Assembly: GCF_040147005.1 (NCBI RefSeq) | Contig: NZ_JAMSHO010000001.1 | Span: 558,001 to 622,000 of the forward strand | DNA: 64,000 nucleotides | Direction of reading: 5' to 3' | Source: Halomonas sp. H10-9-1 | GTDB lineage: Bacteria > Pseudomonadota > Gammaproteobacteria > Pseudomonadales > Halomonadaceae | In this document: piece after piece, positions 1 through 64,000 of the stretch | Position numbering within the stretch: the first letter of the stretch is position 1 | Layout: each line of letters opens with the position of its first letter | Notes under the pieces: model-generated | What the model was told of the DNA's origin: nothing | The model's database searches: none | The model's input: the letters and a program-made list of their open reading frames with translations, nothing else | Program-made: the position numbers and the translations under genes

Positions 1-263
1 CTTCGTCGAGTTTCCCACCTGAGGTGCCGCTAACCCGTTGTGTTGCGGTGCGGTGAGGATTATGTGGAAATCCATTCCATGTAAACTTGCTTTGGCAGGA
101 GGCGAGGTATACGGTATCTTTTGCACAGAAACGACGGTTTTTTTGGGTCGTGACGTAATAAAATTACACAGTAACCGGGGTGCGTTGTCTCTCTGAGGAG
201 AGGGCACCCTGTTTTCCGCGCGCAGCGGGCACGCAACATCCATCGTCATTCGGAGAGACGTCT
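1..263 (+). promoter_or_regulatory. aceE upstream region with small inverted repeat
   Basis: This is leader and promoter DNA for aceE. An inverted repeat TGGAA-ATCCA-TTCCA lies at 65-79, and an AT-rich stretch with TAATAAAAT at about 156-164 could hold a -10 element. A possible -35 TTGCTT is at 87-92. GGAGAG at 252-257 is the ribosome binding site for the ATG at 264. I see no PdhR-type ATTGGT-N3-ACCAAT operator. The first 22 bases could be the tail of an upstream reading frame, but that cannot be judged from so little. Confidence 0.35.
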
Positions 264-2942
264 ATGAGTCTGGAGGCAAGAGAGGATCTCGATCCGGTCG
301 AGACCGCGGAGTGGCTGGAATCCCTCGAATCGGTCCTGGATCATGAGGGCGAGGAGCGTGCCCGGCACCTGCTCACGCGCCTGGCCGACCGCCTGCGGCG
401 CGACGGGACGCAGCCCCCCTTCTCGGCGACCACGCCGCACCGCAACACCATTCCGGTGCATCGTGAGGCACCGATGCCGGGCGATCTCTTCATGGAGCGC
501 AAGATCCGCTCGATGATCCGCTGGAACATGGCGGCGATGGTCACCCGGGCCAACCGCAAGCACAAGGGCATCGGCGGCCACCTGGCCAGCTACATGTCCA
601 GTGCGACACTCTATGAAGTGGGCTTCAACCACTTCTTCCGGGCCGCCAACGGCGATTTCATGGGTGACCTGGTGTTCATCCAGGGGCACAGCTCCCCGGG
701 CATCTATGCCCGCGCCTTCCTCGAGGGGCGGCTGACCGAGGAGCAGATGGACAACTATCGCCAGGAGGTCGATGGCAATGGTCTGTCGTCCTACCCGCAC
801 CCCTGGTTGATGCCCGATTTCTGGCAGCTGCCCACCGTGTCCATGGGCCTTGGCCCGATCATGGCCATCTACCAGGCCCACGTGATGAAGTACCTCGACC
901 AGCGCGGCCTGAAGCCGATGCAGGATCGCAAGATCTGGTGCTTCATGGGCGACGGCGAGTGTGACGAGCCGGAGTCCCTGGGGGCCATCCACCTGGCCAG
1001 CCGCGAACAGCTCGACAACCTGATCTTCGTGGTCAACTGCAACCTGCAGCGCCTCGATGGCCCGGTACGCGGCAACTCGCGCATCATGGACGAGCTCGAG
1101 GGGGTCTTTCGTGGCGCCGGCTGGAACGTGCTCAAGGTGGTCTGGGGCCGCCTGTGGGATCCGCTCTTCGAGAAGGACAAGAAGGGCATCCTGCAGAAGG
1201 TCATGGACGAGACCGTCGATGGCGAGTATCAGAACTACAAGGCCAACGGCGGCGCCTATACCCGGGAGAACTTCTTCGGCAAGTACCCCGAGACCGCCGA
1301 GATGGTCAAGGACTTGTCCGACGAGGATATCTGGAAGCTCAACCGCGGCGGTCACGACCCGTTCAAGGTCTATGCGGCCTATCACCAGGCGGTGAATCAC
1401 GCCAACGGCCGACCCACCGTGGTGCTGGCGCACACCGTCAAGGGCTATGGCCTGGGTGCCGACGGTGGCGAGGCCGATAACGAGGCCCACCAGGTCAAGT
1501 CCATCGACGACCCGGAGGTGCTCAAGCGCTTCCGCGACCGCTTCGGCATCCCGGTTTCCGACGAAGCGATCGAGCATGAGATCCCCTACTACAAGCCGGC
1601 CGACGACACCCCGGAGATGCGCTACATGCACCTCCAGCGTGAACGCCTCGGTGGCTACCTGCCGGCACGCCAGCACGACTTCGAGCCGCTGGATATCCCT
1701 GGCCTGGACGACAAGGTCTTCGCCAGCCAGCTGGGTGGCTCGAAGGGGCGCGAGGTGTCTACCACCATGACCTTCGTGCGGATTCTCAATGGGCTGGTGA
1801 AGGACAAGTCGTTCGGCAAGCAGGTGGTGCCGATTGTGCCCGACGAGGCCCGCACCTTCGGCATGGAGGGCATGTTCCGCCAGCTGGGCATCTACAGCCC
1901 CGGTGGCCAGAAGTATGAGCCCATGGACAAGGGCCAGCTGATGTTCTATCGCGAGGACAAGGCCGGTCAGGTCCTCGAGGAGGGCATCAACGAGGCGGGC
2001 GCCATGTCCTCGTGGATCGCCGCGGCCACCTCCTACGCCAACCATGGCCTGCCGCTGCTGCCGTTCTATATCTACTACTCGATGTTCGGCTTCCAGCGCA
2101 TCGGCGACCTGGCCTGGGCCGCTGGTGACCTGCAGGCGCGTGGCTTCCTGGTGGGCGGTACCGCCGGGCGCACCACGCTCAACGGCGAGGGCCTGCAGCA
2201 CCAGGATGGTCACAGCCACCTGCAGGCGTCGATGATTCCCAACTGCCGTAGCTACGACCCGACCTACGCCCACGAAGTGGCGGTGATCGTGCAGAGTGGC
2301 CTGAAGCGGATGTTCGTCGACAAGGAGCCCTGCTTCTACTACCTGACGGTCATGAACGAGAACTACGAGCAGCCCGAGCTCGAGGAGGTGCCTGCCGAGG
2401 AGATCATCAAGGGCATGTACCTGCTGCGCGAGACTCAGGGCGACAAGGCCCGCGTGCAGTTGATGGGCTCCGGCACCATCCTGCGCGAGGTCGAGGCCGC
2501 CGCCGAACTGCTGCGTGATGAGTGGGGCGTGGGCGCCGACATCTGGAGCGTGACCAGCTTCAACGAGCTGCGTCGCGAGGCACTGGCCCTGGACCGCGAG
2601 GCGTTCCTCAATCCGGAGGCCGAGCCGGGCAAGCCGCACGTCACCCGTTGCCTGGAAGGGCGTCAGGGGCCGGCCATCGCCTCGACCGACTACATGCGCC
2701 TGTTCGCCGACCAGGTGCGTGCCTGGGTGCCCACCGACTACCACGTGCTGGGAACCGACGGCTTCGGCCGCTCCGATACCCGCGAGAAGCTGCGTGAGTT
2801 CTTCGAGGTCGACCGTCACTTCGTGGTGGTGGCCGCACTCAAGGCGCTGGCCGAGCGCGGCGAACTCGACCGCAAGGTGATCGGCGAGGCGCTGAAGAAG
2901 TACGACATCGATCCGGCCAAGCCGAATCCGCTGACCGACTGA
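264..2942 (+). CDS. aceE: Pyruvate dehydrogenase E1 component, homodimeric type
   Basis: E1 decarboxylates pyruvate with thiamine diphosphate and reductively acetylates the E2 lipoyl groups, linking glycolysis to acetyl-CoA. The product is 892 residues, the usual size of the single-chain gammaproteobacterial E1. The thiamine diphosphate motif begins MGDGECDEPES near residue 228 and is followed about 30 residues later by the NCNLQRLDG stretch. I chose the ATG at 264 because GGAGAG lies 7 bases upstream and the protein then begins like other AceE proteins. An in-frame upstream start at 180 would add 28 residues of poor quality. aceF follows 58 bases downstream on the same strand, so the two are very probably co-transcribed. 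No dihydrolipoamide dehydrogenase gene follows them here. Confidence 0.97.
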   Translation: MSLEAREDLDPVETAEWLESLESVLDHEGEERARHLLTRLADRLRRDGTQPPFSATTPHRNTIPVHREAPMPGDLFMERKIRSMIRWNMAAMVTRANRKHKGIGGHLASYMSSATLYEVGFNHFFRAANGDFMGDLVFIQGHSSPGIYARAFLEGRLTEEQMDNYRQEVDGNGLSSYPHPWLMPDFWQLPTVSMGLGPIMAIYQAHVMKYLDQRGLKPMQDRKIWCFMGDGECDEPESLGAIHLASREQLDNLIFVVNCNLQRLDGPVRGNSRIMDELEGVFRGAGWNVLKVVWGRLWDPLFEKDKKGILQKVMDETVDGEYQNYKANGGAYTRENFFGKYPETAEMVKDLSDEDIWKLNRGGHDPFKVYAAYHQAVNHANGRPTVVLAHTVKGYGLGADGGEADNEAHQVKSIDDPEVLKRFRDRFGIPVSDEAIEHEIPYYKPADDTPEMRYMHLQRERLGGYLPARQHDFEPLDIPGLDDKVFASQLGGSKGREVSTTMTFVRILNGLVKDKSFGKQVVPIVPDEARTFGMEGMFRQLGIYSPGGQKYEPMDKGQLMFYREDKAGQVLEEGINEAGAMSSWIAAATSYANHGLPLLPFYIYYSMFGFQRIGDLAWAAGDLQARGFLVGGTAGRTTLNGEGLQHQDGHSHLQASMIPNCRSYDPTYAHEVAVIVQSGLKRMFVDKEPCFYYLTVMNENYEQPELEEVPAEEIIKGMYLLRETQGDKARVQLMGSGTILREVEAAAELLRDEWGVGADIWSVTSFNELRREALALDREAFLNPEAEPGKPHVTRCLEGRQGPAIASTDYMRLFADQVRAWVPTDYHVLGTDGFGRSDTREKLREFFEVDRHFVVVAALKALAERGELDRKVIGEALKKYDIDPAKPNPLTD

Positions 2943-3000
2943 TCCGGTGGGGCGGGCGGATGCCTGCCCCTTCCAGGCACGATTTGGAAGGAGCGCGACC

Positions 3001-4965
3001 TTGAGTAGCGAAATCATCAAAGTACCGGACATCGGCGGCGATACCGATGTGGAGATCATCGAGATCGCGGTGTCGGTAGGCGACGTCATCGAGGCCGAGG
3101 ACACCCTGATCACCCTCGAGTCCGACAAGGCCAGCATGGACGTGCCTTCGCCCAAGGGCGGCAAGGTGGCCAGGGTGCTGGTGAAGGAGGGCGATACCGT
3201 CTCCGAGGGTGACGCTATCGTCGAGCTGGAAATCGAAGGCGGTGACGCCGCCGAGCCGGCTTCCGGCCACGCCGAGGCGCAGGCCGCGCCGGCACCCGAG
3301 ACGGCACCGGAGCCCAGCGCCGAGAAGCCAGCGGCGAAGACCGGCGGTGGCAAGCGCAGCGTGGAGATCACCGTGCCCGACCTGGGGGGCGACAGCGACG
3401 TCGAGGTGATCGAAGTGGGAGTGGCCGAGGGCGACGAGATCGAGCTCGAGGCGCCGCTGATTACCCTGGAGTCCGACAAGGCCAGCATGGACGTGCCCAG
3501 CCCCTATGCCGGCAAGCTGCTCTCCCTGACCGTCAAGGAGGGCGATACCGTCTCCGAGGGCGATGTCATCGGCACCATGGAGGTCATCGACGAGGGTGGC
3601 GAGGTGGCAAAGGCCGAGGCGCCCGCGGCGAGCATGCCGGCACCGGCCGCCGAGCCGGAGCCCGCCCCGCAGGCCGGCGGCGAGCCTCGGCGCCAGGAGG
3701 TTCGCGTCCCGGACCTGGGCGGTGCCAGCGACGTCCCGATCATCGAGGTGGCCGTGGCCGTGGGCGACGAGCTCGAGGAGGAGGCGCCGCTGATCACCCT
3801 GGAGTCCGACAAGGCCTCCATGGACGTGCCGAGCCCCCATGCGGGTCGCCTGGTCGAGCTGAAGGTCAAGGAGGGCGACAGCGTCTCCGAGGGTGATCTG
3901 ATCGCTATCATCGAGACCGCAGGCGCCGCCGCCCCCGCCGCCAAGGCCCCTGCTGCGCCCAAGGCCGCCGCGCCTGCGCCGACCCCGGCGGGCACGCCGA
4001 GCCCGGAGGCACAGATGGCGGCCCACAAGCCTCGCGAGGGCAAGCTGGTCCACGCCGGCCCCGCGGTGCGCATGCTGGCCCGCGAGCTGGGCGTCGACCT
4101 GGGATTGGTCACGCCCAGCGGCCCGAAGGAGCGTGTCCTGAAGGAGGATGTCCACGCCTACGTCAAGCAGGTGATGGCCAGCCAGGGCAAGGCCGGGACA
4201 GCTGCCGCAGCTCCCGCGGCGGTTGGCTCGGGCATTCCGCCGATTCCGGACCAGGACTTCAGCCAGTTCGGCGAGGTGGAAGAGAAGCCCATGGGGCGCC
4301 TGATGAAGATGGGTGCCACTAACCTCCATCGCAGCTGGGTCAACCTGCCCCACGTCACCCAGTTCGACGAGGCGGACATCACCGAGCTGGAGGCCTTCCG
4401 CAAGTCCATGAAGGCCGAGGCGGAGGCTCAGGGCGCCAAGCTCACACCGCTGCCCTTCCTGATCAAGGCGTGTGCCTTCGCGCTGCGCCAGTACCCGCAG
4501 TTCAATGTCAGCCTGAAGAGCGATGGCGAGACGGTGGTGCACAAGAAGTACGTGCATATCGGCATCGCCGTGGACACCCCGGACGGCCTGATGGTGCCGG
4601 TGATCCGCAATGCCGACCGGAAGTCGCTGATTGACCTGGCCAAGGAGTCGGTGGAGCTGGCCAAGAAGGCGCAGTCGAAGAAGCTGAAGCGCGAGGAGAT
4701 GACCGGTGGCTGCTTCACCATCTCCAGCCTGGGCTCCATCGGCGGCACCGCCTTCACGCCGATCGTCAACGCCCCGGAGGTGGCCATCCTCGGCGTTTCC
4801 AAGGCGTCGATGAAGCCGGTGTGGGATGGCGCCGCCTTCCAGCCGCGGCTGATGATGCCGCTGTGCCTCTCCTATGACCACCGGGCCGTCAACGGCGCCG
4901 ATGCGGCACGCTTCACTGCGTTGCTGGGTCAACTGCTGACCGATATTCGTCGGCTGCTGCTGTAG
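3001..4965 (+). CDS. aceF: Dihydrolipoyllysine acetyltransferase (PDH E2), three lipoyl domains
   Basis: E2 core of pyruvate dehydrogenase: swinging lipoyl arms carry the acetyl group from E1 to CoA. The 654-residue product has three lipoyl domains, each with the motif ESDKASMDVP. The modified lysines are K43, K160 and K271. Ala/Pro-rich linkers separate the domains. A peripheral-subunit binding domain follows at about 350-390 (HAGPAVRMLARELGV), then the catalytic acyltransferase domain with the active-site motif DHRAVNGAD (H627). The start is the TTG at 3001, preceded by a strong GGAAGGAG at 2986-2993. An upstream in-frame ATG would add an unlikely 18-residue leader. It follows aceE and ends just before a hairpin terminator. 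Confidence 0.96.
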   Translation: MSSEIIKVPDIGGDTDVEIIEIAVSVGDVIEAEDTLITLESDKASMDVPSPKGGKVARVLVKEGDTVSEGDAIVELEIEGGDAAEPASGHAEAQAAPAPETAPEPSAEKPAAKTGGGKRSVEITVPDLGGDSDVEVIEVGVAEGDEIELEAPLITLESDKASMDVPSPYAGKLLSLTVKEGDTVSEGDVIGTMEVIDEGGEVAKAEAPAASMPAPAAEPEPAPQAGGEPRRQEVRVPDLGGASDVPIIEVAVAVGDELEEEAPLITLESDKASMDVPSPHAGRLVELKVKEGDSVSEGDLIAIIETAGAAAPAAKAPAAPKAAAPAPTPAGTPSPEAQMAAHKPREGKLVHAGPAVRMLARELGVDLGLVTPSGPKERVLKEDVHAYVKQVMASQGKAGTAAAAPAAVGSGIPPIPDQDFSQFGEVEEKPMGRLMKMGATNLHRSWVNLPHVTQFDEADITELEAFRKSMKAEAEAQGAKLTPLPFLIKACAFALRQYPQFNVSLKSDGETVVHKKYVHIGIAVDTPDGLMVPVIRNADRKSLIDLAKESVELAKKAQSKKLKREEMTGGCFTISSLGSIGGTAFTPIVNAPEVAILGVSKASMKPVWDGAAFQPRLMMPLCLSYDHRAVNGADAARFTALLGQLLTDIRRLLL

Positions 4966-4989
4966 GGCGCGGACTCGAGTCCGCTACAC

Positions 4990-5018
4990 GACGGCGCCTG
5001 CGGGCGCCGTCGTCATTT
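4990..5018 (+). terminator. Terminator after aceF
   Basis: A 9-bp GC stem (GACGGCGCC at 4990-4998, GGCGCCGTC at 5003-5011) with loop TGCG is followed by a short T-containing tail. It lies 24 bases after the aceF stop, as expected for the end of aceEF. Confidence 0.75.
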
Positions 5019-5177
5019 TCGGGCCCGTTACGGTTGGCAAGACCAAAGTGCTATTCGGCTGGAGGCCATTGAAATGCAAAGTGCTTTTATGCAGAGGAGG
5101 GGCGCCGGGAGGGGCGGGTGCTTGTGCTGGTCGTGGGCCGCGGTTATCGTTCCCCCAAGAAAATTCTTCATAGCTGA

Positions 5178-5861
<684 letters not shown>

Positions 5862-5911
5862 TCGAGCCCTGTCCCCGGCGCCCCTCGAAGTTACGACAGC
5901 GCTTCCACTCG

Positions 5912-5941
5912 GATGGCCCGCTTATGCGGGCCATCGTCGTT
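5912..5941 (+). terminator. Hairpin terminator after adk
   Basis: GATGGCCCGC (5912-5921), loop TTAT, GCGGGCCATC (5926-5935): a perfect 10-bp stem followed by GTCGTTAT. The T-tract is weak, but the position 50 bases after the adk stop and before the tsaB -10 fits termination. Confidence 0.6.
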
Positions 5942-5956
5942 ATGGGCCCGGCCGCG

Positions 5957-5962
5957 TATAAT
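5957..5962 (+). promoter_or_regulatory. tsaB -10 element
   Basis: A perfect TATAAT lies 31 bases before the tsaB ATG, right after the adk hairpin. No good -35 hexamer is visible at the right distance, so only the -10 is claimed. Confidence 0.5.
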
Positions 5963-5992
5963 GGCGGCCCGTTTTCCCGAGAGGGTGACCCC

Positions 5993-6697
5993 ATGTCGAT
6001 CCTGCTGGCCCTGGATGCCTCCTCGAGCGCCTGCTCCGCCGCCCTGCTGCGGCGGCGCCCCGGCGCCGATGATGAACTGCTCTCCCGCTTCGCCCTGACT
6101 CCCCGCGAGCATACCCGGCGGCTGCTGCCCATGGTCGACGAGGTACTCGCCGAGGCCGGGGTGGCCCCCGCCGAGCTCGATGCCGTGGCCTATGGCCGCG
6201 GCCCGGGCTCCTTCACCGGGCTGCGCATCGCCGCGGGTGCCGCCCAGGGGCTCGCCTACGGCCTCGACCGGCCGCTGATCGGGGTCTCCACCCTGGCGGC
6301 CCTGGCCCTGGGAGCCCATCGTCGCCACCATTTCCGCCGGCTGGTCACCGCCCTCGATGCGCGCATGGGCGAGATCTACGTGGCTGCCTGGCAGTGCCGC
6401 GATGGCCTGCCGGAGCCGCTGCTCGATGAGGCGGTCATGGCGCCGGAGCGTCTACGCCTGCCCAATGGCCACGCTGACCACGATTGGGTCGGGGTGGGCT
6501 CGGGATGGGGCTTGTGGGAGCGGATGCCGGCCGGGGTACAGGCGGCGCTGGGGCAGCGTCTGCCCGAGGTGGAGGCGGACGCCGCCGACATGGCGCTGCT
6601 CGCCATGCATGAGCTGGAGAGCGGCGGCGGGCTACCGGCGCACCTCGCCCAGCCGGTCTACCTGCGCAACGAGGTGGCGTGGAAGAAGGCAAGATGA
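5993..6697 (+). CDS. tsaB: tRNA threonylcarbamoyladenosine biosynthesis protein TsaB
   Basis: TsaB is the inactive Kae1-like partner that scaffolds TsaD and TsaE in making the t6A modification at position 37 of ANN-decoding tRNAs. The product is 234 residues. It starts [19 protein letters not shown], matching the ASKHA-fold N-terminus, and has the family stretch [17 protein letters not shown] around residues 65-82. The ATG at 5993 is used because the TATAAT at 5957 would put any earlier start upstream of the transcript. Its stop overlaps the rsmJ start by 4 bases (ATGA), indicating translational coupling. Confidence 0.93.
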
Positions 6698-7452
6698 GTG
6701 TCCCGGTGGCGGTTCAGGGGGAGGCGCTGGCGGCGCTGGCCGAGCGGCTCGGGCTGCCCTTCGCCCAGGCGGCCGAGCTCTGCCTGGCGCGGCAGGAGGG
6801 GCGCCTGGTGCTGGCCGGTGACGCCAGGCGCTACGGCCACCCTCTGGTGGTGGAGTTCGCCAGCGGCAGGGCGGCCCATCGTCGTCGCTTCGGTGGTGGT
6901 CGCGGGCAGCTCATCGCCCGTGCCTGCGGCTTCTCCCCGGGGGTGACGCCTTGCGTGGTGGACGCCACCGCAGGCCTGGGCCGCGACGCCTTCGTGCTGG
7001 CGAGCCTGGGGGCTTCGGTACTGCTGGTGGAGCGCGTGGCGGCGATCTTCGCCCTGCTCGAGGACGGCCTGGCCAGGGCGCTGGCCGATGCCGACACCGC
7101 CGAGATCGCCGCACGCATGCATCTGGTCCAGGGCGATGCCGGCCGTGATCTCGATGCCTTGGTGGCCGAGGCGGGCTTTTCTCCCCAGGTGATCCATCTG
7201 GATCCGATGTTTCCCCACCGCGAGAAGTCGGCACTGGTCAAGAAGGAGATGCGCCTGTTCCGGACCCTCGCCGGCGACGATGCGGACGCCCCGCGGCTGC
7301 TGGAGGCGGCGCTGGATGTCGCCACCCACCGGGTGGTGGTCAAGCGGCCGAGGAAGGCGCCGCCGATCGAGGGGCCCGCCCCGCGCCATGTCATCGAGGG
7401 CAAGACCAGCCGTTATGACCTCTATGTGCATCGCAGCCTGAAGGCCGGCTGA
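6694..7452 (+). CDS. rsmJ: 16S rRNA (guanine1516-N2)-methyltransferase RsmJ
   Basis: Class I SAM-dependent methyltransferase that modifies G1516 of 16S rRNA. The 252-residue protein has a SAM-binding motif [19 protein letters not shown] near residues 91-109, followed by [11 protein letters not shown], and the catalytic-type HLDPMFPHR motif. These are diagnostic for RsmJ (YhiQ). The start overlaps the tsaB stop. Its own stop at 7450-7452 abuts the stop codon of the convergent plsB with no base between. Confidence 0.93.
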
Positions 7453-9906
7453 TCAGTCACCGCGCAGGGTGATCAGCTGCAGCCGGTGGCGCAATGCCGG
7501 GTCGAACAGGCGGTGCGCGCGCCTGGCCGCCTCGCGCAGCCGGTCATCGAACACCAGCAGGCCCTCGGGGTCGCGCCACAGCCAGCCCTCCAGCGCCAGG
7601 CTCTCCACCAGCCGGTCGAAGAGCCGTGCGTCGAAGAACTCGGGGGAGTCGAGTCCCGAGAGCAGTGCCAGGCGTTCGGCGAGCAGTCGACTGTGCCCGG
7701 CCAGCGCTTCGGCGGTGAGGCGCCCCGGTCCCGCGTTGATCAACACCGTAAGCAGCAGGTAGCCACGCTCCAGCGACGGCTGCATTACCCTCCCCAGCAG
7801 GTCGAGGCTTTCGCCGGCCTCCAGGCGGTCGTCGGGGCGTTGCCAGGCATCATCGCCGTCCGGTGTCACCAGCTCCAGCTCGACCAGAGTGTCGAGCGTC
7901 GCCGCCAGTGCCTCGCGCAAGACAGGCGGCGGGGCGACCATCAGCTCCCGCGCGAGAATCGGCCAGCCGGGGGCCAGCAGGGCCTCCAGTTCATCCAGTT
8001 GCCGCCGCGGCTGGTGGCGGAAGGCGAAGGCGGTGAGCCCGGCCAGGGCCAAGAGGTGCAGGACGTTGTTGCGGTACCAACCCAGCCGGCTGGACTGGTC
8101 GGCATCGGCGAGCAGGATATCGCCCAGTGGTTGCTCGCGGCGCTGGATCATGCCCAGCGCCAGGGCATGGGCGATCCACTCGGCTGGAGTTCCCTCCGGG
8201 AGGCTCGGCCGCTCGCTGCCTGGCAGGCGCCGCTGCAGTGCTGCGAGGAGCGCCAGTTGGCGTTCCATCAGGCGCTCCTCGATGGCGTGGTGGGGGGTGG
8301 CCAGCAACACCAGGGCGATCAGGTTGACCGGGTTGAGGGCGGCGGCGGCATTGATGCGCCGGCACAGCGTCTCGCCCAGTCGCGGCACCAGCTCGCCCAG
8401 CCACGCCGGGCGCTCCTCGGCACAGCGTCGCCAGCCCCGGCCCAGCGTCTCGTCCAGGTAGTCGGCCACCGCCAGCGGCTCGCCGACGTTGACGGTGACC
8501 CGGCCGAAGGGCTGGCGCAACTTGCCCAGCACCCGCAGCAGCGACAGCGGAGTCTCCTTGCGCTTCTTGCCGCCGCGCAGTTCGCGCTGGTAGCTGGAGC
8601 CCTCGATCACCCGCTCGTAGCCGATATAGACCGGTACAAAGGCCAGCGGCTGCGTCTGGCCGGCGGCGTGGCTGCGCAGGAAGGAGCGCAGCGTCATGAC
8701 CAGCATGCCGGGGCGCGCCGGCAGCATGCGGCCGCTGCGTGAGCGGCCGCCCTCCATGAAGTACTCCAGCGGGTGTCCGCGTGCGATGAGGCGATGCAGG
8801 TACTCGTTGAAGACCGCCGCGTAGAGGCGGTTGTCGCGGAAGCTACGGCGCAGGAAGAAGGCGCCGCCGCGGCGCAGCAGCGGGCCTATCAGCGGCATGT
8901 CCAGGTTGCGGCCGGCGGCGATATGCGGCGGCATCAGGCCCTCCTGATAGAGCACATAGGAGAGCAGCAGGTAGTCGACATGGCTGCGGTGGCAGGGCAC
9001 GTAGACCAGGGTGTGGTCCTCGGCCAGCGGCTTGATGGCCTCCAGGCCACGCACGTCGACGCCGTCATAGAGCCGGTTCCACAAGCGCCGCAGCAGGCCA
9101 TCCATGAAGCGCAGCACCGGGTAGGTCATGTTGGAGGCGATCTCGTGGCCGTAGCGGCGTGCACGCCGCTCCAGGCGTGGCCGCGCCTGCCGGCCCTCGC
9201 CGGCCAGCGCGTCGATCACCCGGCCGACCTCGGGGCTCGACGCTACCCCCTCGATCAGCGTGCGGCGATGGGAGAGGTCCGGGCCCAGCACCCGGGTGCG
9301 CGTGCGACGGAAGTGCACGCGCAGCAGGCGTGCCGCCTTGCGGTTGGTGAGCGCCGGGTCACGGCCGTCACACAGCTGGCGTAGCCTCAGCGGGGCGCCG
9401 AAGTGCACCTCCACATTGCGCCGGTTGACCAGCACCGAGAGGGCGCGGCGCAGGCGGCCGGTCAACTGCCAGGTGTCCGCGGCGACCATCCGCCAGAAGC
9501 CGAAGCGCTTGCCAGGTGCGCGCCCCCAGAAGATGCTGACCGGTACCAGCTGCACCTCGAGCGCCGGGTCGGCCTCGAGGCGCTCGATCAGCGCCTGGAA
9601 GGGCGGCGGGTTGCGCGCGCCGCGACGCCTCCCGCGTGGCCGCGGCAGGGCCAGGCTGCCGGGGAATTTCCGTCCGGCGAGGCGCCATGGCCGGTCGGCG
9701 GCCGGCAGGGCGTAGCGGGATGTCAGCGCGCCGAGCAGCCGGGCATCGCTCCAGGCGGTGCGAGGCAGGATATAGACCACCGGCAGCTCCGGGACGATCC
9801 CCAGGTCACCGGGAGGGGGTTCGATCAGGCGCGGCTGAACCCAGGCGGCGATCACGCGGGTCATGACCGCGCGCAGGGGAGTGGTAAGGGTGTGCAGCAA
9901 GGCCAT
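7453..9906 (-). CDS. plsB: Glycerol-3-phosphate 1-O-acyltransferase PlsB
   Basis: Membrane-associated enzyme for the first step of phospholipid synthesis, acylating glycerol-3-phosphate at sn-1. The 817-residue length is normal for PlsB. Acyltransferase blocks appear in order: HRSHVD (the HX4D catalytic motif, about residue 303-308), GGAFFLRRSFRDN, YFMEGGRSRSGRMLPARPGM and FVPVYIGYERVIEG. It is divergent from the ClsB-type cardiolipin synthase gene, 116 bases away, so two phospholipid genes share one intergenic region. The 3' end collides directly with rsmJ and no terminator separates them. Confidence 0.96.
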   Translation of the reverse strand: MALLHTLTTPLRAVMTRVIAAWVQPRLIEPPPGDLGIVPELPVVYILPRTAWSDARLLGALTSRYALPAADRPWRLAGRKFPGSLALPRPRGRRRGARNPPPFQALIERLEADPALEVQLVPVSIFWGRAPGKRFGFWRMVAADTWQLTGRLRRALSVLVNRRNVEVHFGAPLRLRQLCDGRDPALTNRKAARLLRVHFRRTRTRVLGPDLSHRRTLIEGVASSPEVGRVIDALAGEGRQARPRLERRARRYGHEIASNMTYPVLRFMDGLLRRLWNRLYDGVDVRGLEAIKPLAEDHTLVYVPCHRSHVDYLLLSYVLYQEGLMPPHIAAGRNLDMPLIGPLLRRGGAFFLRRSFRDNRLYAAVFNEYLHRLIARGHPLEYFMEGGRSRSGRMLPARPGMLVMTLRSFLRSHAAGQTQPLAFVPVYIGYERVIEGSSYQRELRGGKKRKETPLSLLRVLGKLRQPFGRVTVNVGEPLAVADYLDETLGRGWRRCAEERPAWLGELVPRLGETLCRRINAAAALNPVNLIALVLLATPHHAIEERLMERQLALLAALQRRLPGSERPSLPEGTPAEWIAHALALGMIQRREQPLGDILLADADQSSRLGWYRNNVLHLLALAGLTAFAFRHQPRRQLDELEALLAPGWPILARELMVAPPPVLREALAATLDTLVELELVTPDGDDAWQRPDDRLEAGESLDLLGRVMQPSLERGYLLLTVLINAGPGRLTAEALAGHSRLLAERLALLSGLDSPEFFDARLFDRLVESLALEGWLWRDPEGLLVFDDRLREAARRAHRLFDPALRHRLQLITLRGD

Positions 9907-10022
9907 CCGTTTGCCCCGGGTGCAGGAAAGGGAGAGGAAAGGCCAGTATAGTCGTCGGGAGACGCCGGGTCAGTGGTGACCCGCAGCGACGGGCATGTGA
10001 CGAAGCGGACAGGGATGCAGCG

Positions 10023-11144
10023 ATGCACGGGATCTGGCGAGATGGCAATGACTTCGAGCTGCTCCCCGAGGCGAGCCGCTTCCTGCCGGCGATGTTCGAG
10101 GCCATCGAGCAGGCGCGGACGTCGATCCTGATCGAGCTCTACCTGATGGAGACGGGGCGGCTGGCGTCGGCGCTGATCGACGCCCTGGTCAGGAGCGTCG
10201 AGCGTGGCGTGACGGTGCTGCTGCTGCTCGATGGCTATGGCGCCATGGGCCTGTCGAGGCACGATCGCGAGCGGCTGGAAGCGGGCGGCGTGGCCCTGCG
10301 CTTCTTCAACCCGCTGGGGCTCCACTCCCTGGCGCGCAACCTGACCCGAGACCATCGCAAGCTGGTGGTGGTCGATGGCCACATCGCTTTCACCGGCGGC
10401 TTTGGTGCCGTGGATGAGTTTCTCGATGCCTGGTACGAGGTGGCGGTGCGCATCCGGGGGCCGGTGGTGGCCGACTGGATGCGGTTGTTCAGCCGCCTGT
10501 GGGACTCCCCGCTGACCCGTGGCTCCGGGCCCGCGGGACTGGTTCGCGGACTCTCCACCGCGACCCGCGCGGTGGATGGCTACCGCGGCATGCGTGGCCG
10601 GGCGATCTGGGGGCAGGGGTACCGCTACCAGGCAATCCGCCATTCGCTGCATGGTCATGTGGAGCGCGCGCGCCGCCGCATCTGGATCTGCACCCCCTAC
10701 TTTGCCCCCACCTTCAGCCTGCGTCTACGCCTGGCGAGGGCGGCACGGCGGGGCGTCGAGGTGCGCCTGCTGCTGCCCGGGGAGCAGCACGACCACCCCG
10801 GCGTGCGCTATGCCGGGCAGCGCTTCTACGGACGCCTGCTCAGGGCGGGGGTGCGTATCTACGAGTTCCAGCCGACCTTCATACACGCCAAGGTTTCGCT
10901 GGCCGACGACTGGGTCAGTCTCGGCTCCTGCAACTTCGACCACTGGAGCCTGCACTGGAACCTGGAGGCCAATCAGGAGGTCGAGGATCGCCGCTTCGCC
11001 GACGAGGTGGCCGCGCTGTTCGAGCGCAACTTCGTGGCCAGCCAGGAGATGGATCACGAGGCCTGGGTTCGCCGGCCGCGCTGGCAGCGCGTCAAGGAGT
11101 GGCTGTTCGGTATCCTGGACGGGATGCTGACCCGCCTCAAATAG
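10023..11144 (+). CDS. Cardiolipin synthase, ClsB-type (phospholipase D superfamily)
   Basis: Two HKD motifs of the phospholipase D superfamily are present: HRKLVVVDGHIAFTGGFG in the first half and HAKVSLADDWVSLGSCNFD in the second. The 373-residue length without N-terminal membrane helices matches ClsB/YbhO rather than ClsA, which has two transmembrane segments and is longer. It probably condenses phosphatidylglycerol or phosphatidylethanolamine into cardiolipin at the inner membrane. The neighbouring divergent plsB supports a lipid role. The gene stops directly at a GC hairpin that belongs to a repeat element also found after ttcA and rlmB. The exact substrate pair cannot be read from sequence. 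Confidence 0.88.
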   Translation: MHGIWRDGNDFELLPEASRFLPAMFEAIEQARTSILIELYLMETGRLASALIDALVRSVERGVTVLLLLDGYGAMGLSRHDRERLEAGGVALRFFNPLGLHSLARNLTRDHRKLVVVDGHIAFTGGFGAVDEFLDAWYEVAVRIRGPVVADWMRLFSRLWDSPLTRGSGPAGLVRGLSTATRAVDGYRGMRGRAIWGQGYRYQAIRHSLHGHVERARRRIWICTPYFAPTFSLRLRLARAARRGVEVRLLLPGEQHDHPGVRYAGQRFYGRLLRAGVRIYEFQPTFIHAKVSLADDWVSLGSCNFDHWSLHWNLEANQEVEDRRFADEVAALFERNFVASQEMDHEAWVRRPRWQRVKEWLFGILDGMLTRLK

Positions 11145-11926
<782 letters not shown>

Positions 11927-12008
11927 TGAGACTCTCTCACGCTGGTTGACGGACTCACGCGGGTAACGGGGCTTTACGCCTGCGGGGCCAGGCGCCATTC
12001 TAGCACCC

Positions 12009-12569
12009 ATGAACCGTGCCGCGTTGCCCCACCCCGACCCTGAAACATTGGCCTCCCTGGCTGACTCTGATCTCGCGCGAGCCCTCGAGGAGCGGGTCGC
12101 AGCGGCTTGGGGGCTGTGCCGCGAGGTACATCCCCATCTGCCCATGCCCCGGGTGTGGCTCGACCTGCGCGGTCGGAGTGCGGGGCAGGCGCACTTCGGG
12201 CGCGGCGGGCTGCGCTTCAATCCGGTGCTGTATGCCGAGAATCGGGTCGACTTTCTAGTCGAGGTGGTGCCCCACGAGATGGCCCACTGGCTGGTCCACC
12301 ATCTCGAGGACGGCCCCCAGGCGCGCCCCCACGGCCGCGAATGGCAGACCGTGATGCGCCGGCTTTTTGGGCTCGAGCCGCGCACGACCCACCGCTTCGA
12401 TACCGGCCGTGCCAGCCCGGCGCCTCATCGCTACGTCTGCGGCTGCCGCGAACACGACTTTACTCCGCGCCGGCATGCGCTGGCGCGCCAGGGACGGCGC
12501 TATCGCTGTCGTCATTGCGCTCAGACGTTGGTCTATCGTGGCCAGAAAGTGTCTGAGAAACAGAAATAA
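12009..12569 (+). CDS. sprT: SprT family zinc metalloprotease
   Basis: A 186-residue SprT-like protein. The zinc-metalloprotease motif HEMAHW is at residues 89-94 (catalytic E90) and a third ligand histidine is expected in the following helix. A C-terminal zinc ribbon is visible as CGC and CRHC pairs. Eukaryotic relatives (Spartan) cleave DNA-protein crosslinks; the bacterial role is little studied. The 3' end of the gene contains an exact TTGGTCTA (12528-12535), possibly part of the acs control region. Confidence 0.88.
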   Translation: MNRAALPHPDPETLASLADSDLARALEERVAAAWGLCREVHPHLPMPRVWLDLRGRSAGQAHFGRGGLRFNPVLYAENRVDFLVEVVPHEMAHWLVHHLEDGPQARPHGREWQTVMRRLFGLEPRTTHRFDTGRASPAPHRYVCGCREHDFTPRRHALARQGRRYRCRHCAQTLVYRGQKVSEKQK

Positions 12570-12731
12570 CCTGCTGATATTAAAGGTTTTAATTTTTCTA
12601 CCAAGGTCTAAATGGAAGGTGGTCTCGAGACCTATATGCTGGCAGTGCTTTTCCTGGAGCCGGCACGGCCCATCCGTTTTGGATTGGAGACTGTTTGACC
12701 GACTCTCTTTCTGATCAAGAGGTCTGATTGT
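12526..12731 (+). promoter_or_regulatory. acs control region with repeated GGTCTA motifs
   Basis: Upstream of acs there are CGTTGGTCTA at 12526-12535 (inside the sprT 3' end), AAGGTCTA at 12603-12610 and the perfect palindrome GGTCTCGAGACC at 12621-12632. The palindrome directly abuts a -10-like TATATG at 12633-12638, and no -35 resembling TTGACA precedes it. That layout suggests an activator-dependent promoter. The same TTGGTCTA occurs twice in the symporter/DUF294 intergenic region. CrbR is the obvious candidate binder, but this is inference. Confidence 0.5.
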
Positions 12732-14684
12732 ATGACGGAGCTGCACAAGAACATTTATCCGGTTCCCGAAGCGCTGGCGAAGAGTGCTTGGATAGACAAG
12801 GCTAAGTATGAATCGCTCTATCGTCAGTCGGTCGAGGATCCGGAGGGTTTTTGGAAGGAGCAGGCCAAGCGCCTCGACTGGATCAAGGCGCCGACCAAGA
12901 TCAAGAATACCTCCTTTGATACCCATAACGTCGACATTCGTTGGTTCGAGGATGGAACGCTCAACGCCAGTGCCAACTGCCTGGATCGCCACCTGGAGAC
13001 GCGTGGCGATCAGGCTGCCATCATCTGGGAGGGTGATGATCCCAACGAGTCTGCCCACATCAGCTACCGTGAGTTGCATGAGCGCACCTGCCGGCTGGCC
13101 AATGCACTCAAGGAGCTGGGGATCAACAAGGGCGATGTGGTCACGCTCTACATGCCGATGATTCCCGAGGCGGCCGTGGCCATGCTGGCCTGTGCGCGTA
13201 TCGGGGCGATTCACTCGGTAGTATTCGGCGGGTTTTCGCCAGATGCCGTCGCCCAGCGGGTGATTGGTGCACAATCCAAGCTGGTGATCACCGCCGACGA
13301 GTCGGTGCGCGGCGGCAAGCAGGTGCCGCTCAAGGACAACGTCGACGCGGCCCTGACCCGTGAAGGCACCGAGGTGTGCGAGAAGGTGCTGGTGGTCAAG
13401 CGCACCGGCGGCGAGATCGAGTGGAACGAAGGGCGCGACCTGTGGTTCCACGAGCAGGTCGACGGCCAGTCCAGCGACTGCCCCGCCGAGGAGATGAGCG
13501 CCGAGGATCCGCTGTTCATCCTCTACACCTCCGGATCCACCGGTGCCCCCAAGGGCATGAAGCACACCACTGGCGGTTATCTGGTGCATGTTGCCATGAC
13601 CCATCAGCAGGTCTTCGACTATCACGACGGTGATATCTACTGGTGCACCGCCGATGTGGGCTGGGTCACCGGCCACAGCTATATCGTCTATGGGCCGCTG
13701 GCCAATGGTGGTACCACCGTGATGTTCGAGGGTGTGCCCAGTTATCCGACGCCTGGCCGCATGGGCGAGGTCGTCGACAAGCACGGTGTCAACATCCTCT
13801 ACACGGCGCCCACCGCCATTCGCGCCCTGCGTGCCCACGGTGATGACGTCATGGCTTCCAGCACCAGGGAGAGTCTGCGTCTGCTTGGTTCGGTAGGTGA
13901 GCCGATCAACCCCGAGGCCTGGGAGTGGTATTACCGCGTAATCGGCAACTCCAGGTGTCCCATCGTCGACACCTGGTGGCAGACCGAAAATGGCGGCATT
14001 CTGCTGTCACCGCTGCCCGGTGCCACCGACCTCAAGCCCGGCTCCGCCACGCTACCGTTGTTCGGTGTTCAGCCGGGTATCGTCGATAACGACGGTAACC
14101 TCCTGGAAGGCGAAGCCGAGGGCAACCTGGTGATCCTCGACGCCTGGCCGGGTATTGCACGCTCCATTTGGGGCGACCATGAGCGCTTCATTCAGACCTA
14201 CTTCTCGACCTATCCAGGCATGTACTTCACCGGTGATGGTTGCCGCCGCGACGAGGACGGTTACTACTGGATCACCGGTCGCGTCGACGACGTCATCAAC
14301 GTCTCGGGCCATCGCATGGGTACCTCCGAGATCGAATCGGCGCTGGTGGCCCATGATGCAGTGGCCGAAGCGGCCGTGGTGGGCTTCCCCCACGACATCA
14401 AGGGCCAGGGCATCTACATCTACGTGACCCTCAGCGACGGTCACGAGCCGAGCGATGAACTTAAGAAGGAGCTCGTCAAGTGGGTTCGCACCGAGATCGG
14501 TCCCATCGCGTCTCCCGACGTCATTCAGTGGGCCGCCGACCTGCCCAAGACCCGCTCCGGCAAGATCATGCGCCGCATCCTGCGCAAGATCGCCGCCAAC
14601 GAGACGGAGGGGCTGGGTGACACCAGCACCCTGGCGGATCCATCCGTGGTGGATGATCTGATCGAGCACCGCGCCAACCGCTGA
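12732..14684 (+). CDS. acs: Acetyl-CoA synthetase
   Basis: AMP-forming acetate:CoA ligase that activates acetate through acetyl-AMP. The 650-residue protein has the adenylate-forming signature [14 protein letters not shown], the acetate-pocket region [16 protein letters not shown], the motif [10 protein letters not shown], and the C-terminal [11 protein letters not shown] carrying the lysine that is reversibly acetylated in this family. Strong terminator after it. It sits next to crbR and the symporter genes, which fits the acetate switch seen in Vibrio and Pseudomonas, where the CrbSR system controls acs. Confidence 0.97.
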
Positions 14685-14726
14685 GGCGTCGCGGCGAGCC
14701 CATCTCGTCACTGATCGCGCCTGTCG

Positions 14727-14754
14727 AGCCGGCCCCACGGGGCCGGCTTCTTTT
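14727..14754 (+). terminator. Terminator after acs
   Basis: AGCCGGCCC (14727-14735) and GGGCCGGCT (14740-14748) form a 9-bp stem with a 4-base loop, followed by TCTTTT. A textbook intrinsic terminator 43 bases after the acs stop. Confidence 0.85.
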
Positions 14755-14891
14755 CAGCGATCGCGAAAGTTGTCGACAATGTGCCGTGATGCTTGGGAAT
14801 CGTCTCTGCCATGGGGTAACATGCGACTCAACGAAGAAGAGCCCGTGTGGCGGTCATCGATCGGCTGCCAGAAGGAACCGGAGGAGAATCC

Positions 14892-15554
14892 ATGGCCTTT
14901 GCCCAGAAATTCATCGTCGCCGATGACCATCCGCTGTTCCGCGCAGCCCTGACCCAGGCACTGCGTCAACTGGCGCCCCAGGCCGAGATCGTCGAGTCCG
15001 ACACGATGGAGGCCACCGCTGAAGTGGTGACTCGCCACCCCGACGCGGACCTGATCCTGCTCGACCTGCACATGCCTGGCGCCCACGGCTTCTCGGGCCT
15101 GATTCAGCTGCGCGGTCAGACCCCGGACATCCCGGTGGCAGTGGTCTCGGGCAGCGATGAGCCGCATGTGGTGCGCCGGGCAATCGACTACGGTGCCTCC
15201 GGCTTCATCCCCAAGTCCTCCTCGCTGCAGTTGATCGCCGAGGCGGTGGGCGAAATCCTCGAGGGGGAGGTGTGGCTGCCGGCGGAGCTCGCCATCTCGA
15301 TCGGCGATGCCGACGAGGAGGAGACCCGGTTTGCCGAGGCGATCGCCTCCCTGACCCCCCAGCAGTTCAGGGTGCTCAACATGCTGACCGAGGGGCTGCT
15401 CAACAAGCAGATCGCCTACGAGCTCAGCGTCTCCGAGGCGACCATCAAGGCCCACGTCACCGCCATCCTGCGCAAGCTCGGCGTGCACTCCCGTACCCAG
15501 GCGGTGATCGCCGCCCAGAGGCTCGAGGTCGAACCGCCCAAGGTGCAGTCGTAG
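14892..15554 (+). CDS. crbR: LuxR-family response regulator CrbR (acetate-switch regulator)
   Basis: A 220-residue NarL/LuxR response regulator. The receiver begins FIVADDHPLFRAAL and its phospho-acceptor is D58 in LILLDLHMPG. The conserved lysine is in SGFIPKSS. The C-terminal LuxR HTH reads LTPQQFRVLNMLTEGLLNKQIAYELSVSEATIKAHV (about residues 155-190). The start at 14892 is chosen for the strong GGAGGAG upstream. It lies between acs and convergent crbS, the same association as the V. cholerae CrbR and Pseudomonas ErbR/AgmR regulators that activate acs. Assignment to that orthologous group is from context plus sequence resemblance. Confidence 0.85.
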   Translation: MAFAQKFIVADDHPLFRAALTQALRQLAPQAEIVESDTMEATAEVVTRHPDADLILLDLHMPGAHGFSGLIQLRGQTPDIPVAVVSGSDEPHVVRRAIDYGASGFIPKSSSLQLIAEAVGEILEGEVWLPAELAISIGDADEEETRFAEAIASLTPQQFRVLNMLTEGLLNKQIAYELSVSEATIKAHVTAILRKLGVHSRTQAVIAAQRLEVEPPKVQS

Positions 15555-15599
15555 CGCCGCGCTGCAAGCGCCAAGGCGCAAGCTTCAAGGAAGTGCCAG

Positions 15600-15624
15600 A
15601 AACCCACCGTTTGGTGGGTTTTTG
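15600..15624. terminator. Terminator between crbR and crbS
   Basis: AACCCACC (15601-15608), loop GTTT, GGTGGGTT (15613-15620) followed by TTT. The preceding A-containing bases make it usable from both strands, so it can serve both convergent genes. Confidence 0.8.
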
Positions 15625-15655
15625 CGTTCAAGGCTGTGGTTCAGTGCGCCTTGGC

Positions 15656-19600
<3,945 letters not shown>

Positions 19601-19666
19601 GAGCTTCCTCCCCCGGTGTCGCCGCCTATTCTAGGGCAATGGCGCGCCAGAGGGCAGGCACATGGC

Positions 19667-20185
19667 TCAGTCGGTCTCTTCGCAGACCGCGCGGTAGAGC
19701 GGGGCCTCCTCCGTCAGGCGGCGCATGGCACCCAGTTGCACCTGGCGCTCTTCTCCCTCAAGCGGCAGGGTCTCGCGGGTGGCGCAGTTCATCAGCCAGG
19801 TCTGGTGGCTGACGCTGTCCTGGGCCTGCTTCTCGAAGCGGTAGAGCAGGAATTCGACGCGTTTCTCGCCTTCCTGCCACTGCGTTGCCATGCCTTGCTT
19901 GTCGACCACGCTGAAGGCGGTGGTCATGGGGAAGAGGTAGGTCCAGGGGCGCCAGAACATGGCGTCCTGTTCGGCCTGAACGACGCGGGCGCTTTCCGGC
20001 AGTAGCGAGCGCTTGTGCTCGTACCAGCTGTACTCCGCCTGGATCTGGTAAGCGAGCATTCCCAGGCCGCCCAGGGCGGGGATGATCCAGCGCGGCAGGC
20101 GCTTGCCACTGACCTTGCGCAGCAGCAGGCCGATGCCCGCCGCCCCGAGACCGGCAAAGATCGCCCCAATCAAGTGCCAAATCAT
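19667..20185 (-). CDS. Small membrane protein of the crbS/symporter cluster, function unknown
   Basis: 172 residues with two predicted N-terminal transmembrane helices (about 2-22 and 33-47) and a soluble C-terminal domain of about 120 residues. That domain starts with an aromatic stretch (AEYSWYEHKR) and has one Cys in LMNCATRET. I recognise no named family. It lies 66 bases upstream of crbS and 113 bases downstream of the symporter gene, all on the minus strand, so it may belong to the acetate transport and sensing unit. Similar small genes accompany CrbR-type loci in other gammaproteobacteria as far as I recall. Confidence 0.75.
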   Translation of the reverse strand: MIWHLIGAIFAGLGAAGIGLLLRKVSGKRLPRWIIPALGGLGMLAYQIQAEYSWYEHKRSLLPESARVVQAEQDAMFWRPWTYLFPMTTAFSVVDKQGMATQWQEGEKRVEFLLYRFEKQAQDSVSHQTWLMNCATRETLPLEGEERQVQLGAMRRLTEEAPLYRAVCEETD

Positions 20186-20204
20186 GGTTCACCTTTTTCA
20201 AAGA

Positions 20205-20266
20205 GATCGGGCTTCCCTTGGGAAGCCCGATCGGTTGGGGTTGGCTGGCCCGGCGAGCCGGGCCAG
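20205..20266 (-). terminator. Two tandem hairpins after the symporter gene
   Basis: Read on the minus strand, CTGGCCCGG-loop-CCGGGCCAG (20245-20266) is followed by a 12-bp stem GATCGGGCTTCC with 4-base loop (20205-20232). A tail TCTTTGAAAAA follows. They lie between the symporter stop and the next gene of the cluster. They could terminate, or stabilise the 3' end of the abundant symporter transcript while allowing reduced read-through into the small protein and crbS. Confidence 0.65.
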
Positions 20267-20298
20267 GGGGTCATTATGACCCAGAAGGTAGCGAGGCG

Positions 20299-22095
20299 TT
20301 AGTGGCTGCTGGCGGCACCAGCGCCCTTGGGATAGCGGACGCTCTCCACCAGGTCCTGGATCTCCTGCGGGGGCTCTTCGGTGGCGGTGGACACCAGGTA
20401 GGCCACCGTGAAGTTGCAGATCGCACCCACCGCGCCGAAGGAGAGCGGCGAGATGCCCAGGATCCAGTTGTCCGGAGTATTGGGCAGCATGTTGGTGTCG
20501 GGAATGAAGAACCAGCCCAGGTAGGTGAAGATGTAGAGCAGGGTGGCGACCAGGCCGGTCAGCATGCCCGCCACGGCGCCCTTGTTGTTCACTCGCTTGG
20601 AGAAGATCCCCATCATCAGCGCCGGGAACAGCGAGGCGCCGGCGATACCGAAGGCGAGTGCCACCGTCTGGGCGGCGAAGCCCGGCGGGTTGAGGCCCAG
20701 GTAGGTTGCCAGCAGGATGGCGCCCGCCATGGAGATCCGAGCGGCCAGCATCTCGCCCTTCTCGGTGATCTTCGGGTTGATCATGGTCTTGATCAGGTCG
20801 TGGCTGATCGCCGAGGAGATGGCCAGCAGCAGGCCCGCGGCGGTAGAGAGTGCGGCGGCGATACCACCGGCGGCGATCAGGCCGATGACCCACGGGGGCA
20901 GGTTGGCGATCTCGGGGTTGGCGAGTACCAGGATGTCGTTGTTGACGGTCAGTTCGCTACCTTCCCAGCCGTGAGAGGCCGCGGTCTCGGCGAACTCGGG
21001 ATTGCTATCGTTGTAGAACTGGATGCGACCGTCGTTGTTCTTGTCCTCGAAGTTGATCAGGCCGGTCTCTTCCCAGGTACGGATCCAGCCCGGGCGATCT
21101 TCGTAGAGAATCGGGCGGTTCAGCTCATCGCTGTAGTCTTCCACCTCGCCGGCCATTTCCGGGTAGACGGTGGTCATCAGGTTGAGGCGCGCCATGGAGC
21201 CCACGGCGGGAGCGGTCAGGTAGAGCAGGGCGATGAACACCAGCGCCCAGCCGGCCGACCAGCGCGCATCGGCGACCTTGGGCACGGTGAAGAAGCGGAT
21301 GATGACGTGGGGCAGGCCCGCGGTACCGACCATCAGCGACAGGGTGAACAGCACCATGTTGAGCTTGTTGTCGACGTCGGCGGTGTAGTCGCGGAAGCCC
21401 AGCGCGTTGACCACGCTATCGAGCTTGGCCAGCAGCGGTACGCCGGACTCGGCGTGGGTGCTGAACATGCCGAACATGGGGATCGGGTTGCCGGTCAGCT
21501 GCAGGGCGATGAACACCGCCGGGATGGTGTAGGCGATGATCAGCACCACATACTGGGCCACCTGGGTGTAGGTGATGCCCTTCATGCCGCCGAAGACCGC
21601 ATACAGGAACACGATGAAGGCCGCGATCCAGATGCCCCAGGTGTTGGAGACCTCGAGGAAGCGCGAGAAGGCCACGCCGGCGCCGGTCATCTGGCCGATG
21701 ACGTAGGTCACCGAGGCGACGATCAGGCAGACGACGGCCACCAGGCGCGCGGTATTGCTGTAGAAGCGCTCACCGATGAAGTCCGGCACCGTGAACTTGC
21801 CGAACTTGCGCAGGTAGGGAGCCAGCAGCATGGCCAGGATGACGTAGCCGCCGGTCCAGCCCATCAGGAAGGTGGAGTTGGCGTAGCCCCCGGAAGCCAG
21901 CAGGCCGGCCATGGAGATGAACGACGCGGCGGACATCCAGTCGGCGGCGGTGGCCATGCCGTTGGTGACCGGATGGACACCGCCGCCCGCCACATAGAAG
22001 TCCTTGGTCGAGCCCGCCCGGGCCCAGATCGCAATGCCGATGTAGAGGGCAAACGAGGCCCCTACGAACAGCAGGTTGATGGCAAATTGACTCAT
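20299..22095 (-). CDS. Sodium:solute symporter, VC_2705 subfamily (probable acetate/carboxylate uptake)
   Basis: A 598-residue SSS-family transporter with about 13 membrane helices. Recognisable stretches include DFYVAGGGVHPVTNGMATAADWMSAASF near the N-terminus and the sodium-binding region AAALSTAAGLLLAISSAISHDL. It resembles ActP but has the long extra-membrane insertion and the adjacent DUF4212 small subunit that mark the VC_2705 subfamily. The insertion (about residues 315-390) includes FEDKNNDGRIQFYND, which reads like a single EF-hand loop. It is 6 bases after the small subunit gene, so the two are one operon. Acetate as substrate is inferred from the neighbours. Confidence 0.88.
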   Translation of the reverse strand: MSQFAINLLFVGASFALYIGIAIWARAGSTKDFYVAGGGVHPVTNGMATAADWMSAASFISMAGLLASGGYANSTFLMGWTGGYVILAMLLAPYLRKFGKFTVPDFIGERFYSNTARLVAVVCLIVASVTYVIGQMTGAGVAFSRFLEVSNTWGIWIAAFIVFLYAVFGGMKGITYTQVAQYVVLIIAYTIPAVFIALQLTGNPIPMFGMFSTHAESGVPLLAKLDSVVNALGFRDYTADVDNKLNMVLFTLSLMVGTAGLPHVIIRFFTVPKVADARWSAGWALVFIALLYLTAPAVGSMARLNLMTTVYPEMAGEVEDYSDELNRPILYEDRPGWIRTWEETGLINFEDKNNDGRIQFYNDSNPEFAETAASHGWEGSELTVNNDILVLANPEIANLPPWVIGLIAAGGIAAALSTAAGLLLAISSAISHDLIKTMINPKITEKGEMLAARISMAGAILLATYLGLNPPGFAAQTVALAFGIAGASLFPALMMGIFSKRVNNKGAVAGMLTGLVATLLYIFTYLGWFFIPDTNMLPNTPDNWILGISPLSFGAVGAICNFTVAYLVSTATEEPPQEIQDLVESVRYPKGAGAASSH

Positions 22096-22101
22096 GCTGT
22101 C

Positions 22102-22362
22102 TTACTCCCCGAGTCCGAATTTCTTGTCGAGTTGGTTCATTCGCCAGGCGTAGAAGAAGATCAGGCAAATGAATGTCAGGATCGAACCCTGCTGGGCGAA
22201 CCAGAAGCCCAGGTCGGTACCGCCTACCGGGATGCCGGCGAGTAGCGGCCGAAACAGGATGGCGCAGCCGTAGGAGACGAAGGCCCAGACGACCAGGCAG
22301 CCTGTAATCAGGCGCACGTTGGCCTTCCAGTACTCGGTTGAGTCGACTTTCTCTTCTGCCAT
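22102..22362 (-). CDS. DUF4212 symporter small subunit
   Basis: An 86-residue protein with two membrane helices (about 19-40 and 50-72). It begins MAEEKVDSTEYWKANVRL, typical of the sodium:substrate symporter small subunit family (DUF4212). The start at 22362 has GGAG at the correct spacing; a longer reading frame upstream has no support. It is always paired with VC_2705-type symporters, as here, where the large subunit begins 6 bases later. Probably required for assembly or activity of the transporter. Confidence 0.88.
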   Translation of the reverse strand: MAEEKVDSTEYWKANVRLITGCLVVWAFVSYGCAILFRPLLAGIPVGGTDLGFWFAQQGSILTFICLIFFYAWRMNQLDKKFGLGE

Positions 22363-22898
22363 GTCGTGTTCTCCACTTGTTGTTGAGCTAGGGAACTTGT
22401 GCAGTCGTTGGTTGAGGATCACCAGGGCAATCGCACGCCCCCGGCCACGAGGCGCATTGGTGTCGTGCGATTGCCCTGCATGATGCAGGTGGATAGTGGT
22501 CAATGAGGGGCGAAAATGAATCCCAGACTTTCGTATCATGAGAATAAAGTCATTCAACGATTTTTATAAAAAACACATATATTACAGTTATTTGTATTGA
22601 TGTATTTCGTGAAATGACGAGAGGCTGGGGGGCGGGATAGAACCATGGTATATCCCGCGCTCCTTGGACCTTTGTCTAGGCTGAAAGGGCGGGATGGGAC
22701 ATTGGTCTAAACGGCGGCCGGTCGATACGTTGGTCTAGCTTATCGGCGAGGTGTCGTGGTTGTTATGCTCCGGGTAAGTACCGATGTGTCTTCGGCTTCA
22801 TCGACAGCCGATCACGCCTGCGGAAATCAATAACAACGCCTCCGCCGATCGACCCCCCTTGAGTCATCGCTGCGGTGGAGGAGCCGTGAGGTCATGCC
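22363..22898. promoter_or_regulatory. Divergent control region between symporter operon and DUF294 gene
   Basis: 536 bases without a gene. It holds an inverted repeat GCGGGATA-N11-TATCCCGC at 22632-22658. Three regularly spaced motifs follow: TTTGTCTA at 22671-22678, TTGGTCTA at 22702-22709 and TTGGTCTA at 22730-22737. Their starts are 31 and 28 bases apart, close to three helical turns. The same motif is found upstream of acs. An AT-rich tract at about 22558-22605 lies on the symporter side and probably contains its promoter. The reading is that both transcripts are under a shared activator, most simply CrbR. Confidence 0.5.
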
Positions 22899-24719
22899 AT
22901 GGTCGATCTCGATCTTTCCCAGCCGCCGTTCATGCTGCTCGACGACGCCGGTCGTGAGCGCGTGCGTCAGGGTGTCGACCTGGCCTACTTCGACCGCGAC
23001 GAGATCATCCTCGAGGCGGGACAGCCCGGCGAGTACGTGTTCCTGATCCACAAGGGCGAGGTGGCCGAGATCGATACCACCCAGCCGGCGGCCCGGGACC
23101 GCCTAGGTCATTACACCCGGGGTGACCTGTTCGGTGCCATCAGCATCCTCAACGGCAAGAGCCGCTATCGTTTCCGCGCCGAGCAGGAGAGCCTCTGCTA
23201 CCTGCTGCCCAAGGCGCTGTTTCTCGAGCTTTGCGACGACTACCCGCCGTTCGCCGAGTTCTTCCGCCAGACGTTGGCCCACAAGGCCCGCCTGCTCACC
23301 GAGCAGCGCGCCGAGGGCGGGGTGACCATGGCCGGCTTCATGCTCGCGACGGTGGACGAATGCATGCGCGAGCCGCTGGTGGTGCCCGCCGCCACGACCA
23401 TCGCCGGGGCCGTGGCCACCATCAACGAGAGGCGCGCCGATTCGCTGCTGGTGGCGCGTGACGGCGGCCACGGGATGGTGACCAAGACCGATCTGCTCAA
23501 TGCCCTGGTGGTGGACGAGCGTGGCCGCGACTGCCCGCTGGAGGGGCTGGGGCGGGCCGAGCTGATCACGGTGACACCGGGCCAGTACCTGTTCGAGGCG
23601 CTGGTGGTCATGACCCGCCACAAGGTAGAGCGGGTGGTGGTGGTGAAGGGGAAGACGCCGGTGGGGGTGGTGGAGCTGACCGACGTACTCAGCTACTTCT
23701 CCAGCCGCAGCTATGTGGTCAGCCTGCAGGTGGAGCAGGCGGAGAGCCTCGAGGCACTGGCCGCTGCCAGTCGCCGCACGCCTGAGCTGGTCAGTGCGCT
23801 GATGGCCCAGGGGGTCAAGCTGCGCTTCGCCATGGGGCTGCTCGCGGCCCTCAACGGGCGCATCATCAACAAGGCCTGGGGCTTCCTGGTGGATGAGCGC
23901 TACCACGGCGACAGTTGCCTGATGGTGATGGGCAGCGAGGGGCGCGGCGAGCAGATTCTCAAGACCGACCAGGACAATGGCCTGATCCTGTCCGATGACC
24001 TGGAGTGGCCCGACTGCGCCGAGCAGATGCAGCGCCTGACCGAGACCCTGATCGAGCTGGGCTATCCGCCCTGTCCCGGCCATATCATGGTCTCCAACCC
24101 CGAATGGGTGGGCACGGTCAGCCAGTGGCAACGGCGCATCGCCCGCTGGATCGAGGCCCGTGACGGCGACAGCCTGATGAAGCTGGCGATCATGCTCGAC
24201 TCCCATGCGGTAGCGGGCAACCCGGCACTGCTCGACCGCGTGCGTGATGATCTCTTCGCCCAGTGTGCCGGCAACGAACTGCTGCTTTCCTACTTCGCCC
24301 GCACCATCCTGCGCTTCTCCACGCCGCTGACCCTGTTTGGCTCGCTCAAGCGGCCCCAGCACGGCATCGACATCAAGAAGGGGGGCATCTTCCCCATCGT
24401 CCACGGCGTGCGGGTGATGGCCCTGGAGCGCGGCATCCGGCCCACCTCGACCCTGGAGCGCCTGGAGACCCTGGCCGCCGCCGGCCGCCTGGAGCCACGC
24501 TTCGCCGAGGACCTGGCCGAGGCGCTGTCGCTGTTCACCGAGTTGCGCCTCAAGCAGCAGCTGGCCCGGCGCGAGGACGATGACGAGAGCGGTAACCCCG
24601 ACCGGGTCGTGGTCCAGGAGCTCTCGTCGCTGGAGCGTGACCTGTTGCGCGAGGCGCTGCATATCGTCAAGGACTTCAAGCAGCGACTCTCGCACCGCTT
24701 CCACCTGGAGTACTCATGA
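22899..24719 (+). CDS. cNMP-binding / CBS / DUF294 nucleotidyltransferase-like protein
   Basis: A 606-residue signalling-type protein. Domains in order: a cyclic-nucleotide binding fold (about 15-130, GEYVFLIHKGEVAEID), two CBS motifs (about 150-280), a DUF294 putative nucleotidyltransferase with GSEGRGEQILKTDQDNGLI (about 344-362), and the DUF294 C-terminal helical domain to the end. The GS-X-GR-E...TD-D pattern matches the catalytic core of GlnD/GlnE-type nucleotidyltransferases, so it may modify a partner protein. It often accompanies symporter/acs loci. The start has GAGGAG upstream; a different-frame ATG at 22894 is ignored. The exonuclease gene follows 34 bases on. Confidence 0.87.
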   Translation: MVDLDLSQPPFMLLDDAGRERVRQGVDLAYFDRDEIILEAGQPGEYVFLIHKGEVAEIDTTQPAARDRLGHYTRGDLFGAISILNGKSRYRFRAEQESLCYLLPKALFLELCDDYPPFAEFFRQTLAHKARLLTEQRAEGGVTMAGFMLATVDECMREPLVVPAATTIAGAVATINERRADSLLVARDGGHGMVTKTDLLNALVVDERGRDCPLEGLGRAELITVTPGQYLFEALVVMTRHKVERVVVVKGKTPVGVVELTDVLSYFSSRSYVVSLQVEQAESLEALAAASRRTPELVSALMAQGVKLRFAMGLLAALNGRIINKAWGFLVDERYHGDSCLMVMGSEGRGEQILKTDQDNGLILSDDLEWPDCAEQMQRLTETLIELGYPPCPGHIMVSNPEWVGTVSQWQRRIARWIEARDGDSLMKLAIMLDSHAVAGNPALLDRVRDDLFAQCAGNELLLSYFARTILRFSTPLTLFGSLKRPQHGIDIKKGGIFPIVHGVRVMALERGIRPTSTLERLETLAAAGRLEPRFAEDLAEALSLFTELRLKQQLARREDDDESGNPDRVVVQELSSLERDLLREALHIVKDFKQRLSHRFHLEYS

Positions 24720-24753
24720 ACCGACGGAGCGACAACGACACAAGGAGACCGTC

Positions 24754-25380
24754 ATGCTCAAGACCCTGAGGCGTGTCGCCGACCAGCGACGCCATGCCAA
24801 CGGCGAGTACGCCTGGCTGTTTCACCCCTATACCGGGGACGAGATGGTGGTGATCGACACCGAGACCACCGGCCTGGATACCCGCACTGCCGAGCTGGTG
24901 TCGATTGCTGCGGTGCGGGTGCGTGGTGACCGCATCCTGACCAGCGACTCCCTGGACCTGCGCCTGAGGCGCCCCGATTCGCTGACCGGCGACTCCATTC
25001 GTATCCACGGCCTGCGCGGCATGGATCTCGATAACGGCGAGAGCCTCGACGTGGCCCTGGAGCGGCTGCTCGACTTCGTCGGCAATCGCCCGCTGGTGGG
25101 CTGGCACCTGGGGTTCGACCTGGCGATCCTGAACCGCGAGCTGCGCCCGCGCTTCGGCTTCGAGCTGCCCAACGCCACCGTGGACGTGGCCCAGCTGTGG
25201 CGCCGCCGGCTGCGTCGCCGCCACCCGCAGATCGACAGCCGGCCGCGTTTCGAGGCTGTGGCCGAGCGACTGGGCGTGCCGGTGATGGGGCGTCACACCG
25301 CCCTGGGCGACGCCGTCACCACCGCGCTGATGTTCCTGCGCCTGGAGCGGGGCCATGACACCGGCGACCAGTTGGCCTGA
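24754..25380 (+). CDS. DnaQ-like 3'-5' exonuclease (DEDDh family)
   Basis: 208 residues with the three exonuclease motifs: VIDTETTGLD (Exo I), VGWHLGFDLAILN (Exo II) and GRHTALGDAVTTALMF (Exo III with His, DEDDh type). It resembles the proofreading epsilon subunit but lacks a clear polymerase-binding tail, and cells have a separate dnaQ, so it is more likely an accessory nuclease. It starts at the ATG at 24754 with AAGGAG upstream. The close spacing to the DUF294 gene means they are co-transcribed, and this pairing recurs in other genomes. Confidence 0.85.
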   Translation: MLKTLRRVADQRRHANGEYAWLFHPYTGDEMVVIDTETTGLDTRTAELVSIAAVRVRGDRILTSDSLDLRLRRPDSLTGDSIRIHGLRGMDLDNGESLDVALERLLDFVGNRPLVGWHLGFDLAILNRELRPRFGFELPNATVDVAQLWRRRLRRRHPQIDSRPRFEAVAERLGVPVMGRHTALGDAVTTALMFLRLERGHDTGDQLA

Positions 25381-25464
25381 GGGCTATCGGCATCGCCTGG
25401 GGGCGCCGCCGATGGTAGGATGGCGCCCTCCCCATTTCCGCCCGCACTGGCAGCGCCAAGACCC

Positions 25465-26394
25465 ATGCAAGACGCCGTGACCTTCGACCCCCGCGCCCTC
25501 GCTTCCGCTATCCAGGAAAGCGCCCCGCAAGAGCCCGCCATCCAGGAAGACACCGAGGCCCTCGATGCCCGGGCAAGGCGCGAGTTCAACAAATTGCACA
25601 AGCGCCTGCGACGCCAGGTGGGCAATGCGATCATCGACTACGGGATGATCCATGAGGGGGATCGGGTGATGGTCTGCCTCTCCGGGGGCAAGGATAGCTA
25701 CACCCTGCTCGAGATCCTGCGCAGCCTACAGCGCAACGCCCCGGTGGCGTTCTCGCTGGTGGCGGTCAACCTCGACCAGAAGCAGCCCGGCTTCCCTGAG
25801 CACGTGCTGCCCGAGTACCTGGAAGGCACCGGCGTCGAGTACCATATCCTCGAGCGTGACACCTACTCGGTGGTCAAGGAGAAGACGCCCGAGGGCAAGA
25901 CCACCTGCGCGCTCTGCTCGCGGCTGCGGCGGGGCTCCCTGTACGGTTTCGCCGAGGAGATCGGGGCCACCAAGATCGCCTTGGGCCATCACCGCGAGGA
26001 TATCCTCGAGACGCTGTTCCTCAACATGTTCTTCGGTGGCAGCCTCAAGGCGATGCCGCCCAAGCTGCTCTCCGACGATGGTCGCAATATCGTCATCCGC
26101 CCGCTGGCCTACTGCCGCGAGGAGGATATCGCCGAGTTCGCCCGGCAGATGGCCTTTCCGATCATTCCCTGCAACTTGTGTGGCTCCCAACCCAACCTGC
26201 AGCGCCAGGTCGTCAAGGAAATGCTGGCCGAGTGGGAGGCGAAGCATCCCGGGCGCCTGGAGAGCATGTTCAAGGCGGTGACCAACGTCGCCCCCTCGCA
26301 GCTGGCCGATCGCGACCTGTTCGACTTCGCCGGGCTGGAGGAGAAGCAGGCCAGGATGCAGGCCAGCCGGATCGATATCCAGCAAGAGCTGTAA
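25465..26394 (+). CDS. ttcA: tRNA 2-thiocytidine biosynthesis protein TtcA
   Basis: Thiolates cytidine 32 of certain tRNAs using an Fe-S cluster and ATP. The PP-loop motif [13 protein letters not shown] is present, and the CxxC motif appears as CALC ([12 protein letters not shown]) with a third cysteine in PCNLCGSQ. From the ATG at 25465 the protein is 309 residues, close to the family norm. An upstream in-frame ATG at 25420 is rejected because TAGGAT at 25415-25420 looks like the -10 of the promoter. The gene ends two bases before a GC hairpin of the repeat element family. Confidence 0.94.
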
Positions 26395-26395
26395 A

Positions 26396-26618
<223 letters not shown>

Positions 26619-26621
26619 CCG

Positions 26622-27365
26622 TTAGTGCGCCCCCTCCTCCTCGGCCAGGCGGGTGAGCGCCGGCAGGTCGAGGATATTGACCTCGCGGCCGGAGACGGCC
26701 ACCACGCCCTGGGTCTGGAAGCGGCCGAGGATGCGGCTCACCGTCTCCACCGCCAGGCCCAGGTAGTTGCCGATATCGGCCCGGGACATGGAGAGACGGA
26801 AGCTGTAGGGAGAGTAGCCGCGGCGGCGGAAGCGCTCGGAGAGGCTGGTGAAGAAGCTGGCCAGGCGCTGGTCCGCGGTCTTGCGTGACAGCAGGCGCAT
26901 CATGCGGCGGTCGGCACGCAGCTCCTTGCTCATGCTGCGGTAGAGCTGACCGCGCAACTCCGGCAACGACTCCGAGAGGTGGTCGAGGCGATCGAAGGGG
27001 ATTTCGCAGACGGTGGTGGTCTCCAGTGCTACCACGGTGCCCGGGTAGTGCTGCTCGTCGATGCCGTCGAGGCCCACCAGCTCGCTGGGCAGGTAGAAAT
27101 TGGTCAGCTGGTCCTCGCCGCTGCCCTCGGTGGTCACCTGCTTGAGGCTACCCGAGCGAACCGCGAAGACGCTGGTGAAGGGGCTGTCCTGGCGGAACAG
27201 CGCCTCGCCCTTCTTGAGTGGTGCGCGGCGCCGGATGATGGCGTCGAACTGGTCCATGTCCTCCACCTCCAGCGCCAGAGGCAGGCAGAGCGAGCTCAGG
27301 CTGCAGGTCTGACAGCGCGTCTCCTGTAGCACCGAGCGCCGTCGGCCGGTGAGGGTGTCCGCCAT
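26622..27365 (-). CDS. anr: Anr/Fnr-type oxygen-sensing transcriptional regulator
   Basis: Crp/Fnr-family regulator, 247 residues from the ATG at 27365, which has AAGGA upstream. All four [4Fe-4S] ligand cysteines are present: C18, C21 and C27 (C-X2-C-X5-C) and C120 in ETTTVCEIPF. The cNMP-like domain is followed by the DNA-binding helix SRADIGNYLGLAVETVSRIL, whose Glu and Arg match Fnr recognition of TTGAT-N4-ATCAA. It should dimerise and activate anaerobic or microaerobic genes, here most likely ccoNOQP and hemN. It ends the cbb3 cluster on the minus strand. Confidence 0.95.
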   Translation of the reverse strand: MADTLTGRRRSVLQETRCQTCSLSSLCLPLALEVEDMDQFDAIIRRRAPLKKGEALFRQDSPFTSVFAVRSGSLKQVTTEGSGEDQLTNFYLPSELVGLDGIDEQHYPGTVVALETTTVCEIPFDRLDHLSESLPELRGQLYRSMSKELRADRRMMRLLSRKTADQRLASFFTSLSERFRRRGYSPYSFRLSMSRADIGNYLGLAVETVSRILGRFQTQGVVAVSGREVNILDLPALTRLAEEEGAH

Positions 27366-27477
27366 GGCCCTATCCTTCTTGATCGTGGTCATGGGCCCAT
27401 TATGGAGCAAAGCGAGGGCAGGGCAAACCACCCTGGGCAGGGTGATGGAGAACGTTGCCATCCCGGGGGGGGGGGCG

Positions 27478-28818
27478 TCAGGGGCCAGGCGGGGGGGCGA
27501 GTGCCTCGAGGATGCGGGGCAGTCGCCAGTGCCCCTCGGCGGTCAGCGCCACCCGGCCGGCAGCAAGATCGACAAGCCCCTCGCTACATAGTGCTTCGAG
27601 GTCGGTGCCCGTCGACAGCACGGCAGGGTCGACAGAACGGCCGCAGAGCAGGGCTTCGAGGATCGCCCGGTGATGCTGCTGGTCGGGCGTCAGGCGGATA
27701 CCGCGTGCGGTGGGCAGGCGGCTGGCATCCAGGGCCCCCTCGTAGCTCGCCAGGGTGTCGGTGTTGCGAACCCAGAGCTCACCGATGCGGCTGGTGGCGC
27801 CCAGGCCGAGCCCCAGGAGGTCACCTGCGGTGTCCTGGGTGAAGCCCAACGGGCCGTGCCCCAGGGTGCCGCTGGCCCGCGACTGGGCCAGGCGGTCGTC
27901 GCGACGTGCGAAGAGGCCGAGGCCGATATGCACGTAGCCGGATGCCTCCAGGTGGGCACGTGCCACGGCCAGCAGCTGGCGCCGCGTCGCCGCGTCGGGT
28001 AGCCAGTCGCGATGAATGGCGCGCTGGGCCAGGTGGCGCTCCGGGCGGTGGTTGTAACGGTGGAGGCGGATGCGTGCCGGGGCCATGCCGAGCACCTGCT
28101 CGAGGGTATCGGCGAGGGCTTGCGGGGTCTGGAAGGGCAGGCCGAGCATCAGCGACAGGGTCAGTTCCCGGAAGCCCAGTCGGTCGGCCTCATCGACCAG
28201 CGCCTCGGTCAGTGCCCGGGGCTGGATGCGGTTGATCGCCCGCTGTACCCGGGGGTCGAGCTCATGCACGCCCAGGCTGAGGCGATTGAAGCCCAGCGCC
28301 TGGAGGTGGCGCAGGGTGAGCATGTCGGCCTCGCGGGGGTCGAGTTCGATGCTGAAGTCGCGCTCCCGGGCAGCGGAGAGCCCCAGGCGGGCGTCCAGGC
28401 GATCGAAGAGGTCGCTCATCTGGTCCAGGGTGAGGAATGTCGGCGTCCCGCCGCCCCAGTGCAGGCGTGACACCGGGGGCAGTCCGCTTAGCCGGCGCCG
28501 GGCCAGCACCATCTCGCGGTCGAGTCGCGTCAGGTAGGGTTCCGCCTGGCGACTGTCGTGGGAGGGCACGCACAGGCTGGCGCAGAAGCGGCAGGCATGA
28601 CGGCAGAAGGGCAGGCGCACCCTTACCGCGAGGGAGGCATCGGCCGGGCGCTCGGCGAGGGCCGCCTCCAGCGCGGGAGCAGCGACGCCCGGGTGATAGT
28701 GGTGGGGCGCGGGATAGGCGACCTCGGTGGCCGATACCAGATCGCCCGCGCCGGGCAGCGGCTCTCGAGGCGGGCTCGAGGCCCCTTGGGGGGCAGTGCG
28801 CTTGGCGTGAACGGACAT
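27478..28818 (-). CDS. HemN-like radical SAM protein (divergent coproporphyrinogen III dehydrogenase)
   Basis: 446 residues. The radical SAM cysteines are C72, C76 and C79 (CX3CX2C). HemN hallmarks such as LHWGGGTPTFLT, IELDPRE, GFNRLSLGV, GLFARRDD and the region FTQDTAGDLLGLGLGATSRIG align well with HemN. Two conserved HemN features differ. The YVHIPFC lead-in is VRVRLPFC, losing the SAM-contacting Tyr, and the GCNK stretch after the third Cys is absent (ASLC instead). It sits between the DsbD_2-like gene and anr, the classical place of hemN. Oxygen-independent haem synthesis is plausible but not certain. Confidence 0.8.
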   Translation of the reverse strand: MSVHAKRTAPQGASSPPREPLPGAGDLVSATEVAYPAPHHYHPGVAAPALEAALAERPADASLAVRVRLPFCRHACRFCASLCVPSHDSRQAEPYLTRLDREMVLARRRLSGLPPVSRLHWGGGTPTFLTLDQMSDLFDRLDARLGLSAARERDFSIELDPREADMLTLRHLQALGFNRLSLGVHELDPRVQRAINRIQPRALTEALVDEADRLGFRELTLSLMLGLPFQTPQALADTLEQVLGMAPARIRLHRYNHRPERHLAQRAIHRDWLPDAATRRQLLAVARAHLEASGYVHIGLGLFARRDDRLAQSRASGTLGHGPLGFTQDTAGDLLGLGLGATSRIGELWVRNTDTLASYEGALDASRLPTARGIRLTPDQQHHRAILEALLCGRSVDPAVLSTGTDLEALCSEGLVDLAAGRVALTAEGHWRLPRILEALAPPPGP

Positions 28819-28908
28819 GGGCGACTCCGGGTCGTGGACATACTCCCCATGCTAGGGTGCCGCGGCCAGGCAAGCGTTGAGCTGTGTCAATCCCGCGTGG
28901 AATAGTCG

Positions 28909-29613
28909 TCAGCCGAGAGGCGCTCCGCCTCCCGGGAGCAGTTGCCACAGCTGCCAGAGAGCGAAGGCGATGATCAATAGCGCGGCGATGCTGCGGGTGG
29001 CACGGTGGCGAATCAGGCCGGCCAGCTGGCGGGCGGCGAGCCCGGTGGCCAGCAGTGCCGGCAGGGTGCCGAGGCCGAAGGCGCCCATCAGCAGTGCGCC
29101 CCGCAGCGGGTCGGCCATGGCCAGGCTCCAGGCCAGCATCGAGTAGACCAGCCCGCAGGGCAGCCAGCCCCACACCGCGCCCAGCGCCACGGCCTGGGGA
29201 ATCCTGACCACCGGCATCAGCCGGCGCCCGAACGGCTCCAGGTGGCGCCACAGGCGCCGTCCAACGGTTTCGATCCCGAGCAGCCCCTTCCACCAGTCGG
29301 CGATATACAGGGCCATCAGGATCAGCATCAGTGCGGCGAGCCCCTGCAGGATCAGGCGCGCGGGAGCGGTCAGCGAGAGCAGGGTGCCGAGTGACGCCGC
29401 CAGGGCGCCCGCCACCATGTAGCTGGTGATGCGGCCCAGGTTGTAGCCCAGCAGCAGGCCGGAGAGACGGGCGGATGAGCGCATGCTGGGGGGCACGGCG
29501 AAGGAGAGCGCGCTCATGATGCCGCCGCACATGCCGATGCAGTGGGCACCGCCCAGCAGGCCGAAGACGACGGCCGCGGCGAAGGGCGGCAGGTCGAGCC
29601 CGGTAGGATCCAT
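28909..29613 (-). CDS. TauE/SafE or DsbD_2-like membrane protein of the cbb3 cluster
   Basis: 234 residues, about six membrane helices. Two conserved cysteine-bearing motifs, GGAHCIGMCGGI near the N-terminus and GWLPCGLVYSML in the middle, are characteristic of the proteins found after ccoS in many proteobacteria. They are usually annotated as sulfite exporter family or cytochrome biogenesis protein. Related proteins handle copper or electrons for oxidase assembly. The ATG overlaps the ccoS stop by ATGA, so it is translationally coupled to the assembly genes. Confidence 0.85.
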   Translation of the reverse strand: MDPTGLDLPPFAAAVVFGLLGGAHCIGMCGGIMSALSFAVPPSMRSSARLSGLLLGYNLGRITSYMVAGALAASLGTLLSLTAPARLILQGLAALMLILMALYIADWWKGLLGIETVGRRLWRHLEPFGRRLMPVVRIPQAVALGAVWGWLPCGLVYSMLAWSLAMADPLRGALLMGAFGLGTLPALLATGLAARQLAGLIRHRATRSIAALLIIAFALWQLWQLLPGGGAPLG

Positions 29614-29840
29614 CAGCGCACCTCGTCGTCCGGACGGCGGTCCGGCGGCGTCGGGGCGTCGACGTCTTCGGTGGGGGGCAGCTCGGAGGGGCGGTCGTTC
29701 GCGTCGTCGTCGAAGAGGATACGGTAGGCCGGCCCCTCGAGGTCCTCGAACTGGTCGTGCTTCACCGCCCAGAAAAAGGCCCAGACGGCCAGGCCGAGCA
29801 GGGTCAGAGACAGTGGAATCAGCAGGTAGAGAATGCTCAC
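29613..29840 (-). CDS. ccoS: cbb3-type oxidase assembly protein CcoS
   Basis: 75 residues with one membrane helix (about 4-26) and the family start SILYLLIPLSLTLLGLAVWAF, followed by the conserved QFEDLEGPAYRIL. CcoS is needed for haem and copper incorporation into CcoN. The start is GTG at 29840, overlapping the ccoI stop by 4 bases (GTGA); without it the frame merges meaninglessly into the ccoI region. Confidence 0.9.
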   Translation of the reverse strand: MSILYLLIPLSLTLLGLAVWAFFWAVKHDQFEDLEGPAYRILFDDDANDRPSELPPTEDVDAPTPPDRRPDDEVR

Positions 29841-32329
29841 GGACTCACCTCCGAGGGCGCGCCGGCCGGTGCCGCTGGCGCTGGCGTGTCGGCGAGACGG
29901 CTGTGGAAGCGGTTGAGGCGCAGGGCGTTGCCGACCACCACCAGGGAGCTGGCCGACATGCCGATGGCGGCCAGCCAGGGCGGCACGATGCCGATGGCGG
30001 CGAGTGGCATGGCCGAGGCGTTGTAGATCACCGACCATAGCATGTTCTGGCGCATCACCCGACGGGTGGCGCGGCACAGTTCCACCGCCTCGGCGATGCG
30101 TGAGAGGCGTGGGCTGAGCAGGATGGCGTCGGCGCTGGTGCGGGCCAGGTCGGTGGCGCCATTCATGGCGATGGCCACGTCGGCCCCGGCCAGGACCGGC
30201 ACGTCGTTGATGCCGTCGCCGACCATGGCGACCTTCTCGCCGCCGGCCTGGCGCTCGCGGATGCGCGCAAGCTTGCGCTCCGGGCTGGCGCCGCCCTCCC
30301 AGGTCGTGATGCCCAGCCGCCGGGCCAGGCCCTCGGCGGCCTCGGGGGTGTCGCCGGAGAGCAGTTCCACGGCCAGGCCCAGTGCCTGCAGCATGGCCAC
30401 CGTCTCGGCGGCATCCTCGCGCACCTGGTCCTGGAGGCGAAACCAGCAGCGCGGCTCGCCCGCCTCGGCGAGCAGCAGCCACTGGCCCTCCCCGGGGGGC
30501 TCCTGGGAGGCCTCGGGGGCGGCGAAGTCCGCGCGGCCCAGTCGCCAGGCGCGACCGTCCAGCCGCCCCTCGAGACCCTTGCCCGGGCGATTGGTGATCT
30601 GCTCGGCGCGCCGGTCGATATCGCGGTAGGGGTGGAAGGCGCGCGCGATGGGGTGTTCGGAGCGTGCCTCCAGGGCGGCGGCCAGGGCGCGGGCCGAGGC
30701 CGCATCGAGCCCGCCCAGCGGACGCGTCTCCACCAGGCTCATGCGGCCGGTGGTCAGGGTGCCGGTCTTGTCGAGGATCACCCGGTCGACCTGGGAGAGG
30801 GCCTCGATGGCATCGGCGCGGGTGACTAGTACCCCGCGTCGGCGCAGCTGGCCATGGCCGGCGGTGAGCGCGGTGGGTGTCGCCAGGGCCAGGGCGCAGG
30901 GGCAGGTCACCACCAGTACCGAGAGGGTGACCCACAGCACGCGTGACGGGTCGATGAACCACCAGACGATGGCCACACCCAGGGCCACGAACAGCAGCCG
31001 CAGCACGAACAGGTGGGCCATGCGCGCGGCCATCTGGGCCAGGCGCGGGCGGCTTTCGAAGGCGCGGTCGGTGAGGTCGACGATGCCGGAGACCCGGGCG
31101 TCGCGGCCGGCATGCGTCACGCGCACCACCAGTGGACTCTCGATGTTGTGGCTGCCGCCGGTGACGGTGTCGCCGACGCGGCGGATCACGGGCAGGTACT
31201 CGCCGGTGAGCATCGACTCGTCGAGGCTCGATTCGCCCTCCTCGATCACGCCGTCGGCGGGCACGGTGTGGCCGGGCTTGACCAGTACCCGGTCGCCGGC
31301 GGAGAGCTCGCCGGCGGGCAGGATTCTCTCCTCGCCCGCGTCGGTCAGGCGGATCGCCGAGGGGGGCAGGGCGCCGGCCAGGGCGTTGCCGGTATGGCCG
31401 CTGCGGCGCCGGGCGCGGGCCTCCACATAGCGCCCGAAGAGCAGGAAGAAGGTGAACATCGCCACCGAGTCGAAGTAGACCTCTCCCATACCGCTGATCA
31501 CCGCATAGCCGCTGGCCAGATAGGCGCCGCCGATGGCGATGGAGACCGGCACGTCCATGCCCAGCACCCGGGTGCGCAGGTCGCGCAGCGCGTTGCGGAA
31601 GAACGGCAACGCGGAGAAGAACACCACCGGGGTGGCCAGGGCGAAGGAGAGCCAGTGGAACAGGGCGAGGAAGTCCTCGCTGATCTCCCCGGGGCCGGCC
31701 ACGTAGATGGGAATCGAGAACATCATCACCTGGGCCATGCCCACCGCGGCGACGATCAGGCGGCGCACGGTCATGCGCTCCTCGCGCTGCAGTCGCGCCT
31801 GGGCCTCGTCGGGCTCCCAGGGCTGAGCCTGGTAGCCGATGGCAGCCATCTCGGCGAGGATCCGCGACAGCGTGACCCGGCTCGGGTCCCAGCTGACGCG
31901 TACCCTGTGGTGGGTGAGGTTGACCGCGCTTGCGGCGATGCCCTCGAGGCCATTGAGCCGGTGCTCGATCAGCCAGGCGCAAGCGGCACAGGTGATGCCG
32001 TCCACCGCCAGGGTGGCGTGGACGCGGCCGCTGTCGTCCCCCTCGGGATGCACGAACTGGCACTGCAGCCCGGGATCGTCGAATACCGCCCAGGTCTCGG
32101 CCCGGGCGGCGTCGCGATCATCGGGGCGCTCCGGCAGCTCGGTGCGGAAGCGGTAGTAGCTGGCCAGCCCGCCATCCACGATGGCGTGGGCCACCGCCTC
32201 GCAGCCGGGACAGCACAGCGGATGGCGGGTGTCGTCCAGGGTGATCGACCAGGGTGCCCTGGCGGGCACCGGGTTGCCGCAGTGATAGCAGGGCGTGTCG
32301 CGGGAGGTCTCGGAGGTATCGCTCGTCAT
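29837..32329 (-). CDS. ccoI: Cu+-exporting P1B-type ATPase CcoI/FixI
   Basis: 830 residues. The N-terminal metal-binding region has C14 and C17 plus the C39-C40-C43 group, then an HMA domain with GITCAACAW (C114, C117). Eight membrane helices carry the CPC motif VVTCPCALALATPTAL, and the cytoplasmic part has DKTGTLTTG, SEHP and GDGINDVPVLAGADVAIAM. It exports copper for assembly of the CcoN binuclear centre. It lies between ccoH and ccoS in the conserved ccoGHIS order, 15 bases from ccoH. Confidence 0.95.
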   Translation of the reverse strand: MTSDTSETSRDTPCYHCGNPVPARAPWSITLDDTRHPLCCPGCEAVAHAIVDGGLASYYRFRTELPERPDDRDAARAETWAVFDDPGLQCQFVHPEGDDSGRVHATLAVDGITCAACAWLIEHRLNGLEGIAASAVNLTHHRVRVSWDPSRVTLSRILAEMAAIGYQAQPWEPDEAQARLQREERMTVRRLIVAAVGMAQVMMFSIPIYVAGPGEISEDFLALFHWLSFALATPVVFFSALPFFRNALRDLRTRVLGMDVPVSIAIGGAYLASGYAVISGMGEVYFDSVAMFTFFLLFGRYVEARARRRSGHTGNALAGALPPSAIRLTDAGEERILPAGELSAGDRVLVKPGHTVPADGVIEEGESSLDESMLTGEYLPVIRRVGDTVTGGSHNIESPLVVRVTHAGRDARVSGIVDLTDRAFESRPRLAQMAARMAHLFVLRLLFVALGVAIVWWFIDPSRVLWVTLSVLVVTCPCALALATPTALTAGHGQLRRRGVLVTRADAIEALSQVDRVILDKTGTLTTGRMSLVETRPLGGLDAASARALAAALEARSEHPIARAFHPYRDIDRRAEQITNRPGKGLEGRLDGRAWRLGRADFAAPEASQEPPGEGQWLLLAEAGEPRCWFRLQDQVREDAAETVAMLQALGLAVELLSGDTPEAAEGLARRLGITTWEGGASPERKLARIRERQAGGEKVAMVGDGINDVPVLAGADVAIAMNGATDLARTSADAILLSPRLSRIAEAVELCRATRRVMRQNMLWSVIYNASAMPLAAIGIVPPWLAAIGMSASSLVVVGNALRLNRFHSRLADTPAPAAPAGAPSEVSP

Positions 32330-32344
32330 GTTGCAGATACCGGG

Positions 32345-32848
32345 CTAGAGGCCCGGTTCCAGGGTTGCCTCGTTGTCGCTGGGAAAGCTCGCCTCGCCGG
32401 TCAGCCGCCACTCGGCTCCCTCCCCGGCCTCGGGCTGCAGTTGCAGGTACCAGCGGTGGCGCAGGGGCTCATCCAGGGTGGTGACGTAGCGCCCCTCGCG
32501 CACGTGCTCGAGGGTCAGCTCGCGGTCGAAGTCGCTGTCGGTGGGGAAGATCAGTGCCAGGTGCAACCGTTGTGGCTGGCGCGGGCCGGACAGGTCGACG
32601 ACCACGTCCCCGGTGCGGTTGTCGACCCGCAGGCGGGCCGCGAGCCCCAGCTCCAGGGCGTGCTCCTGCTTGGCCAACTGCTCGTTGATGGCCAGGCCGC
32701 GCTCGTAGTAGTCGCCCCCCACCGAGCCATCGTAGAAGCGGATCGATAGCGCCAGGTAGACCAGGCTGAAGGTGATCGATGAGAGCAGCAGTCCGATCAG
32801 GAACCAGGGCCAGAACTGCTTGTACCAGGGCTTGATGTCGTCGCTCAT
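32345..32848 (-). CDS. ccoH: FixH/CcoH oxidase assembly protein
   Basis: 167 residues with one N-terminal membrane helix (about 14-34, FWPWFLIGLLLSSITFSLVY) and a periplasmic FixH domain. CcoH associates with the cbb3 subunits during assembly and interacts with CcoI. One base separates its start from the ccoG stop, consistent with a ccoGHIS operon. Confidence 0.92.
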   Translation of the reverse strand: MSDDIKPWYKQFWPWFLIGLLLSSITFSLVYLALSIRFYDGSVGGDYYERGLAINEQLAKQEHALELGLAARLRVDNRTGDVVVDLSGPRQPQRLHLALIFPTDSDFDRELTLEHVREGRYVTTLDEPLRHRWYLQLQPEAGEGAEWRLTGEASFPSDNEATLEPGL

Positions 32849-32849
32849 C

Positions 32850-34289
<1,440 letters not shown>

Positions 34290-34372
34290 GGCTGGCTCAC
34301 GGCAGGAAGGTGGGGCCCGGGTTGCTTCGGGGCATGATAGGGCTATTGTATCGATGCGTCGCACAAACGAGA

Positions 34373-34399
34373 AAGGGTGCGACCTGAGGTCGCACCCTT
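34373..34399 (-). terminator. Terminator after ccoP
   Basis: AAGGGTGCGACC (34373-34384), loop TGA, GGTCGCACCCTT (34388-34399): a perfect 12-bp stem 25 bases past the ccoP stop. The minus-strand continuation TCTCGTTTG gives only a modest T-tract. Confidence 0.75.
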
Positions 34400-34423
34400 C
34401 CAGGCTTACCAGAGTGGAGTGTC

Positions 34424-35353
34424 TCAGTCCTGGTCGCGCAGGCTGTAGACATAGGCAGCCACCAGATGCACGCGCTCCTCGCCGATATAGGCGGCCTGGG
34501 CCGGCATATGACCGTTGCGGCCATTACGCAGGGTCTGGCGCACCGAGTCAGCGACGCTCTGGCCGGGCTGCTGATAGAGCCAGATATTGTTGGTCAGGTT
34601 AGGCGCGCCGAGTGCCTGGTTGCCGGTGCCGTCGGGCATATGACAGGCGGCACACACCGAGGCGAAGGTCGCCGCACCACTCTCGGCGCGTTCGGCATCA
34701 TGCTCGTTGCCGGAGAGCGCGAGGACGTGCTGGGTAACGTTCTCGATGTTCTGCTCGCCCAGCTGCTGCCAGGAGGGCATCAGACCGTTACGGCCGTTGT
34801 TGAGGGTCGCCAGGATATTCTCCGGCTCGCCGCCATACAGCCAGTCGTCGTCGGTCAGGTCGGGGAAGCCGTAGCCGCCCTGAGCGCCCGAGCCGTGACA
34901 TACCGCGCAGTTGTTGAGGTAGATACGCTCGGCGACCTGCATCGCCTCCCCATCCTGGGCCAGCTCGGGAATCGGCACCTCCTGGTACTGGGCGAAGATC
35001 GGTGTAAAGCGCTCCTCGGCTCGCGCCACTTCCTGCTCCCACTGCCCCTCCTGGCTCCAGCCCAGCAGGCCGGCAAAGTTGCCCAGGCCCGGATAGAGCA
35101 CCAGGTAACCCAGCGCGAAGATCACGGTGCCGAGGTAGAGCTGGAACCACCAGCGCGGCAGCGGATTGTCGTACTCCTCGATGCCGTCGGCGGCATGGCC
35201 GGTGGTGTCGACATTGCCTTGGGCATCGGGGGTCTTGTCGGTCTTGCGGTTGGCATAGAGCAGCCAGAAGGCAATACCGATGGAGCCCAGCGTGATGACG
35301 ATGATCCAGGCGCTCCAGAACCCGGAAAGGGAGTCACCCCAGAGATTATTCAT
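34424..35353 (-). CDS. ccoP: cbb3-type cytochrome c oxidase, dihaem subunit III
   Basis: 309 residues with two membrane helices (about 10-32 and 73-95) and two haem c sites, CAVCH at 149-153 and CAACH at 234-238. Each is followed by a distal methionine region (GLMPSW and GHMPAQ). It passes electrons from cytochrome c to CcoO/CcoN. The ATG at 35353 overlaps the ccoQ stop (ATGA), and MNNLWGDSLSGFWSAW is the canonical N-terminus. Confidence 0.95.
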   Translation of the reverse strand: MNNLWGDSLSGFWSAWIIVITLGSIGIAFWLLYANRKTDKTPDAQGNVDTTGHAADGIEEYDNPLPRWWFQLYLGTVIFALGYLVLYPGLGNFAGLLGWSQEGQWEQEVARAEERFTPIFAQYQEVPIPELAQDGEAMQVAERIYLNNCAVCHGSGAQGGYGFPDLTDDDWLYGGEPENILATLNNGRNGLMPSWQQLGEQNIENVTQHVLALSGNEHDAERAESGAATFASVCAACHMPDGTGNQALGAPNLTNNIWLYQQPGQSVADSVRQTLRNGRNGHMPAQAAYIGEERVHLVAAYVYSLRDQD

Positions 35354-35580
35354 GTGTTCCTGTCTCCCTTGCGCTTGCAAGACTCGTTCTTGCGGGAATC
35401 GGCCCCGTCAGGCGAGGCGCTTGTGTCACGGTTCGGTTGCTGGTCATCGTCGGCGAAGGGCAGGTTGGCCGCTTCGTCGAAGTCCGGCTTGCGCCGCTTC
35501 GAGTAGGCCCACACCGTAATGCCGATGAAGACCACGATCAGAGTGCCGGTGACGATGCCGCTGACGGTGCCGCTATCCAT
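35350..35580 (-). CDS. ccoQ: cbb3 oxidase small subunit CcoQ
   Basis: 76 residues: one membrane helix (about 8-27) and a hydrophilic, charged C-terminal tail. Sequence conservation is low as usual for CcoQ; the call rests on size, topology and position between ccoO and ccoP. It stabilises the assembled complex in other bacteria. It starts 2 bases from the ccoO stop. Confidence 0.85.
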   Translation of the reverse strand: MDSGTVSGIVTGTLIVVFIGITVWAYSKRRKPDFDEAANLPFADDDQQPNRDTSASPDGADSRKNESCKRKGDRNT

Positions 35581-35581
35581 G

Positions 35582-36187
35582 TCATTGGTCCTTGAGGACG
35601 GTGCCCAGCTGTTGCAGATAGGCGATCAGAGCGGTGATCTCCTGCTCGCCACGCACCTCGCCGGTGGCGTTTTCGATCTGTTCGTCGGTGTAGGGCACGC
35701 CAAGGGCGCGTAGGGCACGCATCTTCTTGGGCGTAGCCTCGCCGTCGACGGTGTTCTCGAACAGCCATGGGTAGGCGGGCATCACCGACTCGGGCACCAC
35801 ATCACGCGGGTTGTACATATGCGCGCGGTGCCAGTCGTCGCTGTAGCGGCCGCCCACGCGGGCGAGGTCGGGCCCGGTGCGCTTGGAGCCCCACAGGAAG
35901 TTGTGGTCGTAGACCGTTTCGCCGGCCACGGTGTAGGGCCCATAGCGCTCGGTCTCGGCGCGGAAGGGGCGCACCATCTGCGAGTGGCAGCCGACACACC
36001 CCTCGCGGCGATAGATATCGCGCCCCTCGAGCTCCAGGGCGGTCAGCGGCTTGAGCCCCTCTACCGGCTGCGTGGTCTGCTTCTGGAAGAACAGTGGCAC
36101 CACCTCGGCCAGGCCGCCGAAGCTGATTACCACCAGAATCAGCACGGCGAGCAGGCCGACGTTCTTTTCGACGATCTCGTGTCTCAT
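35582..36187 (-). CDS. ccoO: cbb3-type cytochrome c oxidase, monohaem subunit II
   Basis: 201 residues with one N-terminal membrane helix and a single haem c motif [12 protein letters not shown] (C64-H68). The stretch [18 protein letters not shown] is the family signature, and the axial methionine is expected in [11 protein letters not shown]. It accepts electrons from CcoP and delivers them to CcoN. The gene is 23 bases from ccoN. Confidence 0.96.
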
Positions 36188-36210
36188 TGGAAGTCTCGTT
36201 CCCTATAGGC

Positions 36211-37635
<1,425 letters not shown>

Positions 37636-37706
37636 GTCGGGTTCCCATCGAACGCGGTAGGAGATTAAAGCTGCGTCAGTCTGTCACAGACGCGGCCTCC
37701 CTGAGG

Positions 37707-37720
37707 ATGATGCAGATCAA
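37707..37720 (-). promoter_or_regulatory. Fnr/Anr box upstream of ccoN
   Basis: ATGAT-GCAG-ATCAA matches the Fnr consensus TTGAT-N4-ATCAA at 9 of 10 positions. Its position upstream of ccoN fits activation of the high-affinity oxidase by the Anr protein encoded at the end of the same cluster. It also lies 80 bases upstream of the divergent hydrolase gene. Confidence 0.75.
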
Positions 37721-37800
37721 TTCGCGTGAGATTCTACCCCAGCCGAGCCATATCCTGAACACGCCTATCGGCGTAATCGTAGAACTCGCAAGGAGATATC

Positions 37801-38544
37801 TTGTCGCATCATTCCGATCAGCATGATGAGCCCATTACCCCGGCCGAGTGTCGTGCGCGCCTGCTGAGGGGCGAACATGGCCGCTGGTGGTTGCCCGAAG
37901 GGCCCCTCGAAGTCCGCGGCGAGGCGGCGGTTGGTCGACTGCTGATTGCCCATGGCGCGGGGGCGGGCCAGGATTCCACGTTCCTGCAACGGCTGCGTGC
38001 CGGCCTGGCCGAAGGCGGCGTCCAGACCCTGGCCATCGAGTTCGCTTATCTCCAGCAGATGCGCCGTGAGGGGCGCCGGCGCCCCCCGCCGCGTGTCGAT
38101 CGCCTGGTCGAGGAGATGGTGGCCTGGTGCGACCTTCTGTCACACCCTCGGTTGCCTCCCCTGTGGCTGGGCGGCAAGTCCATGGGCGGGCGAGTGGCCA
38201 GTCTTCTCGCCGCCCGCGACGGCGCCCCGGGCCTGGTTCTGTGCGGCTACCCCTTCCATCCGCCCGCCAAGCCCGAACGGCTGCGGCTCGATCACTGGCC
38301 GCGGCTCGCCTGCCCCACGCTGGTGGTCCAGGGCACTCGCGACCCCTTCGGCACCCGTGATGAGGTGGCGAGTTACGCGTTGCCCGGGAGTGTGCGGCTG
38401 CACTGGCTGGAGGATGGCGATCATGATTGGCAGCCGCGTCGTGCCAGCGGCAGGAGTCAGGTACAGCTGATCGATGAGGGGTGCGCCGCCATTGTTGCTT
38501 GCATGGCCGCCCAGGCCAGCGGCCATGCGTGGCCAAGTGAGTGA
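37801..38544 (+). CDS. Alpha/beta hydrolase, KANL3/Tex30-like family
   Basis: 247 residues. It shows LLIAHGAGAGQDSTFLQ (oxyanion-loop region), the nucleophile elbow GGKSMGGRVAS, a late acid in VVQGTRDPFG and the catalytic histidine in LEDGDHDW. Together these form a complete Ser-Asp-His triad. Substrate unknown. The start is TTG at 37801 with a strong AAGGAGA at 37790-37796. It is divergent from ccoN, and a tRNA cluster follows. Confidence 0.82.
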   Translation: MSHHSDQHDEPITPAECRARLLRGEHGRWWLPEGPLEVRGEAAVGRLLIAHGAGAGQDSTFLQRLRAGLAEGGVQTLAIEFAYLQQMRREGRRRPPPRVDRLVEEMVAWCDLLSHPRLPPLWLGGKSMGGRVASLLAARDGAPGLVLCGYPFHPPAKPERLRLDHWPRLACPTLVVQGTRDPFGTRDEVASYALPGSVRLHWLEDGDHDWQPRRASGRSQVQLIDEGCAAIVACMAAQASGHAWPSE

Positions 38545-38587
38545 ATCCGCTGGTGAATGCGGTATCGACGCCGGGTGACAAAAAGCA

Positions 38588-38615
38588 TTGACTTTGGAGG
38601 CCGCCCCTGTAGAAT
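38588..38615 (+). promoter_or_regulatory. Promoter of the Val/Asp tRNA cluster
   Basis: TTGACT (38588-38593), 16-base spacer, TAGAAT (38610-38615), 18 bases before the first tRNA base. A strong sigma-70 type promoter as expected for stable RNA. Confidence 0.75.
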
Positions 38616-38633
38616 GCAGCGCCACATGACCGG

Positions 38634-38709
38634 GGGTGGTTAGCTCAGCTGGGAGAGCACCAGCCTTACAAGCTGGGGGTCACAGGTTCGAACCCTGTAC
38701 CACCCACCA
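38634..38709 (+). tRNA. tRNA-Val (anticodon TAC)
   Basis: 76 bases including the encoded CCA. The acceptor GGGTGGT pairs with ACCACCC. The anticodon stem CCAGC/GCTGG encloses the loop CTTACAA, giving anticodon TAC. The T arm is GGTTCGAACC. First of five tRNA genes. Confidence 0.97.
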
Positions 38710-38747
38710 CTGCTCAGGCAGTCCCGATCATGTAGGTAGCACGCAGC

Positions 38748-38824
38748 GGACCGGTAGTTCAGTTGGTTAGAATGCCGGCCTGTCACGCCGGAGGTCGCGG
38801 GTTCGAGTCCCGTCCGGTCCGCCA
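38748..38824 (+). tRNA. tRNA-Asp (anticodon GTC), copy 1
   Basis: 77 bases with encoded CCA. The acceptor GGACCGG pairs with CCGGTCC, discriminator G, anticodon loop CTGTCAC with GTC. The sequence appears identical to the copies at 38854 and 39064. Confidence 0.97.
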
Positions 38825-38853
38825 ACGTGTTTCCGATCAGTCAGCCCTGTTGC

Positions 38854-38930
38854 GGACCGGTAGTTCAGTTGGTTAGAATGCCGGCCTGTCACGCCGGAGG
38901 TCGCGGGTTCGAGTCCCGTCCGGTCCGCCA
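38854..38930 (+). tRNA. tRNA-Asp (anticodon GTC), copy 2
   Basis: Same cloverleaf as copy 1, 29 bases further on, with encoded CCA. Part of the Val-Asp-Asp-Val-Asp transcript. Confidence 0.97.
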
Positions 38931-38983
38931 TCAAGGCCTGGCAGCTTGCTTGAGAAAGTGCAGTATCCAAAGTGCGATAACGT

Positions 38984-39060
38984 GGGTGATTAGCTCAGTT
39001 GGTTAGAGCACCAGCCTCACATGCTGGGGGTCACTGGTTCGAATCCGGTATCACCCACCA
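38984..39060 (+). tRNA. tRNA-Val (anticodon CAC)
   Basis: 77 bases with CCA. Acceptor GGGTGAT/ATCACCC, anticodon stem CCAGC/GCTGG around the loop CTCACAT, so anticodon CAC, reading GUG only. This complements the TAC isoacceptor of the same cluster. Confidence 0.95.
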
Positions 39061-39063
39061 CGC

Positions 39064-39140
39064 GGACCGGTAGTTCAGTTGGTTAGAATGCCGGCCTGTC
39101 ACGCCGGAGGTCGCGGGTTCGAGTCCCGTCCGGTCCGCCA
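39064..39140 (+). tRNA. tRNA-Asp (anticodon GTC), copy 3
   Basis: Third copy of the same tRNA-Asp, only 3 bases after tRNA-Val(CAC). Encoded CCA; followed by the cluster terminator. Confidence 0.97.
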
Positions 39141-39158
39141 TCGTCGCCACGAATTCTT

Positions 39159-39190
39159 GAAGCCCCGAGCCCATTCGCTCGGGGCTTCTT
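39159..39190 (+). terminator. Terminator of the tRNA cluster
   Basis: GAAGCCCCGAG (39159-39169), 8-base loop, CTCGGGGCTTC (39178-39188) then TT. An 11-bp stem 18 bases after the last tRNA. Confidence 0.85.
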
Positions 39191-39369
39191 CGTATGCGCC
39201 GGATTGCACGGTACCCGACGGCCCTCCCGCGCCGATCGCCCGCCATCTCATTTTCCCTCGTCTCCCCCCCCCGCCCCGCGGCAGCCGCTTTGCACCTGCG
39301 CGTCAGCTATCATACAGTTGTTTGATTCGGCCCGATGACAACTTCCCCGATAATGACCGGAGCGCCGCC

Positions 39370-41382
39370 ATGACCGCCTACCCGCACCTGTTTCGCCCCC
39401 TAGTGCTTGGCCACCTGACCCTGCCCAACCGGGTGCTGATGGGCTCCATGCACACCAACCTGGAGGAGGTGCCGGGTGGCTTCGAACGCCTGGCGGCCTT
39501 CTACACCGAGCGCGCCCGGGAGGGGGTCGGGCTGATCGTCACCGGGGGCATCGCCCCCAACCCTGAGGGGGCGGTGTTCCAGGGGGCGGCGACCCTGGAG
39601 CGTGAGGCACAGCTGGGCGATCACCGTCGGCTGGTAGAGGCGGTGCATGGCGAGGGCGGCAGGATCTGCATGCAGATCCTGCATGCCGGGCGCTACGCCT
39701 ACACGCCGGAGCTGGTGGCACCCTCGGCGATCCAGGCGCCCATCAATCCCTTCTCCCCCCGGGCGCTCGCCGCCGCTGAGGTGGAGCGCCAGATCGAGGA
39801 CTATGTGCGCTGTGCCGCGCTTGCCAGGCGGGCCGGCTACGATGGCGTGGAGGTGATGGGGTCGGAAGGCTACTTGATCAATCAGTTCATCTGCCGACGC
39901 ACCAATCATCGCGACGATGAGTGGGGAGGCGTTTTCGAGAACCGGATCCGTTTCCCGTTGGAGATCGTGCGACGCATCCGCGAGACGGTTGGCGACGACT
40001 TCCTGGTGATCTTCCGCCTCTCCATGATCGACCTGGTGGAGGAGGGTAGTTCCCATGATGAGGTGGTGGCCCTGGCCAGGGCGCTCGAGGCGGCCGGCGC
40101 CGACGCGCTCAACACCGGCATCGGCTGGCATGAGGCCCGGGTGCCCACCATCGTCACCAGCGTGCCCCGGGCGGCCTTCACCGAGGTGACCCGGCGGCTT
40201 AAGGGGGAGGTCTCCCTGCCGCTGATCGCCACCAATCGCATCAATATGCCCGAGGTCGCCGAACGGGTGCTGGCCGAGGGGCATGCCGACATGGTCAGCA
40301 TGGCGCGGCCCTTCCTCGCCGACCCGGCCTGGGTCAGCAAGGCCGCGGCGGGGCGCAGCGACGAGATCAACACCTGCATTGCCTGTAACCAGGCCTGCCT
40401 CGACCATACCTTCGCCGGCAAGCTCACTTCCTGCCTGGTCAACCCGCGCGCCGGTCACGAGACCGAGCTGGTCATCGAGCCGGCGCAAGCGCCGCGCCGC
40501 ATCGCCGTGGTGGGCGGCGGGCCGGCGGGCCTGGCCGCGGCGCTGACCGCGGCCAGGCGCGGCCACCTGGTGACCCTCTTCGAGAGGGAGGAGGCGCTCG
40601 GCGGCCAGTTCCGCTATGCCCTCCAGATCCCTGGAAAGGAGGAGTTCGCCGAGACCCTGCGCTACTTCCGGGTAATGCTCGACAAGCACGGCGTCGAGGT
40701 GCGGCTCAACCATGCCGCGGATGTGGCGACGCTGGCCGGCTTCGATGGCGTGGTGTTGGCCAGCGGGGTGCGCCCGCGCCGGCTCGCGCTTCCCGGCAGC
40801 GATCACCCCAAGGTGTTGGGCTACCCCGAGGCTATCCAGTATCCCGAGCGGGTGGGGCCCCGGGTGGCGATCATCGGCGCGGGGGGCATCGGCTTCGATG
40901 TCGCCGAGCGGCTGACCCAGGTCGGCCAGCCGTCGCTGGACGCCGAGGCCTGGTGCGCGGAGTGGGGCGTAGACCTCGCCGTCGCCTCTTCGGGTGGGCT
41001 CAAGGCGCCGCGTCATCCCCGGGCGGCGCGTCGGGTCTACCTGCTGCAGCGCAAGTCCAGCAAGCCCGGGAAGGGGCTCGGCAAGACCACCGGCTGGGTG
41101 CATCGGGCATCGCTCCGGCAGCGTGGCGTGGAGGCGCTGGCCGGCTGCGAGTACCTGCATATCGATGATGCCGGACTGCATGTCCGGCATGCTGGCCAGC
41201 CGCGCCTGCTGGAGGTCGATACGGTGGTGGTCTGTGCTGGCCAGGAGTCGGTGCGCGAGCTCCACGCACCGCTGTGCGAGGCCGGCGTGGCCGTGCACCT
41301 GGTCGGGGGTGCCCTGGAGCCCGGCGAGCTCGACGCCAAGCGTGCCATCGACCAGGGTACCCGGGTGGCCGCCATGCTCTGA
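39370..41382 (+). CDS. fadH: NADPH-dependent 2,4-dienoyl-CoA reductase
   Basis: Reduces 2,4-dienoyl-CoA intermediates from unsaturated fatty acids in beta-oxidation. The 670-residue protein has an N-terminal OYE-type TIM barrel (FMN), the 4Fe-4S motif CIACNQACLD with a further Cys in TSCLVNPRAG, and a C-terminal FAD/NADPH domain with VVGGGPAGLAAALTAARRGH and a second IIGAGGIGFDVAERL. The start is the ATG at 39370; the longer open frame begins inside a tRNA gene. A 12-bp hairpin terminator follows. Confidence 0.95.
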   Translation: MTAYPHLFRPLVLGHLTLPNRVLMGSMHTNLEEVPGGFERLAAFYTERAREGVGLIVTGGIAPNPEGAVFQGAATLEREAQLGDHRRLVEAVHGEGGRICMQILHAGRYAYTPELVAPSAIQAPINPFSPRALAAAEVERQIEDYVRCAALARRAGYDGVEVMGSEGYLINQFICRRTNHRDDEWGGVFENRIRFPLEIVRRIRETVGDDFLVIFRLSMIDLVEEGSSHDEVVALARALEAAGADALNTGIGWHEARVPTIVTSVPRAAFTEVTRRLKGEVSLPLIATNRINMPEVAERVLAEGHADMVSMARPFLADPAWVSKAAAGRSDEINTCIACNQACLDHTFAGKLTSCLVNPRAGHETELVIEPAQAPRRIAVVGGGPAGLAAALTAARRGHLVTLFEREEALGGQFRYALQIPGKEEFAETLRYFRVMLDKHGVEVRLNHAADVATLAGFDGVVLASGVRPRRLALPGSDHPKVLGYPEAIQYPERVGPRVAIIGAGGIGFDVAERLTQVGQPSLDAEAWCAEWGVDLAVASSGGLKAPRHPRAARRVYLLQRKSSKPGKGLGKTTGWVHRASLRQRGVEALAGCEYLHIDDAGLHVRHAGQPRLLEVDTVVVCAGQESVRELHAPLCEAGVAVHLVGGALEPGELDAKRAIDQGTRVAAML

Positions 41383-41403
41383 GCGTTGCCTGGTCGTCCT
41401 CTT

Positions 41404-41436
41404 GCGGGCCTGCCAGCGTCGTGATGGCAGGCCCGC
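41404..41436 (+). terminator. Hairpin terminator after fadH
   Basis: GCGGGCCTGCCA (41404-41415), 9-base loop, TGGCAGGCCCGC (41425-41436): a perfect 12-bp stem 22 bases after the fadH stop. No T-run follows, so it may be partly Rho-assisted. Confidence 0.65.
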
Positions 41437-41617
41437 TGCGTTGAATGCCGTGTCCCCGGCGGTGTCGAACCATGAGTCCGTAGCGGGCTCATAGGGATAC
41501 AGACAAGCGTTGACAGGATGTCAGTCGATAGTGTGCCGGGCTGACCTACGCTGAAGGTGACCCTGTTCTCGTGCGCCCGCCGGCCGGCGCCGAGCCATCG
41601 GGCTTAAGGAGACATCG

Positions 41618-43540
41618 ATGAGCATCTTCGACCATGTGCAGAACCGTTTCGCCCGTGTCCAGCAGGAGGAGATGAGCCTGCAGGAGTATCTGGAGCTGTG
41701 TCGCGACGAGCCGTTGGCCTATGCATCGGCCGCCGAGCGCATACTTCAGGCGATCGGCGAGCCTGAGGTCATCGACACGGCCAAGGATCCGCGGCTGTCA
41801 CGCATCTTCTCCAACAAGGTGATCCGCCGCTACCCGGCCTTTGCCGAGTTCTACGGCATGGAAGAGGCGATCGAGCAGATCGTCGCCTATTTCCGCCATG
41901 CCGCCCAGGGGCTGGAGGAGCGCAAGCAGATCCTCTACCTGCTGGGGCCGGTGGGCGGCGGCAAGTCATCCCTGGCCGAGCGCCTCAAGCTGCTGATGGA
42001 GAAGGTGCCCTTCTATGCCATCAAGGATTCGCCGGTCTACGAGTCGCCGCTGGGCCTGTTCTCGCCGGAGGAGGATGGCGAGCTGCTGGAGAAGGAGTAC
42101 GGGGTCCCCCGCCGCTATCTGAAGAGCGTGATGTCGCCCTGGGCGGCCAAGCGCCTCAAGGAGTACGGCGGCGACATCAGCCAGTTCCGGGTGGTGCGTC
42201 TCTACCCCTCGCGACTCAACCAGATCGCCATCTCCAAGACCGAGCCCGGCGACGAGAACAACCAGGACATCTCCTCGCTGGTGGGCAAGGTGGATATCCG
42301 CCAGCTCGAGCTCTACTCCCAGGACGACCCCGACGCCTACAGCTTCTCCGGCGGCCTGTGTCGAGCCAACCAGGGGTTGATGGAGTTCGTCGAGATGTTC
42401 AAGGCGCCGATCAAGGTGCTGCATCCGCTGCTGACGGCGACCCAGGAGGGCAACTACAACCCCACCGAGGGCATGGGGGCGATCCCCTTCGAGGGCGTCG
42501 TGCTGGCCCACTCCAACGAGAGCGAGTGGCAGACCTTCCGCAACAACCGCAACAACGAGGCCTTCCTGGACCGGGTCTATATGGTCAAGGTGCCTTACTG
42601 CCTGCGGGTCTCCGAGGAGATCAATATCTACAGGAAGCTGCTGGAGCACTCGTCGCTGTCCCGGGCGCCCTGCGCCCCGGATACCCTGCGCATGCTCGCC
42701 CAGTTCTCGGTGCTCTCGCGGCTCAAGGAGCCGGAGAACTCCAGCATCTACTCCAAGATGCGGGTCTACGACGGCGAGAACCTCAAGGACACCGACCCCA
42801 AGGCCAAGTCGATCCAGGAGTACCGCGACGCCGCCGGGGTCGATGAGGGTATGGATGGGCTCTCCACCCGCTTCGCCTTCAAGATCCTCTCCAAGGTGTT
42901 CAACTTCGACAGCCACGAGGTGGCCGCCAACCCGGTGCACCTGCTTTACGTGCTGGAGCAGCGCCTGGAGCAGGAACAGCTGCCCCGGGAGACCTTCGAG
43001 CGCTACCTGCGCTTCATCAAGGAGTACCTGGCGCCGCGCTATGTCGACTTCATCGGCAAGGAGATCCAGACCGCCTACCTGGAGTCCTACTCCGAGTACG
43101 GCCAGAACATCTTCGACCGCTACGTCACCTACGCCGACTTCTGGATCCAGGACCAGGAGTACCGCGACCCCGAGACCGGCGAGTTCCTCGACCGCCAGGC
43201 CCTCAACGAGGAGCTGGAGAAGATCGAGAAGCCGGCTGGTATCTCCAACCCCAAGGATTTTCGTCACGAGGTGGTCAACTTCGTGCTGCGGGCGCGTGCC
43301 CAGAACAACGGCATGAACCCCAGCTGGCAGTCCTACGAGAAGCTGCGCGGGGTGATCGAGCACAAGATGTTCGCCAACACCGAAGAGCTGCTGCCGGTGA
43401 TCTCCTTCAATGCCAAGGCTTCCAGCGCCGATCAGAAGAAGCATGAGGACTTCGTGGCGCGCATGGTGGAGCGCGGCTACACCGAGAAGCAGGTGCGTCT
43501 GCTCTCCGAGTGGTACCTGCGGGTGCGCAAGTCACAGTAG
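41618..43540 (+). CDS. yeaG: PrkA-type serine protein kinase YeaG
   Basis: 640 residues with an AAA+-like N-terminal domain containing the P-loop [10 protein letters not shown] (about 109-118) and the PrkA C-terminal kinase-like domain. Family members start [10 protein letters not shown] as here. In enterobacteria yeaG-yeaH respond to nitrogen starvation and stationary phase. TTGACA at 41510-41515 lies upstream without an obvious -10. First of the conserved yeaG-yeaH-ycgB set. Confidence 0.95.
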
Positions 43541-43590
43541 CCCGACACCGCGCCGTGGCGGCAGGACTCCCGGCGCGCAGGAGAGTTGCC

Positions 43591-44874
43591 ATGAGCTACT
43601 TTATCGATCGGCGGGCGAATGCCAAGCACAAGAGCGCGGTCAACCGGCAGCGCTTCCTCGACCGCTACCGTACCCATATCAAGCGTTCGGTCGAGGAGGC
43701 GGTCAATCGTCGCTCGATCACCGACATGGAGCGTGGCGAGAAGGTCTCGATTCCCGCCCGCGATATCTCGGAGCCGGTGTTCCAGCACGGCTCGGGCGGC
43801 AGGCGACGCATCGTCGCGCCGGGCAACAAGGAGTTCGTCGAGGGTGATCGCCTGCGCCGTCCGGGGGGGGGCGGCGGCGGCGGCGCGGGGGAGGGGAGCG
43901 CCTCCAACCAGGGCGAGGGGGTCGACGAGTTCGCCTTCACCCTCTCCCGGGAGGAGTTCCTCGACTTCGTCTTCGATGGCCTGGAGCTGCCCCACCTGGA
44001 GCGCAAGAACCTGGTGGACCTCGACGAGGTGCGTCCGGTGCGTGCCGGGGTCTCCCGGGAGGGGGTGCCGGCGCGGATCAATATCGTGCGCTCCATGCGC
44101 GAGGCACATGCCCGTCGCATCGCCATGCGTGCCCCCATCCGCCGCGCCCTGCGCGAGGCCTGCGAGGCGCTGGAGGCCGAGGAGCGCAAGGACCCCGTGC
44201 TGCGCAATCCGGCGCGTATCAATGAGCTCAGGGCCGAGGTGGAGCGTCTCGAGAAGCGTCTCGAGGCGGTGCCCTTCATCGACACCTACGACCTGCGCTA
44301 CAACCGCCTGGTCAATCAGCCTCAGCCCTCCAGCAAGGCGGTGATGTTCTGTGTGATGGACGTCTCCGGGTCCATGACCCAGGCCCACAAGGATATCGCC
44401 AAGCGCTTCTTCCTGTTGCTCTACCTGTTTCTCGAGCGTAATTACGAGAAAGTCGAGCTGGTCTTCGTGCGCCACCACACCGCCGCCAGGGAGGTCGACG
44501 AGGAGGAGTTCTTCTACTCCCGGGAGACCGGCGGCACCATCGTCTCCAGCGCCCTGTCGCTGGTCGACGAGATCATCACCGAGCGCTACCCCCCGCGCCA
44601 GTGGAACCTCTACGTGGCCCAGGCCTCGGATGGCGACAACTGGGACGACGATTCGGTGGCCTGCCGCGATCTGCTGACCCGCAAGCTTATGCCGCGGCTG
44701 CAGTACTTCACCTACGTGGAGATCACCCCTCACGCCCACCAGGCGCTGTGGGAAGAGTACGAGAGCGTGGCCGCCGAGTTTCCGGCGCGCTTCGCCATGC
44801 GCCAGATCGTCGAGAGCGGCGATATCTATCCGGTGTTCCGCGAGCTGTTCAAGCGCCGCGCCGTTGGCGGCTGA
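43591..44874 (+). CDS. yeaH: YeaH/DUF444 family protein
   Basis: 427 residues; DUF444 with a C-terminal von Willebrand factor A-like domain, MIDAS-type motif [10 protein letters not shown] near residue 255. It is thought to act with the YeaG kinase, though the mechanism is unknown. The N-terminal third has a poly-glycine linker (about residues 91-98) encoded by a run of nine G at 43863-43871 followed by GGC repeats. Start ATG at 43591 with GGAGAG upstream. It lies 50 bases after yeaG and 27 before ycgB. Confidence 0.94.
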
Positions 44875-44901
44875 GGGCCGGACAGCGGCCGAGGAGGCAA
44901 G

Positions 44902-46458
44902 ATGACCCGACGCAAGCCAATCGCCACAGGATCGGACTGGAACTTCGAGGTGCTTGCCGAGTTCGAGAGGGAGATCGCGCGGCTGGCGGACGAGTATCGC
45001 CTGGATACCTATCCCAATCAGATCGAAGTGATCACCTCCGAGCAGATGATGGATGCCTACGCCAGCGTCGGCATGCCGGTGGGGTATCACCACTGGTCCT
45101 TCGGCAAGCAGTTTCTGGCCGTGGAGCAGGCCTATCGGCGTGGCCAGATGGGTCTGGCCTACGAACTGGTGATCAACTCCGATCCCTGCATCGCCTATCT
45201 GATGGAGGAGAACACCCTGATGATGCAGGTGCTGGTCATGGCCCACGCCAGCTATGGCCACAACTCCTTCTTCAAGGGTAACTACCTGTTCCGTACCTGG
45301 ACCGACGCCGGCTCGATCATCGACTACCTGGTGTTCGCCCGCAAGTACATCGCCGAGTGCGAGGAGCGCCACGGCGTCAGCGCCGTGGAACAGCTGCTGG
45401 ATGCCTGCCACGCCCTGCAGAATTACGGCGTCGATCGCTACAAGCGCCCCTCGCCGATCTCCGCCAAGGAGGAGGAGCGCCGCCAGAAGGAGCGCGAGGA
45501 ACACCTGCAGGCCCAGGTCAACATGCTGTGGCGCACCATTCCGGAGCCGCTGCACGAGGATGCGTTGCCAGGCATCAGCGACGCAGAGGATCCGCTCGGC
45601 CTGCACTTGGGGGGGCGCTACCCGCCGGAGCCCCAGGAGAACCTGCTCTATTTCATCGAGAAGAATGCGCCGCTGCTGGCGCCGTGGCAGCGCGAGGTGG
45701 TGCGCATCGTGCGCAAGCTGGCGCAGTACTTCTATCCGCAGCGCCAGACCCAGGTGATGAACGAGGGGTGGGCGACCTTCTGGCACTACACCCTGATGAA
45801 CCGGCTCTATGAGGAGGGGGCGGTGGATGAGGGGCTGATGCTGGAGTTCCTCCAGTCCCACACGGCGGTGGTGCAGCAGCCCCCCTTCGATAGCCCCTGG
45901 TACAACGGCATCAACCCCTATGCGCTGGGTTTTGCCATCTTCAGCGACCTGCGGCGCCTCTGTGAGGCGCCCACCGAGGAGGACTACCTCTGGCTTCCCG
46001 ATGCCGCCGGCAGCGCCTGGCGCGAGACCCTGGAGTTCGCCATGAGGAACTTCAAGGATGAGTCCTTCATCCAGCAGTTCCTGTCGCCCAAGGTGATCCG
46101 TGACCTCAAGCTGTTCATGTTGCTCGATGACGATCAGGAGGAGATGCTGGAGGTGACGGCGATCCATGATGAGCGTGGCTACCGGCGCATCCGCGAGGCG
46201 CTGGCGGCTCATTATGCGCTATCCGTGCGTGAGCCCAATATCCAGGTCTACTCGGCGGATATCCGTGGCGACCGCTCGTTGACCCTGCGTCATGTGCAGG
46301 ACGATCGTCGCCCGCTGGCGCGCAGTGTCTATCCGGTGATCCGCTACCTGCATCAGCTGTGGGGCTTCCCGGTACGCCTGGAGTCGATCCAGGGCGAGCA
46401 TGTGGTGCGGCGCTACCAGTGGCCGCTGCCGGACGAAGAGGAGGCCGAGCACGCCTGA
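44902..46458 (+). CDS. ycgB: SpoVR family protein YcgB
   Basis: 518 residues, full-length SpoVR family. Conserved stretches are HHWSFGKQFL, HASYGHNSFFKGNYLF, NEGWATFWHYTLMNRL and NPYALGFAIF, rich in His/Glu. The molecular function is unknown; in Bacillus SpoVR affects spore cortex and in enterobacteria YcgB is RpoS-linked. Co-occurs with yeaG-yeaH. A strong hairpin follows at 46485-46510. Confidence 0.95.
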   Translation: MTRRKPIATGSDWNFEVLAEFEREIARLADEYRLDTYPNQIEVITSEQMMDAYASVGMPVGYHHWSFGKQFLAVEQAYRRGQMGLAYELVINSDPCIAYLMEENTLMMQVLVMAHASYGHNSFFKGNYLFRTWTDAGSIIDYLVFARKYIAECEERHGVSAVEQLLDACHALQNYGVDRYKRPSPISAKEEERRQKEREEHLQAQVNMLWRTIPEPLHEDALPGISDAEDPLGLHLGGRYPPEPQENLLYFIEKNAPLLAPWQREVVRIVRKLAQYFYPQRQTQVMNEGWATFWHYTLMNRLYEEGAVDEGLMLEFLQSHTAVVQQPPFDSPWYNGINPYALGFAIFSDLRRLCEAPTEEDYLWLPDAAGSAWRETLEFAMRNFKDESFIQQFLSPKVIRDLKLFMLLDDDQEEMLEVTAIHDERGYRRIREALAAHYALSVREPNIQVYSADIRGDRSLTLRHVQDDRRPLARSVYPVIRYLHQLWGFPVRLESIQGEHVVRRYQWPLPDEEEAEHA

Positions 46459-46484
46459 CGCGGTGCGCCCTCATCCCTGACGAC

Positions 46485-46510
46485 AGGACCCGCGCCGGGG
46501 CGCGGGTCCT
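46485..46510. terminator. Convergent hairpin between ycgB and the HiPIP gene
   Basis: AGGACCCGCGCC (46485-46496) and GGCGCGGGTCCT (46499-46510): a 12-bp perfect inverted repeat with a minimal loop, between two convergent genes, so usable by both. Confidence 0.7.
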
Positions 46511-46547
46511 CGCAATAGCCGAGTGGCGGCCGGGGGCCGCCCGGGCA

Positions 46548-46862
46548 TCAGCTCTGGGCGGTCCAGGACTGGCACCAGCCCGCCGGCTCGACGCTGTTCT
46601 GGGGGAAGAGCTGGCAGCCCTGGCTATCGGCCTGGAAGAACATGCAGTTGTCGCAGCGCTCTCCCTTCGCGTAGGCCGGGTGGTCGGCGGCCTCGGCGGC
46701 GTCCTTGACGTAGTTGAGGGCCTGCGTCTGCTCGTTGGCGGGGTCCAGCGGCGGCAGGTCCTGGGCGAAGGCGCTTTTGGACAGGATGCCGGCACCCAGC
46801 GGCAGGGCCGCCATGCCCAGCAGGCTGTTACGCATAAAATCACGACGGCTGTGGTTAGCCAT
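46548..46862 (-). CDS. High-potential iron-sulfur protein (HiPIP), Tat-exported
   Basis: 104 residues. The N-terminus MANHSRRDFMRNSLLG is a twin-arginine signal with a hydrophobic stretch to about residue 30 and a cleavage-type AFA. The mature part has the four HiPIP cysteines C70, C73, C83 and C97 (C-X2-C-X9-C-X13-C) and the usual QLFP and GWC-SW context. HiPIPs carry electrons in the periplasm, often to haem oxidases or reaction centres. AAGGAGA lies upstream of the start. A stand-alone gene facing ycgB. Confidence 0.92.
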   Translation of the reverse strand: MANHSRRDFMRNSLLGMAALPLGAGILSKSAFAQDLPPLDPANEQTQALNYVKDAAEAADHPAYAKGERCDNCMFFQADSQGCQLFPQNSVEPAGWCQSWTAQS

Positions 46863-47190
46863 GGAATCTCCTTGTTGTCTCGTTGTCAGGTCGGGTACTT
46901 GCCCACTCTCTTCGGGTGGTGCTTTGGGGGTGATGCTTTGGGGGGTGGTGCTCCACCCTAATCGCTCCGACAGTCGGCTGCCGGTCGAGTTCGTCAGTTC
47001 ATGGTAGTCAAGGTGGCTCGTACATGCGATCGCGTGACCGCGGCGCCTTGTCGCAGCCTCGATTGGTGCCAGGCGAGGAGTGATGCTTCCCGGCCCCCGG
47101 CACTGATATACTCGCGGCCAGATCCCGGGCAGCCGTCGACGACTGCTCGCCGCCCACTCCGCCCTCGGGGCGCAAGCTGGAGAGAGTCCG
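46863..47190. promoter_or_regulatory. Divergent intergenic region between HiPIP and RAM-domain gene
   Basis: 328 bases. TATACT at 47107-47112 is a good -10 for the rightward gene. GGGTGG-type G-rich repeats (about 46914-46950, with two GATGCTTTGGGG-like copies) lie on the HiPIP side and may be part of its leader. No other gene or RNA is apparent. No -35 hexamer is convincing. Confidence 0.4.
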
Positions 47191-47466
47191 ATGCAGAATG
47201 CCGTGATCCTGATCAATGCCGAGAAGGGGCAGGTCAAGTCGGTGGCCGAGCGCCTGGCCGATGTGGAGGGGATCAGCGAGGTCTACTCCACCTGTGGTCG
47301 CTATGACCTGGTCGCCATCGCCCGCACGCGTGACTTCGAGAGCTTGGCGGAGCTGGTCACCGAGCGCCTCAATGCGGTGGAGGGCATCCGCGACACCGAG
47401 ACCCTCAATGCCATGCAGGTCCACTCTCGCCACGACCTGGAGACCATGTTCTCGCTGGGCTGGTAG
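47191..47466 (+). CDS. Stand-alone Lrp/AsnC ligand-binding (RAM) domain protein
   Basis: 91 residues, equal to the RAM ligand-binding domain of Lrp/AsnC regulators (AVILINAEKGQVKSVAERLADVEGISEVYSTCGRYDLVAI) without a DNA-binding HTH. Such proteins form oligomeric rings and may bind amino acids or modulate full-length Lrp proteins. AGAGAGTCC precedes the start and a TATACT lies further upstream. The endonuclease gene follows after 61 bases. Confidence 0.85.
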   Translation: MQNAVILINAEKGQVKSVAERLADVEGISEVYSTCGRYDLVAIARTRDFESLAELVTERLNAVEGIRDTETLNAMQVHSRHDLETMFSLGW

Positions 47467-47527
47467 CCTCACCTGGCCGCTCGCCGCCAGCGGCCCTTTC
47501 ATCTTCTGACCGGAAAGCCATTCACGG

Positions 47528-48394
47528 ATGAGTCCTCGACGTTCCTTCCTGTTGCGCCGTGGCCGCCCGCTGCGGCGTTTCGCCATCAGTCTGCTGTTCG
47601 TGGCCGTGGGTACCGGCCTGTGGCATTTCCAGGCGCGCGAGTTGCGTGACTCCCTGGTGTGGATGGGGGTGCCGGTGTGGCAGCAGGTGTCGCCCACCAG
47701 CTTCCACCGGGTGCTGAGTAACGACGGCTTCCTGGTGGGCTGGTCGGACGTGCGGGTCAATCCGCTATGGGTCAGCTATCGGCTCCAGGCGGTGGAGGAT
47801 CCCCGCTCCGGGCCGCGTCCCGGGTTTCGCCGCGACTGGCGGGCGCTATGGCCGATCGATCCTGAGAGCTATTTCGGTAGCGGCTATGACCGCGGCCATC
47901 TCGCGCCTAACTATGCCATCGCGGCGGTCCACGGCAGCCGGGCCCAGCGCGACACCTTCCTGATGAGCAACATGTCGCCCCAGCGACCCGAGCTCAATCG
48001 CCGGCTCTGGCAGCGGCTCGAGGAGGCGGTGATGGATCACTTCGTGCCGCGCTTCGGCGCCGTGCAGGTCATCACCGGGCCGGTGTTCCCCGCGCGCTTC
48101 CTCGACAACGTCTTCAACCGAGTCGGCCTGGTAGAGGTCCCCGAGGCCTTCTACAAGATCATCGTGGTGCCCGCCGAGCGTCCCCTGGCGCTGGCCTTCC
48201 TGATGCCCCAGGGGGTGCGGGGCGACGAGCCGCTGGACGACTTCCTGGTGAGCATCGACGAGATAGAGGCACGCACCGGGCTCGACTTCTTTCCCAATCT
48301 GCCGATGCCGGCCGCCGAGGTGCTGGAGGGGCGGGTGAGTGCCCGGGGGTGGGGGCTGGAGGAGGTGGCGCATCGCCCCGGGCGCTTCGAGTAG
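47528..48394 (+). CDS. DNA/RNA non-specific endonuclease (NUC1/EndoG family), membrane-anchored
   Basis: 288 residues. The catalytic motif DRGHLAPN is at residues 121-128 (H124), with a metal-binding Asn expected in FLMSNMSPQRPELNR. A basic N-terminus followed by a hydrophobic helix (about 18-33) suggests a signal anchor, so the nuclease domain would be periplasmic or surface-exposed. Possible roles are nutrient scavenging of nucleic acids or degradation of incoming DNA. A hairpin shared with the tRNA-Leu cluster follows. Confidence 0.88.
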   Translation: MSPRRSFLLRRGRPLRRFAISLLFVAVGTGLWHFQARELRDSLVWMGVPVWQQVSPTSFHRVLSNDGFLVGWSDVRVNPLWVSYRLQAVEDPRSGPRPGFRRDWRALWPIDPESYFGSGYDRGHLAPNYAIAAVHGSRAQRDTFLMSNMSPQRPELNRRLWQRLEEAVMDHFVPRFGAVQVITGPVFPARFLDNVFNRVGLVEVPEAFYKIIVVPAERPLALAFLMPQGVRGDEPLDDFLVSIDEIEARTGLDFFPNLPMPAAEVLEGRVSARGWGLEEVAHRPGRFE

Positions 48395-48414
48395 GGCGTG
48401 TTGAACGAGCACAA

Positions 48415-48441
48415 AAAAACCGCGATCCCTGTCGCGGTTTC
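48415..48441. terminator. Bidirectional terminator between endonuclease and tRNA-Leu genes
   Basis: A-rich tract, then AAACCGCGA / TCGCGGTTT stem of 9 bp with a short loop. The A-tract before the stem reads as a T-tract on the minus strand, so it is best suited to end the tRNA-Leu transcript. Confidence 0.75.
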
Positions 48442-48482
48442 CTGTGAGCATCGTCTGGTCCAGCCTGCATGACGCTTTAGAG

Positions 48483-48569
48483 TGGTGCCCAGGAGAGGAC
48501 TTGAACCTCCACATCCGTAAGGATACTAGCACCTGAAGCTAGCGCGTCTACCAATTCCGCCACCTGGGC
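48483..48569 (-). tRNA. tRNA-Leu (anticodon CAG), copy 3 of cluster
   Basis: 87 bases with encoded CCA and a long variable arm. Anticodon loop TTCAGGT gives CAG. The variable arm pairs ATCC with GGAT, whereas the other copies pair GTCC with GGAC, a compensatory change. Confidence 0.96.
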
Positions 48570-48608
48570 GCATCATGCATCTCGTCGTGTTCGCGTCTCC
48601 CGGAGGAG

Positions 48609-48695
48609 TGGTGCCCAGGAGAGGACTTGAACCTCCACGTCCGTAAGGACACTAGCACCTGAAGCTAGCGCGTCTACCAATTCCGCCACCTGGGC
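48609..48695 (-). tRNA. tRNA-Leu (anticodon CAG), copy 2 of cluster
   Basis: 87 bases, acceptor GCCCAGG/CCTGGGC, variable arm GTCC/GGAC, encoded CCA. Confidence 0.96.
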
Positions 48696-48728
48696 GTACA
48701 CGAGCGAGTCGAACTGTAAAAAGAGCGA

Positions 48729-48815
48729 TGGTGCCCAGAAGAGGACTTGAACCTCCACGTCCGTAAGGACACTAGCACCTGAAGCTAGCGCGTCTACCAA
48801 TTCCGCCATCTGGGC
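48729..48815 (-). tRNA. tRNA-Leu (anticodon CAG), copy 1 of cluster
   Basis: 87 bases. It differs from copy 2 at the last acceptor pair, G-C becoming A-T (GCCCAGA/TCTGGGC), again compensated. First transcribed of the three. Confidence 0.96.
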
Positions 48816-48907
48816 AGGCGACGCGTATGGTACCCGAATTCCAGGGCTTTGCAAGGGGCGGGAGGGCGGCGAGGTGATTTTTTCCCTCATCGGGCGGCTC
48901 GCCAAGG

Positions 48908-48936
48908 TTGGGTGGCCGGGCCCGCGGCGCTATACT
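48908..48936 (+). promoter_or_regulatory. rnr promoter
   Basis: TTGGGT (48908-48913), 17-base spacer, TATACT (48931-48936), about 100 bases before the rnr start codon. Confidence 0.65.
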
Positions 48937-49037
48937 GCGCCCATGATCAATGACTCCCCAAGCAAGACCCCGTTCCCGCGGCGCTCGAGCGCCTCCTTAC
49001 ACATGTCGTCCCCGACCCTGCCAAGGATGCACAGCGC

Positions 49038-51482
49038 ATGACCCACTGGACGCTCAGCGACGATCCGCACGCGGAACGTGAAGCCCACAAGTATGACAAG
49101 CCCGCCCCCAGTCGTGAATATCTCCTCGCGCGCCTGGAAGACATCGGCAAGCCGATCACCCACGAGAAGATGAGCCAGCAGCTTGGCCTCGAGGATGAGG
49201 AGTTGCAGGAGGCGGTGCGACGTCGGTTGGCGGCCATGGAGCGCGATGGCCAGGTGCTGCGCAATCGTGCGCAAGCCTACGCGCTGATCGACAAGCTCGA
49301 CCTGATCAAGGGCAAGGTGCTTGGTCACCGCGACGGCTTCGGCTTCGTGCTGCGTGACGACGGCAAGAAGCCCGACCTGATACTGCCGCCGCGGCAGATG
49401 CGCCGGGTCTTCCACGGCGACCAGGTGCTGGTGCGCGTCAGCGGACGCGATCGGCGCGGTCGCGACGAGGCCACCATCGCCGAGGTGCTGGCACGCAATA
49501 CCCAGTTCATCGTCGGTGTCTACCGCGAGAATACCCCCGAGTTCGGCGTGTTGATTCCCGAGAATCCGCGCATCACCCAGGAGGTGATCATCCCGCACAG
49601 CGCCTGCGGCGGGGCGCAGGATGGTCAGGTGGTTTCGGCGCATATCGTCAAGCAGCCCGAGACCCGGGTGCAGCCGGTCGGTGAGGTGGTCGAGGTGCTG
49701 GGTGAGCGGATGGATCCCGGCATGGAGATCGATATCGCCATTCGCAGCTACGAGATTCCCGCCGAGTTTCCGCCGGAGGTCCATGACCAGATCGCCAGCA
49801 TGTCCGCCGAGGTTGCCGAGGAGGACAAGCAGAATCGCATCGACCTGCGTGACGTGCCGCTGGTGACCATCGATGACGAGACCGCCAAGGACTTCGATGA
49901 TGCCGTGTGCGCCTGGAAGACCAAGTCCGGTAGCTGGAAGCTGCTGGTGGCCATCGCCGATGTCTCCCATTATGTACGCCCAGGCAGTGCCCTGGACCAG
50001 GAGGCGATTCGCCGCGGCAACTCGGTCTACTTCCCGGGGCAGGTGGTGCCGATGTTGCCGGAGCTGCTCTCCAACGGAGTCTGTTCGCTAAACCCGGCCG
50101 TCGATCGCCTGGCACTGGTCTGCGAGATGAATATCTCCCAGAGCGGCGCCATCAGCCGTTACCGCTTCTACGAGGCGGTGTTCCAGTCCCATGCGCGCCT
50201 GACCTACAACAAGGTGGCGGCGATCCTTGACGATGAGGGGCAGGAGGGTGAGGCCCTGCGCGAGGAGTACCGCGAACTGGTGCCGTCGCTGAAGAACCTG
50301 CATGCCCTCTATCGGCTGCTGCGCGAGGCTCGGGTCGAGCGGGGCGCCATCGATTTCGAGACCACCGAGACGGCCATCGTCTTCAACGACGAGCGCAAGA
50401 TCGAGAAGATCGTGCCGCGCTCGCGTAACGATGCCCACAAGATCATCGAGGAGTGCATGCTGGCGGCCAACGTGGCCACGGCGCGCTTCCTCGACAAGCA
50501 TGACCTGCCGGCCCTCTATCGTATCCACGAGCAGCCCTCGCCGGAGCGTCTCGACAAGCTGCGCCTGTTCCTCGGCGAGCTGGGCCTGACCCTGGGTGGC
50601 GGCGATGACCCGAGTCCTCAGGACTACCGCGACCTGGCCGAGGCCATCAAGGATCGCCCCGATACCGATGTCATCCAGACGGTGATGCTGCGCTCCATGA
50701 GCCGGGCGATCTACTCACCCCAGAACGACGGTCATTTCGGTCTGGCCTATCCGGCCTATGCCCACTTCACCTCGCCGATCCGCCGCTATCCGGACCTTAT
50801 CGTGCACCGCGCCATTCGCTCGGTGATCCGCGGGCCGCGCCAGACCAACACGGTGCTGCGCGCGGAGGGGGCGGTGGTGGAACCGCCCAGCAAGTGGGCC
50901 CCCTATACCTTCGAGCGGATGCTCGAGCTCGGCGAGCACTGCTCGATGACCGAGCGCCGCGCCGACGACGCCACCCGCGACGTGGAGGACTGGCTCAAGT
51001 GCGAGTTCATGTCCGACAAGCTCGGCGAGGTCTACGAGGGCTCCATCGCCTCGGTGACCCAGTTCGGCATCTTCGTGAGGCTCGATGAGGTCTATGTCGA
51101 GGGGCTGGTGCATGTCACGTCGCTGCCTTCGGACTACTACCACTACGAGCCTGAGAAGCACCGTCTCAAGGGCGAGCGCAGCGGCATGAGCTATCGTCTC
51201 GGCGACGGTGTCACCGTGCAGGTGGCTCGCGTCGACCTGGATGATCGCAAGATCGATTTCGCCCTGGCCGATGACCAGCCGCGTCCCCAGCGGACGCCGC
51301 GCCGTCGCCGGGCGCTAGACGATGCCCCCGCCAAGGGGCGCGCCGGCGCCGGCGGCAAGCCGCCCAAGGCCGAAGCCTCGCCTGGCGACCCCTCCTCCGG
51401 CAAGGGGGGCGAGTCCACCAGGAGCGACAAGCCCGATGGCCGCAAGCGCAGCGGCAACCGTCGGCGCCGCGCGCGGCGCTGA
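49038..51482 (+). CDS. rnr: Ribonuclease R
   Basis: 3'-5' exoribonuclease that degrades structured RNA. 814 residues: an N-terminal HTH-like region, cold-shock domains (GKVLGHRDGFGFVLRDD), the RNB catalytic domain with the acidic cluster TIDDETAKDFDDAV (about 277-290), HFTSPIRRYPDLIVHRAI, an S1 domain (GEVYEGSIASVTQFGIFVRL), and a Lys/Arg/Gly-rich basic tail. AAGGA lies upstream of the ATG at 49038. rlmB follows, the usual rnr-rlmB pair. Confidence 0.97.
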   Translation: MTHWTLSDDPHAEREAHKYDKPAPSREYLLARLEDIGKPITHEKMSQQLGLEDEELQEAVRRRLAAMERDGQVLRNRAQAYALIDKLDLIKGKVLGHRDGFGFVLRDDGKKPDLILPPRQMRRVFHGDQVLVRVSGRDRRGRDEATIAEVLARNTQFIVGVYRENTPEFGVLIPENPRITQEVIIPHSACGGAQDGQVVSAHIVKQPETRVQPVGEVVEVLGERMDPGMEIDIAIRSYEIPAEFPPEVHDQIASMSAEVAEEDKQNRIDLRDVPLVTIDDETAKDFDDAVCAWKTKSGSWKLLVAIADVSHYVRPGSALDQEAIRRGNSVYFPGQVVPMLPELLSNGVCSLNPAVDRLALVCEMNISQSGAISRYRFYEAVFQSHARLTYNKVAAILDDEGQEGEALREEYRELVPSLKNLHALYRLLREARVERGAIDFETTETAIVFNDERKIEKIVPRSRNDAHKIIEECMLAANVATARFLDKHDLPALYRIHEQPSPERLDKLRLFLGELGLTLGGGDDPSPQDYRDLAEAIKDRPDTDVIQTVMLRSMSRAIYSPQNDGHFGLAYPAYAHFTSPIRRYPDLIVHRAIRSVIRGPRQTNTVLRAEGAVVEPPSKWAPYTFERMLELGEHCSMTERRADDATRDVEDWLKCEFMSDKLGEVYEGSIASVTQFGIFVRLDEVYVEGLVHVTSLPSDYYHYEPEKHRLKGERSGMSYRLGDGVTVQVARVDLDDRKIDFALADDQPRPQRTPRRRRALDDAPAKGRAGAGGKPPKAEASPGDPSSGKGGESTRSDKPDGRKRSGNRRRRARR

Positions 51483-51489
51483 ATCCCGT

Positions 51490-51509
51490 GGCGGGCCTCA
51501 AGGCCCGCC
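51490..51509 (+). terminator. Hairpin between rnr and rlmB
   Basis: GGCGGGCC (51490-51497), loop TCAA, GGCCCGCC (51502-51509), 8 bases after the rnr stop, without a T-run. It is more likely an attenuating or 3'-end stabilising hairpin than a full stop, since rlmB has no clear promoter of its own. Confidence 0.5.
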
Positions 51510-51535
51510 GTGTGACCCGCAATGAAGCGAGAACC

Positions 51536-52360
51536 ATGAAGCACAAGCGATCTCAGCGGCCTGCCACTGGCAAGCCGGCGATGCCAGGTGGCCTGGAGGC
51601 GGTATTCGGTGTCCATGCCGTGCGTGCGCTGATCGAGCGTGGCGAAACGCCCCGCGAGCTGTGGGTGCAGGAGGGCGGTGCGGGGGCGCGCCTCTCCGAG
51701 CTGGTGGAGGCCGCCCGCCGTGGTGGTGCCCGCATCCAGTCGCGCCCGCGTGACGAGCTCGACCGCCTGGCGCAGGGGGCCGCCCACCAGGGGCTCGTGG
51801 CCTTCGCCACGCCGCTGGCGTTCGAGGCCGAGAATGCGCTGTGGTTCCGCCTGGAGGCATGGCCCCATGCGACGCCTCCGCTGCTGCTGGTGCTCGATGG
51901 CATCACCGATGTGCACAACTTCGGCGCCTGCCTGCGCAGCGCCGATGCCGCCGGGGTGCACGGGGTGATCGTGCCCAAGGACAAGGCCGCACCGCTCAAT
52001 GCCACGGTGCGCAAGGTGGCCTGTGGTGCCGCCGAGAGTGTGCCGGTCTATCAGGTCACCAACCTCTCCCGTGCCCTGGCCAGGCTCAAGTCGCTCGGTG
52101 TCTGGGTCACCGGTACCGCGGGTGAGGCCGAGTCGCTGCTCTTCGAGGTTGACCTCACCGGTCCCACGGCGCTGGTGATGGGGGCCGAAGGCAAGGGCAT
52201 GCGCCGCCTGACCCGCGAGGCCTGTGACCAGTTGGTCAAGTTGCCCATGGCCGGCAGCGTCTCCAGTCTCAACGTTTCTGTGGCCACCGGCATCAGCCTC
52301 TTCGAGGCGGTTCGTCAACGCCACCCGGCTTCGCCGGGAGCTGTAAGCCATAAGCCATAA
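51536..52360 (+). CDS. rlmB: 23S rRNA (guanosine2251-2'-O)-methyltransferase RlmB
   Basis: SPOUT-family methyltransferase. 274 residues: the N-terminal substrate-binding domain (EAVFGVHAVRALIERG) and the SPOUT knot motifs LDGITDVHNFGACLRSADAAG, ALVMGAEGKGMRRL and PMAGSVSSLNVSVATGI. The normal family end is FEAVRQR. Here 12 extra residues, HPASPGAVSHKP, follow and are encoded by the hairpin-heptamer repeat element, which also provides the stop. Start ATG at 51536; the upstream frame lacks support. Confidence 0.95.
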   Translation: MKHKRSQRPATGKPAMPGGLEAVFGVHAVRALIERGETPRELWVQEGGAGARLSELVEAARRGGARIQSRPRDELDRLAQGAAHQGLVAFATPLAFEAENALWFRLEAWPHATPPLLLVLDGITDVHNFGACLRSADAAGVHGVIVPKDKAAPLNATVRKVACGAAESVPVYQVTNLSRALARLKSLGVWVTGTAGEAESLLFEVDLTGPTALVMGAEGKGMRRLTREACDQLVKLPMAGSVSSLNVSVATGISLFEAVRQRHPASPGAVSHKP

Positions 52361-52363
52361 GCT
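52324..52363. repeat. Hairpin plus heptamer repeat element, short copy 3
   Basis: Hairpin CCCGGCTTCGCCGGG (52324-52338) identical to copies 1 and 2, then GTAAGCC, ATAAGCC and ATAAGCT heptamers (52343-52363). No long array is present. It overlaps and ends the rlmB reading frame. Confidence 0.8.
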
Positions 52364-52390
52364 GGACGAAACCCCGGTCCGGCCTCGAGC

Positions 52391-52419
52391 TTGTGCTTTT
52401 TGCACGCACTCTTTAGAAT
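52391..52419 (+). promoter_or_regulatory. rpsF operon promoter
   Basis: TTGTGC (52391-52396), 17-base spacer, TAGAAT (52414-52419). The leader of roughly 105 bases contains a hairpin GCGCCCG/CGGGCG around 52424-52449, which might take part in S6:S18-type feedback. That role is inferred from other ribosomal operons, not seen here. Confidence 0.65.
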
Positions 52420-52530
52420 GCTTGCGCCCGTTCGTCCCTCGAGCGGGCGTTCGTGTTTCTTCTATCACCTCCTTGCTTCCCCGGAGCGCCGAGACCTCCA
52501 GAGGAAGCTGCCAAACCGCAAGGAGAACCC

Positions 52531-52914
52531 ATGCGTCATTACGAAATCGTGTTCATGGTCCACCCGGACCAGAGCGAGCAGGTTCCGGCCATGGTCGAGC
52601 GCTACACCAGCCTCGTCACCGAGAACGGCGGCACCGTGCATCGCCTGGAGGATTGGGGCCGTCGTCACCTGGCCTACCCGATCAACAAGATCCACAAGGC
52701 TCACTACGTGTTGATGAACGTCGAGTGCAGCGGCGAGACCCTCGACGAGATCGAGAACATCTTCCGCTTCAACGACGCCATCATTCGCAGCCTGGTGGTG
52801 CGCTGCAATGAAGCGATCACCGAGGCTTCGCCGATGATGAAGCCGGCGGAAGAGAAGCGTGCACGTCGCGACGAGAAGCCCCGCGACGAGAAGCCCCGCG
52901 CCGAGTCCGCCTGA
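52531..52914 (+). CDS. rpsF: 30S ribosomal protein S6
   Basis: 127 residues starting [17 protein letters not shown], with the central [21 protein letters not shown] of S6 and a charged C-terminal tail of DEKPR-type repeats. A strong AAGGAG lies upstream. First gene of rpsF-rpsR-DUF2232-rplI. Confidence 0.97.
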
Positions 52915-52947
52915 TCACCCCCATCGCACGTCTGAAGGAGTCTTCAC

Positions 52948-53175
52948 ATGGCACGCTTTTTCCGTCGCCGCAAGTTCTGCCGTTTCACCGCCGAGGGCGT
53001 GAAGCAGATCGATTACAAGGATCTGGACACCCTCAAGGCCTACATCACCGAGACCGGCAAGATCGTCCCCAGCCGCATCACCGGTACCAAGGCCCGCTAT
53101 CAGCGCCAGCTGGCGACCGCCATCAAGCGTTCGCGCTACCTGGCACTGCTCCCCTACTCCGATAGCCACCAGTAA
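52948..53175 (+). CDS. rpsR: 30S ribosomal protein S18
   Basis: 75 residues, starting [17 protein letters not shown] and ending with the basic [16 protein letters not shown] typical of S18. AAGGAG lies upstream; 33 bases after rpsF. S18 pairs with S6 on the small-subunit platform. Confidence 0.97.
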
Positions 53176-53187
53176 GCCAGCGGCAAG

Positions 53188-54039
53188 ATGCTGACGATTG
53201 CCCGCTGGATGATGCGCGGTACGCCCCACGCCGCCGGCGGGGCCGCCGTTGCTGCCCTGGTTCCCTGGCTGTTCTGGCTGGGGGCCGCCATCGCGGCCCT
53301 GGTCACCCTGCGCCGGGGGCTCTCTCCGGCGTTGCCGGTGATCGTGGCTGCCGCCGTGCCTGCGGGCTGGTGGTGGGTGCAGGGGGATGTGATCCCGCTC
53401 TCCAGCGTGCTGCTGGTGACCCTGATGGCGGTGGTGCTGCGTGCGCGGCTGCGCTGGAGCGAGGCGCTGATCGTCGGCGCCCTGGCCGGTGCCGTGATGA
53501 TCCAGCTGGGTATCTTCCTGCCCCCCGGGGGCACCGGGGAGATGCTCGACCAGCTGCGCCAGGCCTCGCCCGAGGTGGAGCGCCTGCTCAGCGAGCTGGG
53601 CAGTCAGGGGCTCGATACCGAGCAGCTGGCAGGGTTGCTGATCGGCGGGGTCACCGGGCTCATCGTGCTGGTTGCCGCCGTGGCCTGCCTGGCCCTGGCG
53701 CGCAGCTGGCAGGCGGGGCTCTACAACCCCGGCGGCTTCCGCGAGGAGTTCCACGCCCTGCGCCTGGCGCCGCGTGAGCTCGTCGTGCTGGCCGTACTCG
53801 GGGGGATCGGCGCGGTGCTCGGGCTGCCCGGCCTGGGCATGTTGCTGTGGGTCCCGCTGCTGGTCGCCGGCATCGCCCTGGTGCATGGTTTTATCGGACT
53901 GAAAGGGATGAACGGGCTGTGGCTGGTCGCCTTCTACCTGCTGCTGATCACCACCTGGCCCATGATTCTGATCGTGCTGCTGCTGGCCGTCATCGACGTC
54001 TTCGCGAATGTTCGCGGGCGCCTGGTCAGCCGCAACTGA
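53188..54039 (+). CDS. DUF2232 (YybS-like) membrane protein
   Basis: 283 residues with about eight membrane helices. It is consistent with the DUF2232 family, which is found between rpsR and rplI in many gammaproteobacteria. Function unknown. Only 12 bases separate it from rpsR and 15 from rplI, so it is part of the ribosomal protein transcript. Confidence 0.8.
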   Translation: MLTIARWMMRGTPHAAGGAAVAALVPWLFWLGAAIAALVTLRRGLSPALPVIVAAAVPAGWWWVQGDVIPLSSVLLVTLMAVVLRARLRWSEALIVGALAGAVMIQLGIFLPPGGTGEMLDQLRQASPEVERLLSELGSQGLDTEQLAGLLIGGVTGLIVLVAAVACLALARSWQAGLYNPGGFREEFHALRLAPRELVVLAVLGGIGAVLGLPGLGMLLWVPLLVAGIALVHGFIGLKGMNGLWLVAFYLLLITTWPMILIVLLLAVIDVFANVRGRLVSRN

Positions 54040-54054
54040 CAAGAGGTTTACGAG

Positions 54055-54501
54055 ATGGAAGTCATTCTGCTCGACAATATTGGCAAGCTGGGCGGCCTGG
54101 GTGACCAGGTCACCGTCAAGCCCGGTTACGGCCGCAACTACCTGGTGCCCTACGGTCTCGCCGTGCCGGCCACCAAGGACAACATCGAAGCCTTCGAGGC
54201 CCAGCGTGCCGAGCTCGAGGCCCAGGCCGCCGAGCGCAAGGCCGAGGCCGAGGCGCGTGCTGCCCAGCTCAACGAGATCGAGCTCTCCCTGGTCGCCAAG
54301 TCCGGCGACGAAGGCAAGCTGTTCGGCTCCATCGGGCCCCGCGACCTGGCCGATGCCATCGCCTCGGTCGGTATCGATGTGGCCAAGAGCGAAGTGCGCA
54401 TGCCGGAAGGTCCGATCCGCGCCACCGGCGAGTACGACATTGCGCTGCGCCTGCATGCCGAGGTCGAAGCCACCGTGCGCGTGGTGGTAGTGGCCGAGTA
54501 A
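54055..54501 (+). CDS. rplI: 50S ribosomal protein L9
   Basis: 148 residues: the N-terminal domain [30 protein letters not shown], a long connecting helix rich in Ala/Glu (about 42-75), and the C-terminal rRNA-binding domain. Last gene of the operon; a strong terminator follows. Confidence 0.97.
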
Positions 54502-54520
54502 GTCCTGACGGTCGCTGGTG

Positions 54521-54565
54521 ACGAGGGGCGCGAGGAGAGATTCTCGCGCCCCTCGTCGCGTTTTT
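54521..54565 (+). terminator. Terminator of the rpsF-rplI operon
   Basis: ACGAGGGGCGCGAG (54521-54534), 8-base loop, CTCGCGCCCCTCGT (54543-54556), then CGCGTTTTT. A 14-bp stem with a T-run. Confidence 0.9.
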
Positions 54566-54582
54566 ATTGTGTCCGTCTGGGG

Positions 54583-54588
54583 TAGAAT
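54583..54588 (+). promoter_or_regulatory. dnaB -10 element
   Basis: TAGAAT 35 bases before the dnaB ATG, immediately after the rplI terminator. No consensus -35 is evident. Confidence 0.45.
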
Positions 54589-54623
54589 GGCGCCCCTCGC
54601 AATTCCCAGGGTGAACCATCGCC

Positions 54624-57266
54624 ATGTCAGAAATGCTCGAGCACGACCAGGAAACCGCCGCCCTCAAGGTGCCGCCCCACTCGTTGGAGGCGGAGCAGTC
54701 GGTGCTGGGCGGACTGATGCTCGACAACCAGGCCTGGGACAACGTCGCCGACCGCCTGGTGTCCGACGACTTCTATCGCTACGAACACCGCTTGATCTTC
54801 AATGTCATGGCCGAGCTGGCCGAGTCGGCGCGGCCGTTGGACGTGGTGACCCTCTCCGAGGCGCTGGAGGGGCGCGACCAGCTCGATACCGTGGGCGGCC
54901 TGGCCACACTCGCCGAACTCGCTCGCAACACCCCTTCCGCCAGCAATATCCGCGCCTACGCCGATATCGTCCGCGAGCGTGCCACCCTGCGCAAGCTGAT
55001 CCGTGCCGCCAGCCAGATCGCCGATGGCGCCTTCAGCCCCCAGGGGCGGCCGGCGGATGAGCTGGTCGATGAGGCCGAGCGGCTGGTGTTCCAGATCAGC
55101 GAGGAGCGCCCCAAGTCGGGTGGCCCCATCGGCATGAGCGACCTGCTCGCCAAGGCGGTGGACCGCATCGACGAGCTGTTCAACATGAAAGGCGAGATGA
55201 CCGGCCTCTCCACCGGCTTCCGCGACCTGGACGAGATGACCTCGGGCCTGCAGCCCTCGGACCTGGTGATCATCGCCGGGAGGCCCTCCATGGGCAAGAC
55301 CACCTTCGCCATGAACCTCGTGGAACACGCGGTTATCTCCAGCGAGAAGCCGGTGATGGTGTTCTCGATGGAGATGCCCGCCGATGCCCTGATGCTGCGC
55401 ATGCTGTCGTCACTGGGGCGCATCGACCAGACCCGGATGCGCACCGGTCAACTGGAAGACGAGGACTGGCCCCGGCTGACCTCGGCGGTGAACCTGCTCA
55501 AGGACAAGCAGCTATTCATCGATGACACCGCGGCGCTTTCGCCCAACGAGATGCGCTCGCGGATCCGTCGCCTGGTGCGTGAGCACGGTAATGTCGGGCT
55601 GGTGATGATCGACTACCTGCAGCTGATGCAGATCCCCGGCTTCTCCGAGAACCGCACCGGCGAGATCTCCGAGATTTCTCGCTCACTCAAGGGGCTGGCC
55701 AAGGAGTTCGGCTGCCCGGTGGTGGCGCTCTCCCAGCTCAACCGCTCCCTCGAGCAGCGCCCCAACAAGCGCCCGGTGATGTCGGACCTGCGTGAGTGTG
55801 TGACCGGAGACACACTTGTCATGCTGACGGATGGCACGCGCCGGCCTATTGCGGAGCTGGTGGGCCAGTCGCCGAGGCTGTGGTCGGTCAATGCCGCTGG
55901 GCGACTCGAGCCCGCGGCAAGTGACAAGGTGTGGTCGGTAGGGCGTCGTCCCGTATGGCGAGTCCGTCTAGCCAGCGGGCGCACTCTTCGCTGCACCGCC
56001 GAACATCGGTTGCGGGCCTGGGATGGTTGGAGAAAGCTGGCAGAGCTCGGAGTGGGAGATCGCCTCGCCCTGTCCAACCACCTGCCGGCACCCGCTTCTC
56101 CGGAGCGCTGGTCCGAGGAGGCGCTGATTCTGCTGGCCCACCTGGTGGGAGATGGTAGTTACGTATCGGGCCAACCACTGCGCTATACCACCGCGAGCGA
56201 GGCCAACAGTACCGCGGTCACCGAGGCTGCCGAGGCGCTGGGCTCCCGGGTGAGTCGTCACGCGGGCCGTGGCAGCTGGCACCAGCTGGTGATTGCCGGC
56301 AACGGTAATCGCTGGCACCCGGCAGGGGTCGGGAAGTGGTTGAAGGAGCTAGGCATCTTCGGACAGCGCTCGCGTGAGAAGCGTCTGCCAGATGGCATCT
56401 TCCGTCTCGATCAGGAACAGTTGGCGCTCTTCCTCCGTCATCTGTGGGCGACAGATGGCAGTATCACCCTGAGTTCGCAGGGAAGAGGGCGCATCTATTT
56501 CAGCACCGCGAGCCGTGGCCTGATCGATGATGTGGCGGCGTTGTTGATGCGCTTCGGCATCCTTGCCAGGATCAAGCATAGCGTTGCGGGAAGCGGCGTC
56601 GGCTGGTTCACCGCGGATGTCTCGGGGACCGTGCAGCAGCGTCGTTTCCTGGAGTGCATCGGTGCCTTCGGCGAGCAGCAGCCTCGCGCTGCCGAACTGC
56701 TGGCTCGCCTGGTCGATATTGTTCCCAATACCAATGTCGATACCCTGCCCAGGGAGGCCTTTCAGCAGGTCAAGGCTCTTATGGCGGCGCGTGGCGTTAG
56801 TCAGCGCGAGATGGCCCGCCTGCGCGGGACGGCCTATGGAGGAACCTCGCACTTTCGCTTCGACCCCTCCCGCACCACCCTGGCAAGCTATGCCGATTTG
56901 CTGGGAGACGGGGCACTGCGGGCGCGCGCGACGGATGATCTCTTCTGGGATCGTATTGTCGAGATTGTGGCCGAGGGGGAAGAGGAGGTCTTCGATCTGA
57001 CGGTGCCAGGCAATGCCTGCTGGCTGGCTGATGGCATCGTCACTCATAACTCTGGCGCCATCGAGCAGGACGCAGACGTGATCGCCTTCGTCTACCGCGA
57101 CGAGGTCTATAATCCTGACAACCCCGACAATCAGGGGCTCGCCGAGTTGATCATCGGCAAGCAGCGTAATGGCCCCATCGGCACGGTACACATGGCATTT
57201 ATCGGCCGCTATACCCGCTTCGAGGACCTGGCGCCTGACAGCTATGGGGACGGTTTCGGCGAGTGA
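54624..57266 (+). CDS. dnaB: Replicative DNA helicase DnaB containing an intein
   Basis: The precursor is 880 residues. The N-extein (residues 1-391) has the N-terminal interaction domain and the RecA-like core with Walker A GRPSMGKTTF (about 218-227) and the Walker B-type LVMIDYLQLMQI. It runs to SDLRE. Residues 392-809 are an intein. The C-extein begins SGAIEQDADVIAFVYRDE and contains KQRNGPIGT. Removing the intein leaves 462 residues, close to the 471 of E. coli DnaB, and restores the unbroken SDLRESGAIEQDAD motif. The helicase unwinds DNA at the fork, so splicing must be efficient. No second dnaB is visible here. Confidence 0.97.
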   Translation: MSEMLEHDQETAALKVPPHSLEAEQSVLGGLMLDNQAWDNVADRLVSDDFYRYEHRLIFNVMAELAESARPLDVVTLSEALEGRDQLDTVGGLATLAELARNTPSASNIRAYADIVRERATLRKLIRAASQIADGAFSPQGRPADELVDEAERLVFQISEERPKSGGPIGMSDLLAKAVDRIDELFNMKGEMTGLSTGFRDLDEMTSGLQPSDLVIIAGRPSMGKTTFAMNLVEHAVISSEKPVMVFSMEMPADALMLRMLSSLGRIDQTRMRTGQLEDEDWPRLTSAVNLLKDKQLFIDDTAALSPNEMRSRIRRLVREHGNVGLVMIDYLQLMQIPGFSENRTGEISEISRSLKGLAKEFGCPVVALSQLNRSLEQRPNKRPVMSDLRECVTGDTLVMLTDGTRRPIAELVGQSPRLWSVNAAGRLEPAASDKVWSVGRRPVWRVRLASGRTLRCTAEHRLRAWDGWRKLAELGVGDRLALSNHLPAPASPERWSEEALILLAHLVGDGSYVSGQPLRYTTASEANSTAVTEAAEALGSRVSRHAGRGSWHQLVIAGNGNRWHPAGVGKWLKELGIFGQRSREKRLPDGIFRLDQEQLALFLRHLWATDGSITLSSQGRGRIYFSTASRGLIDDVAALLMRFGILARIKHSVAGSGVGWFTADVSGTVQQRRFLECIGAFGEQQPRAAELLARLVDIVPNTNVDTLPREAFQQVKALMAARGVSQREMARLRGTAYGGTSHFRFDPSRTTLASYADLLGDGALRARATDDLFWDRIVEIVAEGEEEVFDLTVPGNACWLADGIVTHNSGAIEQDADVIAFVYRDEVYNPDNPDNQGLAELIIGKQRNGPIGTVHMAFIGRYTRFEDLAPDSYGDGFGE
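55797..57050 (+). mobile_element. DnaB intein with LAGLIDADG homing endonuclease
   Basis: 418 residues inserted in frame. It starts with Cys (CVTGDTLVMLTDG, block A), has block B TAEH, and ends VFDLTVPGNACWLADGIVTHN (blocks F and G) with penultimate His, terminal Asn and Ser as +1 extein residue, so all class 1 splicing residues are present. The endonuclease has two LAGLIDADG-type helices, LLAHLVGDGSY and LRHLWATDGSI, whose acidic residues are precursor D510 and D611 (intein 119 and 220). Both are intact, suggesting an active homing enzyme. An additional segment (about 700-780) contains an HTH-like stretch. Confidence 0.95.
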
Positions 57267-57282
57267 GTGCGAGCGTCGTGGG

Positions 57283-57310
57283 TTGAGCCCGGGCGAGGGC
57301 CCCGTATAAT
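57283..57310 (+). promoter_or_regulatory. Promoter of the 97-residue protein gene
   Basis: TTGAGC (57283-57288), 16-base spacer, perfect TATAAT (57305-57310), 35 bases before the start codon. A strong sigma-70 promoter for a small gene. Confidence 0.7.
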
Positions 57311-57345
57311 GCCCTCCCCTCGAACGAGTACAGGAAGGAGGCAGC

Positions 57346-57639
57346 ATGGCAGGCGGATTTCAGCGCGGCAATCGACGCCGCACCCCCAAGCTGGAGGCGC
57401 GCGGCGAGCTCCAGTCTGTAGAGCGGGAAGGCCCGTTCAAGGAGTGGTTGGGCATGCCCGACCTCTACCGCTACCAGCTGGTGGTGGAGGGCGAGACCTA
57501 CAGCTACCAGACCGAGGACGCCGAGTTGCCGGTGGCAGTCGGGGACCGTGTGGTGTTCCGCTACAAGGAGACCAAGGCCGGCAAGTGGGTCGACCGTAAC
57601 TCCCTGGGCAAGGCCATCGATCCCTCAGATTATCAATAG
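57346..57639 (+). CDS. Small basic protein, function unknown
   Basis: 97 residues. A basic N-terminus (MAGGFQRGNRRRTPK) is followed by a beta-rich stretch with alternating hydrophobics (LYRYQLVVEGETYSYQTED, VGDRVVFRYKETKAGKWVD) that could form a small barrel such as an OB or SH3 fold. I do not recognise a named family. GGAAGGAGG is an excellent ribosome binding site, and a near-consensus promoter precedes it, so high expression is likely. Confidence 0.75.
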   Translation: MAGGFQRGNRRRTPKLEARGELQSVEREGPFKEWLGMPDLYRYQLVVEGETYSYQTEDAELPVAVGDRVVFRYKETKAGKWVDRNSLGKAIDPSDYQ

Positions 57640-57758
57640 CTTGTGGAACTCTCCCGGGGTGACAGGGTCACACTTTTGACATGCAGTCGTCACCATGGTG
57701 TCATCCTTCGGCGCCAGTCTGTGAGGGCATGCAACTACAAGACACCCAGGAGGGATCC

Positions 57759-58061
57759 ATGGATTTTCACGACCTCAAGGCCTTCGCGGCCCATCATGAC
57801 AACTACGAGATTCGCGTCATCGGCCATGCCGGCAGTCGCTTCTATCAGGTTGAGCTAGAGGATATCGAGGGGCAGCGTCATATGCTGACCCGTCAGGGCA
57901 AACCGGTGCTCTTCCGCGCCCTGGACGACGTCTATGTGGAGCTCAAGCGTGCCGGCATTCACCGCGCCTACCTGGTGCAGCAGGTGCCTCATGATGAGGT
58001 GATCGGCCGCGCCACTCACTACCAGGACCCGCTGACCTCACGCATGCCGCTGGTCTTCTGA
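57759..58061 (+). CDS. DUF6482 family protein
   Basis: 100 residues, beginning MDFHDLKAFAAHHDNYEIRVIGHAGSRFYQVELED. I place it in DUF6482, small proteins frequent in Halomonadaceae and Pseudomonas, from its layout and the GQRHMLTRQGKPVLFRALDDVYVELKRAG segment. Function unknown. The ATG at 57759 has CAGGAGGG upstream; an earlier in-frame ATG is not supported. Confidence 0.78.
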   Translation: MDFHDLKAFAAHHDNYEIRVIGHAGSRFYQVELEDIEGQRHMLTRQGKPVLFRALDDVYVELKRAGIHRAYLVQQVPHDEVIGRATHYQDPLTSRMPLVF

Positions 58062-58229
58062 GCATCGCTCCGGCGCTATGGCCGGACCTCCTTCCGTCGA
58101 CCGCTACCCGGCGAACGATTCACCGCCGCTCCTTCCGGCCAGCGCCCTAGACGCCCCCGGCGGCGGGCAGGCCATCGATATCCCGCGTCCATCGCGCCTG
58201 CGACCCCGGGCAGGCTGCTCGGCCACGCC

Positions 58230-58288
58230 AGGTCAGCCATGCTAGGTCAGCCAGGTCAGCCAGGTCAGCCAGGTCAGCCAGGTCAGCC
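58230..58288. repeat. AGGTCAGCC tandem repeat
   Basis: AGGTCAGCC occurs once at 58230-58238 and then, after 5 bases, five times in perfect tandem (58244-58288). The unit length of nine is a multiple of three, but no reading frame uses it. Confidence 0.9.
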
Positions 58289-58320
58289 ACGCCAGGCGTC
58301 GATAGCCGAGCACCCGGGCC

Positions 58321-58378
58321 GCGGGATGGGCTGATCCTGAGTTGTACAAATTAACCTGATAGTACAACGCCATCCCGC
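58321..58378. promoter_or_regulatory. Nested palindrome, candidate operator upstream of hemH
   Basis: Outer arms GCGGGATGG (58321-58329) and CCATCCCGC (58370-58378) enclose inner arms GTTGTAC (58341-58347) and GTACAAC (58362-58368), the latter 14 bases apart. The inner part reads TGTACA-N12-AGTACA, close to the operator described for light-sensing MerR-family LitR/PplR regulators, as I recall it. Ferrochelatase makes haem from photosensitising protoporphyrin, so light or oxidative control would make sense. The binder is inferred. Confidence 0.45.
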
Positions 58379-58450
58379 TGCGAGCGAGGAGGCTGGTACA
58401 CTAGCCTCTCTTCAAGACGCGCCCTCGCATCGACTCAAGGAGCCTCGCCC

Positions 58451-59539
58451 ATGACCACCCCGACCCAGGACCCGGCCCGCCCCGAGATGGCCCGGCCCGG
58501 CGAGGGCCGCCTGGCCCACGCCCCGGCCGACCATCCCCTCGTCCCACGCGCCCGTGTCGGGGTGGTGCTGGTCAACCTGGGCACCCCGGACGCCACCGAC
58601 TACTGGTCCATGCGTCGTTACCTGAGCGAGTTCCTCTCCGATAAGCGGGTGGTGGACTATCCGAGCTGGAAGTGGCAGCCGCTGCTGCAGTTGATCATCC
58701 TCTCGCGGCGGCCCTTCAAGTCTGGCGAGGCCTACCGCGGTATCTGGAACACCGAGCAGGATGAGAGTCCGCTGTTGACCATCACCCGGAACCAGACCCG
58801 CAAGGTGGCCGAGGGGCTCGCGGCGCGCTACGGCGACCTGGTGATGGTCGACTTCGCCATGCGCTACGGTAACCCCTCCACCGACAGCGTGCTCAAGCGC
58901 CTGCAGGCGGCGGGCTGCGAGCGGATCCTGTTCTTCCCGCTCTATCCCCAGTACGCCTCGCCGACCACCGCCACCGCCAACGATCACGCCTTCCGCACCC
59001 TGATGAGGCTCAAGTGGCAGCCGGCGATCCGCACCGTGCCCGCCTACTTCGAGCAGCCACTCTATATCGAGGCGCTGGCCAGTTCGGTGCGCGAGGCGTA
59101 TGACGCCGCCGAGACGCCACCGGAGGTGCTGGTGGCCTCCTATCATGGCGTGCCCAAGCGGTTCTTGATGGAAGGCGATCCTTATTACTGTCAGTGCCAG
59201 AAGACCACGCGACTGCTGCGCGAGCGGCTCGGCTGGGAGGAGGAGCAGATCCAGACCGCCTTCCAGTCCCAGTTCGGCCCCGAGGAGTGGGTGGGGCCGG
59301 CCACCGTTGCGCATGTCGCCGAGCTGGCACGCCAGGGCAGGAAGCATATCGCCGTGGTATCGCCGGCGTTCTCGGCCGACTGCGTGGAGACCCTGGAGGA
59401 GATCCAGGAGGAGATTCGCGATGCCTTCCTCGAGGCCGGCGGCGAGACCTTCACCTACGTGCCCTGTCTCAATGACCGCGAGGATCATGTTGCCGCGCTG
59501 CTCGCCATCATCGATAACGAGCTGGGCGGCTGGGTGTAG
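58451..59539 (+). CDS. hemH: Ferrochelatase
   Basis: Inserts Fe2+ into protoporphyrin IX, the last step of haem synthesis. 362 residues; LVNLGTPDATDYWSMRRYLSEFLSDKRVVD near the N-terminus, the active-site SYHGVPKRF (catalytic His), and PAFSADCVETLEEI with the conserved Glu cluster. The N-terminus (about residues 1-33) is a Pro-rich extension. It is the class with QCQKTTRLLRERL and no obvious [2Fe-2S] tail. Haem demand from the cbb3 oxidase links it functionally to the other half of the window. Confidence 0.96.
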   Translation: MTTPTQDPARPEMARPGEGRLAHAPADHPLVPRARVGVVLVNLGTPDATDYWSMRRYLSEFLSDKRVVDYPSWKWQPLLQLIILSRRPFKSGEAYRGIWNTEQDESPLLTITRNQTRKVAEGLAARYGDLVMVDFAMRYGNPSTDSVLKRLQAAGCERILFFPLYPQYASPTTATANDHAFRTLMRLKWQPAIRTVPAYFEQPLYIEALASSVREAYDAAETPPEVLVASYHGVPKRFLMEGDPYYCQCQKTTRLLRERLGWEEEQIQTAFQSQFGPEEWVGPATVAHVAELARQGRKHIAVVSPAFSADCVETLEEIQEEIRDAFLEAGGETFTYVPCLNDREDHVAALLAIIDNELGGWV

Positions 59540-59561
59540 TCGTCGTGGCCGGAAGTCGGAA

Positions 59562-59594
59562 CGCATCGGGCCCGCCAATGGCGGGCCCGATGCG
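59562..59594. terminator. Convergent terminator hairpin between hemH and mrpG
   Basis: A perfect 15-bp stem (59562-59576 with 59580-59594) and 3-base loop. It begins 23 bases after the hemH stop and ends one base before the mrpG stop codon, so it serves both strands. No T-run. Confidence 0.75.
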
Positions 59595-59595
59595 C

Positions 59596-59985
59596 TCAGC
59601 CGTGGCCGCGATCCGGGTGCGGTACCGGCTTCTTGCCAACCTCCTCCGGGCGCAGCTCGATCGGCCGCCCTGTGGTCTTCTCCGCATGCTTGAGCTTCAG
59701 GTGCAGGCCGGTCTTGGCCAGCAGGTGGGCGCTGACCGGGGCGGTGATGAACAAAAACAGCGTGATCAGCATCTCCTGGATATCGGGCTTGCCCTCGGTG
59801 ACCCAGAAGTAGAGCATCGAGGCGGCCAGTATGCAGCCGATCCCCAGGGTGGTGGCCTTGGTGGGGCCGTGCAGGCGCATGTAGAAGTCGCGCAGGTGCG
59901 CCATGCCCAGTGAGCCGATAAAGACGAAGGCGCCGCCGGCGATCAGCAGCAGCGAGATGGCCCCCTCCAGAATCACGTACAGCAT
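59596..59985 (-). CDS. mrpG: Mrp antiporter subunit G
   Basis: 129 residues with three membrane helices and the MnhG/PhaG motif FIGSLGMAHLRDFYMRLHGPTKATTLG. A cytoplasmic C-terminal tail follows. Start ATG at 59985 with AGGAGA upstream. Small accessory subunit of the Na+/H+ antiporter complex; last gene of the operon. Confidence 0.92.
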   Translation of the reverse strand: MLYVILEGAISLLLIAGGAFVFIGSLGMAHLRDFYMRLHGPTKATTLGIGCILAASMLYFWVTEGKPDIQEMLITLFLFITAPVSAHLLAKTGLHLKLKHAEKTTGRPIELRPEEVGKKPVPHPDRGHG

Positions 59986-59996
59986 CGTGGCGTCTC

Positions 59997-60266
59997 CTAT
60001 TCGATGATGTCGCCGCGCAGCAGGTACTTGCATACCGCCACGGTGCTGATGAAGCCGAGCATGGCGATCAGCAGCGCCGCCTCGAAGTAGGTCTTGGTGT
60101 TGAGCCACAGGCCCAGCAGCACGATCAGCGCGATGGAATTGATGTACATGGTATCCAGCGCCAGCAGGCGGTCGGGCATGTCGGGCCCGATGGTCAGGCG
60201 ATAGACGTTGAGCGACAGCGCCGCCACCACCAGCGCCAGGCAGATCCATAGCGCGATATCTAGCAT
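59997..60266 (-). CDS. mrpF: Mrp antiporter subunit F
   Basis: 89 residues, three membrane helices, with the family stretch NVYRLTIGPDMPDRLLALDTMYINSIALIVLLG. Overlaps the 3' end of mrpE by 7 bases, and mrpG follows after 11. Confidence 0.93.
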   Translation of the reverse strand: MLDIALWICLALVVAALSLNVYRLTIGPDMPDRLLALDTMYINSIALIVLLGLWLNTKTYFEAALLIAMLGFISTVAVCKYLLRGDIIE

Positions 60267-60757
60267 TCGTAGATCTCCTTCAGGGGGCGCTCGTAGCGCT
60301 CGCGGATGGTGGCAATCAGCGCCTCGTCGTCGTCCACGTCCAGGGCGTGGATCAGCAACGACTTGCCGTCCAGGCGCAGGTTGGCCGACACCGTGCCCGG
60401 CGTCAGGCTGATGGTGTTGGCCAGCAGGGTGATGGTGAAGCGATCCTCCAGCATCAGCGGATACTCCAGGAAGTGAGGCCGCAGGCGTCGCCAGGGATTG
60501 ATGATCAGCCAGGCCACCTGGACGTTGGCGATCACGATATCGCCGAGTACGCGCAGCGCAAAGCGCAGCATCAGCCCGGGTTTCTGGATGCGGGGCTGGG
60601 CGTCCCAGAAGCGGTGGGTCACCAGCGGGATCGCCACCGCCAGGGCACCGCCCAGCAGGATATGGCCGAAGGCGATGCTGCGTACCATCAGCAGCCAGAC
60701 GACCAGCAGCAGGAGCGACAGCAGCGGGGTGGGCAGCCAGGGGCGAGGCGTGATCAT
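60260..60757 (-). CDS. mrpE: Mrp antiporter subunit E
   Basis: 165 residues, MnhE family: N-terminal helices, then VAWLIINPWRRLRPHFLEYPLMLEDRFTITLLANTISLTPGTVSA and a cytoplasmic C-terminal domain with HALDVDDDEA. The start at 60757 overlaps the mrpD stop (ATGA). The same DNA carries a much longer meaningless frame running back through mrpD. Confidence 0.93.
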   Translation of the reverse strand: MITPRPWLPTPLLSLLLLVVWLLMVRSIAFGHILLGGALAVAIPLVTHRFWDAQPRIQKPGLMLRFALRVLGDIVIANVQVAWLIINPWRRLRPHFLEYPLMLEDRFTITLLANTISLTPGTVSANLRLDGKSLLIHALDVDDDEALIATIRERYERPLKEIYEC

Positions 60758-62262
60758 GGGGCGTCTCCCTCGGTGGACAGCAGGGCGCGGGTCACCGCCT
60801 CGGGGCGTGCCAGCTGCTCGGCGGTGGCGTCGGTGTAGTCGGCGAGGGGCCCGGCGAGGATGACCAGCAGCGGCGAGGCACCGATCAGCCAGCCCACGCC
60901 GAACCACTGGCGGGTTGGCAGGCGCTGGCCGTCCGCCTCGCCGCTGCTGCGCCAGAACAGCGTCGAGCCGGCCCGGGAGAGGGCGACGATGGCGGCCAGC
61001 CCCGAGAGCAGCAGGATCGGCCATAGCCAGGCGCGCTGGCCGCCCTCGGCGGTGACCAGCAGCAGCGCCTTGCCGATCGCCCCGGAGAGCGGCGGCATGC
61101 CGGCCACCGCCACCGCGCCGGCGAAGAACAGCAGTGCCAGCCAGCGCCCCTGGCGCAGCGGCCGGCCCTTGACGATGCGGGTGCCCGCCTTGCCGCGCTG
61201 GGCGCCGATCATCTCGGCCAGCAGGAAGAGGCCGCCGGTGACCAGGGTGGTGTGGATCAGGTAGTAGAGCAGGGCGGAGATCGCCGCCGGGGTGCCGATG
61301 CCGATGCCCGCCAGCAGGGTGCCCACCGAGACCAGCACCAGATAGGCCACCAGCAGGCGCAGGTCGCGCGCCGCCAGGGTGCCGGCGCCGGCGGCCACCA
61401 GGGTGGCCAGGGCGAACCACCACACCCAGCCCTGCTCCAGGTCGGCCAGGGGACCGGCGCCCTCGCCGAACACCAGGGAGTAGACCCGCAGGATGGCGTA
61501 GATGCCGACCTTGGTCATGATGGCGAACAGCGCGGCCACCGGCGCCGGCGCCGCCGCGTAGGCCCTGGGCAGCCAGAAGTAGAGTGGCAGGATGGCGGCC
61601 TTGAGGCCGAACACCACCAGCAGCATCAGGCCGCCGGCCACCACCAGCCCCTCGCGCTCGGCGGGAAGCCCGGCGAGGCGCGTGGCCATGTCGGCCATGT
61701 TGAGGGTGCCGGTGGCGCCGTAGAGGATGCCCACGCTGATCAAGAACAGCGACGAGCCCGCCAGGTTGAGCACCACGTAGTGGACCCCGGCCATGATGCG
61801 GTTGCGGCCGCCGCCGTGCAGCAGCAGGGCGTAGGAGGCGAGCAGCAGGACCTCGAAGAACACGAAGAGGTTGAACAGGTCGCCGGTGAGAAAGGCGCCG
61901 TTGAGGCCCATCAGCTGCCACTGGAAGAGGCCGTGGAAGTTGCTGCCACGCTCGTCGTCGCCGGCGCAGGCGAACACCACCGCGCCCAGGGCGAGCACGG
62001 CGGTGAGCAGCACCATCAGCGCCGAGAGGCGGTCGAGCACCAGCACGATGCCGAAGGGGGGCTGCCAGTCGCCCAGGGCGTAGTAGGTCACCTCGCCGCC
62101 GGCGGCACGCGCCACCAGGGCGATGGCCACCAGCAGCAGGGCCAGGGTGGCGCCGACGCCCACCAGGCGCTTGACGCGCACGCTGCCCTGGCGCTGGAAC
62201 AGCAGCAGCAGGCCGGCTACCAGCGGCACCACCACCGGCAGCACGATCAGGTGAGACATCAT
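60754..62262 (-). CDS. mrpD: Mrp antiporter subunit D
   Basis: 502 residues with about 14 membrane helices; homologous to the proton-pumping subunits of NADH dehydrogenase. Visible family segments include GLNGAFLTGDLFNLFVFFEVLLLASYALLLHGGG with the essential Glu, and FGLKAAILPLYFWLPRAYAAAPAPVAALFAIMTKVG with the proton-path Lys. It overlaps mrpC by 4 bases. Confidence 0.95.
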   Translation of the reverse strand: MMSHLIVLPVVVPLVAGLLLLFQRQGSVRVKRLVGVGATLALLLVAIALVARAAGGEVTYYALGDWQPPFGIVLVLDRLSALMVLLTAVLALGAVVFACAGDDERGSNFHGLFQWQLMGLNGAFLTGDLFNLFVFFEVLLLASYALLLHGGGRNRIMAGVHYVVLNLAGSSLFLISVGILYGATGTLNMADMATRLAGLPAEREGLVVAGGLMLLVVFGLKAAILPLYFWLPRAYAAAPAPVAALFAIMTKVGIYAILRVYSLVFGEGAGPLADLEQGWVWWFALATLVAAGAGTLAARDLRLLVAYLVLVSVGTLLAGIGIGTPAAISALLYYLIHTTLVTGGLFLLAEMIGAQRGKAGTRIVKGRPLRQGRWLALLFFAGAVAVAGMPPLSGAIGKALLLVTAEGGQRAWLWPILLLSGLAAIVALSRAGSTLFWRSSGEADGQRLPTRQWFGVGWLIGASPLLVILAGPLADYTDATAEQLARPEAVTRALLSTEGDAP

Positions 62263-62603
62263 CGGCGACCCTCCCCGGCTTCATGCTTGCGGCCGTCGAC
62301 GTGGTCGTTGCCGGCCTCGCTGCGCGCCCGCATGGCCAGGATCACCACGAAGGCGGTCATCGCGAAGCCGATCACGATGGCGGTGAGCACCAGCGCCTGG
62401 GGCAGGGGGTCGGCGTAGTCGCCGGCGCCATTCACCAGGGCGGCGCCGTCGGTGGTCAGCCCGCCCATGGAGAACAGGAAGAGGTTCACGGCATAGGAGA
62501 GCAGGGTCAGGCCCACCACCACCGGGAAGGTGCGCGCGCGCAGGGTCAGGTAGAGCCCGCAGGCGGTGAGCACGCCGGTGGTGATGGCGTAGAGGCTTTC
62601 CAT
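62259..62603 (-). CDS. mrpC: Mrp antiporter subunit C
   Basis: 114 residues, three membrane helices, NuoK-like: LLSYAVNLFLFSMGGLT and DPLPQALVLTAIVIGFAMTAFVVILAMRA. Its first base is the last base of the mrpAB stop. A His-rich short tail (DHVDGRKHEAGEGRR) is cytoplasmic. Confidence 0.95.
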   Translation of the reverse strand: MESLYAITTGVLTACGLYLTLRARTFPVVVGLTLLSYAVNLFLFSMGGLTTDGAALVNGAGDYADPLPQALVLTAIVIGFAMTAFVVILAMRARSEAGNDHVDGRKHEAGEGRR

Positions 62604-64000
62604 CAGGAGGACTCCTTGGGAGTGTCAGAGGGCGATGCGGCCTCGGTGGCGGGCGCCTTGGCCGGGCGGTGGGGGGTGGTGACCTTGCCCAGGTTGGCCA
62701 GGATCATCAGGGTGGCGCCCACCACGGCGAGGTAGACGCCGAGGTCGAAGAGCATGGCGGTGGCCAGCTCGAACTTGCCCACCAGTGGCAGCGAGAAGTA
62801 GCCGAACGAGGAGGTCAGGAAGGGGTAGCCGAACAGCCAGCTGCCCAGCCCCGTGAGGGTGGCGATGCCGACACCGGCCACCGCCACCGGCTGGTAGGGG
62901 AAGTTCAGGCGCCGCTGGGCCCACTCCACGCCGCGGGCCATGTAGAGCAGGATCAGCGCCACCGCGGTGACCAGGCCGGCGATGAAGCCGCCGCCCGGCT
63001 CGTTGTGGCCGCGCAGGAAGATGAAGGCCGAGACCAGCAGTGCCAGCGGCAGCAGGGCCATGGAGATGGAGGTGAGGATCGCCGGGTAGCGGTCCGGCGA
63101 CCAGACGCGCCCCTCGCCGTCGCTGTGGGGCATGAACACCCGCAGGCGATTGAGCAGCTTGAAGATCGCCAGGCCGGCCAGCGCCAGCACGGTGATCTCG
63201 CCCAGGGTATCGAAGCCGCGGAAGTCCACCAGGATGACGTTGACCACGTTGTGGCCGCCGCCGCCGGGCACGCTGTTCTCCAGGAAGAAGCCCGAGATGG
63301 AGGCGTTGTCGCGGGTCAGCACCGCGTAGTTGAGGCTCGCCACCACCAGTCCCAGGCTACCGGCGAGTACCACATCGCGCAGGTTGCGACGGTTGGAGGA
63401 CTCGGTGGGTGTCTTCTGGGGCAGGAAGAACAGCGCCAGCATCAGCAGGATCATGGTCACCACCTCGACCGACAGCTGGGTGAGCGCCAGGTCCGGGGCC
63501 GAGAAGCGGGCGAAGGTCAGCGAGACCACCAGGCCCACCACCGAGAGCATGATCAGCGAGATCAGGCGGAAGCGGTGGGTGACCGCGGTGGCGATACCGC
63601 CGAACACCAGCAGGGCGGCGCCCAGCAGCACCACGCCGTCGATGGGCTGGTTGCCCTGGGAGCCGGTCAGCCCGCTCATGCGCGCCAGGCCCAGCCCGCC
63701 CATCAGCAGCGAGGCGAACAGCAGCCAGGTCATGTAGCGCTGCAGGGAGCCACCGTCGAAGCGGCCCAGGCCACGCTCGGACCAGCGGCCCAGGCACTGC
63801 AGCGCCGCTTCGAACACCAGGCGGGCATCCACCGGGCCGAAGCCGCGATGGAAGTGGCGCAGGTCGGCGTGTCGCCAGTAGGCGGCAGCCCCGGCGACGA
63901 TGGCGATGGCGCTCATCGCCAGTGGCAGGTTCAGGCCGTGCCAGATGGCCAGGTGGAACGCCAGGGGTTCGCCCAGTACCGCCTCCACGGCCAGCCCCAG
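62603..64000 (-). CDS. mrpA: Fused Mrp antiporter subunit A/B, C-terminal part (runs off the window)
   Basis: 466 codons are open to the window edge, so the N-terminal, NuoL-like antiporter portion lies beyond 64000. The visible part has the end of MrpA, an MbhD-like helix pair ([17 protein letters not shown] and [20 protein letters not shown]), and an MnhB domain ([40 protein letters not shown]). A and B in one chain is the arrangement of PhaAB-type (group 2) complexes. The complex exchanges Na+ for H+, important for pH and salt tolerance. Confidence 0.92.

What the first reader, a model, noticed from the sequence alone, without database searches (positions are those of the whole stretch)
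55797..57050. Full-length intein in the replicative helicase DnaB
A 418-residue in-frame insertion splits the invariant SDLRE/SGAIEQDAD motif of DnaB. It carries every class 1 splicing residue (Cys1, TAEH, His-Asn end, Ser +1) and two intact LAGLIDADG motifs. Excision restores a normal-length helicase. As I recall, the Synechocystis DnaB intein interrupts SG|SIEQDAD, two residues further on, so this may be a nearby but distinct insertion point. The sequence shows the intein directly; homing activity is inferred from intact acidic residues.
Basis: partly seen in the sequence, partly recalled or inferred. Interest (0 to 1): 0.78.

Follow-up and report, generated by a model that had tools for sequence, protein, structure and literature searches.

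The report
Self-splicing intein in DnaB helicase
The gene for this bacterium's replication helicase carries a complete self-removing protein insert (an intein with a homing endonuclease), a known kind of mobile element, sitting two residues away from the textbook cyanobacterial site and apparently acquired from a different source than the copy in the closest sampled relative that has one.

Summary
The 880-residue dnaB frame (54624-57266, +) has an in-frame 418-codon insert (55797-57050) between E391 and S810; 28 of 28 fetched intein-free congeners read straight through. It is a class 1 intein (C1, T67xxH70, D400, H417, N418, Ser +1) with two LAGLIDADG motifs; its predicted model (pLDDT 92) matches solved intein-endonucleases. 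119 of 120 listed homologues use this site; in a 58-row tree it is one clade apart from RESG|S inteins. It borrows the Ser of 'SG' as +1 and so fits hosts with Ala next. It is patchy in the genus (4 of 90). Silent divergence from the nearest carrier's intein (dS 0.89) far exceeds that of the dnaB exteins (0.23) and neighbouring genes (0.19), so the two came from different sources. The endonuclease is under purifying selection. Splicing and cutting were not tested. Ordinary kind, well-documented case.

The parts
54624..57266 (+). dnaB precursor gene, 880 residues, with stop codon
54624..55796 (+). N-extein of DnaB (391 residues, ends SDLRE)
55797..57050 (+). intein, 418 residues (HINT splicing domain with nested LAGLIDADG endonuclease)
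55797..55799 (+). Cys1, first splicing nucleophile (block A)
   Evidence: C in 120 of 120 aligned RE|SG inteins (119 listed proteins plus Euzebya)
55995..56006 (+). block B T67-A-E-H70
   Evidence: T 113 and S 7 of 120, H 120 of 120
56130..56156 (+). LAGLIDADG motif 1 (LLAHLVGDG, Asp119)
   Evidence: D119 in 118 of 120
56427..56459 (+). LAGLIDADG motif 2 (LFLRHLWATDG, Asp220)
   Evidence: D220 in 119 of 120, one gap
56988..57011 (+). block F VFDLTVPG (Asp400)
   Evidence: D400 in 120 of 120
57045..57050 (+). block G His417-Asn418
   Evidence: HN 120 of 120
57051..57053 (+). Ser +1, second nucleophile, the Ser of host SGxIEQDAD
57051..57266 (+). C-extein of DnaB (71 residues plus stop)

Best explanation
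A full-length class 1 intein of the DnaB motif-H4 site, sub-site RE|SG. The precursor is translated whole. Cys1 attacks the Glu(-1)-Cys1 bond, Ser(+1) takes over the N-extein, Asn418 cyclises with help from His417, and the exteins rejoin as a 462-residue DnaB with SDLRE-SGAIEQDAD restored. The nested LAGLIDADG endonuclease is expected to cut intein-free dnaB alleles across this junction, so that repair copies the intein in. Shown: sequence anatomy, predicted fold, empty alleles, patchy distribution, divergence mismatch with the host gene, purifying selection. Inferred: splicing, cutting, the order of chemical steps (taken from established class 1 chemistry).
For: Profiles; splicing-domain similarity to solved Ssp and Npu DnaB mini-inteins (E 6.5e-22 to 1.9e-19); catalytic residues the same in 120 of 120 or nearly so; AlphaFold2 model pLDDT 92.2, pTM 0.91 matching whole intein-endonucleases TliVMA 7qss (E 6e-23, TM 0.71 by query length), PI-PfuI 1dq3 (0.63) and PI-SceI 1vde (0.52), and Ssp DnaB mini-intein 6frh at 1.0 A over 98 columns; empty site in 28 of 28 fetched congeners; 4 of 90 genus genomes carry it; intein dS 0.89 (95% bootstrap 0.73-1.11) against 0.23 (0.18-0.29) for dnaB exteins and 0.19 (0.15-0.23) for four neighbouring genes in the nearest carrier G124; endonuclease dN/dS 0.11-0.16 in six of six carrier pairs.
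Against: Nothing tests activity. Purifying selection on the endonuclease domain could instead reflect a structural role in splicing, as reported for another intein (passage in PMC10643990). A possible homing footprint (Arg CGT codon at -4) did not repeat in new carriers. HEN dN/dS is higher than that of the splicing part in 6 of 6 pairs, so constraint on it is weaker. Only 1 of 398 genomes of a phylum sample matched at E 1e-40, the window's own.
Confidence: 0.92

Rival explanations
1. The intein splices, but its endonuclease no longer homes; it is a fixed passenger inherited vertically in this lineage.
For: Only 4 of 90 genus genomes carry it; mini-inteins at the same site in other genera show that the endonuclease can be lost.
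Against: Both active-site Asp residues intact, dN/dS 0.11-0.16. Carriers G000 and G124, closest in dnaB exteins and neighbours among those compared, hold inteins about four times more diverged at silent sites than those genes, which simple vertical descent does not give.
Confidence: 0.3
2. The intein stays because its splicing regulates DnaB under stress (conditional splicing), as argued for the mycobacterial P-loop intein DnaBi1.
For: Insertion in a conserved DNA-binding loop of an essential helicase; precedent in PMC6195587 and PMC7360933 (abstract and passages).
Against: In M. smegmatis the motif-H4 intein DnaBi2 spliced fast and appeared largely unresponsive to the oxidants tested, though the authors note that it may have been too fast to show an effect (PMC6195587 passages); 86 of 90 genus genomes gave no such intein.
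Confidence: 0.1
3. The segment is a normal DnaB domain or an annotation or assembly artefact.
For: None found.
Against: Exact in-frame absence in 28 of 28 fetched congeners; the same insert at the same point in three other genus genomes and in other genera.
Confidence: 0.01

Closest known systems
Synechocystis sp. PCC 6803 DnaB intein (Ssp DnaB; PDB 1mi8, 6frh)
   Same: Cys1 type, HN end, Ser +1, same host loop, homologous splicing domain
   Different: Inserted RESG|SIEQD, two residues downstream; relatives at that point fall outside the RE|SG clade (the Synechocystis intein itself was not a row)
Mycobacterial DnaBi2 / M. tuberculosis DnaB intein (motif H4; 'insertion site a')
   Same: Class 1 with endonuclease, motif H4 (PMC6195587 passages). 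NCBIfam NF005852 spans the whole insert, E 5.4e-112; that this model rests on mycobacterial DnaB is recalled
   Different: -1 residue is Gly (PMC6195587), from which I infer RESG|S. A Nocardia relative read here is RESG|S and 40% identical
RE|SG inteins in database proteins named for Halomonas sp. SSL-5, Alkalilimnicola ehrlichii, Vreelandella aquamarina, Thiothrix subterranea and others
   Same: Same point, same length class, one clade
   Different: 85-87% identity to the nearest seven listed, 65-67% to the next; 108 of 120 listed also carry a P-loop intein, absent here, in a list biased to such proteins
Class 3 P-loop inteins (mycobacterial DnaBi1; 'insertion site b')
   Same: Same host protein
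   Different: Other site, block F Cys instead of Cys1, no endonuclease (PMC6195587 passages)

Membership tests
Class 1 intein | Nucleophile at residue 1 (Cys/Ser) | tested here: met
   Cys1
Class 1 intein | Block B TxxH | tested here: met
   T67-A-E-H70
Class 1 intein | C-terminal Asn with penultimate His and Ser/Thr/Cys +1 | tested here: met
   H417 N418 S+1
Class 1 intein | HINT fold | tested here: met
   Predicted model against PDB, (prediction, not a solved structure)
Class 1 intein | Autocatalytic splicing | not testable with these tools
   needs expression
LAGLIDADG homing endonuclease | Two motifs each with acidic residue | tested here: met
   D119, D220 in sequence and alignment; Pfam LAGLIDADG_3 (its stretch covers residues 207-289)
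LAGLIDADG homing endonuclease | Cuts the empty target site | not testable with these tools
   needs enzyme assay
Ssp/Mtu-type DnaB insertion allele (RESG|S) | Inserted after RESG, host Ser of SIEQ as +1 | tested here: not met
   Insertion is RE|SG, host residue there is Ala
RE|SG DnaB intein clade | Same insertion point and one clade with it | tested here: met
   119 of 120 listed homologues read R[ED]|SG, 1 truncated; tree SH-aLRT 100, quick search without bootstrap

The most novel reading that the evidence does not exclude
Two old intein lineages compete for one DNA-binding loop of DnaB at points six bases apart. They are kept apart by which host serine can serve as +1: the RE|SG lineage uses the Ser of SG and so can enter helicases reading SGA, SGQ, SGN or SGG, whereas the RESG|S lineage is confined to SGS helicases. 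The host's variable residue would then decide which lineage can invade.
Probability: 0.5. Interest if true: 0.45.

Novelty: new member of a known kind. Interest (0 to 1): 0.3.

Why it matters
It is a clean example of a mobile intein in an essential helicase, with near relatives carrying and lacking it, which makes homing directly testable in halophiles of this genus. The two-residue offset with two separate lineages gives a simple hypothesis, availability of the +1 nucleophile, for where DnaB inteins can settle.

Tried and rejected
1) Homing footprint: Arg codon CGT at -4 stood in 8 of 9 full-length carriers with DNA then at hand (expected 2.0; P 1.7e-5, computed after the pattern was seen) and in 6 of 28 genus empties. 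In new full-length carriers it stood in 1 of 5 (L173 yes; L174, L175, L176, L177 no); a new mini-intein carrier (L178) has it, and 4 of 24 empties of that order have it. Rejected.

2) Strong coupling with the P-loop intein: 108 of 120 listed homologues also have a P-loop Cys intein (6 not, 6 undecidable). This list is biased, because the whole-protein score adds the homologous second intein. In a class sample of 369 genomes: RE|SG in 10, P-loop in 8, both in 3 (Fisher p 0.0008); genus 2 of 4 carriers against 4 of 86 others (p 0.02). Cut-offs (E 1e-20 in the class sample) can miss mini-inteins, and kinship was not corrected for (G382 and G478 are one genus). Some excess, not proof of coupling.

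3) Phage vector: 25 of 50,697 phage records match the intein at E 1e-5, all under 60% identity. The only ones annotated as replicative helicase DnaB are two entries of Planktothrix phage PaV-LD, whose mini-intein is RESG|S; two records have no annotation. No vector found for RE|SG.

4) Foreign base composition: 400-base windows inside the insert 0.63-0.66 G+C against 0.60-0.73 around it; uninformative.

5) Papers: no held paper contains Halomonas, intein and DnaB together. Searches for DnaB intein with insertion site, 'DnaB-b' (15), 'DnaB-c' (35) and wider terms (36, 37, 40, 73, 75) returned listings in which I saw no naming of the RE|SG point. I read passages only, of PMC6195587, PMC5050341, PMC10643990, PMC7360933 and PMC3620165, and no paper whole. 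Many subscription papers and InBase are not held, so prior naming cannot be excluded; I vaguely recall further DnaB allele letters in InBase, unverified.

Full report
What is there. The frame 54624-57266 (+) encodes 880 residues. Residues 1-391 and 810-880 are DnaB; residues 392-809 are the insert. The insert begins TGT at 55797 and ends AAC at 57050, followed by TCT. Gene order around it, by my reading of the translations (no family search was run on the neighbours): a DUF2232-like membrane protein, rplI, dnaB, a small frame at 57346-57639, and further on hemH.

Is it an insert? In a search of 97 relatives with the whole protein, most of the same-genus rows shown match residues 1-391 and then 809-880 in open frames of about 440-520 codons (its list of matches is cut). 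All 28 same-genus loci without the insert that I fetched (the best-scoring ones) carry the codons for SDLRE directly followed by SGAIEQDAD.

What is it? Pfam and NCBIfam call an intein splicing domain and a LAGLIDADG domain. The splicing halves align with the solved Ssp and Npu DnaB mini-inteins. A predicted structure from 30 aligned sequences has mean pLDDT 92.2 and matches whole intein-endonucleases (TliVMA 7qss, PI-PfuI 1dq3, PI-SceI 1vde; TM 0.71, 0.63, 0.52 by query length, rmsd 6-9 A). The splicing half matches the DnaB mini-inteins 6frh, 4o1r, 6fre and 1mi8 over 95-98 columns at 0.8-1.1 A. In 120 aligned RE|SG inteins (119 listed proteins, the window's own among them, plus Euzebya) Cys1, His70, Asp400, His417 and Asn418 are the same in all, Thr67 in 113 (Ser in 7), Asp119 in 118, Asp220 in 119 with one gap.

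Which insertion point? Solved Synechocystis constructs carry LRESG before and SIEQD after the intein. M. smegmatis DnaBi2 in motif H4 has Gly at -1 (PMC6195587, passages), which I take as RESG|S. The window is RE|SG. Of the 120 best of 4,591 homologues, 119 are R[ED]|SG and one is truncated; Glu stands at -1 in 109 and Asp in 11 of the 120 sequences counted with Euzebya. Of 83 other loci (80 named genome loci found with the Synechocystis/Nostoc mini-inteins, plus Nocardia, Euzebya and a phage), 77 are RESG|S, one (Euzebya) is RE|SG, and five gave no automatic junction; of these five the phage reads RESG|S by eye. Each set was fished with its own query, so the split is not a census. A tree of 58 rows chosen by me (29 RE|SG from the 120, 22 RESG|S, 7 P-loop as outgroup) puts the RE|SG rows in one clade (SH-aLRT 100, quick search, no bootstrap). 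The RESG|S rows form one group (SH-aLRT 99) except Nocardia, which is unresolved at the base.

Why two points? Splicing needs Ser, Thr or Cys at +1. The residue after SG is Ser in 76 of 76 RESG|S loci counted (L106, misread at its far end, was left out), which splicing itself demands. Among the 120 RE|SG sequences it is Ala 103, Ser 9, Gln 5, Gly 2, Asn 1. Empty alleles fetched in this genus (28 of 28) and in the order of G445 (24 of 24) have Ala. In such hosts only RE|SG offers a Ser. In the class sample the one RESG|S case met (G156) is in a host reading SIEQ. The rule is my inference; it fits the rows seen, but part of it follows from the chemistry and is no independent test.

Mobility. In the genus the RE|SG intein is in 4 of 90 species genomes (G000, G101, G030, G124). 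Six have a P-loop intein by similarity, and of these G030 and G101 have both. In the class sample RE|SG is in 10 of 369 (both junctions read in 9, one in G258). In a phylum sample of 398 only the window's own genome matched at E 1e-40. In orders around other carriers: 5 of 47, 1 of 5 and 2 of 24 at E 1e-60, plus one mini-intein (G867). Between the window and G124, the nearest carrier, dS is 0.19 (0.15-0.23) in four neighbouring genes, 0.23 (0.18-0.29) in the dnaB exteins and 0.89 (0.73-1.11) in the intein. Among the other three carriers intein and extein dS agree (0.22/0.23, 0.27/0.34, 0.33/0.35), so inteins are not simply faster. The window's intein therefore most likely came from another source than G124's. 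G056, second nearest of the four genomes compared in the neighbouring genes (0.34), has none.

Selection. dN/dS over six carrier pairs is 0.06-0.12 in the splicing part and 0.11-0.16 in the endonuclease part (residues 111-378). Both are held by selection, the endonuclease less. Loss does occur elsewhere: mini-inteins at RE|SG in G382, G478, G240 and G867, and a His in place of the second Asp in G296.

What it does. Best reading: it splices itself out after translation to give 462-residue DnaB and, through its endonuclease, invades empty dnaB alleles. Splicing and cutting are inferred. Two further dnaB genes in this genome lack inteins: one lies beside ParA-like and ParB-like genes, the other in what looks like a phage replication block (my reading of translations). 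An uninterrupted DnaB relative is thus encoded; whether it can replace the main helicase is unknown.

Placement. A new member of a known kind. The point RE|SG, as distinct from RESG|S, was not seen named in the listings and passages I looked at, but proteins with it are plentiful in public databases, and older intein catalogues could not be checked.

Noticed in passing
G030 (L002, L047), G101 (L048), G033, G040, G100, G112: A second intein at the DnaB P-loop in other members of the genus (break at residue 225-230 in G030, G033, G040; the rest by similarity), two of them beside the RE|SG intein. The junction GRPSMGK|C...HN|T was read in protein P0001. The window's own P-loop is uninterrupted.
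   Followed up: partly
L039-L046 (8 genus genomes); sequence read in L039 and L043 only: Another gene, which I read as a ribonucleotide reductase, carries inteins at ATNP|C...|CGEQPLPPEG (end HN in L039, GN in L043); the two read differ from each other.
   Followed up: partly
L208 and L209 (other places of the window's genome): Two further DnaB genes without inteins, reading ADLRDSGALEQDAD (next to ParA-like and ParB-like genes) and ADLRESGSLEQDAD (phage-like replication block).
   Followed up: partly
L143 (G382), L144 (G478), L150 (G240), L178 (G867), L138 (G296): RE|SG mini-inteins without endonuclease (about 148-196 residues) and, in G296, a His in place of the second LAGLIDADG Asp: stages of endonuclease decay at the same point.
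   Followed up: partly
L053, Planktothrix phage PaV-LD: A phage DnaB carries a RESG|S mini-intein, a possible carrier for the other lineage.
   Followed up: no
L063, L080, L130: RESG|S inteins of 140, 146 and 217 residues in contigs assigned to Pacebacteria, Berkelbacteria and Gracilibacteria.
   Followed up: no
window 38634-39140 and 48483-48815: Two tRNA arrays: Val-Asp-Asp-Val-Asp on + and three tRNA-Leu (CAG) in a row on -.
   Followed up: no
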